This document shows positions 1-52,818 of a stretch of 52,818 nucleotides of DNA, one piece after another. The notes beneath the pieces are model-generated. The model made no database searches. It worked only from the letters and a program-made list of their open reading frames with translations, and was not told the origin of the DNA. The stretch is from contig JAKSOF010000015.1 of NCBI GenBank assembly GCA_024405735.1, positions 1 to 52,818 of the forward strand, given 5' to 3'. The position numbers were made by a program, and so were the translations under genes. Position 1 is the stretch's first letter, and each line of letters begins with the position of its first letter. This DNA is from Victivallaceae bacterium. GTDB lineage: Bacteria > Verrucomicrobiota > Lentisphaeria > Victivallales > Victivallaceae.

Positions 1-16
1 GGGCGCTTGGGGAGTC

Positions 17-43
17 AAGAGGGCGCGGCGTGAGCGCCCTCTT
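17..43. other. GC-rich stem-loop downstream of cupin gene
   Basis: A perfect 10-bp stem (AAGAGGGCGC, 17-26, and its complement, 34-43) with a 7-base loop lies just beyond the stop codon of the minus-strand cupin gene. There is no T-run on either side, so it is either a weak terminator or an mRNA 3'-end stabiliser. Confidence 0.4.
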
Positions 44-65
44 GTTCCCATCCGGTCAAGTGTTA

Positions 66-1271
66 TCACTTGCCGAATTGCCGACACCAGTCGGGATTTT
101 CCGGTCCGAAATGCTTGAGCATCACGATGGGGTCGCAACTGGAGCCATTGACGATAACGACGCCTTGTTTTGCCGCTTTTTCCGAAACGAAATATTCGTC
201 GTTGGTCAGTTGACCGTAGCGGATGAGCGAAGGGGTTTCCAACGGCATACCGTTCAATGTGCCGTGGCCCTGCATCATGATCAGACCGTACGCCGCCGCA
301 TCTTTGACGATGGCGGTTTCACCCGGCAGGACGGTCAATTCCTTGGCGGAAACGGCAGCCGATTTATAACAGACCCAGCGGTCGATCGCGCCCCCGGTTT
401 TCCGGATGTTTTCGACGGGGCGCATAAAGCGGTGTTTGCCGAATTCGGGATCGACATTCAATTCCCAATTCATATTGGAAATAAGATAATCGAAATCGCC
501 GATTTTTTCTTTCGGGCAGTTTTTCCACAAAAGCGATTCGTCGATCAACTGGTCGTCGACCAGACTTTGCCACATCGCGTAGACATCGCTTGCGACCTGA
601 GGTTCATAGGTGCAAAGACTGCCGGGCGCGTGAAGCACCCCCGGCGGCACATCCCATCCGGTTCCCGGCTCCAGACGGTACGCCTTGGCGAGATTGGTGA
701 TCTTGTTGTCGCCCCTGGTAAAATTTTTCAGACATTCTTTGACTTCTTCTTTGGTCGTGCCCGGTTCAAAACCGAAAAAGGTAAAGGGGAAGTGACCGCC
801 GTGATTGTTGAGTTGCGGCGGGAAATAGTAACATTCGGGCTTGCCGCGCTCCCCGACAAGTTTCGCGTGTTCGTCCATATGATGGATATGATGCGGCAGA
901 GGTCCCAGATTGTCGAAAAACTTGGAGTAGACCGGCCAGCAGTGATACGCTTCCCAGATGCGCTCACCCAGAAGTTCCGCGCCCAGTTCTTCGACGGCTT
1001 CGGTCAGCGGGATCAACTCTCCGTCGGAAGTCACCAGATGGCTGATGCCTTCGTTTTTGCCGGTCAGCGGTCCGTTGTCCGCCGGAGTCGTGCAACCGAG
1101 CCAGCGTTCGTCGATGCCGCCGCGCGCACTGCCGAGTGCGTAATAATCATCGGGATGCAGCTTGATGCGGCGACCGGGGATGCAGAAAGAACGGGGCACC
1201 CAGTTGGGAGCGAGGCGGAAAATTCCTTTGCCTTCCTCGAATGCGGCTCTGATCTTGGCGGAATGGCTCAT
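66..1271 (-). CDS. Cupin-fold protein, mannose-6-phosphate isomerase-like
   Basis: The 401-residue protein has the look of a type I phosphomannose isomerase-like cupin. A His-rich metal-site segment (HHIHHMDEH, residues 127-135) is followed by GVLHAP around residue 214, where the distal metal-binding His of the cupin barrel is expected. There is no signal peptide, so it is cytoplasmic. It probably isomerises or binds a sugar or sugar phosphate; the substrate cannot be read from sequence. The start is supported by AAGGAG 8 bases upstream of ATG and by a good promoter (TTGCGT, 17 bp, TATAAT). It is divergent from an AraC regulator, which probably controls it. The fold is fairly secure, the exact reaction is not. 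Confidence 0.75.
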   Translation of the reverse strand: MSHSAKIRAAFEEGKGIFRLAPNWVPRSFCIPGRRIKLHPDDYYALGSARGGIDERWLGCTTPADNGPLTGKNEGISHLVTSDGELIPLTEAVEELGAELLGERIWEAYHCWPVYSKFFDNLGPLPHHIHHMDEHAKLVGERGKPECYYFPPQLNNHGGHFPFTFFGFEPGTTKEEVKECLKNFTRGDNKITNLAKAYRLEPGTGWDVPPGVLHAPGSLCTYEPQVASDVYAMWQSLVDDQLIDESLLWKNCPKEKIGDFDYLISNMNWELNVDPEFGKHRFMRPVENIRKTGGAIDRWVCYKSAAVSAKELTVLPGETAIVKDAAAYGLIMMQGHGTLNGMPLETPSLIRYGQLTNDEYFVSEKAAKQGVVIVNGSSCDPIVMLKHFGPENPDWCRQFGK

Positions 1272-1313
1272 TTTTGCTTCTCCTTTTTAGCACTTTTTAT
1301 GCTTTTGCGAAAT

Positions 1314-1369
1314 TTGACTTTTACGAAGCGGCATTTATATTATACAAGAGCATACCGGGAAACGCAATA
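1314..1369. promoter_or_regulatory. Overlapping divergent promoters, cupin / AraC
   Basis: Minus strand: -35 TTGCGT (1364-1369), 17 bp, -10 TATAAT (1341-1346), directed to the cupin gene. Plus strand: -35 TTGACT (1314-1319), 18 bp, -10 TATATT (1338-1343), directed to the AraC gene. The two -10 boxes overlap, so the promoters should compete for RNA polymerase. Confidence 0.65.
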
Positions 1370-1398
1370 TCCCATTTTTGATATTTATAGCACAAATA

Positions 1399-2253
1399 AT
1401 GCAATTTGATCAAAAAAACAAATTCTCCCCCTCCCCCGGTCCGACTTTTCACGGGAAATGGCCGCAGGGGTATGTGGAAGCCAACCGCCGCATTTACGAT
1501 TTTGAACTGGTTTACTTTGCGCAGGGAGTGACCGAAGTCATCACGCCCGAAGGCGTTTTCGACTGTCGCGCGGGAAGCGTGCTCATCATTCCGCCCGATC
1601 TGGTCCATTGCTCAGTTGCGCTCAGCGAAGTGGAAAGATGGTGCATTCATTTCGACTGGTTCTCCGACTGCCGGGGGCCGCGGACGGTATCGGATGTTTT
1701 CGTCTACACGGGAAGCGAAAAAAAATTTGACGCCGGACTTTGCGCCGCGATGCCGGAAGGGATCACGATGCCGCTTGCGCGCCGGGGGGATCCGGCGCTT
1801 TTACCGCTTATCGGCAGTTATTTTGCCGCAGAAAAAAAACGGGCGAATCTGCTGATCCGGCAGGGAATTCTGCTGCAGATATTAGGGGTGGCGCTGGAGG
1901 GGGGAAACGGGATCGCCCGTTCCCGGTCGATGAATCCGCTCGCGCTTGCCGCCAAAAACAAAGTCGACGAAAAATGCCGCGATTTCAGTTTGACCGTCGC
2001 GCAGATCGCACGCGAAATGCACGTTTCCGCCAATCATTTGTCGCGTCTTTTCCGGGAGCAATTCGGCTGTTCGATCACGCAGTACCTTATTCAGCAACGG
2101 ATGGAGATCATCCGGGGGATGCTTTACGATTACACGCTTTCCATCGCGGAGATCGCCGAACGCTGCGGTTTCAGCGGCAGCAATTACTTCTGCCGCTTTT
2201 TCCGCAAACAGACGGGGATTTCCCCCGACGCCTGCCGCAAGCGCAAAAACTGA
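1399..2253 (+). CDS. AraC-family transcriptional regulator
   Basis: This 284-residue protein has an N-terminal cupin-like sensor domain and a C-terminal double helix-turn-helix domain of AraC/XylS type (about 190-284). The second helix-turn-helix carries the family signature IAERCGFSGSNYFCRFFRKQ. It probably senses a sugar and controls the divergent cupin gene and perhaps itself. ATG at 1399 is preferred over the in-frame TTG at 1378, but neither has a clear ribosome binding site; the mRNA leader would be about 45 bases. The gene ends 29 bases before the convergent GH2 gene. Confidence 0.85.
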   Translation: MQFDQKNKFSPSPGPTFHGKWPQGYVEANRRIYDFELVYFAQGVTEVITPEGVFDCRAGSVLIIPPDLVHCSVALSEVERWCIHFDWFSDCRGPRTVSDVFVYTGSEKKFDAGLCAAMPEGITMPLARRGDPALLPLIGSYFAAEKKRANLLIRQGILLQILGVALEGGNGIARSRSMNPLALAAKNKVDEKCRDFSLTVAQIAREMHVSANHLSRLFREQFGCSITQYLIQQRMEIIRGMLYDYTLSIAEIAERCGFSGSNYFCRFFRKQTGISPDACRKRKN

Positions 2254-2282
2254 AACGCGCTTTTTCCCGATACGGGGATGCG

Positions 2283-3983
2283 TTATTTTTTGCGGAAGTC
2301 GTGAAACGCCTTTTTCACCACGTCGTAGGCAAGTTTCGGACGGCGGTATTCATCGACGACGCCCTTGTTGTTGAAAGCGCGCGGACGCTTGACCGCACGG
2401 CTCGTCGAATAACTGCGGAAGTCCGCGTAAACCCAGATGCAAAGTCCGCAGAAATCGTCGCTGTTCAAAAAGACGTCGCAGGATTGCTCCAGATAATCCG
2501 CCTGATATTCTTCGCTCCAATGACCGCGGAAACGGTCGCGCCAACCATAGATGCCGCCGGCGCCATTCTCGCTGATGAGGTAGGGCTTGTCGAGAAATCC
2601 CGCGTCGCGGCGGAATTTCAGCCATTCGTCGAGGAGCAACTGTAACTCACCGAGCGGGCGGTAGGTCTCTTCCTTGAAAGGATACCACCCGGCGTAGCAA
2701 TTCATACTCATCACGTCGGCGAGGTCGTAGTTGAGGTCGCCGGCGCCGCCCTTGGAGGCGTAAGTGACAAGCCGCGTCGGGTCGGCGGCGCGCAGAAATC
2801 CCGCCATCGCCTCAAAGAGCGGACGGCTTTCGGGAACCCAGGAATCCGCTTCGTTGAGGAAGCCCCACAAAATGACGCAGGGATGGTTGAAACTCGCCTT
2901 GACCATCAACTGCTGCTGCTCTTTCTGCAAGGCGACAAAGTGAGCGTCGCTCTGCTCCTTGATCGTGTCGCCCCAGCCGATCGTTTCCTCCCAGACGAGC
3001 AGACCGCGTTCGTCGCAGAGGTCGAGGAAACGCTGATCCTGCGGATAGTGACTGCCGCGGATGAAATTGGCGCCGAGATCTTTCAGCGTGTCAAGATCTT
3101 CGAGGATCAATTCCAGCGGTTGCGCCGCGCCGAATTCGGGATGCGACTCGTGGCGGTTGAAACCGAAAAGTTTCACCGCTTTGCCGTTGAGAAAGATCTT
3201 GCCCTTTTCCGCCTTGACGACGCGCAGACCGAAACGCTCGACGAGCGTGTCGCCGCCGCAGGAAATTTCCAAGGTGTGCAACGCGGGATTTTCACACGAC
3301 CAAATTGTTTTATCGGCAAGTTGCGCGTCAAATTCAACTTTTCCGCCGGAAACGGCGAGGTCAAGTGATTGCTCCGCATCATCGTCGAAATGATACGTCA
3401 AATGGATCGTTTCACCGTCGGCAAAACCTTTGACGAGAAGTTTCACCGCGACTTTTCCCGCGGCGGGATCGGTCGTCGTCACCTGCGCGCGGTCAAGCGA
3501 ATTTTCAGGCAGTTCGTGCAACTCGATCGTGCGGTAAATGCCGCCGTAGCAGTAAAAATCGTAGAGCTCGCGCACCAGCGGCTGACGCGCGAAATCGAAG
3601 CGGTTGTCGATGACGACGACAAGTTCGTGAAGTTTGCCGCCGCCCGCATCAAATTCCATTTCGACGGGTGCGTAAGGCTGGGCATCGATGCCGATCAATT
3701 TTTTGTCCCAGAAAATCGCGCCCCAAGTGCCGAGACCGAAAATTTTCATCAGCAGTTTCGCTTCGGGCGTCGTCCGTACAAACGTGCGGTAATACGCCGT
3801 ACCGCGCTTGCCCGCATAGCGGGGAAGCACGTCGAAACAGCCGGGGACGGAAAGTTTTTCGCTGTATTCGATCTTTTCCGGCAGGACAGCGGGGTCGGCG
3901 GCGCCCTCCGTAAAGCAAAAATCCCAGATCCCGCCGAGATCCTGAATTTTACGCGAGGGGTACTGCGGATAAAAATTCATCAT
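2283..3983 (-). CDS. Glycoside hydrolase family 2, beta-glucuronidase-like
   Basis: The 566-residue protein has the GH2 order: sugar-binding jelly roll (about 1-160), immunoglobulin-like domain (160-255) and TIM barrel (255-566). The predicted acid/base is Glu378 in GFLNEAD and the nucleophile is Glu472 in SENGAGG. Its length and the RGSHYP segment (309-314) resemble bacterial beta-glucuronidases more than the roughly 1000-residue beta-galactosidases. No signal peptide is seen, so it should act on imported glycosides. AAAGGA precedes the first of two adjacent ATG codons. It is divergent from an AraC regulator with overlapping promoters, suggesting substrate-induced expression. Galactoside or other beta-glycoside specificity is possible. 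Confidence 0.85.
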   Translation of the reverse strand: MMNFYPQYPSRKIQDLGGIWDFCFTEGAADPAVLPEKIEYSEKLSVPGCFDVLPRYAGKRGTAYYRTFVRTTPEAKLLMKIFGLGTWGAIFWDKKLIGIDAQPYAPVEMEFDAGGGKLHELVVVIDNRFDFARQPLVRELYDFYCYGGIYRTIELHELPENSLDRAQVTTTDPAAGKVAVKLLVKGFADGETIHLTYHFDDDAEQSLDLAVSGGKVEFDAQLADKTIWSCENPALHTLEISCGGDTLVERFGLRVVKAEKGKIFLNGKAVKLFGFNRHESHPEFGAAQPLELILEDLDTLKDLGANFIRGSHYPQDQRFLDLCDERGLLVWEETIGWGDTIKEQSDAHFVALQKEQQQLMVKASFNHPCVILWGFLNEADSWVPESRPLFEAMAGFLRAADPTRLVTYASKGGAGDLNYDLADVMSMNCYAGWYPFKEETYRPLGELQLLLDEWLKFRRDAGFLDKPYLISENGAGGIYGWRDRFRGHWSEEYQADYLEQSCDVFLNSDDFCGLCIWVYADFRSYSTSRAVKRPRAFNNKGVVDEYRRPKLAYDVVKKAFHDFRKK

Positions 3984-4016
3984 TTTCCAAAATCCTTTCC
4001 CAAAATTGAAATCGAT

Positions 4017-4070
4017 TTGCCTTTTTGTAAAGCCACGATATATTATATATCATAAGACAAGAAACTTCAA
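4017..4070. promoter_or_regulatory. Overlapping divergent promoters, GH2 / AraC
   Basis: Minus strand: TTGAAG (4065-4070), 17 bp, TATAAT (4042-4047) for GH2. Plus strand: TTGCCT (4017-4022), 16 bp, TATATT (4039-4044) for the AraC gene. The -10 boxes share bases, as in the 1314-1369 pair. Confidence 0.6.
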
Positions 4071-4101
4071 TGGTAATTTTGTAACAAAAGATAGTAGAAA
4101 A

Positions 4102-4935
4102 GTGAAACCTTTCCGCAACTGCCTTTTTTCGGTGCGGCACGACCGCGACCTCGCCGTATTCGTCCGTTCGACGGGGGAATACGACATTTGCGAACTCGAT
4201 TACCCGTCGATCCACAAGGAAGCCGCCTTTGCCGAGCTTTTCTGGCCGATCGAGGGATACGGTATCTTTCATTTTCACGGTAAAAAATTCCGGGTGGCGC
4301 CCCAGCATATCTGGTATTACCCCTGCGGCTCCGATCACTATTTTTATCCGGGAAGCGAGCATTTCCACTACTGCTGGCTCACGCTGCAGGGACCCGATGC
4401 CGACAGTTTTTTCCGCACGCTGGCGATCAAACCCGGAATTTCCCCGGCGGGAATCTGTCCGCGACACCTGTTTCAGAAACTGGCGACGGAAATCACCGGA
4501 TTGAAAAAAGAGGATTTTCTGCAAATGCTCTCAACGGCATTTCAGATTTTGACCCTCGCCGCAGCCAACCGCACCGCGCCCGCCCAGAAAAACGACTATC
4601 TGGAAAACGTCAAAGCCGTCATCGAGGACGATTTCAGCAATACCCAGTTGACGGTCGAACAACTCGCCGCCAATTTTCACATCCACCGCGTCACGCTGAG
4701 CCGCGCCTTTTCCGCGCGCTATCACACGACGATCCGGGACTATATCAACGATTGCCGCATCAAAGCCGCGGTCGAATTGCTGAAACACACCGATCTGCCC
4801 GTGACCGCCGTCGCCGCGCAATGCGGCTTTTCCTCCTCCGGGTATTTTTCCAAAGTCATCGTCAAGGCGACGGGACTGCCGCCGGGGAAGCACCGCGAAG
4901 CACGGCAATCGTCTACGCGCAATAATCGCGCTTGA
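4102..4935 (+). CDS. AraC-family transcriptional regulator
   Basis: The protein is about 277 residues from the GTG start proposed here. The frame stays open upstream to 4006, but that would place the promoter -10 box inside the coding region, so a later start is needed and GTG 4102 is the best in-frame candidate. The N-terminal part is a cupin-like sensor (FHFHGKKFRVAPQHIWYYP); the C-terminal 100 residues form the AraC DNA-binding domain, with AAQCGFSSSGYFSKV in the second helix-turn-helix. It probably regulates the divergent GH2 gene. Its last 23 bases overlap the end of the convergent MFS gene. Confidence 0.8.
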   Translation: MKPFRNCLFSVRHDRDLAVFVRSTGEYDICELDYPSIHKEAAFAELFWPIEGYGIFHFHGKKFRVAPQHIWYYPCGSDHYFYPGSEHFHYCWLTLQGPDADSFFRTLAIKPGISPAGICPRHLFQKLATEITGLKKEDFLQMLSTAFQILTLAAANRTAPAQKNDYLENVKAVIEDDFSNTQLTVEQLAANFHIHRVTLSRAFSARYHTTIRDYINDCRIKAAVELLKHTDLPVTAVAAQCGFSSSGYFSKVIVKATGLPPGKHREARQSSTRNNRA

Positions 4936-6136
4936 GGAAAAAGATTTTGGCGACGCCGAGGATCAACGCGCCGAGGAAATAGAATCCCCCCAGACTTGCC
5001 ACACCGAATGTCATCGAAAGATGCTCAAACATCCACCCGACCAATACCGGAGCGGCAGAGCCGAGGACAAATGCGAGTGCCAGCATCACTCCGGTAGCGG
5101 AAGCGTGATAGCGCACTTCAACAACGTCGAAAAGCGCAGTATAGATGCTGGAATCATAAATACCGCGGCAAAATCCGAAAAGCGTCATCGCCGCATAGCA
5201 CAGCGTTAAATTCGGTGCGTATGCCATCGCAAAAATGGCAGGCACTCCGCACGCCAATCCGGTCGCTCCGATCACGAGGCGTACGCCGTGATGCCGCTTG
5301 ACGAAACGGTCGGCGAGACGACCGCCGAGTTGCACTCCGAAAAACGCGCCGAAATAATGCCATAAGACGGAAGAAAAAGCCGCCTCTGCGGGCGAGGAGA
5401 GGAAATGCTCCTGCAAAAAAGTCGGCATCCACGTCTTGAAGCCGAAATCGACATAGAGCATCGTCACCAACGCCAGCGTGACGCAAATCGCCGTCGGTTT
5501 GCAAAAGAGCACGCGGAACGCTTCCCCTACGCTTGCGCGCGGTACGGGATTTTCCGGAATTTCCGTCTCATCGTCCTGCAGTTTAAAAACGAGCAACAGC
5601 GTCCATAAAATGCCGATGCCGCCGAAAATCCAGAAGGGGATCCGCCAGCCATAGGAAAAGTGTCCGGCAAAGATCCCGGCGACACTTGAGATCACGACGA
5701 CGCCGACGTAACTGCCGCTTTGCAAAATCGAAAACGCCGTTGCAAAGGAATCTTTATGCAAACGCCGTAAAAACGCGATCATCCCCGGATAGAAAAAACT
5801 TTGCCCGCAACCGTTGAGGATCCCGTAGGTGACGAGCAACATTCCGATCCCGCAAGCAAATCCGGAAAGAAAAATCCCCAGACAAAAAAGCCCCGCCCCG
5901 GCAAGGATCACCCATTTGCGTTTCAGCATATCCGCCGCAACTCCGGCAAGCGGCACGCAAACTCCGTAGAGCAAGGCAAACAACGTGACAACGGCGCCGA
6001 TCCCGGTTTTGGAAACGCCGAAACTGCGCTGTATCTGCGGCAAAGCGGCGCCGAGGATCTGCCGCGTCCCCTGATACAAAAAATAGGCGACCAAAAGCAA
6101 AAACAGCGTCAGATTTTTCTTATCCAAACGGAACAT
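4913..6136 (-). CDS. MFS permease, sugar or organic anion transporter
   Basis: This 407-residue membrane protein has about 12 hydrophobic helices and the MFS loop between helices 2 and 3 (AGVAADMLKRK), so it is a major facilitator of the cytoplasmic membrane. It is clearly paralogous to the permease at 37126-38352: both begin with a LYQGTRQ or LQQGTRQ segment after helix 1, share SFGV(S/T)KTGIG and end in KRDYCA. ATG 6136 was chosen over an in-frame TTG at 6160. With GH2 next door it probably imports the glycoside or the released uronic acid; the substrate is an inference. Confidence 0.82.
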   Translation of the reverse strand: MFRLDKKNLTLFLLLVAYFLYQGTRQILGAALPQIQRSFGVSKTGIGAVVTLFALLYGVCVPLAGVAADMLKRKWVILAGAGLFCLGIFLSGFACGIGMLLVTYGILNGCGQSFFYPGMIAFLRRLHKDSFATAFSILQSGSYVGVVVISSVAGIFAGHFSYGWRIPFWIFGGIGILWTLLLVFKLQDDETEIPENPVPRASVGEAFRVLFCKPTAICVTLALVTMLYVDFGFKTWMPTFLQEHFLSSPAEAAFSSVLWHYFGAFFGVQLGGRLADRFVKRHHGVRLVIGATGLACGVPAIFAMAYAPNLTLCYAAMTLFGFCRGIYDSSIYTALFDVVEVRYHASATGVMLALAFVLGSAAPVLVGWMFEHLSMTFGVASLGGFYFLGALILGVAKIFFLKRDYCA

Positions 6137-6179
6137 CGATAAATTCTTTTCTTTTTGCAATGCAATGTGACCGTTTTAT

Positions 6180-6207
6180 AAAATACACCTGTTTCCCAAA
6201 TCCGCAA
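6180..6207 (-). promoter_or_regulatory. Promoter for the MFS permease
   Basis: TTGCGG (6202-6207 on the minus strand), 16 bp spacer and TATTTT (6180-6185) lie about 45 bases upstream of the chosen ATG. Confidence 0.4.
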
Positions 6208-6432
6208 TCACCGATTTTTGCGAAAAATATGCCATTCTTGCACTATTTCTTTTTTCCGATGAATTAGGCAACTTGTTTCTGCACAGCAGTGCAAGTGCAT
6301 TGTCATTCTCAACGGACTTTATTTCACCCGGCTTGCTCTCCATAGCGCTTTGCGCGCCGGAGGACAGGGCAAGGTAAATATCGGAGTGGGGAGTAGCCTC
6401 TTGTTTTTCATCGCATCAAAGCGTGATGATAC
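6208..6432. other. Non-coding stretch, no gene seen
   Basis: No convincing reading frame with a ribosome binding site was found. Bases 6378-6396 (ATCGGAGTGGGGAGTAGCC) match 52713-52731 at about 16 of 19 positions, which may be a remnant of the repeat family near the right end of the window. Confidence 0.4.
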
Positions 6433-6479
6433 AAAAAAAGGGACTGTTGCAAAACCATCGGAAGTTTTGCAACAGTCCC
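6433..6479 (-). terminator. Rho-independent terminator of glnA
   Basis: A perfect 16-bp stem (6440-6455 with 6464-6479, arm GGGACTGTTGCAAAAC) has an 8-base loop and is followed on the minus strand by seven T (6433-6439). It sits 14 bases after the glutamine synthetase stop codon and resembles the terminator at 52119-52167. Confidence 0.9.
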
Positions 6480-6493
6480 TTTGGATCTTTTTT

Positions 6494-7996
6494 CTATCCG
6501 CAATGGAAGAAAGTTTTCACCAGTTTCAAAATCTGCGACTGATCGTTGCCGATGTCGGCGCGGAGCGTGCGGTCGTTGAAACTGCGCAACCCCGCGATCA
6601 GACCGTCGATCATCACCGGGCTGAAAACATTGTCCTTTTCGTAAAAGGCACGTTGCTTTTCAAGGCAATCGGCGGATGCGGCGCAACTGTCGGGCAAGGT
6701 CGAGAGCGTTTCGAGCAGTTTCTGATTTTCCGCCTTGTGGATGTTGACGTTGACGTAGGTTTTGTCGGCGACTTCAAGCGCGTTTTCCATTTCAAATCCC
6801 GTGCGGGCGGCGACTGCCAGTCCGGCGATGAGCAAATGGACATTGGCGGAGCCGTCGGGCGAACGCATTTCGACCGTCTGTTTCTGACTGGTGTCGAAAC
6901 TCCCCGCGACTTCAAGCGGATTCGCCTGCGAACAGAGGTCTTTCTGATTCGTCCAGCCGAGCGGCACGCGCACGAGCACGGAGCGGTTGCGGTCGCCCCA
7001 GCAGACGTTGGTCGGCGCTTCCTGATGCGGCACCAGACGGAAATAGGAAGTCGGATTGGTGTTGCCGAATGCGGTGATCGACGGAGCAAGCGTCATCATC
7101 CCGGCGATCGCCCGCTTGGCGTCGTCGCTCAATACGCCGTCTTTCAGCATCTGATTGCAATCGTCCTCCATCAGCCGGAAGTGGATATGCAATCCCGATC
7201 CCGCCTTGCCGGTCGTGATCTTGGGCGCAAAGGTGACGTCGTACCCCGACTGATAGGCGAGATTGCGGATGATCCACTTGGCGAGCAGGAGCTGATCGGC
7301 GGCGTCTTCGGCGTTGACCGGGAGAAATTCGATCTCATTCTGCTCGTAGATTTTGCCGTCGAGCGTAAAATTGCCGACTTCGGAATGCCCGTATTTGATT
7401 TGCCCGCCCGCCTGCGCGATGTAGTTCATGCAAAGCTGACGGAATTCGCCGAATTTGGCGTAGGGCGCGGATTCGTGATAGCCTTTCTGGTCGACGGCGG
7501 GGAAGCATTCGTCGTCGGGCGCGATGACGTAGTATTCCAATTCGCCCATCGCCTGAAATTCCTTGCCGGTCGCCTTGCGGAAGGATTCACACGCCTTGTG
7601 CAAGGTGTATTCGGGGGAACTTTCCAGCGGATTGCCCTCCTTGTCGAAAAAGGAGCAAAGCATATTGAGCGTCGGCAGTTCGCAGAAAGGATCCATATAC
7701 GCCGTGCGGAAACGGGGTACGACGTAAAGGTCGCTGCTGCTGGCTTCAATGAAGGGGAAAAGGCTCGAACCGTCCACACGTTCGCCGCAGGAAAGAATTT
7801 CCTCCAGATACGCGGCGCTGTTGATGACGAAATTGAGCGTTTTCAATCTGCCGTCTCCGGCGGGATACTGGAAATTGATATGCCGGATGTCGTTGCTGCG
7901 GATGTAACGGATGATGTCCGCCTTGGTGAAATCAAGCGGATTCTTGCCGATCGCCTCGGTCAGACTGCGGCAACTGTACTCAATCGGGAAACTCAT
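6494..7996 (-). CDS. glnA: Glutamine synthetase family protein
   Basis: The 500-residue protein carries the glutamine synthetase catalytic core: GELEYYV (151-157, metal-binding Glu), GSGLHIHF (266-273), NRSVLVRVP (337-345) and RSPDGSANVHL (378-388). Glutamine synthetase makes glutamine from glutamate, ammonia and ATP. The usual bacterial GSI adenylylation motif is not recognised, so this is a divergent GSI-like form and could be a gamma-glutamyl-amine ligase. The start is supported by AAGGA about nine bases upstream. It is monocistronic, bounded by terminators on both sides, and no PII or NtrC gene is nearby. Confidence 0.82.
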   Translation of the reverse strand: MSFPIEYSCRSLTEAIGKNPLDFTKADIIRYIRSNDIRHINFQYPAGDGRLKTLNFVINSAAYLEEILSCGERVDGSSLFPFIEASSSDLYVVPRFRTAYMDPFCELPTLNMLCSFFDKEGNPLESSPEYTLHKACESFRKATGKEFQAMGELEYYVIAPDDECFPAVDQKGYHESAPYAKFGEFRQLCMNYIAQAGGQIKYGHSEVGNFTLDGKIYEQNEIEFLPVNAEDAADQLLLAKWIIRNLAYQSGYDVTFAPKITTGKAGSGLHIHFRLMEDDCNQMLKDGVLSDDAKRAIAGMMTLAPSITAFGNTNPTSYFRLVPHQEAPTNVCWGDRNRSVLVRVPLGWTNQKDLCSQANPLEVAGSFDTSQKQTVEMRSPDGSANVHLLIAGLAVAARTGFEMENALEVADKTYVNVNIHKAENQKLLETLSTLPDSCAASADCLEKQRAFYEKDNVFSPVMIDGLIAGLRSFNDRTLRADIGNDQSQILKLVKTFFHCG

Positions 7997-8085
7997 CTTG
8001 CACTGTCCTTTCGTTTGCTGATGAAACCGTCAAAAAAGTTACGCTTTCATAAGTTAAGCCAATTTGACGATTTTGCAAGTCCATG

Positions 8086-8125
8086 AAATAAAAAAAATAA
8101 AGTTTTCCACGATGGAAAACTTTAT
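8086..8125 (-). terminator. Terminator of the secreted-repeat-protein operon
   Basis: A 13-bp stem (ATAAAGTTTTCCA, 8097-8109, with 8113-8125) has a CGA loop and is followed on the minus strand by a T-rich run (8086-8096). It isolates the operon from glnA. Confidence 0.8.
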
Positions 8126-8172
8126 TTATCGGATTCAAGCCGGGATCAGATGATCCCCGTTGAAAACAAACC

Positions 8173-8853
8173 TCAGTCGATGCTGAAGTTCACGATCGGG
8201 AAACAGGGCAGGAAGCCGTCTTCCATAAAGTTCAGGAAGCCGAACTGGAAACCTTTTTTCGCAAAGTTCAGCAAACCGAGCTGGAAGCCGCTTTTGTTTC
8301 CGACATTCAGCAACGAAGCCTGAAGTCCGTCGACATCATTGGCGACATTGAGCACCGGAGCCGCCTGAAAACCGACGACGTCATTCGAGATGTTGATGAT
8401 CGCCGCAGGCTGGAAGCCGGTGAATTTCCCGGTGGAAACGTTGACGCAGCTTGCCTGCAGACCTCTCATATTGCCGTTCATCGTGAAAACGGGGGCAAGC
8501 TGGGCGCCGATGAATTCATCGCGGCAGATACAGGTGAGCAGCGTCGCCTGCAAGCCCTCGACTTCATGACTGTAGCAGACCGTCCACCCCAACTGCGCGC
8601 CCTGAATGTGCTGGGTGAGCGAACCGAGCCAGGAGGCTTCCAGACCGATCACCTTGCCCTGCCCGGCGCACATCGGCCAGCCGGACTTGATGCCGATGAC
8701 GTTGCTTTCCATCTGCGAACGCGGGAATTTGTACCAGATGCCGATCTGGAAATAACTGGTCGGATAATTTTCATACACCGGAGCAACGGGGGCTTCCGCC
8801 GCAAACGAAGCGCCGACGGCAAACAATGCGAGCAACAACAAAACTTTTTTCAT
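8173..8853 (-). CDS. Secreted protein with Gly-Phe/Leu-Gln repeats
   Basis: The 226-residue protein has a clear Sec signal peptide (KKVLLLLALFAVGASFAAEA). The rest is built of roughly 15-residue repeats with the pattern G-(F/L)-Q-x-(A/G)-x-x-N, such as GLQASLLNVGNKSG and GFQLGLLNFAKKG. Such repeats occur in poorly characterised surface proteins of the LA_2272 type and probably form a beta-solenoid-like structure. The start at 8853 is set by AAGGAG a few bases upstream; an in-frame TTG at 8871 lies upstream of that site. It follows a shorter paralogue by 21 bases. The role is unknown: export and an envelope location are inferred from the signal peptide. Confidence 0.78.
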   Translation of the reverse strand: MKKVLLLLALFAVGASFAAEAPVAPVYENYPTSYFQIGIWYKFPRSQMESNVIGIKSGWPMCAGQGKVIGLEASWLGSLTQHIQGAQLGWTVCYSHEVEGLQATLLTCICRDEFIGAQLAPVFTMNGNMRGLQASCVNVSTGKFTGFQPAAIINISNDVVGFQAAPVLNVANDVDGLQASLLNVGNKSGFQLGLLNFAKKGFQFGFLNFMEDGFLPCFPIVNFSID

Positions 8854-8874
8854 TTTTCTCTCCTTGGACAATGA

Positions 8875-9339
8875 TTACTTCACCGGGAAATTCACCAGCG
8901 GGAACCAGGGCAAAAAGCCGTTTTCCATAAAATTCAGAATGCCGAACTGGATGCCGCCTTTTTTGGCGACGTTGACCACGGCAAAAGCGACCCCGTCGAC
9001 TTCATCGACCAGATTGACCGGAGCCAACGCGACGCCGGCAAGTTTTTCACCGCTGGTAAACGCCAGCGCCCCCTTGAAACCCTTGACATCTTTACTGGAG
9101 GCACAGACCACCGCGCCTTCGACACCGTAGACCGGAGCGCCGCCGCAACCGAGGATGCCGAGTTTGACGCCGTAGGTGTCGGTGTACATCTGATATTCCG
9201 GAGTATCCTCCCAGATGGTGAACATAAAACTTTCATAATTTTCCGCACCCTTGGACTGGGCGGTGGAAGTTTCCGCGGCGGCGAGCGAAAAAACGCCGAC
9301 CGCCGCCAACAACATCGCGACGAGAATACTTTTTTTCAT
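8875..9339 (-). CDS. Secreted protein, short paralogue of the repeat protein
   Basis: This protein of about 154 residues has a signal peptide (KKSILVAMLLAAVGVFSLAAA) and ends almost identically to its neighbour: GIQFGILNFMENGFLPWFPLVNF here, GFQFGFLNFMEDGFLPCFPIVNF there. The middle has weaker repeats (VKGFKGALAFTSGEKLAGVALAP). AGGA lies nine bases before ATG 9339; ATG 9345 is also in frame but has only a three-base gap. It is the first gene of a two-gene operon with a good promoter. Function is unknown; duplication followed by change in repeat number is the simplest explanation of the pair. Confidence 0.75.
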   Translation of the reverse strand: MKKSILVAMLLAAVGVFSLAAAETSTAQSKGAENYESFMFTIWEDTPEYQMYTDTYGVKLGILGCGGAPVYGVEGAVVCASSKDVKGFKGALAFTSGEKLAGVALAPVNLVDEVDGVAFAVVNVAKKGGIQFGILNFMENGFLPWFPLVNFPVK

Positions 9340-9399
9340 TGTCATCTTTCCTTTTTGGAGTTACAGCGGACGGCTGATCCATCCGTTGTTTCTTTACTC

Positions 9400-9428
9400 A
9401 ATATACCTTGTCTTCACATAAAAAGCAA
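9400..9428 (-). promoter_or_regulatory. Promoter of the secreted-repeat-protein operon
   Basis: On the minus strand: TTGCTT (9423-9428), 17 bp, TATATT (9400-9405). The transcript would start about 55 bases before the first ATG. Confidence 0.65.
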
Positions 9429-9466
9429 ACTTTTGTGATAAAAAACGTCCCCCGCTGAAAACTTTT

Positions 9467-12079
9467 TCACGCGGAAAGCGTTTTCAGTTTCCGGTAATCG
9501 GTTTTTCCGGTGCCGAGCAGCGGGATCTCGTCGAGCCGGACGACTTTGCCGACGTAGCTGATCGGAGAAAACCCGGCTTCGCGGAGTGCCTGATTGGCGG
9601 CTTCCCTGGTGATTTCAAGTGTCGCAAAGAGGATGATTTCCGGCTTGTCGTCACTTCCCTGCGCCTCGACGGCGAGCGGAGTCTTTTCCGCATCACTGCC
9701 GAAACGGGAAAGCAACGCCTCCTCGACGGCGGGGAGCGAAACCATTTCGCCCGCGATCTTGACAAAACGCTTGAGCCTGCCTTTGAACGTGATGAAGTTT
9801 TCGTCATCGGCTTCGACGAGATCGCCCGTCCGGTACCACATTTTTCCTTTCATTTCGACAAAAGGCGAGTGATCTTCCGCCGAGAGGTAACCTGGGAAAA
9901 CGGTCGGACCGCTGACGTAAAGCATTCCGGTTTTGCCGGACGGCAGAGGATCGCCGTTTTCATCGCAGATCATCCAGTCGAGGCACTTGAGAATGCGGCC
10001 GACCGTGCCGTTTTTCCGGGCGTCAGGCTGATTGACGGCGATGATGGGACCGCATTCGGTGATGCCGTAGCCTTCCAGAAAATAAGCGTCCGGACACTTT
10101 TCGCGGAAAAGTTCCAATCTGCCGGAGGAACATTTTTCCGCGCCGGTGATGACGATGCGGACCGTTTCCACTTCCTCGCGCAATGCGTGTTTCAATATGC
10201 CCTCGACAAACGTCGGCGTCCCGACGATCATCGTCGTGCGGTAGGCGCAGATCAGCCGTTTCAGCATATTGCCGTCGGTCGGATCGCCGTGATAGACGAT
10301 CCGCATATTGCTGATCGCCGGGAGAACGCCGTTGATCAGAAGACCGAAAGCGTGAAACGGCGGCAACATCCCGAGAATGCTGTCGTCGCGGCGCAGTTTC
10401 ATCGGCTCCATCGCGTATTGGATGTCCTTCAATTCATTTTCGTGCGTGACCGGCACGGCTTTGGGTTCGCTTTCCGAACCGCTGGTGAAAAGGATCGCCG
10501 CGTAAGGCGACACCTTGGCGGCACGCAGCGTTTGCCAGGAAAAGCGGCTGAAAAACCACGCGCGCAATTTTTTGAATACCGTGATTTTTTGTTTCAGATC
10601 TTCCAAAAAGACAAAACGGTCGGAAACGGGGGAAAGATCCGTGCCGCGCTCCGTGAGTTTCCGGACGACGAGTTGAGAAGTCAAAACGTACTGCAGACCG
10701 GATTTTCTCACGCACGCCGCAAGCGTGCGCGCGCCGACCGTCCAATTGAGCATCACCGGCGTTTTTCCGGCAAAGAGCATCGCCATATAGACGGGGAAAA
10801 ACGCCGCGCACGCCGGCATCACCAAACCGATTTTTTCGCCGGGGATCGCCGCGATCCCGTCTTTGAGCGCGAGGATCGCGAGAATGATCTTGCGGTTGGT
10901 CAGCACCCCCGCCGACTGATCGGCGAGCAAAGGAAAATCGGGACGCTGTTTCGCCAGACGCAAAAAGGCTCCGGTGATCGTCGTGCTGTTTTCCGGAATT
11001 TCCGGCGCGGTCGCGTCGGGCGGGATAAACCAGGAAACGGGGATTTTCTGCAACGGTTTTTCCTGCGGCGTTTTGCCGATGGCGGCAAGCAGCAGATCGC
11101 CGACGAGGCGAAGACTGCCGGGATCAGGGATGCGGACGGCAAATTCCTGCTCCGTCCAGACCGCCATACCGTAGATCAGCAAACTGTCCATCCCGAGATC
11201 CTTGCCGAGTTTATCCTGATCGCGGATCACGGCGACGGAGGAAACTTCACGCAGTCTCGCGTAAATTTTCTGCCGGACGGGATCGGGAACGTCCGAGGTA
11301 TCGGCTTCGGAAAATTCCGACGGCGGCTCGGCAACGGTGCGCGTACCGCCTTTTTCCCAGAATTTGTAGGGGACGTACATATTGGCGGGGGCATTCTGAT
11401 TGTAAAAATTTTCCAGATAACGGTTGAGGACTTCCTTGCTCTCAAAACGCGACAGTCCGGAAACCTCCTCCAGCGTGATCTCGACGTCGCGGCGGGGCAT
11501 GAAAAAGAAAAAATTCCAAAAAAGTTTTTTGAGATTTTCCCGGCAAACGGCGGAAAAGGAAACCGCTTTGCCGCAACTGCGGCTGAATGAACTCCCCCAA
11601 AGCCCCCGGGTGCGGATCAAAACGACGCGCACACCGGGGCATTGGCGAAGCAACGTGTACGCTCCGGTATTTCCCTGCAGATTTTCATAGCGGCTGCGGT
11701 AAACGCGTCCGCTCGGATACATCAGGACGTTTTCCCCTTTCTGCAAGGCGCGGCGGCACGTTTCAAACTGCGCTTTGCATTTTTCGACGCCGGCATCCCC
11801 CACGACTCCGAGGTCCGCAAACGGCAATAACCGCAAACTTCTGATGAAATGCTTCAACGGTGTTTCGGCGACCTGCTTGTCGTCGATGAGGATCCACGGG
11901 CGGAATTTGCGGATCAGAAAAGACCCTAAAATTTCCGGGTCGATCAACGCCGGATGATTGGGCAGAAACAAAATCCCCCTGCCCTGCTCAATTTTGATTT
12001 TTTCCAAACCGTAAACCTGAATGCGGTAACGCAGTTTCAGAAGCAGTTTCACTATCAAAGAAAGAAAAGACACCAGCAT
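9467..12079 (-). CDS. Acyltransferase-ACP-AMP ligase fusion, Aas-like
   Basis: This 870-residue protein has three parts. Residues 1-230 are a PlsC-type acyltransferase with the HX4D motif (NHPALID, His42/Asp47) and a YPSGR block. Around residue 299 is an acyl-carrier-like motif, DLGMDSL, whose Ser could carry phosphopantetheine. From about 360 there is an acyl-CoA/acyl-ACP synthetase with the AMP-binding loop LFTSGSESEPKA (530-541) and GYGITECGP (670-678). By family knowledge Aas reacylates lysophospholipids with free fatty acids. Unlike fused Aas proteins it has no MFS part; an LplT-like transporter is encoded separately at 24650. ATG 12079 is preferred because GAGGAAAA precedes it. Confidence 0.85.
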   Translation of the reverse strand: MLVSFLSLIVKLLLKLRYRIQVYGLEKIKIEQGRGILFLPNHPALIDPEILGSFLIRKFRPWILIDDKQVAETPLKHFIRSLRLLPFADLGVVGDAGVEKCKAQFETCRRALQKGENVLMYPSGRVYRSRYENLQGNTGAYTLLRQCPGVRVVLIRTRGLWGSSFSRSCGKAVSFSAVCRENLKKLFWNFFFFMPRRDVEITLEEVSGLSRFESKEVLNRYLENFYNQNAPANMYVPYKFWEKGGTRTVAEPPSEFSEADTSDVPDPVRQKIYARLREVSSVAVIRDQDKLGKDLGMDSLLIYGMAVWTEQEFAVRIPDPGSLRLVGDLLLAAIGKTPQEKPLQKIPVSWFIPPDATAPEIPENSTTITGAFLRLAKQRPDFPLLADQSAGVLTNRKIILAILALKDGIAAIPGEKIGLVMPACAAFFPVYMAMLFAGKTPVMLNWTVGARTLAACVRKSGLQYVLTSQLVVRKLTERGTDLSPVSDRFVFLEDLKQKITVFKKLRAWFFSRFSWQTLRAAKVSPYAAILFTSGSESEPKAVPVTHENELKDIQYAMEPMKLRRDDSILGMLPPFHAFGLLINGVLPAISNMRIVYHGDPTDGNMLKRLICAYRTTMIVGTPTFVEGILKHALREEVETVRIVITGAEKCSSGRLELFREKCPDAYFLEGYGITECGPIIAVNQPDARKNGTVGRILKCLDWMICDENGDPLPSGKTGMLYVSGPTVFPGYLSAEDHSPFVEMKGKMWYRTGDLVEADDENFITFKGRLKRFVKIAGEMVSLPAVEEALLSRFGSDAEKTPLAVEAQGSDDKPEIILFATLEITREAANQALREAGFSPISYVGKVVRLDEIPLLGTGKTDYRKLKTLSA

Positions 12080-12122
12080 TTTTTCCTCATCAAATTTCCA
12101 CGGCAAACACCGACGCTTTTTT

Positions 12123-12150
12123 ACAATATCACAATTATGGAAAAATTCAA
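12123..12150 (-). promoter_or_regulatory. Promoter of the Aas-like gene
   Basis: Minus strand: TTGAAT (12145-12150), 16 bp, TATTGT (12123-12128), about 50 bases upstream of the chosen start codon. Confidence 0.5.
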
Positions 12151-12163
12151 AACATTCTCCACT

Positions 12164-12201
12164 AAAAAACAACGGGCGTTCCGCAAATTTGCGGAACGCC
12201 C
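12164..12201 (-). terminator. Rho-independent terminator after glycosidase-like gene
   Basis: A perfect palindrome GGGCGTTCCGCAAA / TTTGCGGAACGCCC (12174-12201) is followed on the minus strand by GTTGTTTTTT (T-run at 12164-12169). It ends the exonuclease/glycosidase-like transcription unit. Confidence 0.9.
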
Positions 12202-12220
12202 GGACAAGCGGGAAACAAAA

Positions 12221-14929
12221 TCACTTCTTTTCCAGCAAATAGATGCTGTCGCCTTTGACGTCGGCAAGGACGTTGCCCTCGACGCCTCTGATTTTCCAGC
12301 CTTGGGGAAGATCGACGGTCACCTTTTTGGCGGGATTCCAGAAAAGGAGCGCGCCGCCCTTGTCGCTGATCCACGTCGTGCCGAAAGATGTTTCGCGGAT
12401 GAAAGGCATTCCGACGTGATCGAGCGTTTCATTGAATTTCGGCACGAGACTCACCATCCGGTTGGCGCGCACGACTTCATCGGCGACGCGGTCGAACTGG
12501 AAAGTATATCCTGAAAGTTCCGAAGTCAAAAAGCAGCCGAACATCCCCGCACGGAAGAAATCAAGTTCCAGCCCCTCGTAGAAATTCGCCGTCGGCACAC
12601 TGCCGACAAGCGCGAATTCATTTCCGGCAAAAGGCGTGTAAAGATGCGGGCGGTACCAGTACTCGTCAAGCACGAGGGGATTCATTCCCTCGATCGCGAC
12701 GTGGCAGTTATTCTGATGAAAAAAGCGGTAGAATCTGATCTGCGACGCGAGTCCGTGGGGACTTTGTTTTTTGGCGTAGTTGACACAATTCGCCGCCGCG
12801 CCGTCCATATCGCGGTAGACCAGACCGACTCCGGCTTCGATCGCGGGCTTGGCAAGTTCGCAGAACCACTTGTAGTATTCCTCGTTGTTGACGTCGATCA
12901 CGGGATAACGCGAACCGCTGTAAGCAAAAATTTTGCCTTTGGGATCGCGGACGAACCATTCCGGGTGATGGTTGTAGATCCAGCCGCCGTCGCCCTGAAC
13001 GTAACTTCCGGCAGTCCAGATGTGGGAACGCACTCCCTTGTCGCGCAATTCGCGGATCAGCGGGAAACGGCTGGCGCGGTAGGAAACGTCCGCCGGTTCT
13101 TCGGCACCGGGCAGACGCAGGAAGCGGAACCCCGCCTTGGCGGCGGCGTCACGCACGGCTTTTTGCTCATCCTCCGAAACCTGATGGCTGACGCGGCAAC
13201 CGGGGTAGATCGGCAGTTCGTCCAGCCCCGCCTTACGGCGAAGTGTTTGCCGCTGAAGCTGATACATCGCCAGATACTCGTTGTGTCCGCGCTCGGCGCC
13301 GACACTGTACCAGTGCCAGTAATTTTTGCTCGCGACCGGCGCGAGGACGCGCCCGAAACCGTGACGGCGGGTGCGCGTGATCGCTTTTTCGCCTTTTTGG
13401 CGCGCCAGACGCACTTCGACGGACTCCGCTTCATCGATGTTGCCGAGGAAAACGCCGTTTTCACAGGCGACCAACTCAAACGGCTGACCGCTGCCGAAGT
13501 AACTCCAGAAACTCGTGTCGGCCGTCGTTTTGCCCGTCATATCGAATTCCGCATAGCCGCGCGGCGGCGAATAACAGGAGTTGCGGCGCGAAAAGAGCGG
13601 TTTTTCCGGCGTCAGATCGGAAGTGAAAACAACTTTGTTGATGTAAAGCGGACACTTTGTCACTTCGATGCGGTCGGCGACGCCGGCGTATTCCCTGCCG
13701 TCAAGCAAAAGTTTGCCTGCGGTGAAGATCCAGCGCATCAAAGAGTCTTTGGCGGTATAGCTGATGACCGCACTTTTGCCGTCAACGGAAATTCCGGCAA
13801 ATTGCCATTTGATGTCGGCGGGGGTCGTTTCCGACGCGGCATCGGTCGCTTCCGCCGTCGCCTCGTCAAAAAGCGAACGGTCGGTCGAATAACTGATTTC
13901 GGGAATGCGGTAATTGCGGATCAGACTTTCCGTCTGACCGGGATAGGTGATTTCGACGCTGCCGTTTTCCGCAAGCGTCAGACAACAGCCGTTGGCAAAG
14001 GTGACGGTTTTGTCCTTGATTTCAGGAACTTCGGCGCACTCCGTGACGCCGAGTTGCGGGATTTGCACGGAAACGGCGATCTCGTCCAGATTTTTGCGTT
14101 CGGGGATCGGCTGCATACGCTCGATAAGCGCGTCGGCTTTGACTTTGACGTTGGCGCTGTCGCCGACGACGGCGATGAAAAACGCTTTCCCATACGCCCA
14201 GTTGGAAAATTCTTTCAACTGCAAAGCGTAGGCGATTTCGGCATTCAAAAACGTGACCGTTCCCTTGCCGACCGATTTTCGAACGAGGAAAGGTGCGACT
14301 TCGTTGCCGTTTTCATCGCGGATCATACTCAAAACGGTCGCCCCCTCGACGGCGCGTCCCCGGTGAAACGCGCGGTAGACAGGAATTTTCTCCGGAAAAG
14401 CCGCATATTTTTCCCCCGCCGGACGGTTGGCGAAAAGCGGCGCTTCCGGCGCTTCCATTTCCTCCATCTGAAGCGGCAGAAGATCGCCGACTTCATTGGG
14501 GCAATCAAGCGTAAAGAGGATATTGCCGCCGTTTTCGACGTAGGACTTCAACTGCGCGATGCGTTCACTTGTCAGCATCTTTGCCATCAGATTCGCCGGG
14601 ATGTCGTGAAAGACCACCAGTTTCTTGCCCGTGAGTTTTTCCAAAAGCGGCGTGATGCCGTCAAAGGGCGTCGGCTCGACTTTGTCGGTCATATTGACCT
14701 TGATCGTCGCGCCGTTGAAGCCGTCAAGATACGCGCCGTTGGCGTTGATGCCGCGGCATCCGGCTTTGACCAGCATATTGCACATATCGGCTCCGCGCCA
14801 CGGGCGGCCGCCGCTGAAAACGGCGATGAGAGGGCCTTTTTTACCGACGGTCGGCGGCATTTTCCGCGGGCCCGCCGTCAACAGCACGGCGCACAATGCG
14901 ATCAACGAAATCCCCAGTACTTTTTTCAT
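12221..14929 (-). CDS. Secreted glycosidase-like protein with GATase-like N-domain
   Basis: The 902-residue protein starts with a signal peptide (KKVLGISLIALCAVLLTAG). Residues about 34-260 resemble a class I glutamine-amidotransferase-like or ThuA-like fold without a visible catalytic triad (LKSYVENGGNILFTLDCPNE). A beta-rich middle is followed from about 575 by a TIM-barrel-like glycosidase domain. VGLVYRDMDGAA (701-712) and VAIEGMNP (744-751) are where an alpha-galactosidase-like clan D enzyme carries its acids; Asp707 is the candidate nucleophile. Start: AAGGAG before ATG 14929. It follows the exonuclease gene by 26 bases, an unexpected pairing. GH family and substrate are not certain. 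Confidence 0.7.
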   Translation of the reverse strand: MKKVLGISLIALCAVLLTAGPRKMPPTVGKKGPLIAVFSGGRPWRGADMCNMLVKAGCRGINANGAYLDGFNGATIKVNMTDKVEPTPFDGITPLLEKLTGKKLVVFHDIPANLMAKMLTSERIAQLKSYVENGGNILFTLDCPNEVGDLLPLQMEEMEAPEAPLFANRPAGEKYAAFPEKIPVYRAFHRGRAVEGATVLSMIRDENGNEVAPFLVRKSVGKGTVTFLNAEIAYALQLKEFSNWAYGKAFFIAVVGDSANVKVKADALIERMQPIPERKNLDEIAVSVQIPQLGVTECAEVPEIKDKTVTFANGCCLTLAENGSVEITYPGQTESLIRNYRIPEISYSTDRSLFDEATAEATDAASETTPADIKWQFAGISVDGKSAVISYTAKDSLMRWIFTAGKLLLDGREYAGVADRIEVTKCPLYINKVVFTSDLTPEKPLFSRRNSCYSPPRGYAEFDMTGKTTADTSFWSYFGSGQPFELVACENGVFLGNIDEAESVEVRLARQKGEKAITRTRRHGFGRVLAPVASKNYWHWYSVGAERGHNEYLAMYQLQRQTLRRKAGLDELPIYPGCRVSHQVSEDEQKAVRDAAAKAGFRFLRLPGAEEPADVSYRASRFPLIRELRDKGVRSHIWTAGSYVQGDGGWIYNHHPEWFVRDPKGKIFAYSGSRYPVIDVNNEEYYKWFCELAKPAIEAGVGLVYRDMDGAAANCVNYAKKQSPHGLASQIRFYRFFHQNNCHVAIEGMNPLVLDEYWYRPHLYTPFAGNEFALVGSVPTANFYEGLELDFFRAGMFGCFLTSELSGYTFQFDRVADEVVRANRMVSLVPKFNETLDHVGMPFIRETSFGTTWISDKGGALLFWNPAKKVTVDLPQGWKIRGVEGNVLADVKGDSIYLLEKK

Positions 14930-14955
14930 AAAATCTCCTTTTTGGAGGTGAAAAC

Positions 14956-15909
14956 TCAAAACAATTCGCCCTGCTCCATCGCGGGAGGCGCGGACTTTTT
15001 TTCCGTTTTTTCCGGCACGGCAAACAGATCGCCGGCGGCACAAGTTTCCGCGACGGGCAATTCCTTTAAAATGCTCTTGAACCCCGCTTCGGTGCAGAGG
15101 GCGCGCACTTTTTCCCAGTCGACGGCGCGGCGCGTCAAAACTTGATCGAGATCGGCGAAACTTGCCGGAAGATCGCATTTGAGACGCACCAATCCGAGAT
15201 TGCGGCGGAGCAATTCCTCCTGATTCGCCAGTTTCGCCGCGAATTTGGCTTCCGTCAGCACGGAGGGGTCGGCGATGTACTCCTCAAGCGTGATATTCTG
15301 CAAAAGTTGCGCCGCGCTTTTGGGACCGATCCCCGCGATCCCCGCGATATTGTCGGCGGTGTCGCCGACAAGCGCGAGATAATCCGCGACCTTTTCCGGC
15401 GGGATGCCGAATTTCGCCTTGACAAAGTCGATGCCGCGCTCCTCGAAGCCGCCCCCTTTGGCGGGAGAAATCATTTTAACGTGCGCACTGACCAGTTGCG
15501 ACAAGTCCTTGTCGGAGGAAACGATGCGGATCTCGCAATCATCAAGATGCGACACGATACCGCCGATGAGATCGTCCGCCTCGAAGTTGGTTTCGGCGTA
15601 CTGCGGCCAGCCGAAAGCCGCCGCCATTGCCTTGAGGCGCGGCATTTGGCATTTCAACTCCTCCGGCATCGGCGGACGATTCGCCTTGTAGCCGGGGTTG
15701 AGTTTCAAACGGAAGTCCACCTTGCCGCAGTCAAAGAGCATCGCGCCGCGACGCGACGGATAGTTTTTATCCAGTTCAAGGAGCAGTTTGGTAAAGATAT
15801 AAAGCGCGTTGACCGGATTTCCCTGCGGGTCGGTCAACATCCGGATCGCGAAAAACGACCGAAAAATCTGACTGTATGCGTCGATCAGCACGACATCGAT
15901 AGCGGACAT
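14956..15909 (-). CDS. Stand-alone 5'-3' exonuclease (Pol I N-terminal type)
   Basis: The 317-residue protein matches the 5' nuclease domain of DNA polymerase I or flap endonucleases. Metal-binding acids are visible in VVLIDAYSQIFRSFFA (Asp10), NFEADDLIGGI and SSDKDLSQL, followed by a helix-3-turn-helix (VGDTADNIAGIAGIGPKSAA). No polymerase domain follows, so the function is RNA primer or flap removal in trans. The C-terminal tail is low in complexity and ends in EQGELF; this short acidic/hydrophobic tail could bind the sliding clamp, which is an inference. ATG 15909 is chosen because GGGGGAG lies just upstream and the promoter (15942-15969) excludes the longer frame. Confidence 0.88.
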   Translation of the reverse strand: MSAIDVVLIDAYSQIFRSFFAIRMLTDPQGNPVNALYIFTKLLLELDKNYPSRRGAMLFDCGKVDFRLKLNPGYKANRPPMPEELKCQMPRLKAMAAAFGWPQYAETNFEADDLIGGIVSHLDDCEIRIVSSDKDLSQLVSAHVKMISPAKGGGFEERGIDFVKAKFGIPPEKVADYLALVGDTADNIAGIAGIGPKSAAQLLQNITLEEYIADPSVLTEAKFAAKLANQEELLRRNLGLVRLKCDLPASFADLDQVLTRRAVDWEKVRALCTEAGFKSILKELPVAETCAAGDLFAVPEKTEKKSAPPAMEQGELF

Positions 15910-15941
15910 TTTTACTCCCCCGTAAAAAAGTTGACATTTCC

Positions 15942-15969
15942 AATATAGCACGCTAAGATGTTTTGTCAA
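15942..15969 (-). promoter_or_regulatory. Promoter of the exonuclease unit
   Basis: Minus strand: TTGACA (15964-15969), 16 bp, TATATT (15942-15947). Very close to consensus. Confidence 0.7.
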
Positions 15970-15997
15970 CCGCAAAAAGCCTTATCAACGGTTTGGT

Positions 15998-16028
15998 TTC
16001 GCAAGATCGGCATACTTTTCGCAAGATT
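15998..16028. repeat. Direct repeats TTTCGCAAGAT, possible operator
   Basis: The 11-mer TTTCGCAAGAT occurs at 15998-16008 and again at 16018-16028, exactly 20 bp apart, just upstream of and touching the -35 box of the GH20 promoter. The spacing places both copies on nearly the same helix face. Confidence 0.5.
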
Positions 16029-16056
16029 GACGTTTGCAATACAATATCTATATTGT
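16027..16056 (+). promoter_or_regulatory. GH20 operon promoter with palindromic -10 region
   Basis: Plus strand: TTGACG (16027-16032), 16 bp, TATATT (16049-16054). The -10 lies in a perfect inverted repeat, ACAATAT-CT-ATATTGT (16041-16056), a plausible repressor site. A second possible -10 (TATATT, 16143-16148) lies closer to the gene. Confidence 0.55.
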
Positions 16057-16193
16057 ACGGCGGAAAAAGCCGTTTGTCAACACACGGGAAAACAAAAGTC
16101 AATTTTTTCCGGCAAAGGGGATGTTTTTTTGCCGGAAGCGTGTATATTACAATAAAGGAACATTTCCAATCTGACCCGCAAGGAGGAAACAAA

Positions 16194-18074
16194 ATGCTTG
16201 CCAAACTGATCTGGGATCCCAGGGAAACCCCCGCCGAACTCGTGCCGATGCTCCATACCATCGCCGAGGAATATCCGATTTCCGACCGCGGCCGCGGCTT
16301 GAAGATCAATTTCAAAAAAATCAAAGGCAGGGAAACGACTTCGCGCGTTTTGCGTTCGCGCGGCGAAGTGACCGTCGAATACACATCCCTTGCCGCCGCC
16401 GGGCGCGGCATCGGCAACGCTTTCATCAAACGCGAAACCGAGGAAAGCACGCCCCTTGAAACCGTCGGCATCATGCTCGACTGCTCGCGCAATATGGTGA
16501 TGAAAGTCGAGCACGTGAAACTCTGGCTCCGCAAACTCGCCCTTTCCGGCTACAATCAACTGATGCTCTACACCGAGGAGACCTACGAGTTGGAGGACGA
16601 GCCCTTTTTCGGCTATCTGCGCGGCGCATACACGATGGACGAAATCAAAGAGATCGACGATTACGCTGCGAAACTCGGCATCGAAGTCGTCGGCTGCATC
16701 CAGACGCTCGGTCATCTGCGTCAGTTCCTCAAATGGACGCCCTCCGCCAAGTACCGCGACACCCAGAGCGTCCTTTTGACCGACAGCGAAGAAACCTATG
16801 CGCTGATCGGAAAAATGCTCGATTTCTGGAGCAAAGCGCTCCGCAGCCGCCGCATCCACATCGGGATGGACGAAACGCACGACCTCGGTTTCGGCAAACA
16901 CCGCGATCTTCACGGCTACGAGAATCCGGCGGTGATTTTCAACCGCCACCTCAACCGCGTCAATCAGATGTGCCTTGAGCACGGTCTTGCTCCGATGATC
17001 TGGTCGGATATGTTTTTCCGGATGGCGTCGGACGATCACGAATACTACCATACTGACTGCAAAATCCCGGATGAAGTCGTCAAAACGATCCCCGAAAATG
17101 TTCAGCTCTGCTACTGGGACTACTATCACGCCGACGAAAAAACCTACGGCGGGATGCTTCAGGCGCACCGCAACATCGGCTTCGAGCCGGTGATGGCGGC
17201 GGGCATCCACACCTGGGGGACGCTGTGGTGGAATTCCGAAGCGGACAAGCAGACCAATCCCGTCTGCGTCAAAGTCTGCCGCAACCTCGGCATCAAGGAG
17301 ATCCTTTTCACGATGTGGGGCGACGACGGCGCATACTGCGAATTCGATTCCGCGCTCGCCGGGATCTTCTACTCCGGAGATCTCGTTTTCGGGCAGAACG
17401 ATCAGGAGATCACCGAAGCGCGTTTCAATGCGCTGTGCGCGTCGGATTTTGAAGCGCACTGGGCGATGGGGCATCTTTCGCCGCCGCTTCTTGACGACAA
17501 GGGCAAGGAGTATTATGCGATCGCTCCCAATCTGCTCTGGGACGATCCCCTTTTCGGCATCGCCTTTGACGACCACAAGCGGAAAGACCCCGAATTCGAC
17601 CTCAAGTTGCTCGATTACTACGATGAATTGCTCTGCCGCGTGATGCCGCACCTCGATCTCTGCGGAGCGGGCGACTTGGAGCACGCCGTCAACACGATCA
17701 ACCTCATTATGCGCAAAGTGGAATTGCGCGGCGCGCTCGAAGCCGCCTATGACCGGGGCGACCGCCTCGCATTGCGCGACATCGCCGTGACGATGATCCC
17801 GGCGACCGTCGCCGCGCTGTGGGAATTCGACGCGAGTTTCCGCAATCAGTGGATGGCAAAGGCGAAACCTTTCGGCATCGAGCATATCCAGATGCGCAAT
17901 GCGACCGTCGCCGCGCGGCTGGAGGAAACGGCGCTGCGCATCCGCGAATATCTCAACGAGGAAATTCCGTCGATCGAGGAACTCGACGCGCGCATCCCCC
18001 TCTCGGCTCCGGCAAACTGCCACACGAGCTGGTTCGCCCACTACATTTCCTCCTCTATGATGATGGTCAATTAA
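16194..18074 (+). CDS. Glycoside hydrolase family 20, beta-hexosaminidase-like
   Basis: The 626-residue protein has the GH20 Asp-Glu pair in HIGMDETHD (Asp226 polarises the N-acetyl group, Glu227 is the acid/base). It resembles small cytoplasmic GH20 enzymes such as streptococcal GH20C, which release terminal GlcNAc or GalNAc. No signal peptide is visible. The start is fixed by AAGGAGG seven bases upstream of ATG 16194; reading the frame further upstream would run through the promoter region. It is first in a five-gene plus-strand operon. Its C-terminal 200 residues are helical and may form a dimer or substrate-lid domain. Confidence 0.88.
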   Translation: MLAKLIWDPRETPAELVPMLHTIAEEYPISDRGRGLKINFKKIKGRETTSRVLRSRGEVTVEYTSLAAAGRGIGNAFIKRETEESTPLETVGIMLDCSRNMVMKVEHVKLWLRKLALSGYNQLMLYTEETYELEDEPFFGYLRGAYTMDEIKEIDDYAAKLGIEVVGCIQTLGHLRQFLKWTPSAKYRDTQSVLLTDSEETYALIGKMLDFWSKALRSRRIHIGMDETHDLGFGKHRDLHGYENPAVIFNRHLNRVNQMCLEHGLAPMIWSDMFFRMASDDHEYYHTDCKIPDEVVKTIPENVQLCYWDYYHADEKTYGGMLQAHRNIGFEPVMAAGIHTWGTLWWNSEADKQTNPVCVKVCRNLGIKEILFTMWGDDGAYCEFDSALAGIFYSGDLVFGQNDQEITEARFNALCASDFEAHWAMGHLSPPLLDDKGKEYYAIAPNLLWDDPLFGIAFDDHKRKDPEFDLKLLDYYDELLCRVMPHLDLCGAGDLEHAVNTINLIMRKVELRGALEAAYDRGDRLALRDIAVTMIPATVAALWEFDASFRNQWMAKAKPFGIEHIQMRNATVAARLEETALRIREYLNEEIPSIEELDARIPLSAPANCHTSWFAHYISSSMMMVN

Positions 18075-18085
18075 GGAGGATCATG

Positions 18086-18385
18086 ATGGTCTGCGTCATC
18101 GCCCGTATGGAGATCAAGCGCGGTTCGCTTGACAAATTCCTTGAGATCCTGCTCGACAACGCGAAAACCGTCCGCGGCGAAAAGGGTTGTCTGCGCTACG
18201 ATGTCTGCCGCGACCTTGAGATCAAGGACGGCAACGATCACTTTGTCACCATTCTCGAAGCGTGGGAAAGCGAAGAAGCGTTGCGCGCGCACCAAAAAGC
18301 GCCGCATATGCAACGCTATCGGGAAAACGTCCGCGACTTGCGGATTTCCACCACGGTCCAAGTCTTGTATCCCGTTGAAAAATAA
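18086..18385 (+). CDS. ABM-domain protein, YgiN-like
   Basis: This 99-residue protein matches the antibiotic-biosynthesis-monooxygenase ferredoxin-like fold. It begins VCVIARMEIKRGSLDKFLEI, contains EKGCLRYDV and EAWESEEALRAHQKAPHM, and ends in a beta strand. Such small dimeric proteins include quinol monooxygenases and sugar mutarotase-like proteins. AGGAGG ends five bases before ATG 18086; the adjacent ATG 18083 is too close to it. It lies 11 bases after the GH20 stop, so the two are co-transcribed. An aldose mutarotase-type role would fit the context but is an inference. Confidence 0.8.
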   Translation: MVCVIARMEIKRGSLDKFLEILLDNAKTVRGEKGCLRYDVCRDLEIKDGNDHFVTILEAWESEEALRAHQKAPHMQRYRENVRDLRISTTVQVLYPVEK

Positions 18386-18396
18386 AGGTTTGTGTT

Positions 18397-19050
18397 ATGT
18401 CTTATTGTATTAAAAGATCCGCCGTCAAACTCACGCCCGGAGCCTCTTGGAGCGATCCCCAATGGGCGAACGCCGTCGAGGCGAAACTGGAAATATGCAC
18501 CCACCCCGAAGTGACGCACCGCCCCGACACCCGCGTCAAAATGCTTTACGACGACCACGGCATCGCCGGAGTTTTTCACATCGACGACCGCTACGTCATC
18601 GGTCAGACGACCGGCGATCAGCAGGCGGTCTGCCGCGACAGTTGCGTCGAATTTTTCATTCATCCGGCGGGCGACCCGCGCTATTTCAATTTTGAAATGA
18701 GTTGTACCGGTAATCTGCTGCTCTACCACATCACCGACTGCCGTGCGGGAGTTTTCGAGGAACTGCCGCAGAGCGAGTTGGACAAGATCGTCCGCAAATC
18801 GTCTCTGCCGAAACGGGTTTTTCCCGAAATCACCGATCCCGTCGCGTGGGAAATGAGTTTTTATATTCCCATCGACTTTTTCGTCCGTCACTCCGGCATT
18901 TCGCCGGAACTCGCGGGACAGGTGTGGCAGGGCAATTTCACCAAGTGCGCGGACGCGTCTTCGCACCCGCACTGGCTGAGTTTCATCCCGCTCTCCAAGA
19001 CGGATTTCCATTTGCCCGCCGAATACACCGACTTCATTTTCGAGGCGTAA
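18397..19050 (+). CDS. CBM9-like carbohydrate-binding protein
   Basis: This 217-residue protein resembles the family 9 carbohydrate-binding-module-like domain found alone in Bacteroidetes and PVC bacteria. It has DDRYVIGQTTGDQQAVCRDS followed by CVEFFIHPAGDPRYFNFEMS, the region that forms the sugar-binding face. No signal peptide is visible, although its homologues are often exported. It lies 11 bases after the ABM gene and its stop codon directly precedes the ATG of the HAD gene, so the operon is tight. It may hold glycan for the GH20 enzyme. Confidence 0.78.
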   Translation: MSYCIKRSAVKLTPGASWSDPQWANAVEAKLEICTHPEVTHRPDTRVKMLYDDHGIAGVFHIDDRYVIGQTTGDQQAVCRDSCVEFFIHPAGDPRYFNFEMSCTGNLLLYHITDCRAGVFEELPQSELDKIVRKSSLPKRVFPEITDPVAWEMSFYIPIDFFVRHSGISPELAGQVWQGNFTKCADASSHPHWLSFIPLSKTDFHLPAEYTDFIFEA

Positions 19051-19611
19051 ATGAAATATCTCGCGCTTGACATCGGCAACGTCTGCATCGCGATCGATCC
19101 CATTGCCGCCTTTGCCAAAATGGGCTTCAAGGGAGCGGATCCCGCTTTGCTTGCCGTCGAAATGAAATTTGAAACGGGATACATCACCGCCGACGAATTC
19201 TGCCGCGCCGTTTTATCCACCGATGCCGCAAAGGACAAGACGAAAGAGCAACTTTGCGAAATTTTCGACTCGATCCTCATTTCGCCCGTCCCGGGGATGA
19301 CGGAATTGATCGCCTCGCTCCCCGCGCGCGGGATCCAGCCGGTTTTCTTTTCCGACATCTCGACGCGCCATCTGGCGAAAACGCGGGAGATGTTTCCTGC
19401 GGCGAAGTTCGTCCCGTACGGCATTTACAGTTTCACGACGGGCGTCATGAAGCCTCATACTTTGATGTACCGCGCGTTTGAAGCGCGTTTCGGCAAGCCT
19501 TTCCTCTACACCGACGACCGCGCCGATCTCATTTCCGCCGCGCAAAAGTGGGGATGGGAAACGCACCGTTTCACCGACGCCGCCACCTTGGAAAAGGTGC
19601 TTTTTTCATGA
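19051..19611 (+). CDS. HAD-family phosphatase, YihX-like
   Basis: The 186-residue protein has the HAD motifs: motif I LALDIGNVCIAID (nucleophile Asp7, with Gly replacing the second Asp as in the YihX/DLGNV subfamily), motif II in FFSDIS, motif III Lys in GVMKPHTLMY, and motif IV YTDDRADLI. Subfamily members dephosphorylate sugar phosphates such as glucose 1-phosphate. It starts directly after the previous stop codon and overlaps mnmE by four bases (ATGA), so translation is probably coupled. A role in dephosphorylating an amino-sugar phosphate would fit the operon. Confidence 0.85.
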   Translation: MKYLALDIGNVCIAIDPIAAFAKMGFKGADPALLAVEMKFETGYITADEFCRAVLSTDAAKDKTKEQLCEIFDSILISPVPGMTELIASLPARGIQPVFFSDISTRHLAKTREMFPAAKFVPYGIYSFTTGVMKPHTLMYRAFEARFGKPFLYTDDRADLISAAQKWGWETHRFTDAATLEKVLFS

Positions 19612-20933
19612 ATACCACCGATACCATCGCCGCTCCGGCAAGCGCCGTCGGCGGAGCCGTTACCGTCATCCGCATCGCGGGGCCCGACGCGCTTAAAGTC
19701 GGAAACACGGTCTGGCAGGGGAAATCACCGCTCGGGAATGATTGCGTCAGGGTGATGAAACTCGGCAAAATCGGTCTGGAAAGCGCACTTGCCGTCTATA
19801 TGAAAGCCCCGGCAAGTTATACGGGGGACGACGTCGTCGAGATCCAATGTCACGGCGGAGCCGCCGCCGCCGATTGCGCGCTCCGCAAAATTTTTGCCGC
19901 CGGCGCGCGGTGCGCCGAACCGGGGGAATTCACCTTTCGCGCCTTTGTCAACGGCAAACTTGATCTCACGCAGGCGGAAGCGGTTTCCGACCTCATTTCC
20001 GCTTCGGGCGACGCCGCATTTCAACTTGCCGCGCGGCAACTGGACGGCGCGCTCGGGAAAAAGCTCGGGAAACTTTACGACACGTTGCAAAAGTTGCGTT
20101 CCGAATGTGAAGCGCGGCTTGATTTTCCCGACGAAACGCTTGATTTCGAGGAATTTCCGGAAAATTTCAACCTTGCTGAAAAGGAAATTTCCGAGTTGCT
20201 CGCCACACGCGATATTTCCGATAAGATGCGCAACGGCATCGAAGTCGTGCTGGCGGGGAAACCCAATGCCGGAAAATCCAGTTTGCTCAATTATCTCCTC
20301 GGCTACAACCGCGCGATCGTCAGCGACATTCCCGGCACGACCCGCGATACCGTCGACGCCGAAACCGTTTTGCGGCAAATCCCCGTCCACCTCGTCGACA
20401 CGGCGGGATTGCGCGAAACATCCGACCCGGTCGAGCAACTCGGCGTGCGGCGCAGCCGCGACAGCATCAAACTGGCGCAAGTGACCTTTTTCCTTCTCGA
20501 CGCGACCGGAGACGATCCCGCAGACGAAATCGCCTGTTTCAATGAAATTGCCGCGCCCAATGCGATCGCCGTCTGGAATAAGATCGACCTCGTCCCGGAC
20601 CGGGAATTGCCGGAAATCGTTTCTCCCGCCGTCAAAATCTCGGCGGCGACGGGCGAAGGCATCGAATCGCTTCTCGACGCTTTTGCCGAAAAAGTTTTCG
20701 GCAGCCGTCACTTCGATGTGCCGCAAGTCGCGCTCAACTCCCGTTGCGCCGCACTGCTTGAGGAGGCAAAAGGAAATCTCGACGCCGCCATCGCCCGCTT
20801 CCAAGAGGGCGATTTTGAACTTGCCGCCGAAGAACTCGCTTTTGCCGGGCGTCAGGTGGGAATGGCAGTAGGCAAAACGGTCGATCCCGATATTCTGGAT
20901 GAGGTTTTCCGGAACTTCTGCATCGGGAAATGA
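19608..20933 (+). CDS. mnmE: tRNA modification GTPase MnmE
   Basis: The 441-residue protein has the MnmE layout: N-terminal tetrahydrofolate-binding domain (DTIAAPASAVGGAVTVIRIAG), helical domain, inserted G domain and C-terminal FCIGK, the conserved Cys-x-Gly-Lys end. G boxes are GKPNAGKSS (217-225), DIPGTTRD (240-247), DTAGLRE (264-270) and NKID. With MnmG it forms the 5-carboxymethylaminomethyl group on U34 of certain tRNAs; mnmG is not in the window. ATG 19608 is chosen because it overlaps the upstream stop as ATGA and gives the normal N terminus. It ends a sugar-related operon, an unusual place for mnmE. Confidence 0.96.
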   Translation: MNTTDTIAAPASAVGGAVTVIRIAGPDALKVGNTVWQGKSPLGNDCVRVMKLGKIGLESALAVYMKAPASYTGDDVVEIQCHGGAAAADCALRKIFAAGARCAEPGEFTFRAFVNGKLDLTQAEAVSDLISASGDAAFQLAARQLDGALGKKLGKLYDTLQKLRSECEARLDFPDETLDFEEFPENFNLAEKEISELLATRDISDKMRNGIEVVLAGKPNAGKSSLLNYLLGYNRAIVSDIPGTTRDTVDAETVLRQIPVHLVDTAGLRETSDPVEQLGVRRSRDSIKLAQVTFFLLDATGDDPADEIACFNEIAAPNAIAVWNKIDLVPDRELPEIVSPAVKISAATGEGIESLLDAFAEKVFGSRHFDVPQVALNSRCAALLEEAKGNLDAAIARFQEGDFELAAEELAFAGRQVGMAVGKTVDPDILDEVFRNFCIGK

Positions 20934-20948
20934 AAACAAGTGTTTTCA
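20931..20948. terminator. Weak stem-loop between convergent mnmE and hydG
   Basis: A 7-bp stem TGAAAAC / GTTTTCA with a four-base loop begins at the mnmE stop codon. It lacks a T-run, so it is at best a weak bidirectional terminator. Confidence 0.35.
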
Positions 20949-20959
20949 GTTATAAGTTA

Positions 20960-22378
20960 TTAAAATCTGAAATCTCTTTTTCCGTCGTGAAGTTCCTGTA
21001 AATACTCGGAAGCCTTGGCGCGGACTTTTTCATCGGGGACGCGTTTCAATTCCTCTTTGATCGCGGCTTCGCCGAGTTTCTGCGTGTCGGGCGAGGCGTA
21101 ATCCTCCAGATATTCCTTGAGCGTCATCAGCGCGTTGGGCTGACAGCAGTTGGCGATCTGACCGGATTTCACAAGTTTCATAAAACGGTCGCCCGTGCGT
21201 CCGGCACGGTAGCAGGCGGTGCAGAAACTCGGGATATAGCCGTTGCGGAGCAACCAGTTGACCACCTGATCGAGCGTGCGGTGATCGGCAAGTTCAAACT
21301 GGGCGGAGTTCTCCTCCTCCTTTTCCTCTTCAGCATAACCGCCGACGCTGGTGCGGGAGCCGCCGCTGATCTGAGAGACGCCGCACTTGATGACTTCGGC
21401 ACGGACTTGCGGCGACTCGCGGGTGGAAATGATCAATCCGGTATAAGGCACGGCAATGCGGAGCACCGCGACGATCTTGAGAAAAATATCATCAGGCACG
21501 GCGTTGCTGAATGTACCGGCATCGATGTCGTCGGCGGGGCGGATGCGCGGCACGCTGATCGTATGAGGCCCGACCCCCTTGTAGGCTTCAAGGTGTTCGG
21601 CGTGCATCAGTATCCCCGTGAAATCATAGCGGTAAAGCCCCAGCCCGAAAAGAACGCCCAGTCCCACGTCGTCGATACCGCCCGTCATCGCGCGGTCCAT
21701 CGCTTCGGTGTGATAGGCGTAATCGCTCTTGGGTCCGGTCGGGTGAAGTCTTTCATATTCCTTTTTATTGTAGGTTTCCTGAAAGAGGATATATGTACCG
21801 ATGCCCGCGTCCTTGAGCTTCCGGAAATTTTCAACCGTCGTCGCGGCGATGTTGACGTTGACGCGGCGGATGGCGCCGTTTTTGTGCTTGATGCTGTAAA
21901 TCGTTTTGATGCTTTCAAGGACGTATTCGATCGGGTTGTTGACAGGGTCTTCGCCGAGTTCGATCGCCAGCCGCTTGTGTCCCATATCCTGCAGCGCGAT
22001 GACTTCGCGGCGGATCTCCTCCTGTGTCAACTTATGGCGGCGGATGTGTTTGTTTTTATGATGATAAGGGCAGTAGACGCAACCGTTGACGCAGTAGTTG
22101 GAAAGGTACAGCGGCGCAAACATCACGATGCGGCGGCCGTAGAATTTTTCCTTGATCTCGCGGGCAAGGGCAAAAATCTTTTCGTTGAGGTCGGGCAGCG
22201 AGCAGTCGAGCAACAGCAACGCTTCGCGGTGCGACAGCCCCTTGCAGTCACGCGCACGCTCGATGAGGCGCTCGATCAATGCGCGGTTGTCGCGGTTCTC
22301 GTCGGCGTATTTCAGCGAAGACAGAATTTCGTCGTCGCTGATGAAATCGACGGCGCGGGGGGATTTGACATCGTACAT
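20960..22378 (-). CDS. hydG: [FeFe]-hydrogenase maturase HydG
   Basis: This 472-residue radical-SAM enzyme has the CX3CX2C cluster motif (Cys96, Cys100, Cys103 in CVNGCVYC) and the HydG-specific C-terminal CX2CX22C motif (Cys386, Cys389, Cys412) that binds the auxiliary cluster. HydG splits tyrosine to give the CO and CN ligands of the H-cluster. The C-terminal motif separates it from ThiH. AAGGA precedes ATG. It follows a TM1266-type gene by 12 bases. HydA, HydE and HydF are not in this window, so they must lie elsewhere if the hydrogenase is made. Confidence 0.95.
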   Translation of the reverse strand: MYDVKSPRAVDFISDDEILSSLKYADENRDNRALIERLIERARDCKGLSHREALLLLDCSLPDLNEKIFALAREIKEKFYGRRIVMFAPLYLSNYCVNGCVYCPYHHKNKHIRRHKLTQEEIRREVIALQDMGHKRLAIELGEDPVNNPIEYVLESIKTIYSIKHKNGAIRRVNVNIAATTVENFRKLKDAGIGTYILFQETYNKKEYERLHPTGPKSDYAYHTEAMDRAMTGGIDDVGLGVLFGLGLYRYDFTGILMHAEHLEAYKGVGPHTISVPRIRPADDIDAGTFSNAVPDDIFLKIVAVLRIAVPYTGLIISTRESPQVRAEVIKCGVSQISGGSRTSVGGYAEEEKEEENSAQFELADHRTLDQVVNWLLRNGYIPSFCTACYRAGRTGDRFMKLVKSGQIANCCQPNALMTLKEYLEDYASPDTQKLGEAAIKEELKRVPDEKVRAKASEYLQELHDGKRDFRF

Positions 22379-22390
22379 AAAAAAATTCCT

Positions 22391-22642
22391 TTATTTGAGA
22401 ATTTTGGACTGCAATGATTTGACGCTGACGCCCGGAAGCATTCCGAGCTTGCCGCTCAACGCGCCGACCGTATCGGAGGGCGCATCGAGGACGATGCTGA
22501 TGATGCTCAACTTTTCCTGACGGTAGGGGATCCCCATCCGCCCGATGATGGATCCGGCGTATTCGTGCAGAATGCGGTTGACTTTTTCCGCCGCTTCCGG
22601 TTCTTCGACGATGATGCCGACCAATGAGATCCGACGCTCCAT
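22391..22642 (-). CDS. TM1266-type iron-only hydrogenase system regulator
   Basis: This 83-residue protein (MERRISLVGIIVEEPEAAEK, HEYAGSIIGRMGIPYRQ, SIVLDAPSDTVGALSGKLGM) matches the small ACT/NikR-like fold family named after Thermotoga TM1266, which is often found beside hydrogenase maturation genes and is annotated as a putative regulator. No DNA-binding motif is visible, so a direct role in transcription is unproven. GGAGGAG precedes ATG. It is the first gene of the transcript with hydG, after a leader of about 175 bases. Confidence 0.88.
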   Translation of the reverse strand: MERRISLVGIIVEEPEAAEKVNRILHEYAGSIIGRMGIPYRQEKLSIISIVLDAPSDTVGALSGKLGMLPGVSVKSLQSKILK

Positions 22643-22657
22643 AAATGCTCCTCCGGC

Positions 22658-22818
22658 AAAAAAAAATGCTTTCCATCCCGAAACAGGGAGAAAGCGTTCA
22701 GCGTCGACCTTGCGCCCAAGCCCTGCCCGCAGGGAAAAATCCCCCTTGGAATCGGTACTTCGACTGAAAAAAAATCCCCCTGGTTGCGGGCGAACCCGTA
22801 AGGAGCGGGATATTCCGT
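22658..22818 (-). ncRNA. Structured mRNA leader, candidate attenuator/riboswitch
   Basis: Transcribed from the promoter at 22825-22853, this leader contains several helices. A UUCG-capped hairpin (22787-22798) lies within AUCCC/GGGAU arms (22807-22811 with 22774-22778) followed by about eight U. A closing helix GUCGA/UCGAC (22760-22764 with 22703-22707) encloses CCAAG/CUUGG (22745-22749 with 22716-22720) and GCAGGG/CCCUGC. Last comes a terminator-like hairpin (22668-22695) followed by nine U (22658-22666), directly before the ribosome binding site. CAGGGGGA (22775-22782) can pair with UCUCCCUG (22684-22691) of that last hairpin as an antiterminator. It matches no riboswitch class I recognise. 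Confidence 0.5.
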
Positions 22819-22824
22819 TGACTT

Positions 22825-22853
22825 AATATACTCTTTATGCTGCTTTTTGTCAA
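22825..22853 (-). promoter_or_regulatory. Promoter of the TM1266-hydG unit
   Basis: Minus strand: TTGACA (22848-22853), 17 bp, TATATT (22825-22830), nearly perfect consensus. It lies immediately after the stop codon of the upstream pyrophosphatase gene. Confidence 0.75.
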
Positions 22854-22856
22854 CCG

Positions 22857-24521
22857 CTAAAGGCGGTTCAACGCGGCGGTGACGGCGAGGATCTGCGGCA
22901 AAAGCTGTTTCTTGCGGCTGACGACGCCGGGCAGATCGAAAACGTTGTCGGCGATCTGATTGTAAGGCAACGCCTCCAGTACCGCTTCCTCTCCGAGCAT
23001 GAAGAGCCGCGAATTGCCGCGCACGGCATCGGTGACCAGCAGTCCGATGAAGTGGAGATTTTCGCCGCGCATCACGTCGCGCATACGCTCCTCCAACTCC
23101 GCGCGGCGGCGCGCTAAAAGTGACAGATTGCTTTCCTCGACCTGCGACAAGGCGAAGCGGAAGCGGCCGTCCTCGTAACTCTTGCGGTCGCCGTCGATGA
23201 CTTCGGATGCGGGACGCGCGGCAAGCGGCGATGCGATGCGGTTGAATTCCAGCATCAATTCGCTGCCCTTGACGGAGGAAAGTTTCTCCAGCCACTCGAC
23301 CATTTTGCGGTCGAGCGGCGAAGTCGTCGGCGAAACGAGATTCAGCGTATCGGAAATGATGCCGCCGAGAAGAAGTCCGGCGAGATTGGGCGTCAGACTT
23401 TCGCCCGAACTTTTGAACATCGACGCGACGAGCGTGCAAGTACTGCCTACCACGTCGCCGGTGAATTTGATCGGCGCGGCGGTCGCGGGCATTCCGATGC
23501 GGTGATGATCGACGATCTCGATCAGCGGCAACTCCTCGACGCCGGGCAGACTTTGCGCGATCTCGTTGTGATCGACTAAAATCATTTTGAAAGGCGGTTC
23601 GGCGCTGATGTGCCTTTTGAGCAAAACTCCGGCGTAACGGTTCCCGTTGCCGACGACGGGGATCACGTCTTCCGGCTGATTGAGGACGCGGCTTCCGACG
23701 ACGCGGAGCCGGCTTTGCACCGAGAGCGTGAAGCACTCGTTTTTGCCGACACAGCGGCCGACGCCGACGCTGAATTTCAACCGCCGGATCACCGTGGCGG
23801 AGTCGAAATTGGTACGCAAAACGGCAACGCCGCTCCGGGCGGCTTCCGACAGGATCAGCGGCTCGACCGGCTTGCCGCCGGTGACGATCAGCACTTTGAT
23901 CTTGCGGCGCAATGCGCGCAAATGGATGTCGGGGCGGTCGCCGACGATGACGACAAGATCCTCCGACTGCGGCAAATGGGCATCGAAACTTTCCACGCCC
24001 ATCGCGCCGACGTAGACGAGAAAATTGCGTTCGACGTCGGGATCAAACGACGGCGGCAATTCCGATTGGATCAATTCGGAAATCAGCCGGAGCGACGTCG
24101 TCACCGCGCGTCCGGCAAGTCCGCCCTCGGCGTCGACGTCGAGCAAGTCGGAAAGCAGGGCGAGCGGGCTGAGCATCCCGAGCAATTCCCCTTTTTCCCC
24201 GACGACGGGCAGCCGCGGATAGCCGGATTTGCGGAGCAATTCCACTGCGGCGTAAAGCGAACTTTTGCCGGAAACGACGGGAGATGAGGTATCCATCACG
24301 TCGCCGACGCGCACATAAACGTCGTTGCGCGATTCGGGGATGGCGCAATGAAATTTTTCAAAGAGATAGCGGGCGCGCTCCGGCATCACGCCGGGGCAGA
24401 CGGCGACGGTATTGAAACCCTGACGGCGGCGGAGTTCCGCCAGCGCGGCGGCGGCGGCAAGGCTGTCGATGTCAGGATTCCGGTGACCGGAAACAAAAAT
24501 CAAAGCGTCTTTTTCTTTCAT
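22857..24521 (-). CDS. ppaC: CBS-domain Mn-dependent inorganic pyrophosphatase
   Basis: The 554-residue protein is a family II pyrophosphatase of the DHH superfamily with a regulatory insert. Motifs are GHRNPDIDSL near the start, ILVDHNE and the signature IVDHHRIG. Between the first and second motifs are a CBS pair (VGDVMDTSSPVVSGKSSLYA, YPRLPVVGEKGELLGMLSP) and a DRTGG-like domain, which in characterised homologues bind AMP, ADP or diadenosine polyphosphates. It hydrolyses pyrophosphate in the cytoplasm. ATG 24521 is chosen because GGGAGAAAAG precedes it and the promoter at 24555-24583 excludes the longer frame. Confidence 0.9.
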   Translation of the reverse strand: MKEKDALIFVSGHRNPDIDSLAAAAALAELRRRQGFNTVAVCPGVMPERARYLFEKFHCAIPESRNDVYVRVGDVMDTSSPVVSGKSSLYAAVELLRKSGYPRLPVVGEKGELLGMLSPLALLSDLLDVDAEGGLAGRAVTTSLRLISELIQSELPPSFDPDVERNFLVYVGAMGVESFDAHLPQSEDLVVIVGDRPDIHLRALRRKIKVLIVTGGKPVEPLILSEAARSGVAVLRTNFDSATVIRRLKFSVGVGRCVGKNECFTLSVQSRLRVVGSRVLNQPEDVIPVVGNGNRYAGVLLKRHISAEPPFKMILVDHNEIAQSLPGVEELPLIEIVDHHRIGMPATAAPIKFTGDVVGSTCTLVASMFKSSGESLTPNLAGLLLGGIISDTLNLVSPTTSPLDRKMVEWLEKLSSVKGSELMLEFNRIASPLAARPASEVIDGDRKSYEDGRFRFALSQVEESNLSLLARRRAELEERMRDVMRGENLHFIGLLVTDAVRGNSRLFMLGEEAVLEALPYNQIADNVFDLPGVVSRKKQLLPQILAVTAALNRL

Positions 24522-24554
24522 CAATCTTTTCTCCCGGCAAAATGTTTTCGCCAT

Positions 24555-24583
24555 AGTATATCATCAAAAGGCGCGATTGTCAA
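24555..24583 (-). promoter_or_regulatory. Promoter of the pyrophosphatase gene
   Basis: Minus strand: TTGACA (24578-24583), 17 bp, TATACT (24555-24560). Confidence 0.75.
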
Positions 24584-24590
24584 TCCCCGG

Positions 24591-24619
24591 TTGACAAAAC
24601 GCGGTTTGTCCGCTATGTT
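24591..24619 (+). promoter_or_regulatory. Promoter of the LplT-like gene
   Basis: Plus strand: TTGACA (24591-24596), 17 bp, TATGTT (24614-24619). It is back to back with the pyrophosphatase promoter, the -35 boxes being 7 bases apart. Confidence 0.7.
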
Positions 24620-24649
24620 AAGAAAACGTTTTTTTCAGAACCGGAATTT

Positions 24650-25834
24650 ATGAAAAAATCAAGTTTCATTCCGCTTTTCGCCACCAATTTCGCCGGGGTT
24701 TTCAATGATAATTTTCTGAAAACGCTGGCGATGTTCATCGTCTGCGAATGGATCACCGGGCCGAAACTGCAATCGACCTGTCTCGGCTTGACGGCGGGCG
24801 CGCTCGTACTGCCCTACATTTTCTGCTCGCCTTTCGCCGCCAGAATGATGCAGTATCACAGCAAAACAGGCATCGTCCGCGCCGCGAAGTGGGCGGAACT
24901 GCCGATCGTCGGGATCGGGATCGCCGGATTTCTGCTTCACTCCATCGCGCTGGTCGTTTCCGGAGTCTTTCTGATGGGACTGCAAAGCTCGCTGTTTTCC
25001 CCCGCCAAATACGCCCTCGTGCGCGACATCGGCGGCGAGGAACGCGTTTCCGTCGGCTTGGGGTGGATGGACGGGCTCTCCTTTTTCGCGATGCTTGCCG
25101 GCACCGTCGCCGCCTCGTTTCTGATCCGCAGGGCGCCGGAAGCCGCTTACAGCGCGATTTTGCTTTTCTTTGCCGCATCCGGCGTCATCGCAAGTTACGC
25201 AATTTCCGCGCAGGAAGAACGCGAATTCGTCCCTCACAGCGTCGATCCGCTGCGCTTTTTCATTTCGGTCTACCGCCAGAACCGGCAGTACCGCGATCTC
25301 AACAAAATCATCTTCTTTTCCGGCATATTCTGGCTGGTGGCGGCAATGATGCAAATGGGGCTTCTGCTCTACGGGACTTCCGTTTTGAAGATCTCCGCCT
25401 TTCAGACGGGGCTCGTCCTTTCGCTGGCGGCAGTCGGCATCGCAACGGGCAACATCGCCGCCGGAGCGATCGACCGCAAGATCCGCCTTTTGAAAATATT
25501 GCCTTTGTCGGGATGCATTTCCGCCGGATTGCTTTTTCTCCTTTTCGCCTTGCCGTTGCGGCCGCTTTCTTTCAGCGTCGTCCTCGCTTGTTTCGCCTTT
25601 GAGATCGGATTTTTCAAACTTCCCCTCGAAGCCGAGATCCAGAAACGGCTCCGGGGCACGGCGCTCAACACCGCCCTCGCCTATCTCAATCAGGTCTCCT
25701 TTACTTTCATCCTCGCGGCATCGGGCATTTATGCGGCAGTCAGCGCGCTTTGGGGGCAACGGGCGTTTCTCCTTTTCAACGCCCTCCTGATGCTGGCGGC
25801 ATCCGTTTTTTACGCGACGGCAAAACGGAAATAA
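24650..25834 (+). CDS. MFS transporter, lysophospholipid transporter LplT-like
   Basis: The 394-residue membrane protein has about 12 helices. The LplT family signatures are present: FAGVFNDNFLKTLAMF at the start and QSSLFSPAKYALVRDIGGEE in the first half. LplT flips lysophospholipids inward so that Aas can reacylate them; an Aas-like fusion without a transporter part is encoded at 9467-12079, giving a plausible pair 12.6 kb apart. The ATG is preceded only by a weak GGAAT. The gene is monocistronic and is followed by the aldolase gene with its own promoter. Confidence 0.78.
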   Translation: MKKSSFIPLFATNFAGVFNDNFLKTLAMFIVCEWITGPKLQSTCLGLTAGALVLPYIFCSPFAARMMQYHSKTGIVRAAKWAELPIVGIGIAGFLLHSIALVVSGVFLMGLQSSLFSPAKYALVRDIGGEERVSVGLGWMDGLSFFAMLAGTVAASFLIRRAPEAAYSAILLFFAASGVIASYAISAQEEREFVPHSVDPLRFFISVYRQNRQYRDLNKIIFFSGIFWLVAAMMQMGLLLYGTSVLKISAFQTGLVLSLAAVGIATGNIAAGAIDRKIRLLKILPLSGCISAGLLFLLFALPLRPLSFSVVLACFAFEIGFFKLPLEAEIQKRLRGTALNTALAYLNQVSFTFILAASGIYAAVSALWGQRAFLLFNALLMLAASVFYATAKRK

Positions 25835-25884
25835 GCCGCGCTCAGGAAAAATCCGTCAAAACGGCGGATTTCCGCAAAAAAAGC

Positions 25885-25913
25885 TTGATTTTACCGCGTT
25901 TTTGCAGTATAGT
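25885..25913 (+). promoter_or_regulatory. Promoter of the aldolase gene
   Basis: TTGATT (25885-25890), 17 bp, TATAGT (25908-25913), about 45 bases before the start codon. A small stem (AAATCCG, 25849-25855, with 25865-25871) lies just upstream. Confidence 0.65.
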
Positions 25914-25964
25914 AAATGAAACGTTTTCCACCATACAACCATAGAATCAGGAAAGGAATTTCTT

Positions 25965-26978
25965 ATGGTCAACTTTAAGGATCTCGGCCTCGTCAACACG
26001 AGGGAAATGTTCAAGAAGGCAATGGCGGGCAAATACGCCATCCCGGCTTTCAACTTCAACAACATGGAGCAACTCCAGGCGATCATTCAGGCTTGCACCG
26101 AAAACGCCTCGCCGGTGATCCTGCAGGTTTCCAAGGGCGCCCGCAACTACGCCAACCAGACCCTGTTGCGCTATATGGCGCAGGGCGCGGTCGAGTACTC
26201 CAAGGAAATTTCCGGCGGCAAAGGCGCGGTGCCGATCTGCCTCCACCTCGACCACGGCGATTCTTTCGAGCTTTGCAAAAGCTGTATCGAATTCGGTTTC
26301 TCGTCGGTGATGATCGACGGCTCCTCGCTCCCCTATGAGGAAAACGTCGCGCTGACCAAAAAAGTCTGCGACTTCGCGCACCAGTACGATGTGACCGTCG
26401 AGGGCGAACTCGGCGTGCTCGCCGGTGTCGAAGATGAAGTTTCGGCGGCGGAATCGCACTACACGAAACCCGAGGAAGTGATCGATTTCGTCACCAAAAC
26501 CGGCGTCGACAGCCTCGCGATCTCGATCGGCACCAGCCACGGCGCGTACAAGTTCACCCCCGAGCAGTGCACCGTCGACCCCAAGACCGGCCGCCTCGTG
26601 CCCCCGCCGCTCGCCTTTGACGTGCTGAAAGCCGTCGAGGAAAAACTGCCCGGCTTCCCGATCGTGCTTCACGGCTCGTCGAGCGTCCCGCAGGAAGAAG
26701 TCGACATCATCAACGCCAACGGCGGCGCGCTCAAAGCGGCGGTCGGCATCCCCGAAGAACAACTCCGCGAAGCGGCGAAATCCGCCGTCTGCAAAATCAA
26801 CATCGACTCCGATTCGCGTCTGGCGATGACGGCGGGCATCCGCAAAGTTTTCGTCGACAAACCGGCGGAATTCGATCCCCGCAAGTACCTCGGCCCCGCC
26901 CGCGACCGGATGAAGGCGATGTACACGCACAAGATCATCAACGTGCTCGGCTCCGCCGGTCACGCCTGGGACAAGTAA
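25965..26978 (+). CDS. fba: Class II fructose-bisphosphate aldolase
   Basis: The 337-residue zinc-dependent aldolase splits fructose 1,6-bisphosphate into two trioses. CLHLDHG (92-98) holds the catalytic Asp96 and the zinc ligand His97; further features are VEGELGVLAGVED, ISIGTSHGAYKF and VLHGSSSVP followed by KINIDSDSR, the usual phosphate and substrate loops. AGGAAAGG precedes ATG. Codon use is strongly biased to C-ending codons compared with its neighbours, fitting a highly expressed glycolytic gene. It is monocistronic with promoter and terminator. Tagatose-bisphosphate specificity cannot be excluded. Confidence 0.93.
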   Translation: MVNFKDLGLVNTREMFKKAMAGKYAIPAFNFNNMEQLQAIIQACTENASPVILQVSKGARNYANQTLLRYMAQGAVEYSKEISGGKGAVPICLHLDHGDSFELCKSCIEFGFSSVMIDGSSLPYEENVALTKKVCDFAHQYDVTVEGELGVLAGVEDEVSAAESHYTKPEEVIDFVTKTGVDSLAISIGTSHGAYKFTPEQCTVDPKTGRLVPPPLAFDVLKAVEEKLPGFPIVLHGSSSVPQEEVDIINANGGALKAAVGIPEEQLREAAKSAVCKINIDSDSRLAMTAGIRKVFVDKPAEFDPRKYLGPARDRMKAMYTHKIINVLGSAGHAWDK

Positions 26979-27003
26979 TCCGCGTCCCTGCGCGATTTTT
27001 TCA

Positions 27004-27037
27004 AAAGACTGCCGCTTCCATGGCGGCAGTCTTTTTT
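27004..27037 (+). terminator. Rho-independent terminator of fba
   Basis: A 12-bp stem AAAGACTGCCGC / GCGGCAGTCTTT (27004-27015 and 27023-27034) with a seven-base loop runs into seven T. Confidence 0.92.
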
Positions 27038-27055
27038 TATTATACGGAGTCGGTG

Positions 27056-27082
27056 TTGAGGAGGCTCACGCCGCCTCCTCAA
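27056..27082. other. Stem-loop between fba and efp
   Basis: A perfect 10-bp stem TTGAGGAGGC / GCCTCCTCAA with a seven-base loop lies between the fba terminator and the efp promoter. There is no T-run and no plausible gene. Its role is unknown. Confidence 0.35.
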
Positions 27083-27165
27083 ACTCCTCCAGGCGCCCGC
27101 CGGAATAAAAAACATCATCGGGGGCGCGAAGCAATTCTCCGTCGAAAAATATATCGGCGTACTTC

Positions 27166-27194
27166 TTGCAAAAATCGCGTTTCGCGTGTATATT
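27166..27194 (+). promoter_or_regulatory. Promoter of the efp-epmA operon
   Basis: TTGCAA (27166-27171), 17 bp, TATATT (27189-27194), about 45 bases before the efp ribosome binding site. Confidence 0.65.
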
Positions 27195-27245
27195 AATGAA
27201 ATATCGCTTTTAAGATAAACGGAAATCATTTTCAAGGAGTAACTT

Positions 27246-27812
27246 ATGTTCAGTGCATCCGATCTCAAGAAAGGTCTGAAAATCCAGATCGACGGAGCGC
27301 CGTGGGTCATCACCGAGTTTGAATTCTGCAAACCCGGCAAAGGCACCGCGCTCTACCGCTGCCGTATGAAAAACATGATCACCGGCATCGGTATGGAAAA
27401 AACCTACCGCCCGACCGACAAAATCGACGAGCCCGATATCGAAGAGCGCGAGATGTATTACTCCTACTTCGACGGCAACAGCTACATTTTCAGCGATCCC
27501 AACACTTACGAGGAAATGAGCGTCGCGCCGGAGATCCTCGGCAACAAGACCTACTTCCTGATTGAGGAAAGCCTCTGCAATTTCGTCCTTTTCAACGGCG
27601 AACCGATCGACATCGCGCTCCCGACTTTCATCGAGAAGGAAATCACCGAAACCGAGCCGGGCGTCCGCGGCGACACCGCCACCAACGTGATGAAACCCGC
27701 CAAAATCGACAACGGTTACGAACTTCAGGTGCCGCTTTTCATCAATCAGGGCGACATCGTCAAGATCGACACCCGTACCGGCGCCTACGCGGAGCGCGTC
27801 AGCAAAGCGTAA
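27246..27812 (+). CDS. efp: Translation elongation factor P
   Basis: The 188-residue EF-P has the three-domain beta-barrel length. The loop CKPGKGTALYR holds Lys32, equivalent to the lysine modified by EpmA in E. coli (Lys34). EF-P relieves ribosome stalling at polyproline stretches. AAGGAG precedes ATG. The gene for the lysylating enzyme follows after six bases, and the conserved Lys in the loop agrees with that mode of modification rather than rhamnosylation of Arg. Confidence 0.96.
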   Translation: MFSASDLKKGLKIQIDGAPWVITEFEFCKPGKGTALYRCRMKNMITGIGMEKTYRPTDKIDEPDIEEREMYYSYFDGNSYIFSDPNTYEEMSVAPEILGNKTYFLIEESLCNFVLFNGEPIDIALPTFIEKEITETEPGVRGDTATNVMKPAKIDNGYELQVPLFINQGDIVKIDTRTGAYAERVSKA

Positions 27813-27818
27813 CTTTGA

Positions 27819-28706
27819 ATGGCGGACAAACTTCACAATCTCGCACTGCGCTCCCGTTTTTTGCGCGCAGTGCGCGATTTTTTTTACAGCGCGGACTTTC
27901 TGGAAGTCGAAACCAGTGTGCGCATTGCCGCCCCCGCCCCCGAGGAATATATCGAAGCGGTGCCTTCCGGCGAAAAATTTCTGCGTACCAGTCCCGAACT
28001 TGAGATGAAATGTCTCCTCGCCGACGGGATGCAAAAAATCTTTCAGATCGGCAGTTGTTTCCGGCTCGGCGAATTCGGACGCAAGCACCGCGAAGAATTC
28101 ACGATGCTCGAATTTTACGCCGCGCAATGGGATTATCTCACGCTTGCCGATTTCACCGCATCGCTCGTGATGGAAACGACGCGAAAACTTTTCGGCACGA
28201 CGCAAGTCGAATTTCAGGGCAAACGCTACGATCTCGGACGCGCCACGTTTATCAGCGTTGACGACGCATTTCAGCGTTACGCAAAAGTTTCCGCGTTTCA
28301 GGCGGATGCCGACGGCAGTTTTGACGAATTGATGGTCACCAAAGTCGAGCCGGAACTCGGCAGGGAGGGGTTGACTTTTCTCATCGACTATCCCGCCAAC
28401 CGCGCGTCGCTTTCCAAAATTTCCGAAAACGATCCGCGCGTCGCCCGCCGCTGGGAACTTTATCTCGGCGGAGTCGAACTTGCCAATGCTTTCGGTGAAT
28501 TGACCGACGCCGCCGAGCAGAAAATGCGCTTCCTGAAATCAGCGGAATTCCGCGCCCGCGAAAAGATGGCGCGCTACCCGGAGCCGGAAGCGTTTTACGC
28601 CGCGCTCGACAAGGGACTGCCGGAATCCTCCGGATGCGCTCTCGGCATCGACCGCCTCGTCATGATCCTCTGCAATGCGGACAACATCGGCGAAGTAAGA
28701 GCGTGA
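27819..28706 (+). CDS. epmA: EF-P (R)-beta-lysine ligase EpmA (GenX/PoxA)
   Basis: This 295-residue protein is a class II lysyl-tRNA synthetase catalytic core without the anticodon-binding domain, the hallmark of EpmA. Motif 2 is seen in FRLGEFGRKHREEFTMLEF and motif 3 in SGCALGIDRLVM near the C terminus. It attaches beta-lysine to EF-P, encoded six bases upstream. The lysine 2,3-aminomutase EpmB, which supplies (R)-beta-lysine, is not in the window. The gene converges with a membrane-protein gene whose stop lies 28 bases beyond. Confidence 0.93.
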   Translation: MADKLHNLALRSRFLRAVRDFFYSADFLEVETSVRIAAPAPEEYIEAVPSGEKFLRTSPELEMKCLLADGMQKIFQIGSCFRLGEFGRKHREEFTMLEFYAAQWDYLTLADFTASLVMETTRKLFGTTQVEFQGKRYDLGRATFISVDDAFQRYAKVSAFQADADGSFDELMVTKVEPELGREGLTFLIDYPANRASLSKISENDPRVARRWELYLGGVELANAFGELTDAAEQKMRFLKSAEFRAREKMARYPEPEAFYAALDKGLPESSGCALGIDRLVMILCNADNIGEVRA

Positions 28707-28734
28707 AAAATGGATTCCCCGGAGGGGAGAAAGG

Positions 28735-30045
28735 TCAGTTTTCCCTCATCCAGCCTTCGATTTTGAAGTTTTTTTCCAGAAGTTTGCGATCGGGGGAGGA
28801 TTTGTCTTCGGGAGAAAACCAGACTTCAAGCCGGACACCGTAGAACTGTCCCCAGTCGCCCTCGTAAATGCGAAAAGGGATCTGCGCGAAAAAAAGTTCG
28901 CCCGGATCGGCGGAGTACCCCGTCCTTTCCGTCGCGGTACGGCGCAAATGATCGGCGGAAAGCGGCGTGTTTCCGGTGATCTCAAACGCTTTGAGATAAA
29001 GGTCTCCGGCTTCGCCCGGATTGCAGAAAATCGTGGCGGCGTAATCGCCGTGGCAACCGGAAAGAGCAAGTTCAGGCGTTCCCGAAGTAACAGCGTTTTC
29101 CGGAAATTCGGCATGTCCGGCGAGCAACGAGGAAAATTCCGACTCCAATTCAAACACCGTCTGGGCGGTCATGATCCGCCCGGGGACGGTGTTTTCCTCA
29201 AGGATCTCGGCGCAGATCTTGCCCGCCATCACGCGGGTGGCATAGCGGTGATACACGGCGTCGGCATCGTATTCGCCGCCGGAGCGGAGCAAGCGGTTAT
29301 TCCAACTGCGCCCGGAAAGACGCAAATTCAAACGGTAACGGTAAAAGATCCCCTCCCCCGCAAAGCGGTAACTCCCGTCGCGCGTTGAAAGATATTTGCC
29401 CGACGCATCAAAAAAGCGGCGGTTGGCGATGTAATTGCCCCCGATGGATTCCCGGTAAAGCCGCCATCCGGGATGAATGGCAAGATATTCAAGCAGACGG
29501 CGGTTTTCGGGATCGGTTTGCTGCAGTTTTTCAAGCGAGGGAAGCAAAAATTCGCTCTCCTCCTCCGGAAAAATCGCGGGAAAAGTATTCAGCACTTTTG
29601 CCTGAAACGTCGCAGGCGCCGCCTTGCGGAAATCGAATGCTTTTTCCGGCATCGCGGGAGTCTGCAATACGGTGTTTTCCGGCAGATGCAGACGATCGGC
29701 GAAGTGATCGTATGCCGGACCGAAATAGGAATAAAGGTGATAAAGCGCAACGCTTCCCGCAGTCAGCAAAGCCGCCGCAAACGCAAAAAGCAACAATGCG
29801 ATGCCGCGCTCTCTTTCACGTTGACGCCAGCGGAGTATGCCGCAGACGATGCACCACAAGATCCCCGCGGCGGAGCACCAGACGCTTCCTGAGAGAATCT
29901 TTTCCGCCTGCCAGCGGAAAGGGTAAGGCAGACAGTCGCACCAGATCAACCCCGGCACTGCGGCAACGGCGATCAGCACCGCCGTTTCCGGCAGTACGGG
30001 GAAACGGTATAACCAGAGCGCGGTCGCTTTCAGGTGGCGGCGCAT
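28735..30045 (-). CDS. Unknown membrane protein after V-ATPase subunit K
   Basis: I do not recognise this 436-residue protein. It has three predicted helices in the first 125 residues (ETAVLIAVAAVPGLIW, VWCSAAGILWCIVCGIL, IALLLFAFAAALLTAGSVAL) and then a large soluble part of about 300 residues, probably outside the membrane, without known motifs. It contains many aromatic and charged residues (GGNYIANRRFFDASGKYL, PFRIYEGDWGQFYGV). It starts 12 bases after the subunit K stop without a clear ribosome binding site, so translation may be coupled. A link to ATPase assembly or cell envelope function is only suggested by position. Confidence 0.65.
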   Translation of the reverse strand: MRRHLKATALWLYRFPVLPETAVLIAVAAVPGLIWCDCLPYPFRWQAEKILSGSVWCSAAGILWCIVCGILRWRQRERERGIALLLFAFAAALLTAGSVALYHLYSYFGPAYDHFADRLHLPENTVLQTPAMPEKAFDFRKAAPATFQAKVLNTFPAIFPEEESEFLLPSLEKLQQTDPENRRLLEYLAIHPGWRLYRESIGGNYIANRRFFDASGKYLSTRDGSYRFAGEGIFYRYRLNLRLSGRSWNNRLLRSGGEYDADAVYHRYATRVMAGKICAEILEENTVPGRIMTAQTVFELESEFSSLLAGHAEFPENAVTSGTPELALSGCHGDYAATIFCNPGEAGDLYLKAFEITGNTPLSADHLRRTATERTGYSADPGELFFAQIPFRIYEGDWGQFYGVRLEVWFSPEDKSSPDRKLLEKNFKIEGWMREN

Positions 30046-30057
30046 GGATTTTTCAAT

Positions 30058-30528
30058 TTACGGCATCATCATCAGCGAGAAAACCAAGGCGAAAATCGCG
30101 CAGGTTTCCACGATGCCGAGCACCATCAGGTAGTTGGCGAAGCCCTGATCGGTTTCGGCAAAAGCGACACTCGCTCCCGCGCCCGCCTTGCCCTGATAGA
30201 TCGCCGAGACCATCTGCGCGAGACCGCCGAGCAACGCGATCACGATGAAAAGCCCGCTGTATTCGGCGTGCACGATCGCACCGTTGACGTACATCTTGCT
30301 TTTGATGATCATCATCATGATCATACTGTAAATCGTCTGCGAAAGCGGCGCGCCGACCAACGCGAGCAACAGAAACGGCGCGGCTTTGCCCTGCTGATAG
30401 CACTTTTTCCACGCGCCGATCGCCGCCTGTCCGGCGATGCCGGTACCGATCGCCGAACCGATCGCCGCCATACCGACCGCCGCATAAGCGACACCCAAAG
30501 TGATGAATCCTGCAATTTGTTCCGTCAT
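30058..30528 (-). CDS. ntpK: V-type ATP synthase subunit K (proteolipid)
   Basis: This 156-residue proteolipid is a double hairpin of four helices with Gly/Ala-rich faces (YAAVGMAAIGSAIGTGIAGQAA). The ion-binding Glu141 is in LMVLGIVETCAIF of helix 4, while the matching position in helix 2 is Gln64 (PLSQTIYS), so only one carboxylate exists per duplicated unit, as in V-type rings. It forms the membrane rotor ring. Gln64 with Glu141 resembles sodium-binding rings, but ion specificity cannot be decided. Its ATG overlaps the subunit I stop by four bases (ATGA). Confidence 0.93.
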   Translation of the reverse strand: MTEQIAGFITLGVAYAAVGMAAIGSAIGTGIAGQAAIGAWKKCYQQGKAAPFLLLALVGAPLSQTIYSMIMMMIIKSKMYVNGAIVHAEYSGLFIVIALLGGLAQMVSAIYQGKAGAGASVAFAETDQGFANYLMVLGIVETCAIFALVFSLMMMP

Positions 30529-32321
30529 TTTTCAACTCCTTTATCGTTAGAGGTTTTATGATTGGCAAAAGGATGGAAAGCGTTTCCGCTCCAAGTAAGA
30601 CCGGTGTGATTGGAAAATTCCAGAGTATTGAGGCGCACGGCGTGCACCAGGACGCTCATCAAGCCGAGCGAAAGATTCAATGCGTGTCCAAAGAGGATGA
30701 CGAGCAATCCGCCGGGGATGAACCACGCCGAAGCGCGCATCACGTCAAGCCCCATCCCGTTGAAGTTTCCGGCGATGTAAGTACCCGCCATGCCGACGGC
30801 GAAAAGCCGGATGTAACTCAAAAGATCGGAAAAACTGCCGATCATCGAAAAGGGAAACTGAAAAACGTCCGCCGGATTTTTCCAGTCCAGTCCGCAGAGC
30901 AACACCAGCACCAGTCCGGCGAGGTAACAGTAGTTCATCACCGCCGGATAATCCCCCGGCCAGACGATGATGCGGATCGCGAGGAAAAAGTTGCCCCAGA
31001 TGATCAGCATCCACCCTAAATTGGCGCCGACGCTTTTCCAGTTGGCGTCGTGGACCGCTTTCCAGATATGTCCGAGCGAAAGCTGGATGACGGCGAGCGC
31101 GAAACAGAAACACTGGATGCTCGCATCCTTGACCGCGGGGTCGGTCAGACACTTCAAGCCGCCGAAGCCGGTGCCGAACCAGTTGCCGGAAAGCGCGCCC
31201 CAGAGGATCGTGGCGCAACTTAAGATCCAGCCGAGTTTGAGCGCGGTTTTCGCCGCTTTCTTTTTACGGAATTTCCACGTCGCGAAACCGCACGCCGCGG
31301 CAAAAAGCGCGCCGTAGCCCGCATCGCCGATGATCATCGCGTAAAAGATGGTGAAAAAGATCAGCACGCCGCCGGAAATATCCATTTCGTGATAACCGGG
31401 CATAATGCCGAGGAAGTCAAAGAGCGGCTTGATCGTTTTCGACCATTTGCTCTCGCGGAGCAACACGGGCACGTTGTCACCGGGCGCGGGATCGTCGATC
31501 ACCAGCCCCCAGCCGTTCTTTTTGGCGGCATCGCGCAACGTGTCGAGCGATTCCGCAGGAACGTAGCCCGTCAGCGCGATCACGGCGTCGTGATCCTCCG
31601 CCGCATCGTACGCCGCGGAAAATTCGGCGTCGGCAAGCAACGCGTCGCGCGCGGCGGCGATCTCTTTTTGCGCGGAAACGTAAACGGCAAGTTTTTCCTC
31701 GACGGCAAGGATCTCCTTGCCGATCGCGCGATCCCGTATCTGCAGTAAAACAGGGTCGTCGGCTTCCGTCAATTTCACGACGGGCAGTTCGGAAACGTCG
31801 ACTTCCTTATCGGAAACGACGATAAAATCGGCGTGATTGCGGTCCTGAAACAAAACGGCGACGGCAAGATCGTCGCGGGATGAAACTTTTTCCAGATCCC
31901 GGCGCGTGCCGCGGCAAAGTTTGACAAAGATGCCGCGCGCGGCAAGTTCATTCAACGCGGCAAGCCGGAAATTGCCCCACGGCGCAAGCTGTTGCAGACG
32001 CAGACCGATCTTTTCTTTTTCCGTCTGTAATGTCGCGCGGCGTTCGAGCAGCGCGCGGCATCCGGCGAGGTACTCGGCGTCACTGCGGTCCGGCAAAAAA
32101 TCCGGTGAAGGCGCAATTTCCTTTTCTTCAGCAAAACGCGCGAGGTCGCTCTCGACGCGGCAGGCGGCGCGAAAGGCTTCCGCCGCCTCCAGAGAGCGCG
32201 GCGTCGGCTTGGCATTCTGCACGTCGATCTGCATCACGCCGACGTCGCGCAGAGAATAAAGCGCGTTTTCACGTTCTCCTGCAATCGCCAGCAACATGAT
32301 TTTTTTCATCGGGAGGATCAT
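30525..32321 (-). CDS. ntpI: V-type ATP synthase subunit I (a subunit)
   Basis: The 598-residue protein has a soluble N-terminal half with coiled-coil segments (PMKKIMLLAIAGERENALYS at the start) and a membrane half from about residue 310 with seven or more helices, including GYHEMDISGGVLIFFTIFYA, FSMIGSFSDLLSYIRLFAVG and the half-channel helices. It connects the rotor ring to the stator and forms the ion path. It starts shortly after proA; V1 subunits A, B, D and E are not next to it, although in related bacteria I and K usually follow them. It is slightly shorter than many homologues (about 600-650). Confidence 0.93.
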   Translation of the reverse strand: MILPMKKIMLLAIAGERENALYSLRDVGVMQIDVQNAKPTPRSLEAAEAFRAACRVESDLARFAEEKEIAPSPDFLPDRSDAEYLAGCRALLERRATLQTEKEKIGLRLQQLAPWGNFRLAALNELAARGIFVKLCRGTRRDLEKVSSRDDLAVAVLFQDRNHADFIVVSDKEVDVSELPVVKLTEADDPVLLQIRDRAIGKEILAVEEKLAVYVSAQKEIAAARDALLADAEFSAAYDAAEDHDAVIALTGYVPAESLDTLRDAAKKNGWGLVIDDPAPGDNVPVLLRESKWSKTIKPLFDFLGIMPGYHEMDISGGVLIFFTIFYAMIIGDAGYGALFAAACGFATWKFRKKKAAKTALKLGWILSCATILWGALSGNWFGTGFGGLKCLTDPAVKDASIQCFCFALAVIQLSLGHIWKAVHDANWKSVGANLGWMLIIWGNFFLAIRIIVWPGDYPAVMNYCYLAGLVLVLLCGLDWKNPADVFQFPFSMIGSFSDLLSYIRLFAVGMAGTYIAGNFNGMGLDVMRASAWFIPGGLLVILFGHALNLSLGLMSVLVHAVRLNTLEFSNHTGLTWSGNAFHPFANHKTSNDKGVEK

Positions 32322-32336
32322 AAGCGCATCATCCTG

Positions 32337-33599
32337 TTACCGTACCTGTCCGTTGCCGAAAACGAGGTACTTGTAGGTCGTCAATTCGTCGGCTCCCATC
32401 GGGCCGCGGGCGTGGAGTTTGTCGGTGCTGATGCCGATTTCCGCCCCCATGCCGAATTCGCCGCCGTCGGTGAAACGGGTCGAGGCATTGGCATAGCAGG
32501 TGGAGGAATCGACCCGCGCCAGAAAATAATCGATGTTTCCGGGGATCGCGCTCAAAATGCCGTCGCTGTGACGCGAACCGTAATGATTGATATGCTCGAC
32601 CGCAGCTTCCACTGTGTCGACGGTCTTCACGGCGAGGACAAGCGCAAGATATTCCGCGAAATAATCTTCCTCCGTCGCCTTTTTCGCATCGGAAACGAGT
32701 CGGCAGAACGCCTCATCGCCGCGCAATTCCACTTTGTTTTCTCTCATCGCTCCGGCGAAACGGGGCGCGAAATCAGACAGGATGTTGCGGTGGATGAGAA
32801 GCGTTTCCAGCGCATTGCAGACGCCGGGACGCTGACACTTGGCATTGACGATGATCCGGATCGCCTGGTCGATGTCGCATTTTTCATCGACAAAAAGATG
32901 GCAGACCCCCTTGTAATGTTTCAGCACCGGCATCGTCGCCGCTTCGACGACGGCGCGGATGAGCCGCTCGCCGCCGCGCGGGATGACGAGGTCGATATAG
33001 CGATCCATTTTGAGCATCAAAGGCACGGCGGCGTGATCCGTCCACGGCAATATCTGGACGATACCGTCGGGCAGACCGCACGCCATTGCGGCGCGATTGA
33101 GAACTTCGGCGATTTTGCTGTTGGAGTGAAACGCTTCGCTGCCGCCGCGCAAGATCACGGCGTTGCCCGCCTTGAGGCAGATCCCCGCCGCGTCCGCCGT
33201 CACATTGGGACGTGCCTCGTAGATGATGCCGATCACGCCGAAAGGAACGCTTATTTTACGGATTTTCAACCCGTTCGGGCGCGTCGTTTCCATAAGGATA
33301 CGGCCGACGGGATCGCGTTGCGCGCCGACCGTTTCCAGACCTTTTGCCATCGCTTCGACGCGCGCTTCGTCCAATGTGAGCCGGTCGATCATCGCGCCTG
33401 AAAGTTTCGCCGCTTTTTCGCTTTGCAGATCCATGCGGTTCGCCGCGATGATGTCGGAAGACGCGAGGCGGAGCGCCCGCGCCATCTCATTCAGGCAGAA
33501 ACGTTTTTTTTCGTCGGGAAGTACAGCGAGTTCAGTAGCGGCGACACGCGCGCGACGCCCCATTTCCTCAAGCTGACTGCGCACTTCAAATTCATTCAT
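32337..33599 (-). CDS. proA: Gamma-glutamyl phosphate reductase
   Basis: The 420-residue aldehyde-dehydrogenase-type enzyme reduces gamma-glutamyl phosphate to the semialdehyde in proline synthesis. Typical segments are VPFGVIGIIYEARPNVT, GNAVILRGGSEAFHSN, RGGERLI, and QRPGVCNALETLLIH with the catalytic Cys in the last. MNEFEVRSQLEEMGRRAR is the expected N terminus; ATG 33599 overlaps the preceding phosphatase-like gene by 8 bases. An in-frame ATG at 33617 is possible. The partner proB is not in the window. It sits in the middle of the dapA-to-ATPase minus-strand operon. Confidence 0.95.
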   Translation of the reverse strand: MNEFEVRSQLEEMGRRARVAATELAVLPDEKKRFCLNEMARALRLASSDIIAANRMDLQSEKAAKLSGAMIDRLTLDEARVEAMAKGLETVGAQRDPVGRILMETTRPNGLKIRKISVPFGVIGIIYEARPNVTADAAGICLKAGNAVILRGGSEAFHSNSKIAEVLNRAAMACGLPDGIVQILPWTDHAAVPLMLKMDRYIDLVIPRGGERLIRAVVEAATMPVLKHYKGVCHLFVDEKCDIDQAIRIIVNAKCQRPGVCNALETLLIHRNILSDFAPRFAGAMRENKVELRGDEAFCRLVSDAKKATEEDYFAEYLALVLAVKTVDTVEAAVEHINHYGSRHSDGILSAIPGNIDYFLARVDSSTCYANASTRFTDGGEFGMGAEIGISTDKLHARGPMGADELTTYKYLVFGNGQVR

Positions 33600-34182
33600 T
33601 GCAGGCGTTTTCCCCATCCGGAACAACATTTTTCTGTGCCGTTTCCTCCGGTTGTCCGGCAAGGATCGCCGCTTTCATCGCCTCCCAGTCGATCTTGCGG
33701 ATCAGCCGGGGAAAAGCGCGGTAAAGGTAACGGTGAAGTCCGTTGGCGCGGTCGCGGTAGCGCGAGAGCGCTTCCGACGGCAGAATGTTTTCAAAAACGA
33801 TGCGGTAGGCGGCGACGACCAGCCCCGTGCGGTCGATGCCGCGGCAACTGTGGATCAGCAGCGGCTTCGGCGCATCGCGCAGGACTTCCAATGCCGCCTT
33901 GACGTCATCCTCCGTCATATGGTGAGTGGCGACGCGGTATTCCTTGATCTGCAATCCGCTGATGATCGGCAGATCGCTGTGGTGACTGCGCAGATTCAAA
34001 ACGCTCACGCAACCGTGCTTTTCCATCTCGATGAATTGCTGACGGTTGGGTTGGGCGGAACTGAAAATCCGGCCGTGGGAAACCACGTGAAAATTTTTGG
34101 CGACCCCTACTTCAAGATCGTGGTAGGCCAATTCCGCCATCAACCGGCGGTGCGGCTGTTTCGCCGTCACTTCCGTTTCCAT
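33592..34182 (-). CDS. Tyrosine-phosphatase-like protein with altered catalytic loop
   Basis: This 196-residue protein has the cysteine-phosphatase fold: RIFSSAQPNRQQF, CVSVLNLRSH, and a P-loop-like LLIHSCRGIDRTGLVVAAYR. In the canonical HCX5R(S/T)G loop the nucleophile is the Cys right after His; here that position is Ser112 and Cys113 is shifted by one (His111-Ser112-Cys113-X4-Arg118-Thr-Gly). So it is either inactive, phosphoprotein-binding, or an unusual active form. The dapA stop and its ATG share one base (TGATG), so translation is coupled. GAGG lies seven bases upstream. It has no signal peptide. Confidence 0.82.
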   Translation of the reverse strand: METEVTAKQPHRRLMAELAYHDLEVGVAKNFHVVSHGRIFSSAQPNRQQFIEMEKHGCVSVLNLRSHHSDLPIISGLQIKEYRVATHHMTEDDVKAALEVLRDAPKPLLIHSCRGIDRTGLVVAAYRIVFENILPSEALSRYRDRANGLHRYLYRAFPRLIRKIDWEAMKAAILAGQPEETAQKNVVPDGENACNE

Positions 34183-35051
34183 CAAAGCACCTCGCAACGG
34201 ATCAATGTTTCACGCAAAGTCTCACGGTGAGCATCACTCATTTCGCACATCGGCGACCGGTATTCTTCGGCGAGCAAACCTTTCATCGCCATCGCCGCCT
34301 TGACCGGGATCGGATTGCTCTCGATAAAGAGGTCGCAAAAGAGCCGGTAGTATTTCCGGTGAAGTTTCTTTGCCGCTCCGAAATCGCCGGAGAGCGCGAG
34401 ATCGACCATTCGGACGAGTTCCCCGGGGATCAGATTGGAAGCGACCGAAACCACTCCTTTGGCGCCGACCGACATCATCGGCAGAGTCAGCGAATCGTCG
34501 CCGCTTAAAACATCCAGTTCACAAACGTCGAGGATCCTGGAAACGCGGTCGACGCTCCCCGCCGCTTCCTTGATGCCGACGACGTTGGCATTATCGGCAA
34601 GGCGGGCGACGACATCGACCGGGATCGGCACTCCGGCGCGACCGGGAACGTTGTACATCACGACGGGTAATCCGACCGTATCGGCGACCGTACTGAAGTG
34701 GCGGTAGATCCCTTCCGGCGTCGGCTTATTGTAATAAGGCGTGACCTGCAATGTGGCGTCCGCGCCGATCGCCTTGGCTTCCTGCGTCAGTTTGACCGCT
34801 TCCGCCGTCGAATTGGCTCCGGTGCCGGCGATGACCTGACAGCGTTTGGCGGCACATTCGACCGTAAAGGCGATCACTTCGCTGTGCTCCTTGTAGTCGA
34901 GCGTCGGACTTTCGCCCGTCGTCCCGACGGGGATCAGCCCGGCGATGCCGCCGGAAATCTGATTTTCAATCAGGGATTTCAATGCCGGATAATCGACCTT
35001 GCCGTTCAGGAAAGGCGTTACCAGCGCCGTATAGACTCCGCGAAGTTCCAT
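34182..35051 (-). CDS. dapA: 4-hydroxy-tetrahydrodipicolinate synthase
   Basis: The 289-residue TIM-barrel enzyme condenses pyruvate and aspartate semialdehyde in lysine and diaminopimelate synthesis. The catalytic set lies at the same positions as in E. coli: Thr44-Thr45 (GTTGES), Tyr133 and Arg138 (YNVPGRAG) and the Schiff-base Lys161 (VVGIKEAAG). ATG 35051 is preferred over upstream in-frame ATG codons because AGGAG precedes it and it gives the normal N terminus. It is the first gene of the minus-strand operon leading through proA to the ATPase genes. Confidence 0.96.
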   Translation of the reverse strand: MELRGVYTALVTPFLNGKVDYPALKSLIENQISGGIAGLIPVGTTGESPTLDYKEHSEVIAFTVECAAKRCQVIAGTGANSTAEAVKLTQEAKAIGADATLQVTPYYNKPTPEGIYRHFSTVADTVGLPVVMYNVPGRAGVPIPVDVVARLADNANVVGIKEAAGSVDRVSRILDVCELDVLSGDDSLTLPMMSVGAKGVVSVASNLIPGELVRMVDLALSGDFGAAKKLHRKYYRLFCDLFIESNPIPVKAAMAMKGLLAEEYRSPMCEMSDAHRETLRETLIRCEVL

Positions 35052-35104
35052 AAAACACTCCTGTTTTGAAAAATTTTTATAGATCCTTTTCATCAATACG
35101 CCTT

Positions 35105-35133
35105 AATGTACCACATCTATCGGAAAAAATCAA
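35105..35133 (-). promoter_or_regulatory. Promoter of the dapA-ATPase operon
   Basis: Minus strand: TTGATT (35128-35133), 17 bp, TACATT (35105-35110), about 50 bases upstream of dapA. No other promoter is obvious within the run down to 28735. Confidence 0.6.
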
Positions 35134-35231
35134 CCGCTTCCCGCGCGCCCGCCTTGAAAAAACGCAAGAGAGGCTTTAAGTTATAAAGCGGACGATCATT
35201 GATTTTCATCACCGGAAGAAAGGATTTCCCG

Positions 35232-35720
35232 ATGTTTCAGAAAATTTCCGCCCTTTGCGGCACCCTTTTGTCGATGGCTTTGCTCGCCGGATGCGTTTCC
35301 TACGACTACAAAGGCGAAACCGCCTCCCCATCCACGGAAAAAGATGCGCTCAAAATGTACACGGAAGCCCGGCAGATCAAAGCCCCCTACCGCGAACTCG
35401 GCGAGGCGACGGTTTCCGGCAACTATCAGAATGTTTCGCGCGAACGCATGATCGACAAACTCAAAAGCGAAGCCGCCGATAGCGGCGCCGATGCGCTCCT
35501 GATCGTCGAACAGCAGGTCGAGCCCGTCGCCGAAGACGCTTCGCCCAACGGCGCTTACCGCACCGCCATCGACACCGGCACGACGTCCGCGAGCTGGGAT
35601 CAACTTCAAAGCGACGTCGATCAGAATTACGGCAACATCCGCAAAGACCCGGTTCCGGCGACGACCGTCTACCGCCGGACGATCCGCGCGAAATTCATCC
35701 GCTTCGACAAGGAGAAGTGA
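35232..35720 (+). CDS. Lipoprotein of unknown function
   Basis: The 162-residue protein has a lipoprotein signal peptide ending in LLAGC, so it should be lipid-anchored. The mature part has YRELGEATVSGNYQNVSRER, then KLKSEAADSGADALLIVEQQ, a compact alpha/beta pattern seen in several small envelope lipoproteins that I cannot name with certainty. AAAGGA sits eight bases before ATG 35232; an upstream in-frame TTG has no ribosome binding site. The EamA-type permease follows after seven bases, so the two are probably co-transcribed. Confidence 0.75.
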   Translation: MFQKISALCGTLLSMALLAGCVSYDYKGETASPSTEKDALKMYTEARQIKAPYRELGEATVSGNYQNVSRERMIDKLKSEAADSGADALLIVEQQVEPVAEDASPNGAYRTAIDTGTTSASWDQLQSDVDQNYGNIRKDPVPATTVYRRTIRAKFIRFDKEK

Positions 35721-35727
35721 TCTTTTT

Positions 35728-36612
35728 ATGCTGAACGTTGCACCCTTTGTGGTGCCGATCCTGCTTTCGGCGGTCGCGCTCGGATTTTACGACATCGCCA
35801 AAAAGAGCTCCGTCAACGGCAATGCCGTGATGCCGGCGCTCTTTTTTTCCACTCTTTCCGGCGCAATTTTATTTACGGCGATTGCCGCGCTCAACGGGAC
35901 GCTCGCCGATGCCGTTTTCTGCTCCGCAAAAGAATATCTCCTGCTCTGGGGCAAGGCGATCCTCGTCGGCACCTCCTGGATATGCAGTTATTACGCATTG
36001 CGCGAATTGCCGATCACCATCGCCGCCCCGATCCGGGCGAGTTCCCCGTTGTGGACGCTTCTCGGCGCAACGCTTCTCTACCGGGAATGCCCCTCGCGTT
36101 ATCAGGCAACGGGAATGGCGATGATTTTCATCGGATATGTCTTTTTCACCCTTTTCGGCAAAAAAGAGGGCTTCCGCCCGACCAGCCGCGGGATGGTGAT
36201 GATCCTCCTTGCGACTTTGCTCGGATCGAGTTCCACGCTCTACGACAAATATCTCCTCGGCGTACTCGCCATCCCGCGCGGCGCCGTCCAGTTTCATTTC
36301 TGCGTCGATTCCGCGCTCTTTACCGGAATTGTCGCCTTGCTTTTGCTCCGGGGCAAGGATTCCCCGAAATTCGTCTGGCGCTGGAGCATCCCCGCGACGG
36401 GACTTCTCGTCGTGCTGTCGGATTATTTTTATTTCAAAGCCGTCAGCACGCCCGGCGCCGCCATTTCCATCCTCGCGATGCTCCGCCGATGCAATGTTTT
36501 CATCCCTTTCCTCTACGGCTGTTTTTTCTGGCGCGAAGTCAACCGCGTCCGCAAGATGGCGGCGCTGATCGTCATCCTCCTCGGCGCCGCATTGCTGGCG
36601 CTGACCCGCTGA
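35728..36612 (+). CDS. EamA/DMT-family permease
   Basis: The 294-residue protein has ten hydrophobic helices arranged as two EamA repeats, with PITIAAPIRASSPLWTLLGA at the end of the first repeat and SILAMLRRCNVFIPFLYG in the second. Members move metabolites or drugs across the cytoplasmic membrane, often outward. The substrate is unknown. It follows the lipoprotein gene by seven bases and lies 57 bases upstream of dut, which has its own promoter. Confidence 0.85.
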   Translation: MLNVAPFVVPILLSAVALGFYDIAKKSSVNGNAVMPALFFSTLSGAILFTAIAALNGTLADAVFCSAKEYLLLWGKAILVGTSWICSYYALRELPITIAAPIRASSPLWTLLGATLLYRECPSRYQATGMAMIFIGYVFFTLFGKKEGFRPTSRGMVMILLATLLGSSSTLYDKYLLGVLAIPRGAVQFHFCVDSALFTGIVALLLLRGKDSPKFVWRWSIPATGLLVVLSDYFYFKAVSTPGAAISILAMLRRCNVFIPFLYGCFFWREVNRVRKMAALIVILLGAALLALTR

Positions 36613-36613
36613 T

Positions 36614-36642
36614 TTGCAAAAACGCTTCAATGCCGTTACATT
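36614..36642 (+). promoter_or_regulatory. Promoter of the dut-MFS-hydrolase operon
   Basis: TTGCAA (36614-36619), 17 bp, TACATT (36637-36642), starting directly after the EamA stop codon. Confidence 0.6.
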
Positions 36643-36669
36643 ATATATATCTTTTAAGGAGAAAGATCC

Positions 36670-37107
36670 ATGACTTCGATAAAAATCAAGATGAAAGAAA
36701 ATTGCGCCGATCTTTTCCCCCAAAAGGCGCACCCCGACGATGCCGCTTACGACTTGCGCGCCGCCGTTGACGTCACACTGGAAGTCGGCAAAAGCACACT
36801 GGTGCCGACGGGGATCTTTATGGAGATCCCCGTCGGATTTGAGGCGCAGATACGCCCCCGGAGCGGACTTGCGCTCAAACACAACTTGAGTCTGACCAAT
36901 TCCCCCGGGACGATCGACGCCGGATACCGTGGCGAAGTCGGGATCATCATGTTCAATCCGGGACCGGAAGCCTTTGCTGTGCATCGCGGCGACCGCATCG
37001 CGCAGATGGTGATCGCGCGCCTCGCCGAAGTGGAACTGATTTCCGCCGATATTTTAAGCGAAACGATGCGCGGCGCGGGCGGTTTCGGCAGTTCCGGCAC
37101 GAAGTAA
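36670..37107 (+). CDS. dut: dUTP diphosphatase
   Basis: The 145-residue trimeric dUTPase has all five motifs: DDAAYDLRAA, RPRSGLALK, GTIDAGYRGE (with the catalytic Asp), GDRIAQMVI and the C-terminal RGAGGFGSSG. It hydrolyses dUTP to dUMP, keeping uracil out of DNA. AAGGAG precedes ATG. The MFS permease begins 18 bases later, so a housekeeping gene leads a sugar-uptake operon. Confidence 0.96.
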   Translation: MTSIKIKMKENCADLFPQKAHPDDAAYDLRAAVDVTLEVGKSTLVPTGIFMEIPVGFEAQIRPRSGLALKHNLSLTNSPGTIDAGYRGEVGIIMFNPGPEAFAVHRGDRIAQMVIARLAEVELISADILSETMRGAGGFGSSGTK

Positions 37108-37125
37108 CCGATACAAGGTGTAAAA

Positions 37126-38352
37126 ATGAAAAAAATCGAATACAAATATCAGGCGCTGATCCTCCTTTGGATCGCCTTTTTTCTGCAACAGGGCACGCGG
37201 CAGATTTTCGGGGCGACGCTGCCGCTGATCCAAAATTCTTTCGGCGTCACCAAGACCGGGATCGGCGTGGTCGCCACCGTCTTTACGCTCGTTTACGGCA
37301 TCTGCGTGCCTTTCGCCGGAGTGACGGCGGATATTTTCAAGCGCAAATGGATGGTGACGATCGGCGTCGCCATTTTCTGCGGCGGTATTTTCTGCTCCGG
37401 TTTCGCCGCAACGGTCGGCGCATTGCTGGCGACCTACGGCATTCTCAACGGGCTCGGGCAAAGTTTCTATTATCCGAGCGCGACGTCGCTCATCGGACAG
37501 TTGCACAAGGAATCGCGCGCGACGGCATTCGCCACGATGCAGTACGGATTGTACGCCGGGATCATCGGCGTTTCCGCGATCGCCGGATGGTGCGCCGATC
37601 AGGGGGCAAACGGCTGGAAACTGCCGTTCTGGATCTTCGGCGGGGTCGGGTTGCTCTGGGTATTGGCGTTGATCTTTTTCCTCAAAGACACTCCGCCCGC
37701 CGCAACGCAGGGCGCCGTGCAAAAAAAAGCGACGGCGGCGGAAGCCTTCAAAGTGCTTTTCGTCAACCCGTCGGCGATCTGCATCACATTGGGACTGGTC
37801 ATGCAAATTTACGTCGATGTCGGTTTCAAGACCTGGATGCCGACCTTTTTGAAGGAAAGTTTTCATTGTTCGATGGCGCAGGCGGCGTTGCACGCCGTTT
37901 TGTGGCATTACGCCGGTGCGTTTTTCGGCGTGACGATCGGTTCGCGCATCGCGGACAAAAGGGTGAAAACCAGGCACGGTGTCCGGCTGGAAACAGGGAT
38001 CGCCGGACTTTTTCTCGCGGTGCCTTTCATCGTCTATATGGGCTACGCTCCGACGCTTACGCTCTGCATTCTGGCGATGGCGGGATTCGGTTTCTTCCGC
38101 GGCATCTACGATTCCAATTTGTTCGCCAGTTTATTTGACGTGATCGAACCGCGCTACCACGCCTCCGCGACGGGGGTGATGCTCGCGGTCGCATTCGTTT
38201 TCGGCGCGGCGAGTTCCACCGTGATCGGGTGGATGTTTGAACACTTTTCCAAAAGCGTCGGCATTGCGTCGCTGGGCGGGTTTTTCCTCGCCGGAGCCGC
38301 GATACTGACCGTGGCGCGGCTCTTTTTCATCAAACGCGATTATTGCGCGTAA
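37126..38352 (+). CDS. MFS permease, paralogue of 4913-6136
   Basis: The 408-residue transporter has 12 helices, with TADIFKRKW between helices 2 and 3, SFGVTKTGIGVVATVF in the first repeat and a final FFIKRDYCA identical in its last six residues to the paralogue at 4913-6136. It lies in the cytoplasmic membrane. It sits between dut and a signal-peptide-bearing GH42-like hydrolase that starts 14 bases later, so it probably imports the product of that enzyme. Distant similarity to hexuronate and sugar-phosphate permeases is likely. Confidence 0.85.
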   Translation: MKKIEYKYQALILLWIAFFLQQGTRQIFGATLPLIQNSFGVTKTGIGVVATVFTLVYGICVPFAGVTADIFKRKWMVTIGVAIFCGGIFCSGFAATVGALLATYGILNGLGQSFYYPSATSLIGQLHKESRATAFATMQYGLYAGIIGVSAIAGWCADQGANGWKLPFWIFGGVGLLWVLALIFFLKDTPPAATQGAVQKKATAAEAFKVLFVNPSAICITLGLVMQIYVDVGFKTWMPTFLKESFHCSMAQAALHAVLWHYAGAFFGVTIGSRIADKRVKTRHGVRLETGIAGLFLAVPFIVYMGYAPTLTLCILAMAGFGFFRGIYDSNLFASLFDVIEPRYHASATGVMLAVAFVFGAASSTVIGWMFEHFSKSVGIASLGGFFLAGAAILTVARLFFIKRDYCA

Positions 38353-38366
38353 AACAAAGCGGAAAA

Positions 38367-40307
38367 ATGAAAAAAACAGGGCTTTTTCTTTTGATGTGGA
38401 GTATGGCGGTAATGGCAGGCAATCCCTTTTCCATTCAGACGATCGACGGCGTGCCGAGATGGTGCAAAAACCAAGCCCCGGCGACCCCGGTCTTTTTCTG
38501 GCAGCACAATCTCGACGACGTCGACGTCAATGAAGTGAAAAAATCCGGCATCGAAGTCTTTACCTGCTTCAACTCGAAACAATCCTACGAACATCCCTAC
38601 TGGGTCGGTGAAGGAAAATATGATTTCTCCTGGCACGACGCCGAGATCGGCAAATTCTTCGCCGCGCATCCCGACGCCTACCTCATCCCGCGTATTTTTG
38701 TCCAGGCACCCTACTGGTGGCTGGAGAAAAACCCGGAGGAAATGATCGGGTTCACCGACAATCCCGAACGCAAAAAAGGCAACGGCGGCGGTTCGACCTT
38801 TCACGAATCTTTCGCCTCGGAAAAGTGGAAAAAAGAACAAGGAGAAGCGGTGCGTCAGCTCATTTGCCATTTCAAGTCGATGCCTTGGGGAAACCGCATC
38901 ATCGGTATCCACATCACGGGCGGCACGCTCGGAGAATGGCATATCTGGAGCGGCGGCAAAGATCCCGACTGCAGTAAGCCTATGGCAAAACGCTACGGCA
39001 AGCCGATCCCTCCCGCGATGGAGCGCGACGCCGAATACTTTGAATGCTTCTTTTCGGCGACGGTCGACGCGATCGATCACTTCTGCCGGATCGTCAAGGA
39101 GGAAAGCGATTATCTCACCGTCGTCTTTTACGGATATTTCCTCGCCAACTACACGCCGTACAGCCACCACAAGGCGCTGAATAAACTTCTGGCGCTTGAT
39201 TCCGTCGATATTCTGTCCAGTCCGCATGTCTACGCGCGGCGCGCGGCAGGCGACGACGGCTACTTCCGCGCCTTTCCGGCGACGATCGCCAAACACGGCA
39301 AACTTTTCGTCGACGAGGGCGACGACCGCACGGACTTGGGCAAGCGCGACAAATGGGACGGCGGCTGGATCCGCGGCAGAAGCGAAGAAGAATCGGTCAA
39401 CATGCTCCGCCGCGAATTCGGCAACTGCGTCACGCATTGCGTCGGATTGTGGTATATGGACGTCGATCCCGGAATTTTCCGCAAGCCGCCCTACTGGGCG
39501 GAGATCGACCGCGCTTACAAGTGGTACACCAGGCAACTGGCGTTGCCGCAAAAGCGCGTTTCCGAGATCGCCGTGCTCTGCGACGACCGCGGCAGGATCC
39601 ATATGCCGCGCGAGCAGTTTTTCAACCCCTTCGCCGAATGCGCGGTGCGCAAATTGACTTTCGGAAGCTTGTGCCACATCGGCGCGCCGTTTGACTTTTA
39701 CACGACGGACGACGCCGATTTTGAAACGCTCAAAAACTACAAGGTGATCGTCCTTCTGGACGGCGTGTCGATTTCGGAAAAATGCCGTGCGGAATTGAAA
39801 AAACTGCAAAACGGCAACCGCGCTTTCATCTGGCTCCACGCTTCGGGCGCATACGATCCCGCCGCAAAAAAGTGGGATACGGCAAAAATGCGCGACTTGA
39901 CGGGTATGGAATTTCAGTTGACCGAAAAACAACCGATCCCGTGGCAGGTCTTTGAACAACCCAAAGAAACGCGTCCCGGTTTCGCGCCGCTGGAAGCGCA
40001 TCAAGATTTCGGTGACTGGACAAGTCATTACTTCGGCGGATTCGCCATCGCGCCCGCGAAATTCCGCGACGTCTGCAAAAATGCGGGAGTTTTCCTCTAC
40101 AACGAAGACGGCGATGTCGTTTCCGCATCGGAAAGCGCATTGATGCTCCACGCCTCAAGCGACGGGGTGAAAACGATCCAACTGCCCTGCCCCAAAAAAG
40201 TGACCGACATGGTGACGGGGCAACTGATCGGCAAAAGCGTCACAAAATTTCAAAAGGAAGTTTCTTTCGGCGAAACCGCGCTCTTTGAACTCGCTCCGGC
40301 GGAGTAA
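38367..40307 (+). CDS. Secreted GH42-like glycoside hydrolase
   Basis: The 646-residue protein starts with a signal peptide (KKTGLFLLMWSMAVMAG). It resembles the GH42/GH-A clan: an N-terminal TIM barrel with IPRIFVQAPYWWLEKNPEEM, a candidate acid/base Glu in GGTLGEWHIW and a candidate nucleophile Glu in LFVDEGDD, then a trimerisation-like domain (LKNYKVIVLLDGVSISEKCR) and a beta-rich end. The C-terminal half fits the beta-galactosidase trimerisation domain. GGAAAA precedes ATG 38367, 14 bases after the permease. Beta-galactosidase activity is only one possibility; the substrate is unknown. Confidence 0.75.
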   Translation: MKKTGLFLLMWSMAVMAGNPFSIQTIDGVPRWCKNQAPATPVFFWQHNLDDVDVNEVKKSGIEVFTCFNSKQSYEHPYWVGEGKYDFSWHDAEIGKFFAAHPDAYLIPRIFVQAPYWWLEKNPEEMIGFTDNPERKKGNGGGSTFHESFASEKWKKEQGEAVRQLICHFKSMPWGNRIIGIHITGGTLGEWHIWSGGKDPDCSKPMAKRYGKPIPPAMERDAEYFECFFSATVDAIDHFCRIVKEESDYLTVVFYGYFLANYTPYSHHKALNKLLALDSVDILSSPHVYARRAAGDDGYFRAFPATIAKHGKLFVDEGDDRTDLGKRDKWDGGWIRGRSEEESVNMLRREFGNCVTHCVGLWYMDVDPGIFRKPPYWAEIDRAYKWYTRQLALPQKRVSEIAVLCDDRGRIHMPREQFFNPFAECAVRKLTFGSLCHIGAPFDFYTTDDADFETLKNYKVIVLLDGVSISEKCRAELKKLQNGNRAFIWLHASGAYDPAAKKWDTAKMRDLTGMEFQLTEKQPIPWQVFEQPKETRPGFAPLEAHQDFGDWTSHYFGGFAIAPAKFRDVCKNAGVFLYNEDGDVVSASESALMLHASSDGVKTIQLPCPKKVTDMVTGQLIGKSVTKFQKEVSFGETALFELAPAE

Positions 40308-40345
40308 AACAACAATTCCTTTCGGGAGCATCGTAATTTAATGCC

Positions 40346-40393
40346 ATGGGAGCACGAGAGGCTTGTTTCGCCTCTCGCGGCTCTCCCAACCAG
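40346..40393 (+). repeat. Hairpin repeat, copy A
   Basis: A 48-base unit has stem CGAGAGGC / GCCTCTCG (40355-40362, 40370-40377) and loop TTGTTTC. It matches copy B at 52184-52231 with few changes; the one change inside the stem is compensatory (A40359-T40373 here, G-C there). It lies just downstream of the GH42-like gene, in the 336-base gap before the esterase genes. Confidence 0.65.
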
Positions 40394-40490
40394 CCACGGG
40401 CTGGACTTTGTACTGCCGCAGATATTTGCGGATAATCGTTTGATACGCATTCCCAACGACAGTCCCCGCAAATCTCCGCGGTCTCGTCTG

Positions 40491-40580
40491 TTTGTTACCG
40501 CAAAATGACCGACGTTCCACGCGGGCTAATGCTTCCGTCTTCGCCAAGGCTACGCCGTGACAAGCCGCCCGCCCGACTGC
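40491..40580 (+). repeat. Dispersed non-coding repeat, copy A
   Basis: Shared blocks with the inverted copy at 52740-52812 are TTGTTAC-GCAAA, CCACGCGGGCTAATGCTTC (40517-40535, exact) and CGCCCGCCCGACTGC (40566-40580, exact). Copy A has about 18 extra bases between the last two blocks. No gene was recognised between 40308 and 40643. Confidence 0.7.
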
Positions 40581-40643
40581 CCGACCTGCGACTGAAATGT
40601 TGAAATATCAGCTTCCAAGGACGTTGCCGGCACAAATGGTTTT

Positions 40644-42407
40644 TTACTGTAATTCGGTGCCGACGAAATGGAATTTTTCCGAATCGGCGGGGTAGTCCTC
40701 GCCGTGGCTCGAATTCTGCACCCAGGTGATCTCTTTGGGGCATTTCAAATTGTAATACATCCGCGCAATACCCGACGGCGGACAGGTGAAATCCCCCAGT
40801 CCCGCCCGGCTGACGTTGACCGGGCAATGGATGCGCTTCGCCATATTGACCGGATCGTAATAATCGCGCCCCTTGCCGTATTTCAGCGAAACAAAATCCT
40901 GTTTCATCAAGCCGAGCGTCTGTCCGCCGACGTTGCAGCACCACGGGATGCGCGCTTCGCACTGCGTTACATCGGGGTCGAGCGCCGCCGCCCAAAGCGC
41001 GTGCAAACCGCCCTGACTGCCGCCGAAAACTTCCAGATCGACGCCGTTCCATTCGGGGAGACTTTTCAGAAACTCCAGCGCGCGCAAAAGCCGCAAGACC
41101 ATACCGTTGAAATAGCAATTTTCCGCATCGTCGCCGTCGGTGAGCGCGTAATTGCCGCGGCTGACGGCGAATTTCGCGTAGTACTCCGGCTCTCTGCCGA
41201 TCTCCATACCGTGTGCGTTGATCGCCATATAGATATAGCCCGTTTTGCCCTGCATAAAGGGTTTCTGCTCGCCGACGCCGTACCCGGGCAACACGATCTT
41301 CGCCTTGAGCGATTTCGGCGCGGCGCCGACGGGGATCGAGTAGATCCCGGTCATCGGAGCGGGCTTTTCGCCCTTGAATTCAATGCCGGGGCAAGGCGCG
41401 CTGACGCTGTAACGGTGAAACGTCCCGGCTTCATTCAAGCCGCGGTCGGTGATAACGGGAGCAAGCGGCACTTCGGCAAGCCGCGCTTTTTGCTTCACCC
41501 AGAAGGCGTCGAAATCTTCCGGCTCGGGCAAACTGCGGATCTGATCGATGTCCGCCCCCGCCGTACCGTCGAATTCCGCGCGGGTGGTCACGTTTCGGTC
41601 ATCCGTAAAAGAAACCTGACGCTTTTGCGAATCGAGCAATTCCGCCGTCAACCGGACGAATCCCGGCTGTTTCATCATCGTTTTGATCTCGATGCGTTTC
41701 CCGGCAAGCGGAATGACTTTCGTTTCATCCAGACCGTCGTCACTGCGGAGACGATAGGAGAGGAAGCCCTTTTCCGCCGTTTTTCCGCCGCAGAGGGGAT
41801 CGACAGAAAAGGTGATCGTTTCGTTGCAACGGTAAGTGACCGCCGGTTTATCGGTCGCAACGGCAAGTTTCAACGGCGCGTTGAATTCCCGCTCGTCGGC
41901 GGGGGCAAGCGTCGTCACGGCGAAATTTTCCGGCAGCGGCGCGCCGTTGGGCGGCACGAAACTTTTATCCGTCGTAAACAAGAGCGCGTCGATGCGCGTA
42001 TTGGCACTCTCGGAAACAAGCGTCAACTCGACTTTTCCCGGCTGGATCATCACCGGGCGTTTCAACTTTCCCCAGGTGAAAACGGGATATTTCAGCAATG
42101 CCGCGTCCTTTTCATCTCCGGCACTGCCGATGACGCGCTTGCCGATTTGAAGCCGGGCGCGACGCCAGTTGCCGCCGAAACTGTAAGAACGCATCCACAC
42201 GGTATAATTTCCCCCCTCGGGAAAGAGGAAAACGCCCCGGGCGGCATCGCCTTTGCCGCCCTGGATCATCCCGGAACCGGAAACGCCGCGAAGCGCCGTC
42301 GATTTCCATTTGCCCGGATAGGCGAAACTTTCCGCTTCGATGAGGTAATTCGCCCCCGCAAGCGAAGCAAAAGTCATCAAAACAAAGGCGGCAAACAACT
42401 TTTTCAT
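40644..42407 (-). CDS. Secreted acetyl-xylan-esterase-like hydrolase, copy 2
   Basis: The 587-residue protein has a signal peptide (KKLFAAFVLMTFASLAGANY), a CBM-like beta domain with NYLIEAESFAYPGKWKS, and from about 290 an alpha/beta-hydrolase domain of the AXE1/CE7 type. The Ser nucleophile is in the elbow GGSQGG and the catalytic His probably in NSSHGEDYP. Such enzymes remove acetyl groups from sugars or xylan. It is a close paralogue of the gene just upstream, whose TGA overlaps its ATG as ATGA. GGAGAAAA precedes ATG 42407. Confidence 0.8.
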   Translation of the reverse strand: MKKLFAAFVLMTFASLAGANYLIEAESFAYPGKWKSTALRGVSGSGMIQGGKGDAARGVFLFPEGGNYTVWMRSYSFGGNWRRARLQIGKRVIGSAGDEKDAALLKYPVFTWGKLKRPVMIQPGKVELTLVSESANTRIDALLFTTDKSFVPPNGAPLPENFAVTTLAPADEREFNAPLKLAVATDKPAVTYRCNETITFSVDPLCGGKTAEKGFLSYRLRSDDGLDETKVIPLAGKRIEIKTMMKQPGFVRLTAELLDSQKRQVSFTDDRNVTTRAEFDGTAGADIDQIRSLPEPEDFDAFWVKQKARLAEVPLAPVITDRGLNEAGTFHRYSVSAPCPGIEFKGEKPAPMTGIYSIPVGAAPKSLKAKIVLPGYGVGEQKPFMQGKTGYIYMAINAHGMEIGREPEYYAKFAVSRGNYALTDGDDAENCYFNGMVLRLLRALEFLKSLPEWNGVDLEVFGGSQGGLHALWAAALDPDVTQCEARIPWCCNVGGQTLGLMKQDFVSLKYGKGRDYYDPVNMAKRIHCPVNVSRAGLGDFTCPPSGIARMYYNLKCPKEITWVQNSSHGEDYPADSEKFHFVGTELQ

Positions 42408-44146
42408 CGGATTTTTTCTCCTTCCATTTGCCAACGTTTGGCGTCGGCGGGGATTTTATCATGGCTCGAATTCTGTACCCAGACGATCGATTTCGGGCAA
42501 CGCAAATTATAATACATCCGCGCGACGCCGGAGGGTGGGCAGATGTAATCGCCCAATCCGGCGCGGCTGACGTCGACCCGGCAACGGATGCGTCTGGCGT
42601 GTTTGGCGGCGTCGAAATACTCCAAAGACGGCGTATATTTCTCAATTCCCCATTCGTGCGGCATCAGCCCCAACGTGCCGCCGCCGCAGTTGCACTGCCA
42701 AGGCACCTCCACGCGGCAACGGGAAACGCGGCTTTCCTGCGCCGCCACCCAAAGTGACTGCAAACCGCCCTGACTGCCGCCGACGACTTCCAGATCGACG
42801 CCGTTCCATTCGGGACGGCCGGCGAGATACTGCGCCGCGCGCAACGCGCGCAACGCCATATTGAGGAAATAACATTTTTCCGGCGTTTCGTTGCCGGACA
42901 AAGCGTAATTTTTGCGTTCGGCAAAAAATCTGCCGTACTCCTCGTGCGTCGCCGTCAACGGAGTTCCGTGGGCGTTGACAAAAAACACCATCGCATCGCT
43001 TTGGCGGCGATCTCTGCCGGGGACGGCGGGGATCCCCGTACCGTACCCCTCAAAATGCAACTGCGCCTTGAGCGATTTCGGCGCGGCACCGACGGGAACG
43101 ATCAGAAATCCCGTCGCCGGACGGTTTCCGGCGCAATCGACCGTCACGGCGTAAGTCGAAAACATTTCGTCGCTGTGAGAAGCGATTTTTTTCACTTCGG
43201 CGCGAAGCGGCACGGCGTCAAGCCGCGCTTTCTGCTTCGTCCAGAAAGCATCGAAATTTTCCGGTTCGGGGATCTCCGGGATGCGGTCGATCGCCGCCCC
43301 CGCGCCGCCGTCGAAATGCGCGAAGTAGACTTTGCCCGTTTCATCGATACTGCGCAATGGAATCCCTTTTTTGTCGACGAGATCGGCGGTAAGACGGAGA
43401 AATCCCGGTTTCGCAAGTTTCGCTTCAAGCATAAAGACATTCTTTTGCGGCGTCAAACAAAATTCACCCGACGCATCCTGCCCGTCGTCGCCGCGCAGAC
43501 GGTAGCGGATGACACCCTCCGTCACCGCTTTGCCGCCGCATCGGGGCGCAAAGGTGAAGACGATTTTTTCATCGACACGGTACGCGATCGCCGCCTTGTC
43601 GCAACCGACGCCGAAATCCAGAACTCCTTTCAGCGCATCGGATTCCGGCAATAATATCCGATAACTGCCGCACTCGGGCAATTTGCCCTCCGGCGGCACG
43701 TATTTCGAGTCGGTCGTCAGCAAAACGGCATCGACGCGCACGCTCGCGCTGTCGGCAAAAATTTCGATTTTATGCTCGCCCTTGGCGATCGGAATGATCT
43801 TGCGGCTTTTCGACCATATCCACGCGGGCGTGTCGAGCGTCGTCGCTTCGTCGCCGACCGAAGTCGCCTTGCGTCCGTCGACGGCGATCGTGACGCGCCG
43901 CCATTTCTGGCTGAAACTCCAATTCCGCACCCAGATATAGAAACTGCCGCCCTCGTCAAAGGTGAATACACCCGATGCCGTCGCGTTTTTTTCCGTCGCC
44001 AGCAAAAAAGTGCTTCCGGAAGCGGCGCGCGCCGTACCCATCTGCCATTTCCGCGACTCCGGCAACGACTCCGCTTCGATCAGATATTCGACGCCCGACA
44101 GATAAAAAGCCGTCAGCGCCGCCAAGAGCGATCCCCACTTTTTCAT
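42404..44146 (-). CDS. Secreted acetyl-xylan-esterase-like hydrolase, copy 1
   Basis: The 580-residue protein has the same architecture as its neighbour: signal peptide (KKWGSLLAALTAFYLSG), CBM-like domain (EYLIEAESLPESRKWQ), linker and CE7-like hydrolase. The Ser elbow is GGSQGG, and the proposed His region is NSSHDKIPADAK. Shared runs include EWNGVDLEV and VSRAGLGD, and CPPSGVARMYYNL differs by one residue (CPPSGIARMYYNL) in copy 2. It is first in the two-gene operon, with AAGGAG before ATG. A gene duplication is evident; substrate is unknown but probably an acylated polysaccharide. Confidence 0.82.
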   Translation of the reverse strand: MKKWGSLLAALTAFYLSGVEYLIEAESLPESRKWQMGTARAASGSTFLLATEKNATASGVFTFDEGGSFYIWVRNWSFSQKWRRVTIAVDGRKATSVGDEATTLDTPAWIWSKSRKIIPIAKGEHKIEIFADSASVRVDAVLLTTDSKYVPPEGKLPECGSYRILLPESDALKGVLDFGVGCDKAAIAYRVDEKIVFTFAPRCGGKAVTEGVIRYRLRGDDGQDASGEFCLTPQKNVFMLEAKLAKPGFLRLTADLVDKKGIPLRSIDETGKVYFAHFDGGAGAAIDRIPEIPEPENFDAFWTKQKARLDAVPLRAEVKKIASHSDEMFSTYAVTVDCAGNRPATGFLIVPVGAAPKSLKAQLHFEGYGTGIPAVPGRDRRQSDAMVFFVNAHGTPLTATHEEYGRFFAERKNYALSGNETPEKCYFLNMALRALRAAQYLAGRPEWNGVDLEVVGGSQGGLQSLWVAAQESRVSRCRVEVPWQCNCGGGTLGLMPHEWGIEKYTPSLEYFDAAKHARRIRCRVDVSRAGLGDYICPPSGVARMYYNLRCPKSIVWVQNSSHDKIPADAKRWQMEGEKIR

Positions 44147-44169
44147 CGTAAAATCTCCTTGTTTCTTAT

Positions 44170-44199
44170 ACTATACTTGCATTTTATCCCGCTTGCCAA
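44170..44199 (-). promoter_or_regulatory. Promoter of the twin-esterase operon
   Basis: Minus strand: TTGGCA (44194-44199), 18 bp, TATAGT (44170-44175), about 25 bases before the first ATG. Confidence 0.5.
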
Positions 44200-44258
44200 G
44201 GTATTTTTGTGCCGCCGATAATAAAAATGTGCTTTTTTTGACGGGGACCGATCGTCGT

Positions 44259-44286
44259 TTGCTTTTTCTCTTTGAAAAGGTATATT
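44259..44286 (+). promoter_or_regulatory. Promoter of the GH3 operon
   Basis: TTGCTT (44259-44264), 16 bp, TATATT (44281-44286), divergent from the esterase promoter and about 30 bases before the GH3 start codon. Confidence 0.55.
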
Positions 44287-44315
44287 AAAGCAAAAGAAAC
44301 GAAAGGATTTGATTT

Positions 44316-45938
44316 ATGCCGAATTTCAATATCGACTCCGCGCTTGCCGCGATGCCCCGCCGCGAAAAAATCGCCCAGACGATGCAGTACAGTCTCAGCA
44401 AGATCGACAAAAGCAGTGAAGCGACGATCGAAAAATTTTTCACGCAGTATCCGGTCGGTTCGCTTTTCGCCGGGTTGGACGTCATCGCCAAATGGAGCAG
44501 CGGCGACGATCCCGCCGCCATTCTCAAAACGTGCCAGAAATTCTGCAAGACGCCCCTCGCAGTCGCGGGCGATCTCGAGCGTGGTACAAAAAATTTGCAA
44601 CTGCCTGAACCTCTTACACTTGCCGCAAGTCACGACCCCGCGCTCGCCTATCAGTACGGCAAATGGATCGGGCGCGCCGGACGCTCGGCGGGCTTCACCT
44701 GGAGTTACTCGCCCGAATGCGACATCGCGCTCAACTGGATGAATCCCATCAACAATCATCGCGGTATGGGCGACGATCCTGAAAACATCGCTCGTCTCGC
44801 CGGAGAGATCATCCGCGGGATGCAGGAGGAGAAACTTTCCGCCGCCGCCAAGCATTTCCCCGGCGACGGCAGTGATTTCCGCGATCAGCACACGGGGATC
44901 TCCATCAACCGCTTGTCGCGCGAAAGATGGATGGCGACCTACGGTGAAATCTACCGCAAACTCATCGCGTCGGGACTGCATTCCATCATGGTCGGGCATA
45001 TCAGTCTGCCCTTCATGGACCCCGGTACGCCCTACCCGCTCCCGGGGACGCTTTCGTCCAAAATCATAATCGATTTGCTCCGCAAGGAACTCGGATTTGA
45101 GGGCGTCATCGTTTCCGACGCGCTCGTGATGGGCGGTTTCACCCGTATTCAGCCTTATGAAAAACGCATCATCCAGGCTTTCAACGCCGGGATCGACGTG
45201 ATGCTCTGGCCCGAGTTGGACTACATCGACGTGATCGACCGCGCCATCGAGTGCGGCGAGATCCCGGAATCGCGCCTCGACGACGCGGTGCGCCACATTT
45301 TGACGATGAAAATGCGCGAGGGGCTGTTTGAGAAGGAAAAAGAGGTACGCCCCGCCCCCGACGCCGAAGTCTACAAGGTTCAGGGAAGCGCATTCGCCGA
45401 CGAAGTCGCCGAAAAGGGCATCGCGCTCATTCGCAACGAGGAAAATGTTCTGCCTTTTGACCGCGCAAAAACAAAACGCGTCCTCCTCTGGTTCGCTCTC
45501 ACCGCTCCCGAAAAACTGGAAGAAAAGTATAAGACGCTCATCGACGAAATCAAAGCGCGTTGCGATGAAGTCGTCATCCGGAGCAACGGCAACTGTCTGG
45601 AATTGCTCGAACTTGAAAAACAGGGCGAAGTTTTCGACGCCGTCCTTTTCATTTTCGACGTGCATATTGAGATCACTTATCCCTGCCGCCCGCGCGGCAG
45701 TCAGGCGGAGTGTCTCTGGACGATGCTCAACACGACGAAACACCATCCCGTCGCCGTCGCGCTCAATTCGCCCTATCTTTTAATGGAAAGCCCCGTCCTG
45801 CCGACGCTGGTCAACGCCCACTCTTCCGGAGAAGCCGTTTCCCGCACGTTGCCCCGTCTGCTCTGGGGGGAAAAGCCCTTTACGGCGACCAGCCCCGTCA
45901 AGTTTCCCGACTTGCTCGGCGTCGATCCGGAGCTGTAA
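44316..45938 (+). CDS. GH3 beta-N-acetylglucosaminidase-like enzyme
   Basis: This 540-residue GH3 protein resembles NagZ: KHFPGDG (179-185) and the nearby Asp/His region SDFRDQHTG, where NagZ has its His-Asp acid/base dyad (His193 candidate), and nucleophile Asp268 in VSDALVMGG. No signal peptide is visible, so it is probably cytoplasmic and acts on imported N-acetylglucosaminides such as muropeptide or chitin fragments. It also has a C-terminal domain of about 170 residues. The SGNH-hydrolase gene starts one base after the stop. Confidence 0.85.
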   Translation: MPNFNIDSALAAMPRREKIAQTMQYSLSKIDKSSEATIEKFFTQYPVGSLFAGLDVIAKWSSGDDPAAILKTCQKFCKTPLAVAGDLERGTKNLQLPEPLTLAASHDPALAYQYGKWIGRAGRSAGFTWSYSPECDIALNWMNPINNHRGMGDDPENIARLAGEIIRGMQEEKLSAAAKHFPGDGSDFRDQHTGISINRLSRERWMATYGEIYRKLIASGLHSIMVGHISLPFMDPGTPYPLPGTLSSKIIIDLLRKELGFEGVIVSDALVMGGFTRIQPYEKRIIQAFNAGIDVMLWPELDYIDVIDRAIECGEIPESRLDDAVRHILTMKMREGLFEKEKEVRPAPDAEVYKVQGSAFADEVAEKGIALIRNEENVLPFDRAKTKRVLLWFALTAPEKLEEKYKTLIDEIKARCDEVVIRSNGNCLELLELEKQGEVFDAVLFIFDVHIEITYPCRPRGSQAECLWTMLNTTKHHPVAVALNSPYLLMESPVLPTLVNAHSSGEAVSRTLPRLLWGEKPFTATSPVKFPDLLGVDPEL

Positions 45939-45939
45939 A

Positions 45940-46842
45940 ATGAAAAAAATCTTTTCCGCCTTGTTCGCCCTGATCGCAGGCGGCGTTTTCGCGCAGGATG
46001 CGCCGCTCAAAGTCCTGATGGTCGGCAACAGTTTTTCGTTGAGCTGCGCGACCTATTTGCGCAAAGTCGCCGCTTCGGCGAAGTGTGACCTTGAACTTGA
46101 GATCGCCTATATCGGCGGCTGTTCGCTCGAGCGTCACGTCAGGGAATACGAAACATCGCAAAGCGATCCCGCGCACCGTCCTTACCGCACGATCGACAAC
46201 CGTCCCGCCTCGTTGCAGGAACTCCTCGGCAAAAGGAAATGGGACATCATCTCCATTCAGCAGGCAAGCCATTTGAGCTGGCGCGCCGACTCCTATCATC
46301 CGTGGGCGGAAAAGCTGATCGGCATCATCCGGGAAGCCGATCCCCAAGCCGAGATCGTCATTCAGGAAACGTGGAGTTACAACGGCGGCGATCATCGCTT
46401 CGCCGCGTTGACCCCCGATTGGAGCGTCGACCAGACGACGATGTTTGAAGAACTCGACAAAAATTACCGTAAGTTGGCAAAGGACAACAACTTCCGCATC
46501 GTCCCCGTCGGCGTCGCCGTCCAGTTGTCGCGGGAGGACAAACCGTTGCAACTGCCCACTTGCGACGAAAAATTCATCCGCTCTTTCACCTATCCCGATC
46601 CCCTGCCCGAAACGACCGACGTCGTCGGGCAATGCGGTTGGGGAAAGAAACGAAATCCCGGCGTCGACACGATTCACCTCAACTTGTACGGGCAATACCT
46701 GCAAGCGTGCGTCTGGTGCGGTTTCCTCTTTGGAAAGCCCGTTGCCGACATCGCCTTTTATCCGCCGGGACTCGACCGCGAACGCGTGGAGAAACTCCGC
46801 GTTTTCGCCCAAAAAGCCCTTGATCTGGAAAAAAACCGATGA
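45940..46842 (+). CDS. Secreted SGNH/GDSL-type hydrolase (DUF4886-like)
   Basis: The 300-residue protein has a signal peptide (KKIFSALFALIAGGVFAQ) and then VLMVGNSFSLSCATYL, the block I Ser motif of SGNH hydrolases in the DUF4886 style. Further blocks are YIGGCSLERH (Gly), QETWSYNGGDHR (Asn) and DTIHLNLYGQYL, with the Asp-x-x-His of block V. It is probably an esterase acting on acylated sugars outside the cytoplasm. It begins one base after GH3 and overlaps the lipoprotein gene by four bases, so the three form one operon. Confidence 0.82.
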   Translation: MKKIFSALFALIAGGVFAQDAPLKVLMVGNSFSLSCATYLRKVAASAKCDLELEIAYIGGCSLERHVREYETSQSDPAHRPYRTIDNRPASLQELLGKRKWDIISIQQASHLSWRADSYHPWAEKLIGIIREADPQAEIVIQETWSYNGGDHRFAALTPDWSVDQTTMFEELDKNYRKLAKDNNFRIVPVGVAVQLSREDKPLQLPTCDEKFIRSFTYPDPLPETTDVVGQCGWGKKRNPGVDTIHLNLYGQYLQACVWCGFLFGKPVADIAFYPPGLDRERVEKLRVFAQKALDLEKNR

Positions 46843-47855
46843 AACGTTTTTTCGCACTCCTTTGCGCGCTCGCGTTGACGGGATGCGCCGCTTCTCAAAG
46901 TTGCGATCTGCTTGCGATGAAAGGACAGGAAAAATCCTATCATCCCGCGATGCCGCAAGGGGAACTTCTCCCCTTTTCGCAGACCGTCAAAAATGAAAAC
47001 GGGCTCTTTGCGATCCTGAATCCCGAAAAACGCAAGTTTCTTTCCGTCGGCTTCGCCGCGCTTGCTTTGGAGCCGGGGAGCATTTACCGTTTCACCTTGC
47101 GTGCCGTCGGGCGCGAGGGGCTTGAGATCGCCGCTTTTTTAAGCGAATTTGAAAAAGAAAATTTGCGTTACGACCGCAACTTACTGCGCGCGACGCTCTT
47201 TCTCAACGTCAACGGCGTCACGACGTTTCAAAAAGATTTCGCCGTTTCGCCCGGAAGCGACCGGGCGATCCCCTGCATCACTTTTTTCAGCCGCAACGGC
47301 GCGATGAATCCCGGCTGTATCGCTTTGCTGAAAACGCTTTCGATCGAAAAAATCGGCGAGATGAAGAAACTCCCCGCCGGAACTCCGAAAACCGATCTCG
47401 CAAAAAAATATGACTTCAACCGCTTCCCCGCCGGGGATTTCACGCTCATTCACAAAGGCAACGGCCCCGACGCCGCCAAATGGCGCGACATCCGAGCCGA
47501 GATCGTCGATCTCAAAGGCGAAGGCAAGGCGCTTCACATCGTCCGTCATACGGGGGATTACGTCTACCCCTATCTGCTCCTCGACGATTTTCCCGTCGAC
47601 CCGACGGGGCATTATGTCAAAGTCACCTTTGAAGCCAAAGGGCGCGGCGCTTTCCGCACCGGGATCTGGTGGAAACGCCGTCATCTCGAATGGGATTATG
47701 AAAACGCGCCGCTTTGCCGCCTTACCGGACAGTGGCAGACGTTTACCGTCTACCGCCCCTGCCTCACGCCCGATGTCATCGCTCCGACGCTCGCATTCAA
47801 CTCCGGCGGCGAAGGCGAGTATTTCATCCGCAATTTACACGTGACGCTGGAGTAG
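46839..47855 (+). CDS. Lipoprotein with two beta-sandwich-like domains
   Basis: This 338-residue protein has a lipoprotein signal peptide with lipobox LTGC (KRFFALLCALALTGC). The mature part looks like two repeats of a carbohydrate-binding-module-like beta-sandwich: EPGSIYRFTLRAVGREGLE in the first and GHYVKVTFEAKGRGAFRTGI in the second, each ending near an aromatic-rich strand. No catalytic motif is visible, so glycan binding at the surface is the likely role. Its ATG overlaps the stop of the SGNH gene (ATGA). It converges with an AraC gene 11 bases away. Confidence 0.7.
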   Translation: MKRFFALLCALALTGCAASQSCDLLAMKGQEKSYHPAMPQGELLPFSQTVKNENGLFAILNPEKRKFLSVGFAALALEPGSIYRFTLRAVGREGLEIAAFLSEFEKENLRYDRNLLRATLFLNVNGVTTFQKDFAVSPGSDRAIPCITFFSRNGAMNPGCIALLKTLSIEKIGEMKKLPAGTPKTDLAKKYDFNRFPAGDFTLIHKGNGPDAAKWRDIRAEIVDLKGEGKALHIVRHTGDYVYPYLLLDDFPVDPTGHYVKVTFEAKGRGAFRTGIWWKRRHLEWDYENAPLCRLTGQWQTFTVYRPCLTPDVIAPTLAFNSGGEGEYFIRNLHVTLE

Positions 47856-47866
47856 CCCCGCAAAGG

Positions 47867-48772
47867 TTATCTTTCCCCCTGCCGGAGAAGTTTCGCCCGG
47901 TATTCGCGCGGCGAAGAAAGATACTTTTTGTGAAACTGCCGCGAAAAGTAATTGGAATCGGCGAAGCCGCAGTTTTCGGCGATCTCCGAAACGGGCAACG
48001 CGCTTTGCAGCAGCAACTCCGCCGCCTTGGATAAACGCACGTTGAGCAGATAATCGATCGGCGAATGCCCCGTCACCTCCTTGAAGATCGGGATCAACGT
48101 GCTTGGCGCCATCGCGGTCAGCGCAGCGATGCGCGCGATCGTCCACGGTTTGGCATATTCGTTTTCCAGCCGGGCGATCAAGTCGCCGAGCCGGACGAGG
48201 TGACGCGCCATCGGGTTGCGGTTTTGTGAATACTCCCGCGAAATGATGACAAAAATCTCAAGCAGCCGCGCCAGCAAAAGAAGGTCTACCCCCGGCAACG
48301 ACTGCCGCCACTCGGTTTCCATTTGACGCAGAAGCGTTTCAAGCGAAAACAGCGGTTCTCTTTCCAAATGCAGACGGCTTTGGAACTTATGGCGGCGGCG
48401 GTAGGTCGGTTCAAAGAGAAAAAAGGCGTTGAATCCCGGCAGATTGCGCAGATTTTCCAGGTGTCCGCGCAAAAAGCGTTCGTCGAACATAAGATTGTAC
48501 ATATCCAGTTTGTGCCGTTCGGTAAAATAATGCTCCGTATTGCCCTGGATCAGAAAGATGTCGCCCGCCGAAACCGCGTAGACGTCGCCGTTGATCCAAT
48601 GACTGCCGCCGCCGTTGACAATGATGATAAGTTCCGCAAAATCGTGCGTGTGGCGCACGTCGGTCAAATCGCCCTCGTGCTGGATCGCCGCGTCGCCGTG
48701 GATCGTCCGCAACGCGACGGGGCAGGCGTTTTCAGGGAAAAAATCGTGCCGGTTGGCAACTACAGTCTGCAT
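47867..48772 (-). CDS. AraC-family transcriptional regulator
   Basis: The 301-residue protein has an N-terminal cupin sensor (VRHTHDFAELIIIVNGGGSHWI, with WINGDVYAVSAGDIFLIQGN) and a C-terminal AraC DNA-binding domain. The second helix-turn-helix shows IAENCGFADSNYFSRQFHKK and ends in SPREYRAKLL. It resembles RhaR/RhaS-type regulators and probably activates the divergent three-gene operon at 48896. The start has a weak ribosome binding site. Candidate operator repeats lie in its promoter region. Confidence 0.85.
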   Translation of the reverse strand: MQTVVANRHDFFPENACPVALRTIHGDAAIQHEGDLTDVRHTHDFAELIIIVNGGGSHWINGDVYAVSAGDIFLIQGNTEHYFTERHKLDMYNLMFDERFLRGHLENLRNLPGFNAFFLFEPTYRRRHKFQSRLHLEREPLFSLETLLRQMETEWRQSLPGVDLLLLARLLEIFVIISREYSQNRNPMARHLVRLGDLIARLENEYAKPWTIARIAALTAMAPSTLIPIFKEVTGHSPIDYLLNVRLSKAAELLLQSALPVSEIAENCGFADSNYFSRQFHKKYLSSPREYRAKLLRQGER

Positions 48773-48785
48773 CGCATCCCATCTT

Positions 48786-48819
48786 TCGTAATATAATGCT
48801 ACTTTTTCATAATATAGTC
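48786..48819. promoter_or_regulatory. Direct repeats, candidate AraC operator
   Basis: TCGTAATATAATG (48786-48798) and TCATAATATAGTC (48807-48819) match at 10 of 13 positions and are 21 bp apart, i.e. two helical turns, the spacing of half-sites bound by AraC-type monomers. They lie between the divergent starts and overlap a possible regulator promoter (TTGACT, 17 bp, CATTAT on the minus strand). Confidence 0.5.
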
Positions 48820-48895
48820 AAGGATTTTTATTTTGCAAGAGCGTATTTTAATGAATGTCGCCCGAAACTGCAATCAAAAATGAAAGGAAGTTATG

Positions 48896-49930
48896 ATGCA
48901 GGGTACATTCCGTTTTTCGTTCGGTCCGTGGAACATTCACGAAGGTGCTGATCCCTTTGGTCCCGAAGTCCGCCGCAGCATTCCCTTTAACGAGAAGCTC
49001 GAAGTCTACAAGAAACTCGGCTTCGACGGCGTCCAGTTCCACGATGACGACGCCGTGCCCAATATGGCGAATCTTTCCCCCGCCGAGATCATCAAGGAAG
49101 CCACCGCGCTCAAAAAGACGCTCGACGATCACGGCCTCGTCGCCGAATTCGTCGCGCCCCGCATGTGGTTCGATCCCCGCACCATCGACGGCGGATACAC
49201 CAACAACTGCCCCGAATGCCGCCAGTATGCGCTCGACCGCGCCAAGCGCACGATCGACATCGCCAACGCGCTCGGCACCAAGAACATCGTCCTCTGGCTC
49301 GCCCGTGAAGGCACCTACATCCGCGAAGCCAAAGACCCCGTCGTCGCGACGGAACGCATCGGCGCCGCGTTGCAGATGATGCTCGACTACGACAAAAACA
49401 TCCGCGTGATGATCGAATCCAAACCCAACGAACCGATGGATCACACCTACATCCCGACCATCGGTCACGCGATCGCGATGGGGCTGATGACGAGCGATCC
49501 CTCGCGCGTCGGCTGCCTGATCGAAACGGCGCACGCGCTCCTCGCCAATTTGTCGCCCTCCGATGAAATGGGCTTCGCGCTCGCTCACAAGAAACTCTGG
49601 AGCGTCCACCTCAACGACCAGAACGGTCTCAAATTCGACCAGGATCTCACTTTCGGCGCCGTCGATCCGCGCCGCGCCCTCAATCAGGTGCGCGTGCTCG
49701 ATCAGCACGGCTTCGGCAACAACGGCGAGTGGGTCGGCCTCGACGTCAAAGTGTTGCGCACGCAGAAGGAAGGCGTTGATTTCAAACATCTTGAATACAG
49801 CCGCAAGATCTTCCTCAAACTCCTGGAAATCTCCCGTTCGCTCGACGACGCCAAGATCGCCCAGCTGACCGCCGAACGCGATTACGAGGAATTGAACTGG
49901 TACATCCTCGACGCGATGCTCCGCGGCTAA
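48896..49930 (+). CDS. Xylose-isomerase-like TIM-barrel protein
   Basis: The 344-residue protein has the xylose isomerase-like TIM barrel: FSFGPWNIHEGADPFG, GFDGVQFHDDDAVP, AEFVAPRMWF and metal-binding Glu/His/Asp residues in VMIESKPNEP, KLWSVHLNDQNG and FDQDLTFG. This resembles true xylose or rhamnose isomerases more than the short AP-endonuclease-like ones. It probably interconverts an aldose and a ketose. AGGA lies seven bases before ATG 48896; ATG 48893 is possible but closer to it. It is the first gene of an operon with an oxidoreductase and a second TIM-barrel isomerase. Confidence 0.8.
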   Translation: MQGTFRFSFGPWNIHEGADPFGPEVRRSIPFNEKLEVYKKLGFDGVQFHDDDAVPNMANLSPAEIIKEATALKKTLDDHGLVAEFVAPRMWFDPRTIDGGYTNNCPECRQYALDRAKRTIDIANALGTKNIVLWLAREGTYIREAKDPVVATERIGAALQMMLDYDKNIRVMIESKPNEPMDHTYIPTIGHAIAMGLMTSDPSRVGCLIETAHALLANLSPSDEMGFALAHKKLWSVHLNDQNGLKFDQDLTFGAVDPRRALNQVRVLDQHGFGNNGEWVGLDVKVLRTQKEGVDFKHLEYSRKIFLKLLEISRSLDDAKIAQLTAERDYEELNWYILDAMLRG

Positions 49931-49961
49931 TTGAAACGCTTGACAGAAAAGGAGTTTCGTT

Positions 49962-51092
49962 ATGGAACGCAAAATCAGGATGGGAATGGTCGGCGGCGGC
50001 GCCGGCGCATTTATCGGCAACGTCCACCGGATGGCGGCGCGGCTCGACGGCAACATTGAACTGGTCTGCGGCGCTTTCGGGCGCGACGGCGAAAAAAGCC
50101 GCGCGACGGGCAAATCGCTTTTCATCCCCGCCGACCGCTGTTACGCGGGCTACGAGGAAATGTTCGCCAAGGAGAGTCAGCTCCCCGCCGACAAACGGAT
50201 GGATTTCGTTTCGATCACGACGCCGAATCATCTGCACTACCCCATTGCGATGAAAGCGCTCCAGCTGGGATTTCACGTCGTCTGCGAAAAGCCGATGACG
50301 CTCACCGTCGAAGAGGCCGAAAGCCTCGCCGCTGAAGTCAAAAAGACGGGGCTCCTTTTCTGTCTTACTCACAACTACACCGCCTACCCGATGGCGCGTT
50401 TCGCGCGTCAGCTCGTGCGGGAAGGCAAACTCGGCGACATCCGCCGCATCATGGTCGAATATCCGCAGGGATGGCTCGCCGATGCGGTCACCGTCGACAA
50501 CAAACAGGGTTCCTGGCGCACCGATCCCAAGACCAGCGGCATCACCTGCTGTATGGGCGACATCGGCAGTCACTCGGAAAATCTCGCGGAATTCGTTTCC
50601 GGACTCAAAATCACCGAATTGTGCGCCAATTTGAAAACTTTTGTGCCGGGTCGCACATTGGATGACGACGGCGACGTTCTACTCAAATTCGACAACGGCG
50701 CGATCGGCACGCTCACGGCAAGTCAGATCGCCGTCGGCGAGGAAAACGCGCTCAAACTCCGCATTTACGGCAGTCGCGCCGCGCTCGAATGGCGGCAGGA
50801 AAATCCCGAAAGCCTCATCGTGAAACGCAATGACGGCGCGATGGAAACTTTCCGCCGCAACTGGGCGGGCGCGGCATCCAACTGGAGCCGCCTCCCCGCC
50901 GGACACCCCGAGGGCTTCATCGAAGCCTTCGCTTCGCTCTACAACGATTTCGCGCAGGCGATCGACGCCTTTAACGCCAAACGGTCCTACACCCCGGAAT
51001 ATCCGTCGGTTGATGACGGTGTGCGCGGCGTCAAGATCATCCACGCGATCGTCGCCAGCGCGTCCGGCGATCAGAAATGGATCAAACTTTAA
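49962..51092 (+). CDS. Gfo/Idh/MocA-family sugar oxidoreductase
   Basis: The 376-residue NAD(P)-dependent dehydrogenase has a Rossmann fold (MGMVGGGAGAFIGNVHRMAA), the conserved HVVCEKPMTLTVEEAE with the catalytic Lys of the EKP motif, and the C-terminal alpha/beta domain with GSWRTDPKTSGITCCMGDIG. Family members oxidise sugar hydroxyls, including inositol and the C3 of glucosides. It is flanked by two isomerase-like genes in the same operon (31 and 17 base gaps), which suggests an oxidation-isomerisation route. AAGGAG precedes ATG. Confidence 0.88.
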   Translation: MERKIRMGMVGGGAGAFIGNVHRMAARLDGNIELVCGAFGRDGEKSRATGKSLFIPADRCYAGYEEMFAKESQLPADKRMDFVSITTPNHLHYPIAMKALQLGFHVVCEKPMTLTVEEAESLAAEVKKTGLLFCLTHNYTAYPMARFARQLVREGKLGDIRRIMVEYPQGWLADAVTVDNKQGSWRTDPKTSGITCCMGDIGSHSENLAEFVSGLKITELCANLKTFVPGRTLDDDGDVLLKFDNGAIGTLTASQIAVGEENALKLRIYGSRAALEWRQENPESLIVKRNDGAMETFRRNWAGAASNWSRLPAGHPEGFIEAFASLYNDFAQAIDAFNAKRSYTPEYPSVDDGVRGVKIIHAIVASASGDQKWIKL

Positions 51093-51109
51093 TTCAGGAG
51101 CAACTTATT

Positions 51110-52099
51110 ATGGCAAGACCGGTCACTCTCTTTACCGCGCAATTCAGCGATATGCCCTTTGACAAGCTCTGCCGCCTCGCCGCCGACTGCGGCTACGACG
51201 GTCTCGAACTTGCGACTTTCGGCGGTTATCTCGACATCGAGGAAGCCGCCAAAAGCAAAAAGTATTGCGATGCGCTCCTCAAAAAACTCGACCGCTATCA
51301 CCTGAAACTGTGGGCGATCAGCAACCATTTCGCCGGACAGCTCGTCTGCGATCCAAACAACGACAGCCGCTCCGACTGCTTCGCGCCGGCAAAGTGCGCC
51401 GGAAACGCCAAAGCCAAGCGCGAATGGGCGGTCAAGTGCATGAAAGCGAGCGCAAAAGCCGCGCACAATCTCGGCGTCGATGTCGTCACCGGCTTCACCG
51501 GGTCGCCGATCTGGCACCTTTTCTACAGTTTCCCGCCGGTTTCCCCCGACGAGATCGAAAAGGGCTATCAGTTTTTCGCCGATCAATTCAATCCGATCAT
51601 GGACGCCTACGGCAAGTACGGCATCAAATTCGCGCTCGAAGTCCATCCGACCGAGATCGCCTTTGACCTCTACACCGCCAAACGCGCCCTCGAAGCGATC
51701 GGCCACCGCGAGGAATTCGGTTTCAACTTCGACCCGAGCCACCTCTACTGGCAGGGCGTCGATCCCGTCAAATTCCTCCGCGCTTTCCCCGACCGCATCT
51801 ACCATTGCCATATCAAGGACGCCGCCGTCACGCTCGACGGCGAAAGCGGCATCCTGGCTTCGCACTTCAACTTCGGCGATCCCCGGCGCGGCTGGGACTT
51901 CCGCAGTCCCGGTCACGGCGAAGTCGACTTCGAAGCGATCATCCGCACCCTCAATCAGATCGGTTATGCGGGACCGCTTTCCGTCGAATGGGAAGATTGC
52001 GGAATGGATCGCGTTTTCGGTGCGCACGACGCCTGCGAATTCACCCGTCAACTCGATTTCTCCCCCTCCGGGCAGAAATTCGACAGCGTCTTCAAATAA
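51110..52099 (+). CDS. Sugar phosphate isomerase/epimerase-like protein
   Basis: The 329-residue protein belongs to the AP_endonuclease_2/xylose-isomerase-like TIM-barrel superfamily. Metal-ligand positions are visible in FALEVHPTEIAFD (Glu), FNFDPSHLYWQGVDP (Asp, His), YHCHIKDA (His) and SVEWED (Glu). Such proteins epimerise or isomerise keto-sugars, for example 3-keto glycosides or inosose derivatives. AGGAG sets ATG 51110, while the open frame continues upstream into the Gfo/Idh gene. It ends the operon, followed by a strong terminator. Confidence 0.85.
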   Translation: MARPVTLFTAQFSDMPFDKLCRLAADCGYDGLELATFGGYLDIEEAAKSKKYCDALLKKLDRYHLKLWAISNHFAGQLVCDPNNDSRSDCFAPAKCAGNAKAKREWAVKCMKASAKAAHNLGVDVVTGFTGSPIWHLFYSFPPVSPDEIEKGYQFFADQFNPIMDAYGKYGIKFALEVHPTEIAFDLYTAKRALEAIGHREEFGFNFDPSHLYWQGVDPVKFLRAFPDRIYHCHIKDAAVTLDGESGILASHFNFGDPRRGWDFRSPGHGEVDFEAIIRTLNQIGYAGPLSVEWEDCGMDRVFGAHDACEFTRQLDFSPSGQKFDSVFK

Positions 52100-52118
52100 A
52101 GGCGAAGTTTTCTCCCTG

Positions 52119-52167
52119 AAAAGGGCTGTCGCAGACCTCCAACGGTTTTGCCACAGCCCTTTTTTTA
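52119..52167 (+). terminator. Rho-independent terminator of the isomerase operon
   Basis: Stem AAGGGCTGT / ACAGCCCTT (52121-52129, 52153-52161), extended by GCA/TGC, is followed by seven T. Its sequence is closely related to the glnA terminator at 6433-6479. Confidence 0.88.
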
Positions 52168-52183
52168 TCGCCCCCACGACGCA

Positions 52184-52231
52184 ATGGGCGCGCGAGGGGC
52201 TTGTTTCGCCCCTCGCGGCTCCCTCAACCAG
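52184..52231 (+). repeat. Hairpin repeat, copy B
   Basis: Stem CGAGGGGC / GCCCCTCG (52193-52200, 52208-52215) with loop TTGTTTC. See copy A at 40346-40393. Here the stem extends to 10 bp with CG on the outside. Confidence 0.65.
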
Positions 52232-52739
52232 GGCGGGCCACGAGAAAAACAGGAAAGATTGCGAAAATGCCTGACGTGTGTGGACAAGGCAGGGACAGCC
52301 GTGCCGGCTTTCCCCGCCTTAACCACCCCTTTCCCCGTGCGACCGCAGTCAAGACGGATGCGGATATTCCCCCTGCATTTGTACGCCTGCGCTTCACTTC
52401 GCTACGCTTCGTTCGCTCGCGGCTACCGTGCTCGTCTACGGTCGTATTTCCCCCTTAAAATCTGTGATTTTCGGGGGAGCCCCCGCGCTCTCGCGCATCC
52501 GTTCCTCGCTTCGCTCCGGTACTCGCGGCTTCGCGTATGGTAGTTTTTATTTTCCTTTTCCAACTGTTTGCGCATTTCCGCATTGCAAAGCAATGCGTAA
52601 AATCACTCCCATTCGACTGCGCGCTCGTCGGCTACCGACTCGCATCCGACGGCAAATGAAGCGTATGTGGTATTTCCTCTGTTTCTTTCGCGGCAGTGTC
52701 CGCGAGGCAAGCATCGGCGTGGGGAGTGTCGCACATCAA
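52232..52739. other. Non-coding, hairpin-rich region
   Basis: No gene is recognised. Several hairpins occur: CCCCC-tt-AAAATC / GATTTT-c-GGGGG (52450-52477), CGCATTGC / GCAATGCG (52579-52597) and CGCGG / CCGCG (52689-52704). The DNA is rich in TTCGC and CGCGG words, unlike the intergenic AT-rich regions elsewhere. The short frames that cross it lack ribosome binding sites and have Arg/Ser-rich translations. Confidence 0.55.
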
Positions 52740-52812
52740 GCAGTCGGGCGGGCGAAGCGGCAGAGCGAAGCATTAGCCCGCGTGGGACGCCCATCCTCTT
52801 TGCAGTAACAAA
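52740..52812 (-). repeat. Dispersed non-coding repeat, copy B
   Basis: Inverted relative to copy A (40491-40580). Exact shared blocks are at 52740-52754 and 52767-52785, and TTTGCAGTAACAAA (52799-52812) corresponds to TTTGTTACCGCAAA in copy A with one change. The window ends six bases later, so the repeat may continue. Confidence 0.7.
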
Positions 52813-52818
52813 TATAGA

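What the first reader, a model, noticed from the sequence alone, without database searches (positions are those of the whole stretch)
22658..22853. Candidate attenuator or riboswitch controlling TM1266-hydG
A near-perfect promoter drives a leader of about 175 bases with nested stems, two U-tract hairpins and a CAGGGGGA segment that can pair eight bases with the 5' arm of the last terminator. The final hairpin with nine U lies right before the ribosome binding site. This is typical of ligand- or protein-controlled transcription attenuation, but I know of no riboswitch class assigned to hydG leaders. Iron, SAM, tyrosine or a maturation intermediate could be the signal; the TM1266 protein itself could be the RNA-binding factor.
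Basis: partly seen in the sequence, partly recalled or inferred. Interest (0 to 1): 0.75.

Follow-up and report, generated by a model that had tools for sequence, protein, structure and literature searches.

The report
Conserved RNA switch before hydrogenase-maturation genes
The leader in front of TM1266-hydG carries a small folded RNA, usually in two copies, that recurs in front of [FeFe]-hydrogenase maturation genes in several bacterial phyla, matches no known RNA family, and probably turns these genes off by letting a terminator form when something, perhaps the TM1266 protein, binds it.

Summary
In detail: on the minus strand a near-consensus promoter, a ~175-nt leader, a final terminator with nine U, and CAGGGGGA complementary to the terminator's 5' arm. 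It is part of something larger. Leaders of TM1266-hydG operons in other Lentisphaeria carry a ~38-nt motif, often in tandem: P1 (UCU/AGR), a purine internal loop (GA/NA), variable P2, a second loop (NA/GN), P3 (GGG/CCC). A covariance model finds it ahead of TM1266, hydE, hydF and hydG in Lentisphaeria, Bacillota and an Alphaproteobacterium (weakly in a planctomycete), nearly nowhere else in ~800 whole genomes. P2 and P3 covary strongly. Rfam 15 has no match and I found no paper on it. The motif's 3' strand is complementary to the downstream terminator, or overlaps the Shine-Dalgarno, as expected of an OFF switch. In 371 Clostridia genomes it tracks TM1266: 37/182 HydG+TM1266+ against 0/48 HydG+TM1266-. 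TM1266 has the fold of NikR's sensor domain without a DNA-binding domain, so TM1266 as the RNA-binding repressor is my leading, unproven reading; a small-ligand riboswitch is the main rival. The window's two copies are degenerate and rest on synteny with two congeners.

The parts
22848..22853 (-). -35 box TTGACA, just past the stop codon of the pyrophosphatase gene
   Evidence: a promoter at the same place in L033 (TTGAAA-17-TATATT) and L036 (TTGCAA-17-TATATT)
22825..22830 (-). -10 box TATATT; predicted transcript start ~22818
   Evidence: 24 of 33 Lentisphaeria leaders have a promoter with <=3 mismatches; 7.4 expected from shuffles
22775..22812 (-). Motif copy 1 (degenerate): P1 AUCCC/GGGAU, P3 CGGG-UUCG-CCCG
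   Evidence: Weak on its own (5.8 bits, E 0.21 in 301 bases); supported by L033 (UUCC/GGGGAA) and L036 (CCCC/GGGG) at the same position
22718..22759 (-). Motif copy 2: ACCGA-UUCC-AA-GGGGGAUUUUUCCCU-GC-GGG-CA-GGG
   Evidence: 16.8 bits, E 1.8e-4 in 301 bases; the L036 counterpart scores 30.5 bits
22775..22782 (-). CAGGGGGA: 3' strand of copy 1 P1; alternative partner of the terminator 5' arm
   Evidence: 8 pairs, -14.0 kcal/mol; L033 9 pairs, -14.1; L036 -15.8
22721..22728 (-). GGGCAGGG: 3' strand of copy 2; second alternative partner of the terminator 5' arm
   Evidence: -10.7 kcal/mol
22668..22695 (-). Intrinsic terminator hairpin; 5' arm UCUCCCUG at 22684-22691
   Evidence: MFE fold; hairpin plus U-tract at the same place in L033 and L036
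22658..22666 (-). U9 tract of the terminator
   Evidence: Sequence
22648..22654 (-). Shine-Dalgarno GGAGGAG of TM1266
   Evidence: Sequence
22391..22642 (-). TM1266-family protein (NikR C-terminal-domain fold), candidate RNA-binding effector
   Evidence: TIGR03959 117.5 bits; 2nzc Z 16, NikR C-terminal domain Z 13
20960..22378 (-). hydG, controlled gene
   Evidence: TIGR03955 905 bits

Best explanation
The leader is a member of an undescribed cis-regulatory RNA family that controls [FeFe]-hydrogenase H-cluster maturation genes. Each unit is a ~38-nt hairpin with three short helices and two conserved purine-rich internal loops; units are often in tandem. When the units are stabilised by their effector, their 3' strands (here CAGGGGGA and GGGCAGGG) are sequestered, the U9 terminator forms and TM1266-hydG is off. 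Without effector, the 3' strands pair with the terminator's 5' arm and transcription continues. In some species the 3' strand overlaps the Shine-Dalgarno instead. Supported here: the family, its structure, its gene association, and the terminator complementarity across the family (significant in Bacillota, not in Lentisphaeria alone). Inferred: OFF direction (about 0.75). Inferred: the effector is the TM1266 protein, a stand-alone NikR-C-terminal-like sensor (about 0.5), rather than a small ligand bound directly by the RNA (about 0.35).
For: Model R1, seeded from 8 copies, gave 37 hits in 35 TM1266-hydG loci, all 54-339 nt upstream of TM1266 on its strand. R2 in 137 whole genomes of the order: all 26 hits with E<1e-3 lie at 20 TM1266 loci. 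The same motif precedes TM1266 in Bacillota and an Alphaproteobacterium. Covariation: 110 double-sided-change cells against 30.3 shuffled, 90.9% paired; P2 with columns fixed by P3 alone 166/183 paired against 96.8+-5.5, 0/2000. Terminator complementarity: own pairs -11.0 against swapped -9.73+-0.27 kcal/mol, 0/10000. Motif 3' strand overlaps the SD in L008, L020 and L178. Without adjacent TM1266 the motif precedes hydE (L225, L233), hydE-hydG (L254), hydF (L264, L268) and hydG (L274, L276). Co-occurrence with TM1266: HydG+TM1266+ 37/182 with motif, HydG+TM1266- 0/48, Fisher 1e-4. TM1266 fold equals the NikR sensor domain.
Against: No experiment. The A9 alignment was fitted to the structure (the test is less affected). 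In Lentisphaeria alone, terminator pairing is no better for own than for swapped partners (-11.78 against -11.83), and a shuffled motif strand pairs almost as well as the real one (-10.07). The window's copies score 16.8 and 5.8 bits, while an opposite-strand chance hit inside the pyrophosphatase gene scores 18.5-18.9, so the window's membership rests on synteny with L033/L036. Most TM1266 genomes lack a detected motif (185 of 228). Co-occurrence is partly trivial because most motifs sit next to TM1266, and phylogeny was not corrected for. Conserved basic residues of TM1266 are nearly the same with and without the motif.
Confidence: 0.72

Rival explanations
1. A true riboswitch: the motif binds a small ligand or metal ion tied to H-cluster assembly directly, and TM1266 is only a co-regulated gene.
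For: Strongly conserved loop nucleotides, tandem aptamer-like units and terminator or SD overlap are typical of riboswitches. Also sits ahead of hydE, hydF and hydG without adjacent TM1266 and ahead of an SsuA/NMT1-type ABC transporter.
Against: 0 of 48 HydG+TM1266- genomes have it; all six genomes whose motif is not next to TM1266 (false hit excluded) encode TM1266 elsewhere; where HydG is absent it still sits ahead of TM1266 or the transporter.
Confidence: 0.35
2. Another protein, or a metal-loaded TM1266 acting only with an unknown partner, binds the motif.
For: TM1266 is only correlated; no RNA-binding assay exists.
Against: No other gene was seen to accompany the motif so consistently, though this was not searched systematically.
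Confidence: 0.1
3. Ordinary leader: the final hairpin is a constitutive partial terminator and the complementarity is chance from G-rich/C-rich sequence.
For: Leader stability is not exceptional; in Lentisphaeria own pairing equals swapped.
Against: Covariation, restriction to one pathway and recurrence across phyla.
Confidence: 0.04

Closest known systems
Protein-dependent leader attenuators (PyrR-binding leader, L10 leader, TRAP leader)
   Same: Leader hairpin(s) for a protein encoded in the operon; mutually exclusive binding hairpin, antiterminator and terminator; a regulon of several leaders
   Different: No sequence or structure match (Rfam best 18-19 bits against gathering 44-54); other genes; candidate protein has the NikR C-terminal/ACT fold; binding not shown
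Tandem riboswitches (e.g. glycine, guanidine-II)
   Same: Two small similar aptamer-like units ahead of one expression platform
   Different: No Rfam match; ligand unknown; genome presence follows a candidate protein
NiCo (czcD) riboswitch
   Same: Could be imagined as an Fe-responsive RNA in a metal-cofactor pathway
   Different: NiCo is a four-way junction (own knowledge); this is a single hairpin with two internal loops; no Rfam hit
NikR
   Same: TM1266 superposes on its C-terminal sensor domain (Z 12-13, rmsd 1.5-1.9 over ~80 residues)
   Different: No ribbon-helix-helix DNA-binding domain; 10-22% identity
Rex control of TM1266-hydG (Clostridium thermocellum, PMC8457756)
   Same: Same genes regulated
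   Different: DNA-binding redox repressor at the promoter, not a leader RNA

Membership tests
Any Rfam 15 RNA family | Covariance-model score above the family's gathering threshold | tested here: not met
   Window 0 hits; 20 Bacillota and other loci 0 hits; ten Lentisphaeria loci scanned to E 1 gave only one unrelated weak snoRNA match; permissive scans of single leaders gave only weak, scattered matches far below gathering
Intrinsic-terminator attenuator | Terminator between promoter and gene | tested here: met
   a terminator was found downstream of 75 of 87 motifs
Intrinsic-terminator attenuator | Mutually exclusive antiterminator pairing, conserved or covarying | tested here: inconclusive
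   Own better than swapped overall (0/10000) and in Bacillota; not in Lentisphaeria alone
Structured cis-regulatory RNA | Compensatory base changes | tested here: met
Riboswitch | Direct binding of a small ligand or ion | not testable with these tools
   Needs in-line probing or ITC
Riboswitch | Occurs with pathway genes independently of a protein factor | tested here: inconclusive
   Sits ahead of hydE/hydF/hydG without adjacent TM1266, but never found in HydG+ genomes lacking TM1266
Autogenous protein-binding leader | Encoded protein binds the leader | not testable with these tools
   Only co-occurrence and fold
TM1266 protein family | TIGR03959 score above 60.8 bits | tested here: met
   117.5 bits
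The motif family described here (model R2/R3) | The window copies score clearly above chance | tested here: inconclusive
   16.8 and 5.8 bits; chance hit 18.9 bits in the same window; supported by synteny with L036 (30.5 bits)

The most novel reading that the evidence does not exclude
TM1266 is the founding case of stand-alone NikR-C-terminal-type sensors that bind RNA instead of DNA: sensing iron or an H-cluster precursor, it clamps tandem hairpins in the leaders of hydE, hydF, hydG and its own gene and switches H-cluster biosynthesis off by transcription attenuation or SD masking; paralogues use the same RNA code for an ABC transporter.
Probability: 0.42. Interest if true: 0.9.

Novelty: new variant of a known kind. 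Interest (0 to 1): 0.8.

Why it matters
It would be an RNA-level control of [FeFe]-hydrogenase cofactor assembly in several phyla, would give a testable job to TM1266, a family annotated 'putative regulator' that lacks a DNA-binding domain, and would offer a way to learn which metal or intermediate cells monitor during H-cluster synthesis.

Tried and rejected
Rfam identity: nothing. Thermodynamic stability as evidence: not significant. DNA search with the whole leader: apart from the window itself, only a 31-bp match, so structure models were needed. MAFFT alignment of all copies misaligned; a seed of equal spacing was used instead. Basic residues separating motif-linked from motif-free TM1266 proteins: no clear difference. 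A DNA operator instead of RNA was rejected because P2 covaries without sequence conservation and P3 loop length varies. Hit pair in G504 (L275, agmatine deiminase locus, no HydG or TM1266) judged a false positive.

Full report
Observation. The window holds, on the minus strand, pyrophosphatase (24554-22857), a promoter directly past its stop codon (TTGACA-17-TATATT), a leader (~22818-22643), TM1266 (22642-22391) and hydG (22378-20960). The final hairpin with U9 and the 8-bp complementarity CAGGGGGA/UCUCCCUG are present. The leader by itself is not unusually stable (z -1.27), so folding energy alone would not have shown anything.

Relatives. In 137 genomes of the order, 98 have a TM1266 match, 86 of them over the curated cut-off; in many of the fetched loci hydG follows directly. 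DNA similarity of the leader is almost nil, but reading the leaders showed a recurring pattern, often twice: UCUGA - variable arm - AGGG - loop - CCCG - variable arm - NAAG.

Model. Eight copies of equal spacing gave model R1: P1 of 3 pairs, internal loop GA/NA, P2 of 4 pairs, internal loop NA/GN, P3 of 3 pairs. R1 found 37 hits in 35 loci, all 54-339 nt upstream of TM1266 on its strand (eight were the seed). R2 (37 sequences) scanned 137 whole genomes: the 26 hits with E<1e-3 all fall at TM1266 loci in 20 genomes. A phylum-wide scan added loci in another order of the class: motif-TM1266-hydE (L123, L124, L127) and motif-TM1266-hydG (L125).

Other phyla. A scan of species genomes with TM1266 and R2 found the motif upstream of TM1266 in Bacillota (Clostridium, Acetobacterium, Sporomusa, Negativicutes, Oscillospiraceae, Lachnospiraceae and others) and an Alphaproteobacterium, with a weak hit in a planctomycete (L151, E 0.39), as printed. 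Rfam has no match.

Structure test. Over 62 distinct copies (A9), 90.9% of cells are paired, with 110 double-sided-change cells against 30.3 in shuffles and a covariation score of 0.528 against 0.183; slid versions drop to 0.07-0.14. Because A9 was fitted to the model, I repeated P2 with columns set only by distance to P3: 166/183 paired against 96.8+-5.5, 0 of 2000 shuffles, and nothing at offsets of 1 or 2.

Regulon. R3 in 371 Clostridia genomes gave 45 hits in 44 genomes at E<=0.003. In 37 genomes TM1266 follows, then mostly hydE or hydG, in one case hydF-hydG (L304) and in four an ABC transporter (L301, L302, L303, L305). In five the motif precedes a maturase without TM1266 next to it: hydE-hydG (L254), hydF (L264, L268), hydG (L274, L276). 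One precedes an ABC transporter (L266), and one (G504) looks false. Elsewhere L225 and L233 carry motif-hydE. All six genomes whose motif is not next to TM1266 (G504 excluded) encode TM1266 elsewhere.

Effector. Among HydG-positive Clostridia the motif is in 37 of 182 with TM1266 and 0 of 48 without (Fisher 1e-4); six of 46 HydG-negative TM1266 genomes also have it. Phylogeny was not corrected for, and adjacency makes part of this trivial. TM1266 (AlphaFold pLDDT 94) matches the Thermotoga structure 2nzc and then the NikR C-terminal sensor domain (Z 13); it has no DNA-binding domain. A sensor without a DNA-binding part, tandem RNA hairpins and a shared regulon make TM1266 the most economical effector, but a direct ligand is not excluded. 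Basic residues do not separate motif-linked from motif-free TM1266.

Mechanism. Of 87 motifs, 75 have a terminator hairpin downstream. The motif's 3' strand pairs with that terminator's 5' arm or loop at -11.0 kcal/mol on average, against -9.73+-0.27 for swapped partners (0/10000) and -6.6 and -5.3 for other parts of the same leaders. The effect is carried by Bacillota (-10.58 against -9.10) and absent in Lentisphaeria (-11.78 against -11.83); a shuffled motif strand reaches -10.07, so composition explains much. In the window both copies offer a partner (-14.0 and -10.7; L033 -14.1, L036 -15.8 and -18.7). In L008, L020 and L178 the motif ends in the Shine-Dalgarno. Both arrangements predict that a stabilised motif means OFF. 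A promoter precedes the motif in most leaders (24 of 33 with <=3 mismatches, 7.4 expected), and a second copy is detected in about 20 of 29 Lentisphaeria leaders, some only weakly.

Limits. The window's own copies are degenerate (16.8 and 5.8 bits), no better than a chance hit of 18.9 bits on the other strand; their identity rests on position, tandem order and the L036 and L033 counterparts. No expression or binding data were available.

Literature. Searches and look-ups in large RNA-motif surveys returned no hydrogenase-linked motif in main texts; subscription papers and supplements were not searched. TM1266-hydG is reported under Rex in C. thermocellum, and TM1266, hydG and hydE rise together in T. 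neapolitana.

Noticed in passing
L301, L302, L303, L305 (motif-TM1266-ABC transporter); L266/L300 (motif-transporter): TM1266, or the motif alone, is followed by an ABC transporter (SsuA/NMT1-like binding protein in four of the five; no family match for the L302 binding protein), four of them in genomes without a detected HydG; the substrate could hint at the sensed compound.
   Followed up: partly
L306 884-5511: Motif precedes hydE, which is followed by a NifH-like protein and two nitrogenase-component-1-like proteins: a HydE-nitrogenase-like operon in a Clostridia MAG.
   Followed up: partly
L126 1501-1539: Good motif (31.4 bits with R3) with a promoter, ahead of a prepilin-like gene in a 77%-complete genome with no detected TM1266; possible assembly error or exapted copy.
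   Followed up: no
L013, ~200 nt upstream of TM1266: The P3 loop appears split by a long perfect inverted repeat, leaving the two motif halves far apart.
   Followed up: no
L224 and L232 (Sporomusa, same contig ~700 kb apart): Two copies of the motif-TM1266-hydG locus with equal scores in one genome.
   Followed up: no
L268 and L264: hydF-led maturation operons carry the motif, so all three maturases can be under it.
   Followed up: yes
window 19548-20933 (+): mnmE lies convergent to and next to hydG.
   Followed up: no
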